DNA from: a virus
DNA: 26,521 nucleotides
Virus record (IMG/VR): IMGVR_UViG_3300025313_000465
Location: 1 to 26,521 of that record
Direction: 5' to 3' (one strand)
In this document: positions 1 to 26,521 of the stretch, piece by piece
Layout: every line of letters begins with the position of its first letter
Numbering within the stretch: position 1 is the stretch's first letter
Notes under the pieces: model-generated
Database searches by the model: none
Seen by the model: the letters and a program-made list of their open reading frames with translations, nothing else
Told to the model about the DNA's origin: nothing
Position numbers and translations under genes: made by a program

Positions 1-273
1 AATTTTTGAGGGATTTTTCTATGAAACCCGGTCTCCGCAATAAAGCCAGCGGCGAAAATACTAACAGATAATTGATTTCTGTCACAGACTCCGGACACCG
101 TCCGGAGCGTGCGAGACACGGAGTGCTAATCCGCCCCTCCGCACCGTAAGCCGTGACTAGCCATTTTGCTGAACTTACTGGACGTGGCAGTCCCAAGCAT
201 CTTCGCTGCGCTACCCTAACAGCGATGCCCTGCGTAAGTCAGCGGCGAAGGGGCGTACAAAGGAGCACTTACC
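1..273 (+). ncRNA. omega-RNA (HEARO-type) upstream of isrB, with probable guide at its 5' end
   Basis: This noncoding region directly precedes isrB, where IscB/IsrB families carry their guide RNA. It shows dense secondary structure. There is a perfect 8-bp hairpin (CTCCGGAC/GTCCGGAG, 89-107). A long-range helix pairs CGCCCCT (132-138) with AGGGGCG (249-255). ACTTAC (173-178) pairs with GTAAGT (234-239). Two small hairpins lie inside, at 180-193 and 204-224. The 10-base string cagcggcgaa occurs twice (about 50-59 and 240-249), which allows alternative pairings. Family knowledge: the RNA guides the nuclease, its guide lies at the extreme 5' end, and it is copied from the DNA flanking the element. 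Inference: bases 1-20 are the guide and the scaffold starts near the ATGA at 21. The true 5' end may lie before the window. I identify the class from context and folding by eye, not from a covariance model. Confidence 0.8.
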
Positions 274-1302
274 GTGCATTTCGTCCCAGTAGTAGATAAA
301 GAGCAAAAACCTCTCATGCCCACCACGGCTAATCGTGCAGCCACTTGGATAAAGTCAGGCAAGGCTACTCCCTTTTGGAAGCGGGGTATTTTCTGTGTCC
401 GCCTCAACCAAGAGCCTTCCGCTCGCCAACGCCAGGAAATAGCCGTAGGCATCGACCCTGGTAGCAAAAAAGAGGGCTTCACCGCGAAGTCCGAAAGCCA
501 CACCTACCTCAACCTGCAAGCCGATGCCGTCACTTGGGTAAAGGCTGCGGTAGAAACTCGTAGGAATCTGCGGCGCGCCCGCCGCAATCGGAACACTCCT
601 TGCCGCAAACCCCGTTTCAACCGCGCCAGGGGAGGACTATCTCCCAGCACCAAAGCCCGTTGGCAATGGAAACTTCGTCTCTGTAAATGGCTGTCCCAAA
701 TGTATCCTATCACGCAGTTCGTGGTGGAAGACATTTGTGCCAGAACCAAGAAAGGACAGCGACGGTGGAATGTTTCTTTCGGCCCCTTGGAAGTAGGTAA
801 GCATTGGTTCGAGGGAGAACTCAAGAAGTTAGCGCCTGTGCTTTTGGTTCCGGGCTACGAAACTTTCGAAATGCGACGCGCAGCAGGACTCAAGAAGAGC
901 AAGCAAAAAATGTCCGAAGTCTTTGCCGCGCACTGTGTAGATTCCTGGGTTCTCGCCAACCATTGGACAGGAGGGCACATCAAGCCGGATAGCGAACAGA
1001 TGCTTCTGATAACGCCCTTGCGCTTTCACCGCCGCCAACTCCACGTTCAGAACTTCAAAGACGGTAAGAGAAAACTCTACGGTGGAACCAGAAGTCAAGG
1101 TTTCAAAAGAGGTTCCCTGGTAAAGCACCCAAAGTATGGGCTTTGCTACATCGGGGGAACCCAAAAATCCAGAGTTAGCCTGCATAGTCTTCAGGACGGC
1201 AAGAGGCTGGGCCTCAATGCCAAGCCAGAGGACATTCAGTTCCTAACTCACAACACCTGGAGGCTGCGAGCACCACTCTCGGTTTCCGTCGCAGAAGAAT
1301 AG
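274..1302 (+). CDS. isrB: IsrB, RNA-guided RuvC nickase (IscB family without HNH)
   Basis: This 342-aa protein matches the IsrB plan, whose usual length is about 350 aa. The N-terminal PLMP motif is at 13-16. RuvC-I is GIDPG with D61, and an arginine-rich bridge helix spans about 95-118. RuvC-II has E152 (FVVEDICA). RuvC-III is HCVDSWVLA with H220 and D223. The C-terminal target-motif-binding region contains KRGSLVKHPKYGL. Only about 65 residues separate RuvC-II from RuvC-III and they hold no HNH domain, so this is IsrB rather than IscB. IsrB nicks the non-target DNA strand under guidance of an omega-RNA. All three acidic RuvC residues are present, so it looks active. It starts at GTG with AAGGAG 9 bases upstream. 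Its TAG stop directly abuts the ATG of the next gene. No TnpA transposase is in the window, so any movement would need help in trans. Confidence 0.93.
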   Translation: MHFVPVVDKEQKPLMPTTANRAATWIKSGKATPFWKRGIFCVRLNQEPSARQRQEIAVGIDPGSKKEGFTAKSESHTYLNLQADAVTWVKAAVETRRNLRRARRNRNTPCRKPRFNRARGGLSPSTKARWQWKLRLCKWLSQMYPITQFVVEDICARTKKGQRRWNVSFGPLEVGKHWFEGELKKLAPVLLVPGYETFEMRRAAGLKKSKQKMSEVFAAHCVDSWVLANHWTGGHIKPDSEQMLLITPLRFHRRQLHVQNFKDGKRKLYGGTRSQGFKRGSLVKHPKYGLCYIGGTQKSRVSLHSLQDGKRLGLNAKPEDIQFLTHNTWRLRAPLSVSVAEE

Positions 1303-1743
1303 ATGATTACCGATGAACAAGTTTCTCTATTAAATTATTGGCCTAAATTTGAACCGGCTATTCGTAACTGGTATAGCGAGGGAACGGCAGGACTTGGGGA
1401 CATCATCAAAACACAGCAAATCGCAATCGATTCTCTTCCGGATGCGTCTCCTCCAATAAACATTGGAACGGGAGCTGATGGATCAACGCCATACACAACT
1501 ATATCTGCAAACACCACTTTCACCTTGACAATCATGGTTTCCCAAGCCTTTTCAGCGGGAGCCACATTGACTATCGGATCAATTTCAGACCCTTCCCTGG
1601 TAGTCGGAATTAACGATTCAGACCTGACCATAGTAGGAAACTACGTCATTGGAGGTCAACTTTTTAATACCGACACAGAATTATTCACATATCTAAACAG
1701 TAACTTGTCGCCCACGGGCGCGATTACTATCATGAAGGCATAA
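1303..1743 (+). CDS. Putative phage fibre/appendage protein
   Basis: This 146-aa protein is rich in Thr, Ser, Ile and Gly and has a beta-strand-like composition, with no recognised catalytic motif. It opens a run of coupled fibre-like genes (1303-3591) and overlaps the next gene by TAATG at 1741-1745. Its ATG directly follows the isrB stop (TAGATG) and only a weak AGAAGAA precedes it, so translation probably depends on re-initiation after isrB. If the isrB element were absent, the GAGGGA at 8-13 would sit 7 bases before this ATG. Function is inferred only from the neighbours and composition. Confidence 0.6.
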   Translation: MITDEQVSLLNYWPKFEPAIRNWYSEGTAGLGDIIKTQQIAIDSLPDASPPINIGTGADGSTPYTTISANTTFTLTIMVSQAFSAGATLTIGSISDPSLVVGINDSDLTIVGNYVIGGQLFNTDTELFTYLNSNLSPTGAITIMKA

Positions 1744-2624
1744 TGGCAGACATCAAGAACTTTGGCATCAAAGGAGTTGGAAACGACGTACAACTCGGTA
1801 AATCAAATCCGAGGGTTATCGTTACAGGCTCAGATGTAACGTTTCGAAATTCAACAGATACAGCATATGTCAATGCTTCAGGTTTAGATCCCACAACAGC
1901 CCAGCATTTTGCAACTAAAGCTTATGTAGATGCGGTAGCCACTGGCCTAGATGTAAAGGGTTCAGTTCGAGTCAAGACAACCGCTAACGTTACTTTAGCC
2001 GGTGGAGCCCCTAATACGATAGATGGCATTTCTCTTGCTACTAACGATCGCATTTTAGTTGCCAATCAGACCACAGGATCACAGAATGGCATCTATACTG
2101 TAACGACTTTAGGTACTGGAGCAAACGGCACATGGACCAGAGCTACTGATGCAGATTCAAGCACCGAGGTTACGGCTGGCATGTTTACCTTTGTTGAAGA
2201 AGGGTCTCTTGCTGCTGACTCTGGTTGGGTATTAACTACAAACAATCCAATTACTCTAGGCACTACTGCTCTGTCGTTCTCGCAGTTCTCTTCAGGTGCA
2301 GGATCACAAGATCCGTTGTATAGGCAGCAGGCTTTGACTACAACTGCATCACAGAACATTGGAACATCAGTTCCCGCCAATGCTAAAGTGCAAGGTGTTA
2401 AACTAACTGTTTCTACTCCATATAGTGCAGGAGGTACTATTGCTATTGGAGATGGCACAAACACATACATGACAACGGCGGAAAATGATGCTCAAATCGC
2501 TGGAACATACGTTGTTGAGTTGCTAACCACTACTGTAGTCGCTGCTGTGCAATTGGTTGCGACTATTGGTGGTTCACCTGCTGCTGGCGTTGCAACTGTT
2601 CATGTAGATTACGTAATCAATTAA
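1743..2624 (+). CDS. Phage tail fibre-like structural protein
   Basis: The 293-aa protein begins with IKNFGIKGVGNDVQLGK, an N-terminal motif shared with the next gene product. It then carries FATKAYVDAVATGLDVKGSV and a beta-rich module around NTIDGISLATNDRILVANQT and GSQNGIYTV. These ATKAYVD and DRILVANQT...NGIYTV strings are familiar from fibres and other appendages of many tailed phages. The C-terminal third (about 195-293) is a separate Thr/Ala/Val-rich beta region that may bind a receptor or a partner. It is translationally coupled on both sides by TAATG. The exact place in the virion, tail or head fibre, cannot be decided here. Confidence 0.75.
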   Translation: MADIKNFGIKGVGNDVQLGKSNPRVIVTGSDVTFRNSTDTAYVNASGLDPTTAQHFATKAYVDAVATGLDVKGSVRVKTTANVTLAGGAPNTIDGISLATNDRILVANQTTGSQNGIYTVTTLGTGANGTWTRATDADSSTEVTAGMFTFVEEGSLAADSGWVLTTNNPITLGTTALSFSQFSSGAGSQDPLYRQQALTTTASQNIGTSVPANAKVQGVKLTVSTPYSAGGTIAIGDGTNTYMTTAENDAQIAGTYVVELLTTTVVAAVQLVATIGGSPAAGVATVHVDYVIN

Positions 2625-2953
2625 TGGAAATCAAGAATTTTGACATATCTGGAGTTAGTTCAAATCTGCAATTAGGTAAAGTAGGATTTCGTCTTAAAGT
2701 AAACGGAACCGGGATTGAAGCCAAAGACGCATCCGATTTGGAGCTGGTCAATTTAAGCATTCTTAGTCCTACTTCGGACAATCACGCCGCAACCCGAGCT
2801 TACGTTGATGCAGGAGATTCTATTGCCAAAACTTATGCTCCAGGAACCTTCACACTTGCAACCGAACAATTCGCGATATTTTCACGCCATCTAAAATTAA
2901 CAACCACTCAACGTGCAGAGATTCAAGGAACATCCACACTTAGGATTACGTAA
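2624..2953 (+). CDS. Short fibre-like paralogue of the upstream protein
   Basis: The 109-aa protein repeats the start of its upstream neighbour: IKNFDISGVSSNLQLGK against IKNFGIKGVGNDVQLGK, followed by AATRAYVDA against FATKAYVDA. It lacks the long beta module, so it looks like a shortened duplicate or an adaptor that shares the same attachment domain. It has TAATG overlaps at both ends and no clear ribosome site of its own, so it is probably translated by coupling. Confidence 0.6.
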   Translation: MEIKNFDISGVSSNLQLGKVGFRLKVNGTGIEAKDASDLELVNLSILSPTSDNHAATRAYVDAGDSIAKTYAPGTFTLATEQFAIFSRHLKLTTTQRAEIQGTSTLRIT

Positions 2954-3591
2954 TGGCCGACATACTACTTGATGAGCAAAGTACACCGGTAACCCCGCCT
3001 AGCGGATCTGGAGTAATCTATATAGATTCTACATCTAGTTCATTGCGGGTAGTTAATGATGCTGGAACTATTAGGGAACTTAGACCACCAATCTACAACT
3101 TCTCTACTGCTGCGCAAGTCCTTCCAGCAGTGGTACGAACTTACCTTATAGGGTCATCCCTTATTATTCCTGCGGAGAAGATGAAAATTGGATCATGTTT
3201 TAGATGGAAATTCAACATCACAAAAACGGCTGCGGGTACGGCAACTTCTGTCTATGATGTAGCCGTTGGTACTACGGGGACAACAGCCGACACGGCTAGA
3301 TTATTATTTACAAAACCAGCAGGTACAGCCGTCGTAGATACAGGTTTGATTGATATAAATGTGATTTGTCGTGGTCCATTATCAACATCAGGTGTGTTAG
3401 CAGGGAGCTTTAGACTAAATCACAATTTATCCACAACCGGCCATGCAACTACTCCTAGCGTAGTTGTAAGTACTATATCGGCGGCTTTTGATGTTACGGT
3501 CGCAAATCTAATCGTAGGCATCTGTGCCATAACGGGTACCTCAGATGCCATCACAATTCAAATGGTCCAGGCAGAATGCTGGAACATCTAA
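2953..3591 (+). CDS. Putative fibre/tip structural protein
   Basis: This 212-aa protein starts with a short module (GSGVIYIDSTSSSLRVVNDAGTIRELRPP) of a kind common at the front of phage fibre tip domains. A Thr/Ala/Val-rich predicted beta region from about 45 to the end follows. It is the last of the four coupled fibre-like genes, with AGGA before its start. The C-terminal position in the set and the composition suggest a distal or receptor-facing part, but that is inference. Confidence 0.6.
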   Translation: MADILLDEQSTPVTPPSGSGVIYIDSTSSSLRVVNDAGTIRELRPPIYNFSTAAQVLPAVVRTYLIGSSLIIPAEKMKIGSCFRWKFNITKTAAGTATSVYDVAVGTTGTTADTARLLFTKPAGTAVVDTGLIDINVICRGPLSTSGVLAGSFRLNHNLSTTGHATTPSVVVSTISAAFDVTVANLIVGICAITGTSDAITIQMVQAECWNI

Positions 3592-3601
3592 GGAGTTAAT
3601 C

Positions 3602-3673
3602 ATGTCATCCTACATTCAAGACTGCCCGATGAGCATCAATGGCGCATCTACGGTCTCCGGTTGTCGGTCTTAA
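3602..3673 (+). CDS. 23-aa two-cysteine peptide
   Basis: This small frame reads MSSYIQDCPMSINGASTVSG followed by CRS. AAGGAG lies at 3590-3595, 6 bases before the ATG, and the stop overlaps the next start as TAATG. That is the same coupling used by the surrounding genes and is the main reason to call it real. The two cysteines (8 and 21) could form a disulfide, or the peptide could serve mainly to couple translation of the next gene. It has no recognised family. Confidence 0.5.
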   Translation: MSSYIQDCPMSINGASTVSGCRS

Positions 3674-4431
3674 TGGCTAAGGCACAAAAAGATCCTGCAC
3701 GTAGTGTGCCTAGTTCACACCGCGTAAGCCCTATCCGCACCCAAACGATCAATACGCTTGGTGTGCAACGGGTAGGCTTTTGGGCCGATTGGGCACAGCG
3801 CTACAAGTCTGCCAAGGGACCAGAAGGATCGCCTGCCGGGACGTTCACCAACAAGATGCTTGATCCGGTCAAGCCTTTGCCGACTACCAAGGTAGCTTTG
3901 CACCCTGACGAGTATAAGCCTGATGCCGTGAAGCCATACAGGGCTACGCCATCTTCACAGTCAGCACAACCTCAAGGTGGTCGTGCCAACTTGCCTCAGT
4001 TCGAGAAGGAAGTAACCTGGGGTCAGCTAGTCTCGCGTACGCGCAAAACCCCATTTCTCAGCACCAGTAATGAAGACTTCCAGACGATGGAAAGGAACTT
4101 CATGGATCACGATCTGGTCTACCAGATGAACGCTGATCCGACCTTGTTCCTCAGTCAGGCACTCAAAAACTACTACCTGGACAAACAGAAGATGCAACAG
4201 AAAGCCTGGGCCAGCAATGCTACTAACTTCGAGCAGATGACCGGCATGTTCTCCGCGATGAAGAAGAAGAACTCTCGCGTAGTAGGTCGATTCATCGCTC
4301 CAACCGAGAACCAGAAGCAGGCTATAAAAGAGCAGCAGAACTATCAGAAAAGCGGTAAAGGCCCCAAGCCCATGAATGTTAAAATGGGAGGATATTACTC
4401 ATCTCCTTTGTACCTATCTCCATTCGGATAA
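3673..4431 (+). CDS. Unrecognised virion-region protein
   Basis: The start is placed at the ATG at 3673, which overlaps the preceding stop as TAATG; a TTG four codons upstream is less likely. The 252-aa product is basic and Gln/Lys/Pro-rich, with a low-complexity N-terminal half. The central stretch NFMDHDLVYQMNADPTLFLS looks globular and amphipathic, and the C-terminus is Gly/Tyr/Ser-rich. No family is recognised. Position between fibre and scaffold genes suggests a structural or assembly role. Confidence 0.65.
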   Translation: MAKAQKDPARSVPSSHRVSPIRTQTINTLGVQRVGFWADWAQRYKSAKGPEGSPAGTFTNKMLDPVKPLPTTKVALHPDEYKPDAVKPYRATPSSQSAQPQGGRANLPQFEKEVTWGQLVSRTRKTPFLSTSNEDFQTMERNFMDHDLVYQMNADPTLFLSQALKNYYLDKQKMQQKAWASNATNFEQMTGMFSAMKKKNSRVVGRFIAPTENQKQAIKEQQNYQKSGKGPKPMNVKMGGYYSSPLYLSPFG

Positions 4432-4438
4432 GCCTGAA

Positions 4439-4454
4439 TAAATAGGGTAGAATA
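4439..4454 (+). promoter_or_regulatory. Phage promoter element (TAAATAGGGTAGAATA)
   Basis: The 16-base string differs by one base from one at 7258-7273, before the scaffold gene. TAGAAT is a good -10 hexamer. No sigma-70 -35 box stands 17 bases upstream. It lies 16 bases before the start of the 446-aa gene, so the leader would be very short. Confidence 0.55.
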
Positions 4455-4469
4455 ACCGTAGGATCAATA

Positions 4470-5810
4470 ATGCCCATCAAAAAACAATCGCTAAGACGCA
4501 TGATTCAAGCGTCTAACTCGGCATCCCTGGATGTTCCGGCTCCTACACTTGCGCCTGAAATGGACCTCCACGCTCCCAATCCTGCAAGGGGCAGCGTAGC
4601 TCCCATGGCTGAAACCAACATTATCAGCTACGGCGAGCCATACGCTCCCCGCACGGATGTGGATACTCAGGTCATGGGCGACGATACACCTACCAAGGTT
4701 TTCACTGAACAAGACATGGCACGAGTTGCCAAGCCGCCGCGCAAACGTCTGACAGACAAGGAAGCACGAGCCCAGGCAGAACGAATTGAGAAGTCAACTC
4801 CTATTGAGGAGCGTTCATTACGCGCCAAGGCAGAAGCAACATTCAATCCAGGCAAGACTGTAAATCAGCTAGCCATGGAAGATGCCGAGCGCATCCTAGG
4901 CCGCAAGCCGATGACGCCTCCGGTAACTGGTGCTATGGAAGGTCAGCCCGTTGCGCAGACCGTAGATCGACGTGGCTCTAATCTCGGCCGAGAAGCAGGA
5001 GAACGACGTGTAGCAGATGCAGCGCTCAAACGCGCAGTTCCACAATCGTCTTCAGAGCGATTCGCAGGTCGCATTGCGGCTGCTGACACTCAGGCAGCCT
5101 CAGCAAAGGCTGTAATCGCAACGCCAGTCGCCACAGAGGTGGGTACAGCGGCTACCGATTTTGCATCACGACTTGGTGGAGCACTAGGGCGCCGAGCGTA
5201 CGGCGAAGCCGGCATGACCGTTGCGGGTGCGGCAGGCAAGGGCCTTCTAACAATGGCCAAGGGTTCTGTTCAGCCTCTCATTACAATGGGATCGAACATG
5301 GCCAAGTCGAACGCTGCAACCAAGGCAACACTAGAGGCGCTATCAACTAAGGGCATTGGAGCACGACTACTCAAGGGGGGTTGGGCACGAGGCGCAAACA
5401 TTGCACGTATAGGTGCCGCAGGTATCGGTGGCGTAGCGGGAATGGGCAAGCTTGGAGCTGGCGCATTAGCCGATCTGGCAGCCCTGGAGTTCGTAGTCCG
5501 CATGGGTCAGAAGTCCACATCAGAGCGCGCAGAGGCAGTAAGTTCGTTCCGCAGCCAGCTTGCAGACTACCAGAAACAAGGCTCTAAGTACGGTTTCGAC
5601 GTGACGGGTCGAGAAGGCGGCGCCGCCAAGCTTCAACTGAAGGCGCTCGTAGGCGCTGATCCAAAGATCGAAGTCAAGGACAATCCAACATTGCGAGCCC
5701 GATACGAAGCGGAGAACAAAAAGCGAATCCGAGCACTTATTCGCAGTGGCGCAGTTCATCCTGTGGCAACTTCGAGACCCGTAATAAAAGGACGAAGCGA
5801 TGAATATTAA
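4470..5810 (+). CDS. Unrecognised Gly/Ala-rich virion-region protein
   Basis: The 446-aa protein has a charged, Pro/Arg-rich N-terminal half (1-210). A long Ala/Gly-rich, mildly hydrophobic segment follows (about 225-350, with GAGKGLLTMAKG-like and GIGGVAGMGKLGAGALADLA-like stretches). The C-terminal tail is charged and probably helical (355-446). The middle part resembles membrane-active segments of phage ejection or internal proteins, but no family is recognised. A promoter-like element lies just upstream, and AGGA at 4461-4464 serves as the ribosome site. It probably heads a unit that continues through the small basic genes to the terminator at 7184. Confidence 0.65.
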   Translation: MPIKKQSLRRMIQASNSASLDVPAPTLAPEMDLHAPNPARGSVAPMAETNIISYGEPYAPRTDVDTQVMGDDTPTKVFTEQDMARVAKPPRKRLTDKEARAQAERIEKSTPIEERSLRAKAEATFNPGKTVNQLAMEDAERILGRKPMTPPVTGAMEGQPVAQTVDRRGSNLGREAGERRVADAALKRAVPQSSSERFAGRIAAADTQAASAKAVIATPVATEVGTAATDFASRLGGALGRRAYGEAGMTVAGAAGKGLLTMAKGSVQPLITMGSNMAKSNAATKATLEALSTKGIGARLLKGGWARGANIARIGAAGIGGVAGMGKLGAGALADLAALEFVVRMGQKSTSERAEAVSSFRSQLADYQKQGSKYGFDVTGREGGAAKLQLKALVGADPKIEVKDNPTLRARYEAENKKRIRALIRSGAVHPVATSRPVIKGRSDEY

Positions 5811-5853
5811 AAACAATCCTTTGTATTCTTCTTGATAAAATCAAACTAAGATA

Positions 5854-6036
5854 ATGTCAGACTTCGTAAACGCTAGCAAGAAGCCTAATCCCAATAAGCC
5901 TACATACGTAGGTAAGCTGGCTCCATTTTCAGGGCGAGCGCGTAAGGGCTCTATGCGTGCAACTCCAGCAGCAAAAGCAATTCAACATCAGCAGTCGCTA
6001 GCTAGCAGGGCTCGACGACATTACAAGAAGAAGTAA
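5854..6036 (+). CDS. Small basic protein (60 aa)
   Basis: The protein is very basic, with many Lys/Arg and a terminal RARRHYKKK, and could bind DNA or pack with the genome. It follows a short intergenic region with an AT-rich TGATAAAATC string (5833-5842) that may be a weak -10 element. It overlaps the next gene by TAATG. No family is recognised. Confidence 0.55.
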   Translation: MSDFVNASKKPNPNKPTYVGKLAPFSGRARKGSMRATPAAKAIQHQQSLASRARRHYKKK

Positions 6037-6197
6037 TGCCTTTAGGTAAAAATGTAAGATACAGATGGAAAACTTATCCCTCTGGTGAAAAAGTACGACT
6101 GGCATTCAAAGGAAATGCGGTCATCGAAGTCAAAAAGAAGGGCGGCGTTGCACATGACCTAAGGTCGATGGCAACTGCCCGTATGAAAGGCAAATAA
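6036..6197 (+). CDS. Small basic protein (53 aa)
   Basis: The ATG overlaps the preceding stop (TAATG). The frame reads MPLGKNVRYRWKTYPSGEKV and continues to ARMKGK with no interruption. It is rich in Lys/Arg and Gly with probable beta strands (VRYRW, VRLAF, AVIEV). Tight packing between two coupled genes supports it as real. Function is unknown. Confidence 0.55.
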   Translation: MPLGKNVRYRWKTYPSGEKVRLAFKGNAVIEVKKKGGVAHDLRSMATARMKGK

Positions 6198-6198
6198 T

Positions 6199-6453
6199 AT
6201 GAGTTTCGTTCCAACACGCAGTGGCTACATTAACCCAAAGGCGTCAGGGGGCACTTTACGGCAGACAGCTCAAAAGCTGAAGGTTAGTGGTGCCATCCAA
6301 CCAAAACCAAAGCCTGTTTCAAAGGCTCAAAAGAATGCCAACACCTTAGGTCAGGTCATTCGAGGGGTTAATCGGGAAAGGTTGTTTGCCAAGAAGAAGG
6401 TGCTTGCCAAGAAGGCAGCCGCTAAGGACCAACCCATCATGAAACCCATGTAA
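6199..6453 (+). CDS. Small basic protein (84 aa)
   Basis: This Lys-rich protein has a Pro/Lys linker (QPKPKPVSKAQK) and a C-terminal helix of Lys/Ala repeats (KKKVLAKKAAAKD). AAAGG lies 8 bases before the ATG and only one base separates it from the preceding stop. It belongs to the same run of small basic genes, probably with a genome-condensing or virion assembly role, though nothing specific is recognised. Confidence 0.55.
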   Translation: MSFVPTRSGYINPKASGGTLRQTAQKLKVSGAIQPKPKPVSKAQKNANTLGQVIRGVNRERLFAKKKVLAKKAAAKDQPIMKPM

Positions 6454-6462
6454 GGAAGTATT

Positions 6463-6717
6463 ATGCCCGATTCACTAATAAAGCCAGTAGGTGGCCTTTC
6501 AACTTCAGTACAAGCCCAGGTAGGTAGCGGTACTTACCAGGTAGGTGATGCTCCAATGAGCCTAAAGCAGAAGGCCAAGGAAGCACAACTCAACATGCGC
6601 ACTCGCGTAAATGCCAAAGTCCCTCAGAAGATTTCAAGCTACTCACCCGGCCAGAACGTGCCAGGTAAGCCAAGCATCAAGGGTCGTACATCGTTCTCGG
6701 ACGAAAGAGGCGATTGA
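6463..6717 (+). CDS. Small virion-region protein (84 aa)
   Basis: The protein is polar with Gly/Ser/Gln-rich ends and a short charged helix (SLKQKAKEAQLNMRTRVNAK). AAGGAAG lies about 5 bases before the ATG. It is the third adjacent small gene in the unit, with no recognised family. Confidence 0.5.
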   Translation: MPDSLIKPVGGLSTSVQAQVGSGTYQVGDAPMSLKQKAKEAQLNMRTRVNAKVPQKISSYSPGQNVPGKPSIKGRTSFSDERGD

Positions 6718-6755
6718 GTTTTAATGTCCAAACGAAATCAAAAAAGGCATTGTAA

Positions 6756-7088
6756 ATGATTGAAGAAGAAGAGACCGACAAGCAGTATACCGACACGGCA
6801 GGTCAGGCACAGGAAGTTGCGCCTGGACCACGAGGTCAGCGTATGATGCAGTTGGGTCTATTGACCAAGATGCAGAAGCGCAAGCCCAAGATGCCGAAGA
6901 TTGGTATGAACGCTGAAGGTAAGGCAAACCCTGCTGATGTCGAGAATGCCAAGTTACAGTCTACCCTCGCCCAAAAAGCCATGGATCAGAAGATGGCCAT
7001 TCTCCAGAAGGGACCTAGCAACCAGGCCGCTGAACGTGATCCAATGAAGACCAGCCTGTACCGACAGGCACAGATGATGAAACGCTAA
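6756..7088 (+). CDS. Small Met/Lys/Gln-rich protein (110 aa)
   Basis: An acidic start (MIEEEETDKQ) is followed by a basic, Met-rich helical stretch (QKRKPKMPKIGMN) and a helical C-terminus. AAAAAAGG lies shortly before the ATG. It is the last gene before the terminator at 7184-7220 and probably ends the transcription unit begun near 4439. The family is unknown. Confidence 0.5.
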   Translation: MIEEEETDKQYTDTAGQAQEVAPGPRGQRMMQLGLLTKMQKRKPKMPKIGMNAEGKANPADVENAKLQSTLAQKAMDQKMAILQKGPSNQAAERDPMKTSLYRQAQMMKR

Positions 7089-7183
7089 CCAAGAAAGGCG
7101 ATAAGCGGTGCCCGATGGGCATCAAGCAACTCTCCGTACTAAAAAGCAAGCAGCGCAGCTACACTCCTCCTTCAGCCGCGCTC

Positions 7184-7220
7184 TCCTCGTAAGTAGTTCC
7201 CCCTACTTACGAGGATTTTT
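7184..7220 (+). terminator. Strong rho-independent terminator
   Basis: A perfect stem (TCCTCGTAAGTAG with its complement, 13 bp) has a 6-base loop (7197-7202) and is followed by ATTTTT. It separates the small basic genes from the scaffold/capsid unit. The remaining 7089-7183 and 7221-7257 hold no gene I can support. Confidence 0.88.
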
Positions 7221-7257
7221 ATCTTTTAAGGCGGCAGAATTCATGCAAACGTTAGTC

Positions 7258-7273
7258 TAAATAGGGTAAAATA
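7258..7273 (+). promoter_or_regulatory. Phage promoter element before scaffold gene
   Basis: TAAATAGGGTAAAATA differs by one base from the element at 4439-4454. TAAAAT (7267-7272) is the -10-like part, and TGCAAA 17 bases upstream is a weak -35. It lies between a terminator and a leader of about 105 nt for the scaffold/capsid unit, where a strong late promoter is expected. The leader holds two palindromes, AAGAACGTTCTT (7282-7293) and GGTTATAACC (7348-7357). Confidence 0.65.
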
Positions 7274-7379
7274 TTGATAACAAGAACGTTCTTCTAAGTC
7301 CTCTTTTAGAGTTTCGTATCGTTCGACGAGTAAAACTAGAAGCATTCGGTTATAACCTCCAAACCGTAAAGGGAGTCAT

Positions 7380-8306
7380 ATGGCGTCAAACATCGAAGAA
7401 ATCACGGCAAAGCTGACAGATTCAGCTATGCTAAACTCAGATGAGGCAGAATCGTCAACTGTCGAAAAAGAAACAGTCGCAACTGAAGCAGCCAAGACTG
7501 AATCTGGCAAGAAGGGTACAGCCCAGGATCGCATCCAAGAGCTAGTCGCAGAACGGGAAGCGTTCAAGACCAAGCTTGTAGAGGCGGAAAACAAGCTGTC
7601 CCAAAAGGATGGTGAAATCCATAGTCTCATCGACTCCGTAAAGCAGCGCGAAGGCGCAGCCCGAGTAGTTGACAAGATCAATGCACTTCACTCTCAAGGC
7701 AAGTTCAAGGCCGAGATCGAGGCAATCGATGCCGCGATTCGAGGCGTAGATCAGGATGCATCACAGATCGCAGCAGCAGCGGAGACAACTCCAAAGGTGC
7801 CCGTATCAGGTGATCTTCTTAAGTTCCAGCAAGAGGCGGCGCGTGACCGAGAGGAAGCGCTGAACGCAATTGCGGCACAAAAGAATGAACTTCTACTCAT
7901 GAAGTCGCAGCTAGTCGTTGAGAAGCTATTCGGCAATCTTCCAGACGCAGACTACAATGAACAGGATCGAAAGGTGTTGCAGAACGCCTTGGTAGATCAC
8001 GTTGATTGGGAAGCAATTGAAAACGATCCGAATGCCCTAGAGGCGGAGGTCGCCAAGGGTTTCCAGAGCACCGTATCATGGTATGGTGATCCACGCGGCA
8101 AGTTGTCACAAACCAAAACACAAACAGATACAGGCGAGTCTCAGCAGACTAAGACACCTGACGTTGTGGACTATTCGAAACTAGAGCTTGGTAAGATCGT
8201 CAAGGAAACCAAGGGCAACAAGGAAATCTTTCGCCCTGCAATCTCCGACAACGAATTCCAGGCCCTTTTGGCAGATGAACTCAAGCGATCAGGGGCTAAG
8301 CGCTAA
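7380..8306 (+). CDS. Capsid scaffolding/assembly protein
   Basis: The 308-aa protein is acidic, Glu/Ala/Lys-rich and mostly helical. A clear coiled-coil stretch covers about 48-95 and a second about 145-185. A small basic C-terminus (ADELKRSGAKR) is the usual capsid-binding end of scaffolds. It directly precedes the major capsid gene, the classic scaffold position. AAAGGGAG lies 4 bases before the ATG. No protease domain is visible, so scaffold removal would need another factor or simple exit. Confidence 0.83.
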   Translation: MASNIEEITAKLTDSAMLNSDEAESSTVEKETVATEAAKTESGKKGTAQDRIQELVAEREAFKTKLVEAENKLSQKDGEIHSLIDSVKQREGAARVVDKINALHSQGKFKAEIEAIDAAIRGVDQDASQIAAAAETTPKVPVSGDLLKFQQEAARDREEALNAIAAQKNELLLMKSQLVVEKLFGNLPDADYNEQDRKVLQNALVDHVDWEAIENDPNALEAEVAKGFQSTVSWYGDPRGKLSQTKTQTDTGESQQTKTPDVVDYSKLELGKIVKETKGNKEIFRPAISDNEFQALLADELKRSGAKR

Positions 8307-8340
8307 GACGATTGTAGCCTCGTAACTAGGATTCTTTTCA

Positions 8341-9549
8341 ATGGAAACATTCGCAACATTAGGCGATATGCTCCTTCGACGCTATGTGGTTGACTTCATC
8401 GCACAGATGCAGCAACTATCTACGCCGATCTATTCGCAGCTACGTGAAGACTCACGCTTCACACCAAGCGGCGATGGTGCATACTTCGCAGTACGACTAG
8501 ACGGTAACGAGGCGGGCGGCGGTTGGCGCGGCACTGACGACAACACGCTACCTTCTGCCGGCAACGAGCGCATCAAGACGCACCGCGTACGTCCTAAGAA
8601 GTACTACCACGTAGTAAGCTTCTCAGGTCTCGCAGAGAGCGTTTCGCGCCGAGGCGGTGAAGAGGCTTTCGCTTCCGCAATTACTGATGCCATCTCGGCA
8701 TCAGTCAAGCGCGCAGGTGCAAACTTCGAAGTAACCTTCCTTCGCGGTGACGGTACTGGTCGTCTGACAAACGTCAGCGGCGGTCAGACGGCAACAACGG
8801 TCAACGTAGACGACGCTCGCCCATTCCGTGTGGGTCAGGTAGTTGTGTTTCTCAACAACACAACTGGCCTGAAGACCGCCGGTCCTGCAACTGTTACAGC
8901 ACGTTCTGTACCAGGCGCAACGATCACTGTTTCGCAGTCGGTCACAGTCTCGGATGACGACGGCATCTACATCTCTGGCGAGCAGTCGGAAGCGGCAGCA
9001 CCAGCAGAGGTAACAAGCCTCGGCCTCCCGGCCATCATCAACAACACGGGTACGATCTACAATCTAAGTCGATCAACATACCCAATTCTCCAGTCTCAGG
9101 TCATCGCTGCATCGAGCACATCGCTCGACGAATCGATGCTTAGACGACTCCGCAAGCGCCTGCTAGTGGAAACTGACACGGGTTCGATGGAAGGCTTCGT
9201 TTTCATCAGCAACTACGATCAGTTCGACCGTTACACAGAGCTTGCACTGTCGTTCCGCCGCTTCAATGACATGAAGCTGGAACTTGGCGCGGATCAGGCC
9301 ATGACTACCTTCGAGGGCCGACCATGGCACATCTCGTGGGCAGCAAAGCCTGATGAGGTGTACATGCTTCGCACAAACGCAATTGTTCGCGGCGTGGTTC
9401 GCCCACTGTCGATCGATGAGCGCGTGAACATGGCATGGCAGCCTGGCATGGATTCTTTTACTGTCCTTTTAAAGTATTACGGCGAAAACGTCGCCCGGCT
9501 CGTGAACCAAACAGCGAAAATTACGGGTCTGTCAATTCCTACGTACTAA
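8341..9549 (+). CDS. Major capsid protein
   Basis: The 402-aa protein lies immediately after the scaffold gene. Its balanced, more GC-rich codon use suits a highly expressed gene. The N-terminal part (1-145) has an arm and an N-loop-like region around GDGAYFAVRLDGNEAGGGWRG. A beta-rich insertion (about 150-225, with TVNVDDARPFRVGQVVVFLNN and a second strand set) resembles an I-domain. A domain with helices and FEGRPWHISW follows. I infer an HK97-type fold from position, size and layout and do not assign a precise Pfam family. A terminator-like hairpin follows at 9611-9640. Confidence 0.88.
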   Translation: METFATLGDMLLRRYVVDFIAQMQQLSTPIYSQLREDSRFTPSGDGAYFAVRLDGNEAGGGWRGTDDNTLPSAGNERIKTHRVRPKKYYHVVSFSGLAESVSRRGGEEAFASAITDAISASVKRAGANFEVTFLRGDGTGRLTNVSGGQTATTVNVDDARPFRVGQVVVFLNNTTGLKTAGPATVTARSVPGATITVSQSVTVSDDDGIYISGEQSEAAAPAEVTSLGLPAIINNTGTIYNLSRSTYPILQSQVIAASSTSLDESMLRRLRKRLLVETDTGSMEGFVFISNYDQFDRYTELALSFRRFNDMKLELGADQAMTTFEGRPWHISWAAKPDEVYMLRTNAIVRGVVRPLSIDERVNMAWQPGMDSFTVLLKYYGENVARLVNQTAKITGLSIPTY

Positions 9550-9610
9550 CGGTCTAACTACTTGATTTTATTGAGAATTTAGGTTCTCACTGCACATCTA
9601 AGTAGTCCCG

Positions 9611-9640
9611 GAAAAGCCAATCTTAGCGGGTTGGCTTTTC
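9611..9640 (+). terminator. Terminator-like hairpin after capsid gene
   Basis: A perfect 10-bp stem (GAAAAGCCAA/TTGGCTTTTC) has a 10-base loop. The 3' arm ends in TTTTC, so the U-run is partly within the stem. A smaller hairpin, TGAGAA/TTCTCA, lies just upstream at about 9571-9588. It would end or reduce capsid transcription before the homing endonuclease. Confidence 0.7.
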
Positions 9641-9707
9641 AAATGTAAAAATAACAACCTCTAAAATAATAGGATTTATGCTCCCCACGAAGGAATGGCC
9701 CTTTAAG

Positions 9708-9738
9708 TTGAAATAATTGAAAAAATAGCGGATATACT
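9708..9738 (+). promoter_or_regulatory. Possible sigma-70-like promoter for the GIY-YIG gene
   Basis: TTGAAA (9708-9713) and TATACT (9733-9738) are separated by 19 bases, which is slightly long. The region lies between a terminator and the endonuclease start and is AT-rich like the endonuclease itself. The mobile gene may therefore bring its own promoter. Confidence 0.35.
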
Positions 9739-9758
9739 ATGAAAGAAAGGAGATAGTC

Positions 9759-10667
9759 GTGCGTGGAACCGTTTATGTCATTCAAAATCAAAAAAATAAA
9801 AAAATCTATGTCGGGCAAACCAAATCGGGTCATCCACAAGAAAGATTTAATCAACATAAACGTTTATCACGAACAGGAAAAGGGAGTATTCTTCATGCTG
9901 CAATGCGTAAATACGGTGAAGATTCCTTTTTATTAATTGAAACTATAGATACTGAGTGGAGCAATCTAAACCCTCTTGAAAAAGAAATAATTCTAAAATA
10001 TAATTCAATTCAACCTAATGGGTATAATATTCTTGCTTGGGGCAGTATATCTAATTTAGATGAAGGCTGGTGGAAGGGTAAAGAACGGGCAGAATCCACT
10101 AAACAAAAAATGTCTAAAACTAAAAAAGAGCAATATGAAAATATGACTGAAGAGGACCAAGAAGCATTAAAGGAACAAGGCCGTCAGGCTTATTTAAATC
10201 TACCTGAAGAAACAAAAGAACGAATAAGAGAAGAACAATGTTCTTGGTGGTCTAATATGCCAGAAGAAGAAAAGAAAACGTTCATATCAGGTCAGGCTGC
10301 TAAACGAGTAGGCCATCTTGTATCCGAAACTACCAGGAAAAAAATATCCCTCTCTAATAAAGGCCGCATGCCATCAGAATTAGCCGTCCAACGCAGCCGA
10401 GAAACCAGGCTAGGCTCCCATCACACCGACGAAACGAAAGCCAAGATGTCTGCTGCTAAATTGGGCAAACTCAAATCAGAAGAAACTAAAGCTAATATGA
10501 CGCTCGCTCAGCGTAATAAAAGGACTCCTGAACAAATTGAGCGAGTATTAAAAATCAAAGAAATGTTAACTCAAAATATGAGTCTGAATAGTATTGCCGT
10601 CATTGTTGACTGTACGGCAGAATATGTTCGAAAGGTGCGAAAAGGTCAACGCGGCAGAGGAATATAA
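9759..10667 (+). CDS. GIY-YIG homing endonuclease with NUMOD3 motifs
   Basis: The 302-aa protein has a GIY-YIG catalytic domain at about 1-92: VYV at 5-7, YVG at 17-19, R29 and the LEKE glutamates at 73-76. Repeated NUMOD3-type DNA-binding motifs follow (STKQKMSKTKKEQ near 110; TRKKISLSNKGR near 198; TKAKMSAAKLGK and TKANMTLAQRNK near 225-245). The C-terminal helix-turn-helix is at about 262-300. It starts at GTG with AAAGGAG 6 bases upstream. The gene is clearly more AT-rich than the capsid gene, which suggests recent arrival. Its last 20 bases lie in the tRNA-Ser-like sequence. It looks intact. Confidence 0.93.
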   Translation: MRGTVYVIQNQKNKKIYVGQTKSGHPQERFNQHKRLSRTGKGSILHAAMRKYGEDSFLLIETIDTEWSNLNPLEKEIILKYNSIQPNGYNILAWGSISNLDEGWWKGKERAESTKQKMSKTKKEQYENMTEEDQEALKEQGRQAYLNLPEETKERIREEQCSWWSNMPEEEKKTFISGQAAKRVGHLVSETTRKKISLSNKGRMPSELAVQRSRETRLGSHHTDETKAKMSAAKLGKLKSEETKANMTLAQRNKRTPEQIERVLKIKEMLTQNMSLNSIAVIVDCTAEYVRKVRKGQRGRGI

Positions 10668-10734
10668 GGTTACTCAGACGGTCTTGAAAACCGTCGCCAA
10701 CCTTCACGGGTTGAGGGTCAAATCTTCCGCCTTT
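10648..10734 (+). tRNA. tRNA-Ser(UGA)-like sequence, probably degenerate
   Basis: The anticodon arm is excellent: a 6-bp stem GACGGT/ACCGTC and loop CTTGAAA with anticodon TGA (10685-10687). A long variable arm, CAACC/GGTTG (10698-10713), marks it as serine class. The D arm is GAG/CTC with GG in the loop. The acceptor can pair as AACGCGG/CCGCCTT with one C-C mismatch. Position 8 is C rather than T, the T stem is only about 3 bp, and the T loop is GTCAAAT instead of TTCRANY. No CCA follows. It is either a decayed tRNA or one altered when the endonuclease inserted. The first 20 bases also encode the end of the GIY-YIG protein. Confidence 0.45.
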
Positions 10735-10762
10735 CGCGGGCTTAGTGCGCATCAAAGAATAT

Positions 10763-10838
10763 TGCGTAGTAGCATAATTGGTAATGTTTCTCCCTGTTAA
10801 GGAGCATTATGTAGGTTCGAATCCTACCTGCGCAGCCA
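10763..10838 (+). tRNA. tRNA-Asn(GUU), CCA encoded
   Basis: The acceptor TGCGTAG pairs with CTGCGCA (one G-T pair). The D arm is GCAT/ATGT with the GG loop. The anticodon loop CTGTTAA gives GTT, and the T arm is GTAGG TTCGAAT CCTAC. Discriminator G (10835) is followed by encoded CCA (10836-10838). The outermost anticodon-stem pair is a T-C mismatch. It looks functional. Confidence 0.92.
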
Positions 10839-10888
10839 ATATTGGATTTGTAGTGCCGCACACGGCAAGCTGTGAATCCTTCGTATTT

Positions 10889-10963
10889 GCCCCTCTAGCT
10901 CAAATGGTGGAGCAGCGCACTTGTAATGCGCGGGAGAGGGTTCGATTCCTTCGAGGGGCACCA
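10889..10963 (+). tRNA. tRNA-Thr(UGU), CCA encoded
   Basis: The acceptor GCCCCTC/GAGGGGC is perfect. D stem and loop are standard. The anticodon loop CTTGTAA gives TGT, with a GCGCA/TGCGC stem. The T loop is TTCGATT, followed by discriminator A and encoded CCA. A small hairpin, TGCCG/CGGCA, lies between this tRNA and the preceding one at about 10853-10866. Confidence 0.93.
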
Positions 10964-11055
10964 TTATATTTGCAGCTTTACTCAATAGAGAGTACTATAT
11001 AGACAGGTAAACGCCCATTAGTACCGTAAACGTACAGGGATTCCAACTAAGGGAT

Positions 11056-11081
11056 GAGCCTCGACTAGAGGACTCCTTTTT
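11056..11081 (+). terminator. Terminator- or attenuator-like hairpin before the 119-aa gene
   Basis: GAGCCTC pairs with GAGGACTC around a 5-base loop, with one bulged A, and is followed by CTTTTT. It may end the tRNA transcript or attenuate the next gene. The rest of 10964-11099 is AT-rich leader with no frame I can support. Confidence 0.4.
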
Positions 11082-11099
11082 AACAAAGAGGTAATACAA

Positions 11100-11459
11100 A
11101 TGGCACGAACAGTTCAGACTCGATTCAAGAGTGCTCTCCCAGGTTCAGGTTTTGATTCCAGCGGCTCCGCACGACAAGGAAAACGGCGCGTAGTTGGTCA
11201 GATCTCGGTCACCAGCTACACAAGCGTTGGTGAGTCTCTGACAGCAGCAGATCTTGGTCTTTCAACTATTGACTACATCGCCATCCGCCACAACGACCAG
11301 GCAGGCGGTAAGGAAGGTTCAGAAGCACGATTCGTTGAGTATAACAACTCAACATCTGACTTCTACATCGTCCAGGCAGGCAAGCCAGCAACGGCCGGTT
11401 CACACACCCTACAGTTCGAAGCTTTCGGTGATGCACTCGACGCCCCTGAGTTGACCTAA
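11100..11459 (+). CDS. Putative capsid accessory (decoration-type) protein
   Basis: The 119-aa protein has a basic N-terminal arm (1-30) and a beta-rich body (VVGQISVTSYTSVGESLTAADLGLSTIDYIAIRH). It has strong ribosome-site spacing (AAAGAGGT, 8 bases before the ATG) and a strong terminator after it, so it is a separate, probably well-expressed unit. Small beta-rich proteins after the capsid gene are often capsid decoration or stabilising proteins. That is inferred from size and position; no family motif is recognised. Confidence 0.6.
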   Translation: MARTVQTRFKSALPGSGFDSSGSARQGKRRVVGQISVTSYTSVGESLTAADLGLSTIDYIAIRHNDQAGGKEGSEARFVEYNNSTSDFYIVQAGKPATAGSHTLQFEAFGDALDAPELT

Positions 11460-11476
11460 GACTCTATAAGATAAAC

Positions 11477-11536
11477 CCCCACCTGGGAGAAACCGGACAA
11501 TCAATAATCCGGTAGTACTTCAGGTGGGGATCTTTT
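11477..11536 (+). terminator. Strong nested terminator
   Basis: The outer stem CCCCACCTG (11477-11485) pairs perfectly with CAGGTGGGG (11521-11529). Inside is a second hairpin, ACCGGA/TCCGGT (about 11492-11513). ATCTTTT follows. The two-tier structure is larger than a simple terminator. Confidence 0.85.
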
Positions 11537-11540
11537 CTAT

Positions 11541-11705
11541 ATGCGAAAATACAGAGATTTTACAGGATTCAGATTTAATCAATTAACTGTTATTGGTCTA
11601 GAAGGCAGACGTAATGGTCCTTGTAATCAAGCAAAGAAATCTATGACCTATAATGAATTTATTGGATATTTAAACAATTTAATGGCATTTAGAAAGGATC
11701 TGTAA
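11541..11705 (+). pseudogene. Internally deleted HNH homing endonuclease
   Basis: The 54-aa frame joins two ends of an HNH endonuclease. Residues 1-24 (RDFTGFRFNQLTVIG...) are the usual start of this family. Residues 25-54 (NGPCNQAKKSMTYNEFIGYL) are the usual end. The intact gene at 12600 has the same ends (LTNSRFGRLV and CGPCNRAKDAMTYNEF). About 130-140 residues, including the catalytic core and one zinc Cys pair, are missing with the frame kept. It is AT-rich like the intact HNH gene. The stop overlaps the next ATG (TAATG), and AAAGGA within it serves as ribosome site for that gene, which may be why the remnant persists. Confidence 0.8.
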
Positions 11706-11983
11706 TGAGTATTTGTATTGTCACTGATTCAGAACTAGAAACCCCCTTTAACGCGGCTCATATTTGCTGGAGCAAGTTCAACTACTATGCTTCCGGAGAT
11801 ACAGTCAACGTGCCCGTCGGTTGCCAGAGCGCAGCAGTCTTACCCCCAACAGGTGCAACTGCTCCGACCATTTCAATTTCAGCAGGCGCAAGCGAAGACA
11901 CTCTAACCCTAACGGGTGGAACTCTTGGCACAGGGCTGCTTTTAGTGTCCCGCCACGGCGGCAACCCAGCCGGCGCGCGGTGA
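11705..11983 (+). CDS. Small beta-rich virion protein, copy 1
   Basis: The 92-aa protein is clearly related to the gene at 12023: both have ASGDTV, VPxGCxSAAVL, TLTGGT/ALTGGT and the ending VSRHxGNPAxAR. It is Thr/Gly/Ala-rich with predicted strands and no enzyme motif. The start follows AAAGGA in the preceding HNH remnant. A capsid or tail accessory role is likely from position only. Confidence 0.65.
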   Translation: MSICIVTDSELETPFNAAHICWSKFNYYASGDTVNVPVGCQSAAVLPPTGATAPTISISAGASEDTLTLTGGTLGTGLLLVSRHGGNPAGAR

Positions 11984-12022
11984 TTCATGTCAAGCAAAAG
12001 TATTTTGTAAAGGAAGAAATCA

Positions 12023-12304
12023 ATGGATAATCCAGTCAACTCACAAGAGATCACATTCTTCAAGGGATACCACTACGTCCTATCTGCTTTCCATTACGGC
12101 GCAAGCGGAGACACCGTGAAAGTCCCACTCGGCTGCCTATCAGCAGCAGTACTTACCCAAACAGGTACAGCACCATCAGCCGTCATCACAGCAGGTTCTC
12201 TTGCCGACGGCGTTGATTCCGTTGCTCTAACAGGCGGCACAGTAAACAACAGCGGTTGCGTGATGGTATCACGACACGCTGGGAATCCGGCATCGGCCCG
12301 GTAA
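12023..12304 (+). CDS. Small beta-rich virion protein, copy 2
   Basis: This 93-aa tandem paralogue of the protein at 11705 shares the ASGDTVKVPLGCLSAAVL core and the VSRHAGNPASAR ending. AAAGGAAG lies 6 bases before the ATG. It is more GC-rich in codon choice than copy 1. The duplicated pair suggests related structural subunits with different sites or partners. Confidence 0.68.
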   Translation: MDNPVNSQEITFFKGYHYVLSAFHYGASGDTVKVPLGCLSAAVLTQTGTAPSAVITAGSLADGVDSVALTGGTVNNSGCVMVSRHAGNPASAR

Positions 12305-12315
12305 CGAGGTAAACA

Positions 12316-12597
12316 ATGGCATTACTTGTTCCAACACTACAACAGTTCCTTGATCTTCGAGACGGCACTACCATTGGAATTACCAAGGTGAAGCTTCTTT
12401 CAGCAAGTGATACCCTCACAGTTCCTAAGCCAGCGAACACGACAGCAAATGCTTCCGTATCTGTAGTTCGAAACGCAGGCGAGGCCGCTGTAACAGCAAC
12501 ACAGTCAGCACAGACTGTTACTTTAGTCGGTACAGCCGGTCAAACAATTACTGTTGTTACACTACACCAGTTCGTCAACAGTGGAGCTGAAGCCTAA
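12316..12597 (+). CDS. Small beta-rich virion protein, copy 3
   Basis: The 93-aa protein has the same size and strand pattern as copies 1 and 2 (LLSASDTLTVPKP, ASVSVVRNAGEAAVTAT, TVTLVGTAGQTITVVTLHQF), but sequence similarity is weak. It is probably a diverged member. GAGG lies 6 bases before the ATG. The intact HNH gene begins 2 bases after its stop. Confidence 0.6.
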   Translation: MALLVPTLQQFLDLRDGTTIGITKVKLLSASDTLTVPKPANTTANASVSVVRNAGEAAVTATQSAQTVTLVGTAGQTITVVTLHQFVNSGAEA

Positions 12598-12599
12598 AG

Positions 12600-13184
12600 A
12601 TGGCTAAACCTCTAAACTTGACAAATTCCCGATTTGGTCGATTAGTCGCAAAACGATCAGTAGGTCAAAATAAATATGGAAGTATTTTATGGGAATGTGT
12701 TTGTGACTGTAGTGCTTTGGTAATTAAAAATACCCGAGACTTACGTTCAGGTAATACAAGATCTTGCGGATGTTTAAATGTTGAATTATCCACTCAACGT
12801 CTTAAAACAATTGCTGGGTGGAATAAGTTACCATTAAAAGAGGCTGCACGAAATACCGTTTACCGTCAGTATCAAGCTAATGCAAATTCTAGAAATATAG
12901 AATTTTCACTAACAGTTGATGAATTAGAAAAACTAACCCAACAAAACTGTCATTATTGTACTAAACAACCAAATCAAATTTGTAAAAATTATAATAACGT
13001 GGGTGATTATGTATACAATGGTATTGATCGTGTAAATAATGACATTGGGTATATCTTAAGTAATTGTGTGCCATCCTGTGGTCCCTGTAATCGGGCCAAA
13101 GATGCAATGACATATAATGAGTTTAAGTTGTGGATAAAATCAATCTATAATAATTTGATTCAGGAGATAATATGGCAACAGTAG
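12600..13184 (+). CDS. HNH homing endonuclease
   Basis: The 194-aa protein starts with the family opening NLTNSRFGRLVAKRS. A Cys-rich module follows (CVCDC near 33-37 and SCGC near 55-58). The HNH core is at about 115-175, with CHYC (117-120), YNGIDRVNNDIGYI (139-152) and CGPCNRAK (160-167). The ID-R and N residues plus two zinc Cys pairs match an intact nuclease. It is AT-rich compared with the neighbours. It starts 2 bases after copy 3 and overlaps the start of the next gene by 13 bases, supplying that gene's CAGGAG. It therefore sits between virion genes without breaking any. Confidence 0.9.
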   Translation: MAKPLNLTNSRFGRLVAKRSVGQNKYGSILWECVCDCSALVIKNTRDLRSGNTRSCGCLNVELSTQRLKTIAGWNKLPLKEAARNTVYRQYQANANSRNIEFSLTVDELEKLTQQNCHYCTKQPNQICKNYNNVGDYVYNGIDRVNNDIGYILSNCVPSCGPCNRAKDAMTYNEFKLWIKSIYNNLIQEIIWQQ

Positions 13185-13426
13185 GTTTCCAAAAGAAAGC
13201 ATCCCTAGGTCCGGTACTAGTTGAAGTAGTACATCTTACATCAGTTACTAACGGTGACTCTTTCACCACAGTGATGCAACGTCCTTCATTCGTTTCAGTA
13301 AGCGAAGACGGCACGAGCGCTACCACGGTTGCTACTACGGCTTCGGTTTCAGGCCGAACTGTGACATTGGTCAATGCATCAATGAACGGTACACAGTCTG
13401 CAACTGTCCTAGTATTCGGCTTTTAA
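13172..13426 (+). CDS. Small beta-rich virion protein, copy 4
   Basis: The 84-aa protein resembles the others in size and pattern (VVHLTSVTNGDSFTTVMQRP, TTASVSGRTVTLVNASMNG). Its relationship is tentative. CAGGAG lies 5 bases before the ATG, inside the HNH gene. The HNH gene separates it from copies 1-3, and before that insertion the four were probably contiguous. Confidence 0.6.
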   Translation: MATVGFQKKASLGPVLVEVVHLTSVTNGDSFTTVMQRPSFVSVSEDGTSATTVATTASVSGRTVTLVNASMNGTQSATVLVFGF

Positions 13427-13444
13427 GCCTAAACTAACTCAGTT

Positions 13445-14191
13445 ATGCGGGAGAAGAAGTATCCGTCGAACTCGGAGCGGCTTAAGGCTAACCCAGAAAA
13501 GCAAGTAAAGAGCCCTCTCCCTAAAGATCTAAGACCCAATGGTTTCATAACTCGACAGCTAACGCCAGGGATCGATCTTCCTGCTGGTTTCATTGCTGAC
13601 ATTAGATGTATCGATAGTAATCTGTTCTTCGTATTTCACAAGTACCGAGTTAATTACGATGATGTTGTAAATCGTTACTACGGTTCATTGGAAGATCCGA
13701 GAAATCCGATTGGTGAATTTGCTGGGAATGAGATTTGGGGCTGGGTACTGACGGATAACACCGGCAAGCCAATTCCCGAAATGCAATGGCACATCTGGAG
13801 TCTTAAAAAGGACTTCGGATATTCTCACGTCGCGAACATCGCGTCACAAAATCCTGACCACCTGAAAAGAATTGTTTACCGCCTAGGTAGGGAGAAGCGG
13901 TACAAGGAGCGCTACGGTGCACTTGAATGGAACAAGCAGATGCGTCGAGATGAAGCAGATCACCAAGCGAAACTGCAAGATCAAAAAGACCAAGAGTACT
14001 TCGATATCACCAACGAAAACAAGTGGCTTTTACGCAAAGCTCAAGAGAATATGGAACGCGGCCAAGTAGCTGCTACCAATCCGACCAAGGAAATCATCAC
14101 ATCATTTCCTGGTCAGACCAATCGAACCAAGATCGTTAGACCCCTTACAGACAAAGAGGGCGGGTTAGTTACTGGATCTGATTGTGACTAG
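13445..14191 (+). CDS. Unrecognised virion structural protein
   Basis: The 248-aa protein has a globular Trp/Tyr-rich middle (about 45-155: NLFFVFHKYRVNYDDVVNRY, EIWGWVLTDNTG, MQWHIWSLKKDFGYSHVANI). A charged helical region (150-205) and a polar tail follow. No clear ribosome site is visible and no other in-frame ATG lies near, so the start is not firm. It lies just before the head-tail adaptor region, so a head completion or head-tail role is plausible. Confidence 0.6.
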   Translation: MREKKYPSNSERLKANPEKQVKSPLPKDLRPNGFITRQLTPGIDLPAGFIADIRCIDSNLFFVFHKYRVNYDDVVNRYYGSLEDPRNPIGEFAGNEIWGWVLTDNTGKPIPEMQWHIWSLKKDFGYSHVANIASQNPDHLKRIVYRLGREKRYKERYGALEWNKQMRRDEADHQAKLQDQKDQEYFDITNENKWLLRKAQENMERGQVAATNPTKEIITSFPGQTNRTKIVRPLTDKEGGLVTGSDCD

Positions 14192-14196
14192 TAATC

Positions 14197-14646
14197 ATGC
14201 TATGCTCGAAGTGTAAACAGGACAAGCCAAAGACAGATTTTTATAGTAATCAGTCTAGAGTGACTGGTTTATCCCATTATTGCAAATCCTGTACTAGCGC
14301 AAGAGATAAATCTTACTACAATCGCAATAGCGTTGTCATCAAGCACAAGGAAATCGCTAGGGGAGCTGGTATCACCGTAGACCAGTATATTAATCTTAAG
14401 GCTACCTACGGAGACAGTTGCAATATCTGTGGCGTCACGACGAATGTTAATGATATAGCACTCGCATATGATCATAACCATACAACAGATAAGTTTAGAG
14501 GCTTTCCTTGCACAAACTGCAACAAGGGCATTGGTCACTTCAAAGACGATCCTGATTTACTAAGGAAAGCCATTAAATATCTTCAACGAGGGGATACATG
14601 GCAAAAAGCCTTGGCGAATTCAGAACAGCCATTAGACGTTATCTAA
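14197..14646 (+). CDS. Endonuclease VII-type (His-Me finger) endonuclease
   Basis: The 149-aa protein has an N-terminal zinc module (C3-C6, C29-C32). The nuclease core is at about 70-130 with CNIC (75-78), DHNH (92-95), RGFPC and CTNCNKGIG (105-113), and the usual ending DPDLLRKAIKYLQ. The T4-type catalytic Asp-His and the downstream Asn are present, so it looks active. This class includes Holliday-junction resolvases and freestanding homing nucleases; the location suggests the latter. Its last 49 bases overlap the next gene in another frame, and it contains that gene's GAGGGG. Confidence 0.88.
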   Translation: MLCSKCKQDKPKTDFYSNQSRVTGLSHYCKSCTSARDKSYYNRNSVVIKHKEIARGAGITVDQYINLKATYGDSCNICGVTTNVNDIALAYDHNHTTDKFRGFPCTNCNKGIGHFKDDPDLLRKAIKYLQRGDTWQKALANSEQPLDVI

Positions 14647-15281
14647 AAGAGGCCAACGCCGCAACATCGTATTGGGATAACGACTTTCTCGATTCTATCT
14701 TCAATGCGCAGTACCGTAAACGCAGTGCTGAACTCATCATGGCATTCGAAGGCTGGTTCGTATCAGTGGTCACCCGTGATATCACGGCAGAACAGGCCCG
14801 CTATGCTTTCCCTGATGGCATGCAGCGAGTCCAGAAAATGGAGCTTGTTCGATTAGACGGCCGTACGGTGCCAATCCTGCGCTATGAGCGCCACCGGGAA
14901 TACAACCCGGCATCCAACTCCGGTTCATCGGGAGAGTCGTACTTACCATCATGGCGACTCCAAGGCAACGGCTTCGTGCTAGAGCCAGCCCCAACCGAGT
15001 CCGTTTCCAACGGCCTTCAGTTGGAGTATGCTGGTATTCCCGTGGCTATAACTACGGAGACAGATTACCTGCACCCAAGCTGGCCCGAACTCTTTGAAGA
15101 GCTTCTGATCCTAGATACCGTTGTGGCATGTTTTGATGCAGAAAGCAACCAGGAGTCAGGTCTTGTTCGTTCAATTCTGCGCCAGCGCATGGAGTGGGAG
15201 GAGCAGTTCGAGCGATTCATCGAGCAGCGTGCAATCAGTACGCAGGAAGTAGAACCGTTCATTGTTTATGAGGATAGTTAA
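14598..15281 (+). CDS. Head-tail adaptor / tail tubular protein A-like
   Basis: The 227-aa protein opens with FRTAIRRYLKEANAATSYWDNDFLDSIFN, and later has helix-strand-helix segments. A C-terminal region contains HPSWPELFEELLILDTVVAC and EWEEQFERFIEQR. This order fits podophage adaptors (T7 gp11 or P22 gp4 type), which join the portal to the nozzle. The broken nuclease gene and then the large nozzle-like protein follow it. GAGGGG is 4 bases before the ATG. Assignment rests on fold pattern and position. Confidence 0.72.
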   Translation: MAKSLGEFRTAIRRYLKEANAATSYWDNDFLDSIFNAQYRKRSAELIMAFEGWFVSVVTRDITAEQARYAFPDGMQRVQKMELVRLDGRTVPILRYERHREYNPASNSGSSGESYLPSWRLQGNGFVLEPAPTESVSNGLQLEYAGIPVAITTETDYLHPSWPELFEELLILDTVVACFDAESNQESGLVRSILRQRMEWEEQFERFIEQRAISTQEVEPFIVYEDS

Positions 15282-15699
15282 TGTTGACAGGGGACGAGAA
15301 GAAGGAACGAACGCGTCTTACACGATTCAAGTTTCGTGCTAAGAATCCCAATTACGATAAGGAATGGGCAAAGGCCAATCCTAAAAAGATTAAGGACGCA
15401 CAATCGAAATGGTATAAGGCCAATCCCGAAAAGTCGCCGTGAAGAACCGAAGAAGGCATTTGAAGGCAGTGTATGGTCTGACGGAAGTTGAATTCAATCA
15501 AATAATTGTATATCAACTTGGACGGTGTGTTATTTGTCAGGACACATTTATTGGTATGCCTCATGTATATCACAATCATTCCACAGGTAGAATACGTGGC
15601 CTTCTTTGTGCGCCATGCAATAAAGGCATTGGTTTACTCAGAGATGATCCAAATCTTATGCGTAAAGCTATTTATTATCTTGAGAAAGAAAGTGTGTAA
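15281..15699 (+). pseudogene. Frameshifted endonuclease VII-type gene
   Basis: Two halves of one nuclease lie in different frames. The first frame (15281-15442, 53 aa) has the W-KANPEKIK repeat of the family (KEWAKANPKKIKDAQSKWYK, then ANPEKSP) and stops. The second (from about 15430, 86 aa from GTG 15439) continues KNRRRHLKAVYGLTEVEFNQ, then CVIC, NHSTGRIRGLL, CAPCNKGIG and DPNLMRKAIYYLE. Adding one A in the AAAA run at 15429-15432 would join them. The catalytic DHNH is YHNH here, so the metal-binding Asp is lost as well. TAATG overlaps occur at both outer ends, with the adaptor and the nozzle gene. Confidence 0.82.
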
Positions 15700-18236
15700 T
15701 GGGTGAACGTTCTCCGTTAGCCTTTATAAATTTACTCAATTTTATAGGTTTAAATACTAAGAGCAGCAACGAAGTCAAGCAAGATCTGAGCGTCTCGGAA
15801 TCGATCAACACTGATTTATTCCGAAAGTACGGAGCTGTATCGAAGTGCTTTGGTTCTTCCCGAATTCTCAATTCTGTCTATACAGAGACAGGGGTTGCAA
15901 AGAAAATTTCATGGCTAGGCTTCTGGAAGAACACCGCCCTCAATGGTCAGACTGATCGCCAGATACTAGCAGCAGCCGGCACTAAAATCCAGCGAGTCGA
16001 AACCAACGGTACGCTAACCCCTCTCACAGGCGCAGGTATGAACATCACCGAGACCTGGCTAGAGGGCCGAGTTCACCAGCACCAAAAAGCTGGTGACCTC
16101 ATGCTAATTACCAATCAGAATCCAGATCTGATCGGTGACGGCAACACTCTCATCAAGTACGATGGTCTAGAGATCACACGATGGGGTTTGCTCGGTCCGG
16201 GTAACGAATCTAATGTTACCAAGCGGATCGACACCGTAGGTGGAACTCCGCCTATCGGTCCGAACAACACATGGATTCCAACTAACGGCACTGCCGTGTC
16301 CGATCTCACCACCACACGAGACGGCCAGGCAATCTCGCTAACGAAAACTAACGCTGCCGTAACCAATGCCTACATTGAAGAGTGGATGTCAAGCCCACTG
16401 ATCGGACATAATAAACACGACAGTGCCGTGCGCGTGTATGCCTTCATCCCTCTTGGCGAGCTTACAAAGCTTTCGAATGCAGACGCCATCAGCATCCAGA
16501 TGACATCAGACAGTATGCTGAACGCAGGCATCACGGTCCCCAACTTCGGTTCGAACTTTTACATTTGGGACATCCCGATCGGTGAACTATTCGAAGGCTG
16601 GAACCTCCTGGAACTTGGCTTCAGTGATGATGAAACGTCCATTGCTTTCGATGAGCATCTGACCATCATTGGTTCCCCAATCATCACCCAGCTTCGTGGT
16701 ATTCGCCTGGGCTTCAACTCCCGCACGGTTGCAACCCTACCCGCAGGCATCCGCTTCAGCCAACTTGAGAGCTTCACCCGAGGCAATGCTACTGTAGCAG
16801 CCGGCGCCGCAGGTGCAGTGTTCAACAGTGGCGGAACGTTCAGCTACAAAATCACGTTCATTTCAAAGCAGGGCTTCGAGAGTAACGCTGGCCCTCAGAC
16901 TGCCAACATCCTGACGGTATCAGACCTGGCTTCCCTTGAATTAACAGAGATACCAGTATCGGCTGACCCTCAAGTCATCGCGCGCGGTATTTATCGCACT
17001 GTTGCAGACGGCAGCCTTTGGATCTTCGTTGATCGTATTGACGACAACGTTACAACCACATTCAGCGACACTATTTCTGACGAGGCTCTTGGTTCTCTGA
17101 CTCCACCAGAAGCCGGCGACGTGTCTTCAGACAACAGCCCGCCACCCCCATTCGCGATCATTAAGTACTGGAAGCGGACAATGTTCGGTGCAGGCGATCC
17201 AAGCAATCCAAACTCATTGTTTTGGTCAAACCCTGATGACGTTGAAGGCTGGCCACAGTTGAACACAGCGGTACTAGACGGCAAGATCACTGCAATCTAC
17301 GAGACCTACTCGTCTCTAATTGTAGCCACAGAGCTTGGAATCTGGCAGGTATCAGGCGACAATCCGGACTTCCGTACAGACAAAATCATCACCGGCATCG
17401 GTTGTGTAGGCAGAAGAGCGGCAGGTGAGACTCGCATTGATGGCTGGCAAACGGATCGAGACGGTGTTCGCGTCTATGATGCTAACAACCCCAACAAGAT
17501 CTCGGAGCCTATTCGCGACAAATTCGATACATTCAATCACCTCTTCTTTGAGCTTACACATTCTGCTCATAGCAAGAACAACAACTGCATCGTCTTCTGC
17601 TTCACTGGGGCGACTCCATACTCCTACAACGCAGACAACTACGTCTACCAGTACCCCGTCGATGAGATCGGTCAAGGTTGGTGGTGGCAGCTATCCCTTC
17701 CAACCAGCGTGAACATCCTGGACATGGAAGAGACCGAAGACGACAACGGTGACTTCCACTTGCTATTCGGTAGTACAGATGGTATGATTTATGAACTGTT
17801 CGACAAGAATGCCAAATCCTGGGCTACAGCTACAGCCGAGGAATCGATCGTTTGCCGATTTAAGACGAAATGGTTGCGCCTAGGCCAGCTAGGTCAGAAC
17901 TCTGATGGCGTGAGCGGTCGTGTATCCCCACGCCTGATCGAAGCCATCTCAGACGGCGACCCTTGCACATGGAACATCACTATGGAAACAGCCACAGGTC
18001 CGAACCAGGCAACGGCTACAGACAGCAAGACCGTGCCCGTAGTATTCGGCGATAACAATGAGAAGTTGATGCGTTATCCCGTCAAGCACAACTTCCAGCC
18101 AGGAGAGTATGTACGTATTACAGCCGAGCAAAGCACGATTGACATTGACTCAATGCTTCTAGCCTTGAGACTTCTGTTCAAAGTGCAGCCTGGCCAGTTC
18201 CCGATCGAATCGGGCGCGTTCAACAGTGCCTTGTAA
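15699..18236 (+). CDS. Tail nozzle / tail tubular protein B-like
   Basis: The 845-aa protein opens with AFINLLNFIGLNTKSSNEVKQ and LSVSESINTDLFRKYGAVSK. It then has beta-propeller-like repeats, including IWQVSGDNPDFRTDKIITGI, FWSNPDDVEGWPQLN, DGVRVYDANNPNKISEPIRD and GMIYELFDKNAKSW. These read-out motifs (WSNPDDxxxWP, IWQVSG) are typical of podophage nozzle proteins of the T7 gp12 type. It sits right after the adaptor. The TAATG overlap with the broken nuclease gene suggests coupling to that remnant. Confidence 0.78.
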   Translation: MGERSPLAFINLLNFIGLNTKSSNEVKQDLSVSESINTDLFRKYGAVSKCFGSSRILNSVYTETGVAKKISWLGFWKNTALNGQTDRQILAAAGTKIQRVETNGTLTPLTGAGMNITETWLEGRVHQHQKAGDLMLITNQNPDLIGDGNTLIKYDGLEITRWGLLGPGNESNVTKRIDTVGGTPPIGPNNTWIPTNGTAVSDLTTTRDGQAISLTKTNAAVTNAYIEEWMSSPLIGHNKHDSAVRVYAFIPLGELTKLSNADAISIQMTSDSMLNAGITVPNFGSNFYIWDIPIGELFEGWNLLELGFSDDETSIAFDEHLTIIGSPIITQLRGIRLGFNSRTVATLPAGIRFSQLESFTRGNATVAAGAAGAVFNSGGTFSYKITFISKQGFESNAGPQTANILTVSDLASLELTEIPVSADPQVIARGIYRTVADGSLWIFVDRIDDNVTTTFSDTISDEALGSLTPPEAGDVSSDNSPPPPFAIIKYWKRTMFGAGDPSNPNSLFWSNPDDVEGWPQLNTAVLDGKITAIYETYSSLIVATELGIWQVSGDNPDFRTDKIITGIGCVGRRAAGETRIDGWQTDRDGVRVYDANNPNKISEPIRDKFDTFNHLFFELTHSAHSKNNNCIVFCFTGATPYSYNADNYVYQYPVDEIGQGWWWQLSLPTSVNILDMEETEDDNGDFHLLFGSTDGMIYELFDKNAKSWATATAEESIVCRFKTKWLRLGQLGQNSDGVSGRVSPRLIEAISDGDPCTWNITMETATGPNQATATDSKTVPVVFGDNNEKLMRYPVKHNFQPGEYVRITAEQSTIDIDSMLLALRLLFKVQPGQFPIESGAFNSAL

Positions 18237-18270
18237 TACTATGTTAAAATCTATACGTAAGATATTACAG

Positions 18271-18300
18271 GGCAACGATTTTGACGACTATAGCTAAAAT
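18271..18300 (+). promoter_or_regulatory. Phage promoter-like element
   Basis: GGCAAC (18271-18276) and TAAAAT (18295-18300) are separated by 18 bases. The same pair occurs at 21653-21681 with 17 bases. CTATAGCTAAAATAAGTAG also resembles GGTAAAATAAAGTAG there. It lies before a coupled three-gene unit. Confidence 0.5.
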
Positions 18301-18314
18301 AAGTAGTTACTAAA

Positions 18315-19316
18315 ATGGCAGGTAATGTTGGCCGATACCAGATTGGTCGCCCCCTACAGGACGTACGATTACGTAACTGGCCGGCAGGCAAAGTCGCCCA
18401 ACTGAAGCGGGCTGTTGAGTTGATGGAAAACGAACTCAACAGTACGATGGCCTCACAGGTTGACCAGGGACAGGCAAGAGTACTCTCACCTAAGGTTCCC
18501 GTAGTCACAGGTCTGACCATTCGCGCTGGATTCAAGAACTTCCTCATCACGTACAATGCAGCCAAGGGTATCCAGGATTTGCTGTTCTACGAGATCCAGA
18601 AGGACGCTACCCCTAAGTTCGCGAACCCAACCACGTTCACGATCCCGCAGACTACGCTGACCATTCCGACAACTACAGAGCACGAGACGGTCTATTTCCG
18701 AGTCCGGGTCATCAACTCTAAGTTCCAAGTAGGACGATGGTCAAAGACTGCCACTGCCACTGGTAGCAGCAACTTCCGTATCTCCGTAGTACGTCAAGCA
18801 AAGCAGGCTGTGCTTTTGACTTGGGCTACCCGAGACAACTGGTTCAACATGGCTTTCGCTACATATTCGCCAACCGCCGCAAGCATGTGCCTCCACATTC
18901 ACGCGGGCGTTTGGACGAAGTGTACTGCCGTAAAGACTCCAACTACAATGGCGGCCACGACGCAATACATAGTAACGAATACCAACGAAGTGAACTTCCG
19001 AATCCTACGTAATGGGGTTGAAATGACCAACGTTGGTACTATGAACGTTCAAGGTTCAGCTTCATATCTCCTTCGTGCTGAAGAGGAAGATACTCAGTAT
19101 CAGCAGGAACGAGAAGAGCAGACTGACGTTCACACAATCATTACTCCATTCGAAACCTTCGTAGGCAACGAAGCATCAGTCGTCTATACGCTACAGGCCA
19201 TGCTAGTAGGTTCAGGTAGCAGCCGAACAGCGAGCGGCAACGGCGTTGTAACCCTAGACGAAGCAACAGTCGTGATCGATTGTTTCGATGTTGTTGAGAT
19301 TGTGCAGAGCTTCTAA
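18315..19316 (+). CDS. Fibronectin-III-like virion protein 1
   Basis: The 333-aa protein has an N-terminal helix with KVAQLKRAVELMENELNST (a possible coiled coil). A fibronectin-III-like domain follows at about 60-150 (SPKVPVVTGLTIRAGFKNFLITYN, YFRVRVINSKFQVGRWSKTA). A further beta-rich domain lies at 150-333. It is first of three coupled genes with the same N-helix plus FN3 plan, probably a tail or appendage set that assembles together. No strong ribosome site is seen before the ATG. Confidence 0.68.
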   Translation: MAGNVGRYQIGRPLQDVRLRNWPAGKVAQLKRAVELMENELNSTMASQVDQGQARVLSPKVPVVTGLTIRAGFKNFLITYNAAKGIQDLLFYEIQKDATPKFANPTTFTIPQTTLTIPTTTEHETVYFRVRVINSKFQVGRWSKTATATGSSNFRISVVRQAKQAVLLTWATRDNWFNMAFATYSPTAASMCLHIHAGVWTKCTAVKTPTTMAATTQYIVTNTNEVNFRILRNGVEMTNVGTMNVQGSASYLLRAEEEDTQYQQEREEQTDVHTIITPFETFVGNEASVVYTLQAMLVGSGSSRTASGNGVVTLDEATVVIDCFDVVEIVQSF

Positions 19317-20716
19317 TGTCAACATCAAGTGATCCAAAGATTCCACTACGGGGCATTGCTGCCCTGTTCGATCATCTTGATCCTGGTGTCAAAGCCAAGC
19401 TAGCCTCAGCCTTCGGTGAAGCCGAAGACTTGATGGACTTCCACGCTCTGTCAACGATCGACAAGCAGGATAGACGTAAACTATCTGGATTGATTGCCTC
19501 TCCTGTACTTACGACTGCAACGAACAACCGGGGCTTCGACGTTTCTTGGCGACGCTTAGATGATCGACGCATTTCATCCTACGAAGTCCAAGTATCGTTC
19601 TCAAGCAACTTCTCTAACCCGGACTCCTACAATATCGTCGATACCTCGCTGTCTCTAGAGGGCATCGGCACTACTGTATACGTGCGCGTACGTGGAGTGC
19701 GTTTCAATGGCGACTGCGGTCCTTGGTCAGACACAGCCACGATCGACGCTTTTGCGACATCAGCCGGTCCTGTAGTCTACACCCGAGGCTTGAACGACAT
19801 CCCTGCGTTCTACATTGATGGCTCAGTCCTCTCGGCACCTGGACCTATTCAACATCTTGACGTTACCCCTCAGCGAATCAACGGTGGCATTCTCGTATTT
19901 GGTTCTTGCAACAAAACAGCAACAGTTCGCCTGAATGGTTCGCTGGTTACCAACTCCAATGGTGGAGGTTTCGGTCCAGTCTTCCTCACTCACGGCTCGT
20001 TCAACTTCTCAAAGGCAGATAACGTATTCCCTAGTGCCGTAGTCAATGCGGGAGCAGGTATCGGCACCTTCACTGGCTGGTCCAACTTGCTCAACGCTGC
20101 CGGAACAATGGAAACAGATTACTCTAACGTTGGTCTAGCTAGCACCGATTACTTCCAAGAGGGTCTCGTACCTGGACAGTCTCTTGCAACCCGATTCCTA
20201 CGATTGTCAAACTTCGGTCTAGCCGTTCCAGGAGGTAACACTATTGTAGGTATCGCAGTCACTTTCACTGGTGGATGGTTTGGTGGTGACGTTACAAAGT
20301 CTATTCCTTCTTTGCGCGCACTACAACTGATTGATGGTGGCACTCCTCGTACCTTCTCACAAACAACTGACTTCCCATGGCCAGGTACGGGCACATTCAA
20401 CTATACATCACCACCAGCATCGGGGGCGATTCCATTCGTTACCTTCGGGGGTGTCAACGATCTATGGGGCGAAGTAGCGGGCTTCTGGACGCCTGCCAAG
20501 GTCAACGCTGCTAACTTCGGCGTACAAGTCCAAGGTCGAGTTCGTCGAAAGTTCAATGACGTCGCAGGCGATCAGCGAATTTGGATGTACGGTATGACTA
20601 CAGTTGTCTACTCAATCAGTCCTAATTTCGTTGCGCATATTAACGTATTCACAGAGGGTCCCCTTTTGAACCTTACTTTGAACGTGATCGAATTTGGAGA
20701 GGAACTAGTACTTTAA
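19316..20716 (+). CDS. Fibronectin-III-like virion protein 2
   Basis: The 466-aa protein has a helical start (1-60), then an FN3-like domain at about 60-150 (SPVLTTATNNRGFDVSWRRL, SSYEVQVSFSSNF, VYVRVRGVRFNGDCGPWSDT). A long Gly/Thr/Phe-rich beta domain at 165-466 is likely surface-exposed. It overlaps the previous gene by TAATG. It is the largest of the trio and probably carries the outer, variable domain. Confidence 0.7.
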   Translation: MSTSSDPKIPLRGIAALFDHLDPGVKAKLASAFGEAEDLMDFHALSTIDKQDRRKLSGLIASPVLTTATNNRGFDVSWRRLDDRRISSYEVQVSFSSNFSNPDSYNIVDTSLSLEGIGTTVYVRVRGVRFNGDCGPWSDTATIDAFATSAGPVVYTRGLNDIPAFYIDGSVLSAPGPIQHLDVTPQRINGGILVFGSCNKTATVRLNGSLVTNSNGGGFGPVFLTHGSFNFSKADNVFPSAVVNAGAGIGTFTGWSNLLNAAGTMETDYSNVGLASTDYFQEGLVPGQSLATRFLRLSNFGLAVPGGNTIVGIAVTFTGGWFGGDVTKSIPSLRALQLIDGGTPRTFSQTTDFPWPGTGTFNYTSPPASGAIPFVTFGGVNDLWGEVAGFWTPAKVNAANFGVQVQGRVRRKFNDVAGDQRIWMYGMTTVVYSISPNFVAHINVFTEGPLLNLTLNVIEFGEELVL

Positions 20717-21651
20717 TGGACTCGGTAGTCCCGCGTAACAGTATTCCCTCGATGGCCGCAAAGATGCAGTCTCTTCGAGTTGACGACAAGGCCGAAAAGG
20801 CTTTGCTGGTACGCATTGGTACGCTAATCGATACCATCGTCGAAGCTCAACGTGGTTCAGCTAACGCCCCCGGCAGCATCCCACGTAAGGCCAACGTTAA
20901 CAACCTAAAGAAGCCTAAGCCTCTAACAGGCGCATCGGAAAACATCTTCAATGGCGCTTCGGTCTCGATCGATGCTAGCTCTTCGGCTGTAAATCTCAGC
21001 CACTACGAAGCACAGATCGATAGCAACTCGAACTTCAACGCTCCTACAACCAAGGAAGTCTTTACAACAGGCACGACTTTCAAGGGTTTGGCTACATCCA
21101 CGCAGTATCACATTCGCATCCGACCTGTCACCAAGAACGGCCAGGTAGGTGAATGGGCTATTCTGGATTCCGTACTAACAACGGGTCAGACGGAAGGTGC
21201 GGATTTCGACGGAGACAATCTAGGCTCGGTTGTACTGAGCAAAGCGTTCACCTTCAGTAGCAGCACCCAGGACATCTTCTGTGCGGCTGCGGTAGGGGCA
21301 ATTGACATCGATGCAACCCATCCCCCTACAGGTACCAGTGTTGAACACAATCACGTTGCTCTGGATACCGAAGTGGACATCATCGATCGACGAATCGGCG
21401 TAACTACGGTAGCTATCGAGGGTATCACCCTCGAAGGTATAGCTCCTACGACTGTAGGTCCAATCACAGGCGGAGGCTCGTCTTTTTCAGATATGCGTCT
21501 AACCCGAGCCAACCCGATTATCTTTTTCAACCTCATGCAAGCGGAGACGGGTGTCACCTTCCCGGTGAACTACTCCTTCGACGTACAAATCAGCATTGCT
21601 GGCGGTAGTTTCGTCAACAGCGTCAAAGACGCAGTGTGGGTGCAGTTCTAA
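20716..21651 (+). CDS. Fibronectin-III-like virion protein 3
   Basis: The 311-aa protein repeats the plan: a helical N-terminus (KAEKALLVRIGTLIDTIVEA), an FN3-like domain at about 70-155 (YEAQIDSNSNFNAPTTKEVF, YHIRIRPVTKNGQVGEWAIL) and a beta-rich C-terminus. It has a TAATG overlap, with GGAGAGGA upstream as well. It is last in the trio, and the promoter at 21653 follows. The three are probably diverged duplicates. Confidence 0.7.
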   Translation: MDSVVPRNSIPSMAAKMQSLRVDDKAEKALLVRIGTLIDTIVEAQRGSANAPGSIPRKANVNNLKKPKPLTGASENIFNGASVSIDASSSAVNLSHYEAQIDSNSNFNAPTTKEVFTTGTTFKGLATSTQYHIRIRPVTKNGQVGEWAILDSVLTTGQTEGADFDGDNLGSVVLSKAFTFSSSTQDIFCAAAVGAIDIDATHPPTGTSVEHNHVALDTEVDIIDRRIGVTTVAIEGITLEGIAPTTVGPITGGGSSFSDMRLTRANPIIFFNLMQAETGVTFPVNYSFDVQISIAGGSFVNSVKDAVWVQF

Positions 21652-21652
21652 A

Positions 21653-21681
21653 GGCAACCATCTATACCGATAAGGTAAAAT
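21653..21681 (+). promoter_or_regulatory. Phage promoter-like element before internal-protein unit
   Basis: GGCAAC (21653-21658) is followed by 17 bases and TAAAAT (21676-21681). A second TAGAAT lies at 21686-21691. The motif matches those at 18271, 7258 and 4439 in its GG-TAAAAT/TAGAAT core. It stands in the only sizeable gap (61 bases) before the candidate internal-protein genes. Confidence 0.6.
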
Positions 21682-21712
21682 AAAGTAGAATCAATCTTTT
21701 CAAAGGAGCATT

Positions 21713-22906
21713 ATGGGTGACGGACCGTCCGACGCCAATGCCATGCTGCGGTTGAGCAACCTTGCCAGCCAGCAGCCAAATGAAATTCGAGAACGACGTA
21801 CAGCAGCCGAAGATACGCTAGCGGGCATCACCGCCGATCTTGGCAAGCCCGGCACGTACGCTCTACCCTCGTCCCAAGATCCAAACGCACCCAGCGCTGC
21901 CCCAACGTCGCCGACTGCGGATGCGCCAGACGACTTGTTAACACGAGACAACGTAACCTTCAACCGCAAGGAAGATACGAAGAGGTACGACAAGCTGCTC
22001 AAGAAGGGTTACTCCAAGGATCAGGCTATCGGCATGATACCTGGTGCCATTGACAACACCCAGGACAGCATCTTCACAAAGCAAACTACAAAGGCTGAAG
22101 GTGCAGGCACAGGCTTCGGTGCAGTTGGAAAGACTACCAAGTTAGATCCCAACAAGGCTAAGGCCAAGCTAGAAAGCAGCAGCATGTTCCGTCAGGTTAG
22201 TCTAATGACGGCTGAGTCGGAACAGCTGTTGAATCGTACAGGTCCACTGTACGATGAAATGATGAAGAGCACTCAGCTACCGATCATCGAAGGTGCCGCA
22301 GCAGCCGCTCGTGAGAACACTGAGAATCTTCGCCAGGCTATGGCTCGTGGGGGTGCTGCGCGAACAGCAGCTTTCGCAGCCGTACAGAAGATCCGTGCTC
22401 AAAATCAGATCAACGTACAAAAGGGTCAGGCCCTCGCGCAGGCGCACTTGAACCTAGATATGTGGGCACGAGACAATGCCAAGAACGTAATCAACTTCGC
22501 TACCAATTGGGCACAGAACCAAGCAGGTATTCGCGAGTCGTATCAGAAAGCAATGGACCACGCATCTGACCTGATGTCTGAGAGCGCCCTGCCTTTCATG
22601 TTCGCAACCCAGCAGAAGAGCTTCGAGTACCGACAGATGCACTCAGCAGAGCGCCGAAGCAAAGTTACCAAGTGGGTAAACTTCACCCTTGGTATCGCAG
22701 CAGCCGTTGCAACGTACGGTAAGAACACCGGTCTACTTGAGCAGGCCAACTCTCAAATCGCTGGCAACAGGGTCGGCTCTTCAGCCTTTGCTGGATCTGA
22801 TCCAAATGCTCCAACCAGTGCTCTTGGCACCGCAGATTCAGGCCAGGGAGGTCTATTAACTTCTGACCTCAAAGGCACAAGCGCCTCTTCACTATTCGGA
22901 CTATAA
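21713..22906 (+). CDS. Candidate internal virion / DNA-ejection protein 1
   Basis: The 397-aa protein has a disordered Pro/Ala-rich start and a long helical middle (about 150-310) with RENTENLRQAMARGGAARTAAFAAVQKIRAQN. One short hydrophobic segment, WVNFTLGIAAAVATYG, lies near 322-337, and the tail is Gly/Ser-rich. Helical Ala/Gln-rich proteins with one weak membrane segment after the nozzle gene are typical of podophage ejection proteins (position of T7 gp14). A strong AAAGGAG lies 5 bases before the ATG. Confidence 0.65.
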   Translation: MGDGPSDANAMLRLSNLASQQPNEIRERRTAAEDTLAGITADLGKPGTYALPSSQDPNAPSAAPTSPTADAPDDLLTRDNVTFNRKEDTKRYDKLLKKGYSKDQAIGMIPGAIDNTQDSIFTKQTTKAEGAGTGFGAVGKTTKLDPNKAKAKLESSSMFRQVSLMTAESEQLLNRTGPLYDEMMKSTQLPIIEGAAAAARENTENLRQAMARGGAARTAAFAAVQKIRAQNQINVQKGQALAQAHLNLDMWARDNAKNVINFATNWAQNQAGIRESYQKAMDHASDLMSESALPFMFATQQKSFEYRQMHSAERRSKVTKWVNFTLGIAAAVATYGKNTGLLEQANSQIAGNRVGSSAFAGSDPNAPTSALGTADSGQGGLLTSDLKGTSASSLFGL

Positions 22907-22909
22907 TCC

Positions 22910-24466
22910 ATGCCTAGTGACTTTTACGACGCAAAGAATGTTCCCGACTACGGTGTAGGCGAGATGGGTCAAAACATCCAGAAGGTTACCGCTGCAATCG
23001 GCGGCATCTTCCAGGAGCGGTACCAACAGAAGCAGTACCAAGACTTCATTGATGGTCCACAGAAGGACTACGAAGCCAAGCTACACCAGGTGCAGGACCT
23101 TCTACTAGATGAGACCAACCCTGAAGGTCCGTCACAGGGCATCAAGATGATGTCTGGTGCACTGTCTACCTACATGGACGAAGCCGGTCGCTACAAGAAC
23201 AACCCGCTCATCTCTGGTCGCGCACAAGCTGCGTTTCAGGGTAACAACTACATGCTTCATCAGATCTTCACATCGAAGATGAATGAAGCCAAGATCGCAT
23301 ATGGCGAAGCTACGACAAAGCGCATGAACGTATCGAGCGCTGCGACTGTACAGGAGACTCAGGCACGAACTGGTCTCATCAACGAGCAAACTGCACAACT
23401 CAAGGCCGGCAGGATAGGTGTCACACCAAGCGGCCGGCTGGGCAAGGCATCTAGTGCCAAGGGTGGCCCCCAGTTCCTCACTGGTGGTCCGGGCATGATC
23501 GATCCGAACGCTCCTGCCGATACGCAGCTTGACCAAGCATACGCCTCAGCTTCCGCCAACCTGACCAACCCTGGGAACAAGGCTCAGCAAGATCAGCGTG
23601 CTGCTGAAATGAACGGCATTCGCAAGAGCCTCGCACAGCAGGATGTCATTGCCCGAGCTGCGCGTGGCGAGCAGCGTGACATCTACGACATACAGTCCGA
23701 CACTACAAAGCAGGAAGCATGGGACCCAACCAACGAGAAGCACATCAGCGAAGCTGAAGCTCTGGTCGATCCTGAGGATGTCAAGAACCGCTACATCTAC
23801 ACCAAGATGCGCGAAGAGCAGCCTCTCACAATGCCTGGCGTAACGCCGGAGATGATCGACCAGAAGTACGGTTGGATGAAGGACCCTGATCTTGCAAATC
23901 CAAACGCACCTGTAACACGCGAGATGTCTGAAATCAACGTTGGCAAAGTTCTCCTTGGACAGGACGGTTGGAACGTCCTGACTGATCAGAAGACAAAAAA
24001 GGCACCTCTGGACCTTACAGATGCAGCTAAGAACCTACCCAACGATTTCACCCAGCTACAAGGCCCACTACGCCGAGGTATGGATGCAGCCGTAGGTTCG
24101 ATGGTTACAGGTACCGTGATGCCAAAGACCGCAGATGAAGTGAAGGCTCTCATCAAGGCATCGCTCAAGGCCGTCGCTGGTCAGTACATCGGTGGTGGTC
24201 ATCCGAATGACAAAGTACACCCCGGTGTTCTCAAGAGCCGTTATGCAGCAGCTAAGTTTGTCGATGCTATAGCCGACAAGTACAGCGAGAGCATCGCCGA
24301 GCGGCTTGGCTTGAATCAGGGTAAGGCAAAGGCAGAGGAGCCAAAGAGCGGCTTCAATCTTCCAACAAAGCTTCTTCGCGAGTACACCCCACTCGGCGAC
24401 CTAGAAGACATTCTCGGCGGTGCAGCCGAAGTAGGTAAGAGCCTACTAGGTAAATTGCAAGAATAA
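22910..24466 (+). CDS. Candidate internal virion / DNA-ejection protein 2
   Basis: The 518-aa protein is largely helical and Gln/Lys-rich, with no membrane segment and no recognised enzyme motif. It starts 3 bases after the previous stop and ends 3 bases before the next start, so the three genes form one unit. Size and position match T7 gp15-type proteins. The identification is by context only. Confidence 0.6.
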   Translation: MPSDFYDAKNVPDYGVGEMGQNIQKVTAAIGGIFQERYQQKQYQDFIDGPQKDYEAKLHQVQDLLLDETNPEGPSQGIKMMSGALSTYMDEAGRYKNNPLISGRAQAAFQGNNYMLHQIFTSKMNEAKIAYGEATTKRMNVSSAATVQETQARTGLINEQTAQLKAGRIGVTPSGRLGKASSAKGGPQFLTGGPGMIDPNAPADTQLDQAYASASANLTNPGNKAQQDQRAAEMNGIRKSLAQQDVIARAARGEQRDIYDIQSDTTKQEAWDPTNEKHISEAEALVDPEDVKNRYIYTKMREEQPLTMPGVTPEMIDQKYGWMKDPDLANPNAPVTREMSEINVGKVLLGQDGWNVLTDQKTKKAPLDLTDAAKNLPNDFTQLQGPLRRGMDAAVGSMVTGTVMPKTADEVKALIKASLKAVAGQYIGGGHPNDKVHPGVLKSRYAAAKFVDAIADKYSESIAERLGLNQGKAKAEEPKSGFNLPTKLLREYTPLGDLEDILGGAAEVGKSLLGKLQE

Positions 24467-24469
24467 TCA

Positions 24470-26521
24470 ATGGCTGAGCCGTTAGAACCAGGTCTATTGC
24501 AGCCATCGGCTCCCGCTGATAGTCTACTAGCCCCAGCAGAAGAAGCACTCTCTTCTCGCATGGCCACCATGACCGATTCTGTTATCGGCCGCGTCCACGA
24601 AGCGCTTGGCCTGACCTACCCTTCAGCCGTGGACCCTATGCAGCAGATCCCTGATACAGACTTCGATGACCAGGCTCGAAAAGTAACGGAGAACTTCAAG
24701 GGTCAAGAGGCAAAGCGTGCTGCGACATTCCACGCAGACGTTGTGCCGCCTCCTGATCCGGATTCAGGTGTTGATACGCTTGCTATCACACGCAACGCTG
24801 TCAATTTCATGTTCCATGACCCGATGGCCCTTGCAGGCGTTACGTGGGACACGGAGCACGTCAATTGGTCCCTTGCAACGATCCGAGACATGGTTGCAGA
24901 TCACCCGTACCGAGCCGGCCTTGCAGCCGCAGGTACACTCGCCCCGCTGGCTGCCGGTGGCTACCGCCTGATGAAGGCCGGTGCCATTGCAGACATTGCC
25001 GTGGATGACCTCATGTTAGCCGGCCTGGTCGATGATACTGCCAGCTACAGCAAGCTGACGGCCCAAGGCAAAAAGCTTATTCAGGGTCAGGCTCAGCAGG
25101 TCGGCAAGCTCAAGGCACTGCGAAGCGCAGTAGCCGATGGATCTGCCTCTGCATCTGATCGTGCGCAGTTAAACTTCTACGAGGCATTCGGCAACACCTA
25201 CCTAGATGCTCATACTAATGCCGAATTGAATCCGGCTGGAACAATCTCGCAGTGGCAGGAGAAGGCCAAGACATTAACAAGTGGCAAGGCCGTCAATGAC
25301 ATGATGGAGATGGCCAGCAACGTCAAACCGGACGAGGGAACCAAGGTTCTCCATGCCCTAAAAGACCCCGCCAGACTCTCAGATTTGAGCCCAGGCGCAC
25401 GGGAATTCACTCTGGCATTCGGAGCCGAGGGTAGAGCCGAACAAGCGGCTATGCTCGATTCTGGCTTCATCGATGAGGAGACTGCTAAAAAGGTTGGTGA
25501 CATCTGGTTCTCGACTCTTCGTAAAGACTCGCTACTGTTCAACGAAGGTGCAGCTACCAATCGTCTGAGTCTGGTCCGTCGCATTAGCACCGAGAGCGCA
25601 GCGGATAAGGGTAGGCTCCAGGTCATCAATATCCCTCGAACATCTAGCCCCCACCTGCTATCCCGCTCCCTGGACGAGGAAGGGGTTACCAGCCTCATCA
25701 AGCGCCAGCGTGCGAGTGAACACCTGCTGAAGGGAAAGAGTGATGCAGCCCTGAAGCTACTCGACCACCCTGACGACGCCGAAGCGGTCAATCTCATCAA
25801 GAGCGGCCGTGCTGATGAGGCAGCCAAGAAACTCGAAGAGATGAGTGGCGGCTTCATTGAAAGCGACCCACAGGAACTCGTGGCGCGCAGTCTTCTACAA
25901 CAGAAGCTACTTCACCTGAACTACAAGACCCTACGTGATGTGGCAATGAACCCTGCCATCACGAAGACGCGCGAAGAGTACGAGGCTATGTCTCCTTCGA
26001 TTCGCAAGTTCATGGTTCCCCTGGATCGCATGGAGAACTCAAGCGTCTTACGGCGTATGGTTGCCAAGTCCCAGGGCAAGGCCACAGTGGAGGAACTCGG
26101 ATACGTACACTCGAACCTATTCAACGAGCTTGGCGGCATGATCAAGAAGGAGGCAGCCAGCGGTGCAGTCGATTGGCTGAAGGCCCTGACTGCTATTCAC
26201 AAGACTTCGAAATGTGTAATTGCAGGTACTCGTATACTTACAAATAAAGGTTATTTAAAAATAGAAGAAGCATTTGAATTTAAAGACGGTTATCACTTTA
26301 ATTTACCAGAAGAGACTCCTCTGGTTTGGTCTCCAGTACTAAATACTTGGGTGAAAGTAAATGCTTCTTATTTTTCTAAAAACGAACAAGTGTTTAAAGT
26401 ATCGTTAAAAGATGGAACAGAAATAATTGGGACATCAGATCATCCATTACTCTCTCGTGGTGTTCCCGTTAAAATTAAAGATTTAAATGTAGGACAAGAA
26501 ATTGATTATGCATTAGGCGGC
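24470..26521 (+). CDS. Very large candidate ejection protein, interrupted by an intein; 3' end outside window
   Basis: The frame is open for 684 codons to the end of the window. Residues 1-581 are the N-extein: a Pro/Ala-rich start, a hydrophobic Ala/Gly segment near 145-180 (HPYRAGLAAAGTLAPLAAGG) and long helical regions. It is the last and largest of the three candidate internal-protein genes, in the position of T7 gp16. From residue 582 the DNA becomes AT-rich and a Hint (intein) domain starts. The break falls after WLKALTAIHKTSK. Large phage internal or polyvalent proteins often carry a W..K-T...P.TH.RN-type motif; the intein may sit inside that motif, but the continuation is not visible, so this is a guess. 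Confidence 0.75.
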   Translation, partial: MAEPLEPGLLQPSAPADSLLAPAEEALSSRMATMTDSVIGRVHEALGLTYPSAVDPMQQIPDTDFDDQARKVTENFKGQEAKRAATFHADVVPPPDPDSGVDTLAITRNAVNFMFHDPMALAGVTWDTEHVNWSLATIRDMVADHPYRAGLAAAGTLAPLAAGGYRLMKAGAIADIAVDDLMLAGLVDDTASYSKLTAQGKKLIQGQAQQVGKLKALRSAVADGSASASDRAQLNFYEAFGNTYLDAHTNAELNPAGTISQWQEKAKTLTSGKAVNDMMEMASNVKPDEGTKVLHALKDPARLSDLSPGAREFTLAFGAEGRAEQAAMLDSGFIDEETAKKVGDIWFSTLRKDSLLFNEGAATNRLSLVRRISTESAADKGRLQVINIPRTSSPHLLSRSLDEEGVTSLIKRQRASEHLLKGKSDAALKLLDHPDDAEAVNLIKSGRADEAAKKLEEMSGGFIESDPQELVARSLLQQKLLHLNYKTLRDVAMNPAITKTREEYEAMSPSIRKFMVPLDRMENSSVLRRMVAKSQGKATVEELGYVHSNLFNELGGMIKKEAASGAVDWLKALTAIHKTSKCVIAGTRILTNKGYLKIEEAFEFKDGYHFNLPEETPLVWSPVLNTWVKVNASYFSKNEQVFKVSLKDGTEIIGTSDHPLLSRGVPVKIKDLNVGQEIDYALGG
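26213..26521 (+). mobile_element. Intein (Hint domain), N-terminal part
   Basis: The intein starts with Cys582 in block A (CVIAGTRILT). Block B has the expected Thr-x-x-His (GTSDHPLLSRG: T655, H658). The stretch KIKDLNVGQEI is typical of the Hint fold. DNA composition drops sharply in GC at the junction, as expected for a mobile insert. Any endonuclease and the C-terminal splice motif lie beyond the window, so activity cannot be judged. Confidence 0.9.

What the first reader, a model, noticed from the sequence alone, without database searches (positions are those of the whole stretch)
1..1306. isrB/omega-RNA element sits exactly at a phage start codon; empty site, guide and target motif can be read off
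Seen: ATGA occurs at 21-24 and at 1303-1306. The left copy is preceded by GAGGGA (8-13) with 7 bases to ATG. The right copy directly follows the isrB stop and begins the next virion gene, which now has no good ribosome site. Deleting the DNA between the ATGA copies puts GAGGGA 7 bases before that gene's ATG. Known: HEARO elements are reported next to ATGA or GTGA, and a studied IsrB uses an NTGA target-adjacent motif. Inferred: bases 1-20 are the guide, copied from the flank, and the empty phage allele (bases 1-20 followed by ATGATTACC) is the target. This would be an RNA-guided nickase element that homes into a virion gene start and spares the gene.
Basis: partly seen in the sequence, partly recalled or inferred. 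Interest (0 to 1): 0.93.

Follow-up and report, generated by a model that had tools for sequence, protein, structure and literature searches.

The report
RNA-guided IsrB element before phage gene

Summary
The window is a phage fragment carrying a complete IsrB/omega-RNA (HEARO-type) element. The left end is wrong. ATGA 21-24 is an internal codon of an upstream phage gene whose isrB-less homologues continue past it, and the conserved omega-RNA begins at GTCA, base 81. The element is 81-1302 and the predicted guide is 61-80 (CTAACAGATAATTGATTTCT). The predicted empty junction is ...AATTGATTTCT|ATGATTACC, without target-site duplication. Three lines support the borders: 38 aligned relatives, a held-out covariance model (E 8e-21), and natural empty sites of relatives in cyanobacteria and Poribacteria. 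The empty allele of this phage itself was not found. The start-codon idea holds across the family: 20 of 33 relatives sit before an ORF start, against 8% of control RTGA sites. In many viral relatives isrB takes its stop codon from the TGA of the TAM, which also starts the next gene; none of 20 cellular copies does. Homing by nicking remains inferred.

The parts
1..71 (+). 3' end of a native 80-aa phage gene (whole gene at L002 2556-2798); stop TAA 69-71
   Evidence: Homologues without isrB in L011 and L036 align across codon ATG 21-23 to the end
21..24 (+).
   Evidence: Internal Met codon; conserved residues P, G, L, R, K follow at 27-44
61..80 (+). Predicted omega-RNA guide, CTAACAGATAATTGATTTCT, copied from the left flank
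   Evidence: 20 bases before the conserved scaffold start; 20-nt guide length from DtIsrB (PMC9581776)
81..272 (+). omega-RNA scaffold (HEARO-like); left end of the element at 81
   Evidence: Held-out covariance model, full length, E 7.9e-21; information jump at GTCA; fold z -3.2
89..107 (+). Left-end hairpin CTCCGGAC-ACC-GTCCGGAG
   Evidence: Folds as DNA and RNA; same hairpin position in relatives
274..1302 (+). isrB, 342 aa, GTG start, RuvC-only nuclease without HNH
   Evidence: Sequence match to DtIsrB 8dmb E 1.8e-37 over 4-328; RRXRR; RuvC residues D61, E152, H220, D223
1264..1302 (+). Right end of the element inside the isrB frame: outer stem CTGCGA (1264-1269)/TCGCAG (1289-1294), GGTTTCC (1281-1287), spacer AAGAATAG (1295-1302); inner hairpin reduced
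   Evidence: Same layout in relatives; single-strand fold weak, z -0.2
1303..1306 (+). ATGA: predicted TAM and start codon of the next gene, directly after the isrB stop
   Evidence: Sequence; paralogous copies and empty sites of relatives end at ATGA
1303..1743 (+). Target gene, 146 aa, in the head module between portal and capsid genes; function unknown
   Evidence: ORF; weak PHROG 4042; no relatives beyond near-identical contigs

Best explanation
Bases 81-1302 are one compact OMEGA/HEARO element: omega-RNA scaffold (81-272) plus isrB (274-1302), inserted without target-site duplication between the left flank ...CTAACAGATAATTGATTTCT (to base 80) and the start codon ATGA (1303). The omega-RNA takes its guide from the flank (61-80). 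IsrB would recognise an empty allele in which these bases are followed directly by ATGA and nick the non-target strand; the occupied allele is spared because the guide sequence is now followed by GTCA. Copying of the element into the nicked empty allele by repair or recombination during co-infection is inferred. The insertion leaves the next gene's coding sequence whole. isrB ends directly at that start codon (TAG|ATG), so the gene can probably be translated by coupling to isrB (inferred). Shown: the parts, the borders and the family's insertion rule. Inferred: expression, nicking, homing and coupling.
Against: No empty allele of this phage was found, and its target gene has no isrB-less relative. 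The window RNA does not reach Rfam HEARO. The Gln that reads the fourth TAM base in DtIsrB appears to be Leu here in the alignment (my placement), so the TAM of this protein is inferred from family insertion sites. The guide 61-80 lacks the ribosome-site motif seen at several relatives.
Confidence: 0.82

Rival explanations
1. One reading: the element lies between the two ATGA copies (21-1302), the guide is 1-20, and GAGGGA is the displaced ribosome site of the next gene.
For: Exact ATGA pair; GAGGGA at good spacing.
Against: 21-71 encodes the conserved end of a phage gene; conservation and the covariance model start at 81; relatives show no target-site duplication.
Confidence: 0.03
2. The element moves as an IS200/IS605-type transposon by a TnpA supplied in trans, and IsrB only restores or keeps it at sites it has left; it is not a homing element.
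For: Family members have IS605-like hairpin ends and many copies per cellular genome; insertion before a fixed motif without duplication is IS605-like.
Against: No TnpA on the 67-kb contig (TnpA was found on 3 of the 14 viral records searched); the inner right-end hairpin of this copy is reduced.
Confidence: 0.35
3. This copy is a stranded relic, no longer mobile, kept only because it does little harm before the start codon.
For: Reduced right end; only near-identical contigs carry this copy.
Against: Open reading frame with intact RuvC residues and a strongly folded omega-RNA (z -3.2).
Confidence: 0.25

Closest known systems
IsrB of Desulfovirgula thermocuniculi with its omega-RNA (PDB 8dmb, PMC9581776)
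   Same: Protein similar over its full length, RuvC only, large upstream RNA with a 5' guide, NTGA motif after the target
   Different: About 35 percent identity class; shorter scaffold (192 against about 262 nt); Gln that reads the fourth TAM base apparently not kept; phage-borne; activity untested
HEARO RNA (Rfam RF02033)
   Same: Same start (GTCA) and element layout, RNA upstream of the ORF, insertion before RTGA
   Different: The window RNA is below any reportable Rfam score; only the session's own model finds it
IS200/IS605-type insertion sequences
   Same: Hairpin ends, no target-site duplication, insertion next to a fixed tetranucleotide
   Different: No TnpA found on the contig; inner right-end hairpin reduced
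Phage homing endonucleases and inteins
   Same: Would spread by cutting empty alleles; this phage carries several candidates
   Different: Target set by an RNA guide taken from the flank instead of protein-DNA recognition; homing not shown

Membership tests
IsrB (OMEGA nickase) | PLMP and RuvC domains similar to IsrB over the full length, about 350 aa | tested here: met
   8dmb E 1.8e-37 over residues 4-328; 342 aa
IsrB (OMEGA nickase) | No HNH domain | tested here: met
   Only RRXRR found by Pfam; full collinear alignment to HNH-less IsrB
IsrB (OMEGA nickase) | RuvC catalytic residues | tested here: met
   D61, E152, H220, D223 present and conserved
IsrB (OMEGA nickase) | Structured omega-RNA directly upstream | tested here: met
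   81-272, E 7.9e-21 with held-out model; covariation in 23 of 27 pairs of the family
IsrB (OMEGA nickase) | NTGA motif after the target | tested here: met
   ATGA at 1303-1306; family insertions precede RTGA; specificity of this protein not assayed
IsrB (OMEGA nickase) | RNA-guided nicking of the non-target strand | not testable with these tools
   Needs protein and DNA
HEARO RNA (RF02033) | Reaches the Rfam gathering score | tested here: not met
   No hit in the window, even at E 10; relative L138 just passes
IS200/IS605 transposon | TnpA transposase | tested here: not met
   PF01797 not found on G001 (67 kb) or G002; contigs are fragments
IS200/IS605 transposon | Insertion without target-site duplication at a fixed motif | tested here: met
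   Empty sites of relatives, not of the window copy itself
Homing element | Spread into empty alleles by cutting them | not testable with these tools
   No empty allele of this phage found; a phage cross is needed

The most novel reading that the evidence does not exclude
Phage IsrB elements form a translationally coupled variant: they insert between the region before a gene (which becomes the guide, often with the ribosome site) and its start codon (the TAM), and the isrB frame is extended through the right end so that the TGA of the target's own NTGA serves as isrB stop while NTG restarts translation of the target gene. They would be RNA-guided, start-codon-homing elements that use one tetranucleotide as TAM, stop and start, and so spare the virion genes they enter.
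Probability: 0.35. Interest if true: 0.78.

Novelty: new member of a known kind. Interest (0 to 1): 0.6.

Why it matters
It gives a testable guide, TAM and empty site for a phage-borne IsrB, and corrects the guide that a nicking assay would have used. More widely, the family survey shows that these elements sit directly before start codons far more often than chance, and that viral copies often borrow their stop codon from the TAM. That would explain how an RNA-guided mobile element can live inside packed phage operons without destroying the gene it enters, and what NTGA specificity may be good for.

Tried and rejected
A fusion of upstream and downstream ORFs at the two ATGA copies (210 aa, in frame) was considered: no relative spans it, and the upstream gene homologues end on their own. 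An empty junction TAATG at base 70/71 was considered first and dropped once the conserved start at 81 was seen. Exact search for the empty allele of this phage in viral contigs: none. Downstream gene of L042 used to find an empty phage: only itself. Rfam HEARO in the window: none. I first thought the right end of the window element was lost; a 6-bp outer stem with GGTTTCC is kept, so only the inner hairpin is reduced. First left ends of L047 and L059 were corrected with the covariance model. Two older papers on HEARO and ISC elements are not in the library, so the published ATGA/GTGA statement could not be checked here.

Full report
WHAT WAS CHECKED. Two near-identical contigs, L002 (67 kb) and L003, carry the missing left flank. 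ATGA occurs 111 times in the window, once per 239 bases, so a second copy near the left end carries little weight by itself.

THE PROTEIN. ORF 274-1302 (342 aa) matches IsrB of Desulfovirgula thermocuniculi (PDB 8dmb) over residues 4-328, E 1.8e-37, and Pfam RRXRR. It has no HNH domain, and the RuvC residues D61, E152, H220 and D223 are conserved. This is IsrB by sequence; activity is not tested.

Relatives of this phage were fetched through the major capsid protein (30 loci). Two of them, L011 and L036, lack isrB and carry a homologue of the small gene that continues past the same codon with PGLRSK. The aligned residues P, G, L, R and K are encoded by window 27-44. So 21-71 is native phage sequence, ATGA 21-24 is a Met codon, and GAGGGA is coding sequence.

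WHERE THE ELEMENT STARTS. IsrB loci were collected from viral and cellular genomes. In 38 upstream regions the flank is close to random (0.0-0.33 bits per column) until a sharp jump to 1.8 bits at a conserved GTCA, window base 81. A covariance model built from 21 relatives without the window finds the window at 81-272, full length, E 7.9e-21, and nowhere else in it. The curated Rfam HEARO model starts at the same GTCA in relative L138. The family consensus fold has 27 pairs, 23 with two-sided changes. The window RNA folds better than all of 200 shuffles, z -3.2. The window RNA itself does not reach Rfam HEARO.

WHERE IT ENDS. Right ends of the family show a stem around GGTTTCC or similar, a short spacer and (A/G)TGA. 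The window has CTGCGA...GGTTTCCG-TCGCAG-AAGAATAG|ATGA, the same outer stem and spacer with a reduced inner hairpin.

PROOF OF THE INSERTION RULE IN RELATIVES. Copies at different sites share DNA from GTCA to ATGA and no further: exactly in L200/L201, within a few chance bases in L195/L196 and L205/L206. Flanks joined as [left up to GTCA) + [ATGA...] were searched as one 300-base query. For L127 (Brasilonema) seven cyanobacterial genomes hold the uninterrupted empty site at 84-98%. For L132 (Poribacteria; flanks look like the nuoB end and nuoC start, my reading) four genomes of the same genus do, at 77-90%. At the joint there is no duplication and at most one base of difference. In phages, the gene behind the L252 element has 25 isrB-less homologous loci; 23 have ATG at that place, and L326 shows upstream and downstream genes meeting there. 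Several of these contigs are redundant.

PREDICTION FOR THE WINDOW. Element 81-1302 (1,222 bp), guide 61-80 (CTAACAGATAATTGATTTCT), TAM ATGA 1303-1306, empty junction ...GATAATTGATTTCT|ATGATTACCG. In the occupied allele the guide sequence is followed by GTCA, not NTGA, so it should be spared. In the nearest isrB-less relatives a four-gene block (1303-3591) is missing altogether, so they cannot serve as empty sites.

START CODONS. In 33 loci with both borders defined, 20 have an ORF of at least 70 codons starting at the TAM with a nearby in-frame stop before it, against 103 of 1,225 other (A/G)TGA sites of the same DNA (odds ratio 17, p 3e-13; viral 9 of 13, cellular 11 of 20). The loci are related and right ends were partly chosen by eye, so the p-value is optimistic. 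Several left flanks carry a ribosome-site-like motif at a fitting distance from the TAM (L042 AAGGAG, L043 GAGGGA, L048 GAGG). The window is not one of these: 61-80 has no such motif.

A VIRAL PECULIARITY. In cellular copies isrB stops 9-123 bases before the TAM (20 of 20). In viral copies it often runs through the right end: of 38 non-redundant viral loci with a recognisable right end, 12 end with the TGA of the TAM itself (two of these, L248 and L258, are doubtful because another ATGA follows) and 4 abut it, the window among them (TAG|ATGA). Six further loci without a recognisable right end (L006, L059, L249, L257, L280, L289) also stop on NTGA with an ORF of 63 codons or more starting at that NTG. 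In the first, smaller set, viral against cellular is 8 of 13 against 0 of 20, p 9e-5, again without correction for relatedness. The simplest reading is translational coupling that keeps the target gene expressed; this is inference.

HOW IT PROBABLY WORKS. [quoted passage not shown] By analogy this IsrB would nick empty alleles of related phages within 61-80, and repair would copy the element. No TnpA lies on the 67-kb contig and the inner right-end hairpin is reduced, so spread by nicking and recombination is attractive but not shown; movement by a TnpA in trans remains open.

STANDING. The object is a new member of a known kind: HEARO-type nucleases in viral genomes are published (PMC9755519). 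The correction of guide and borders is firm. The coupled start-stop arrangement of viral copies was not found described in the papers I could search and is the most interesting lead.

Noticed in passing
L002 10-2163 (portal-like gene left of the window): The gene is interrupted by an intein-like insert with LAGLIDADG motifs; the portal of relatives such as L011 is continuous there.
   Followed up: partly
window 9759-10667, 14197-14646, 15439-15699; L002 2166-2555: Several free-standing homing-type nuclease genes (GIY-YIG with NUMOD3, three Endonuclease VII type) lie between structural genes of the same phage.
   Followed up: no
window 1303-3591: A four-gene block between the 80-aa gene and the 256-aa gene is absent in relatives L011 and L036, where the two conserved genes are adjacent.
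   Followed up: partly
L252 4086 and L255 4037: Two different phages carry isrB elements at the start codon of homologous genes, with unlike guides; the L255 target gene also appears to hold an intein.
   Followed up: partly
L120, L125, L127, right ends: Cyanobacterial elements end with AGGAGGTTTT or GAGGTTTT directly before the ATGA, as if the element brings its own ribosome site for the downstream gene.
   Followed up: no
L281, L286, L293 and L285 (contigs 3300023212_000371, 3300023213_000432): Several isrB copies at different places in one large viral contig, a rare case of multi-copy isrB within a virus record.
   Followed up: no
L047 2711-2780: The left end of the element is duplicated in tandem, giving two possible omega-RNA starts.
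   Followed up: no
window 10763-10835 and 10889-10960: Two tRNA genes in the structural gene region.
   Followed up: no
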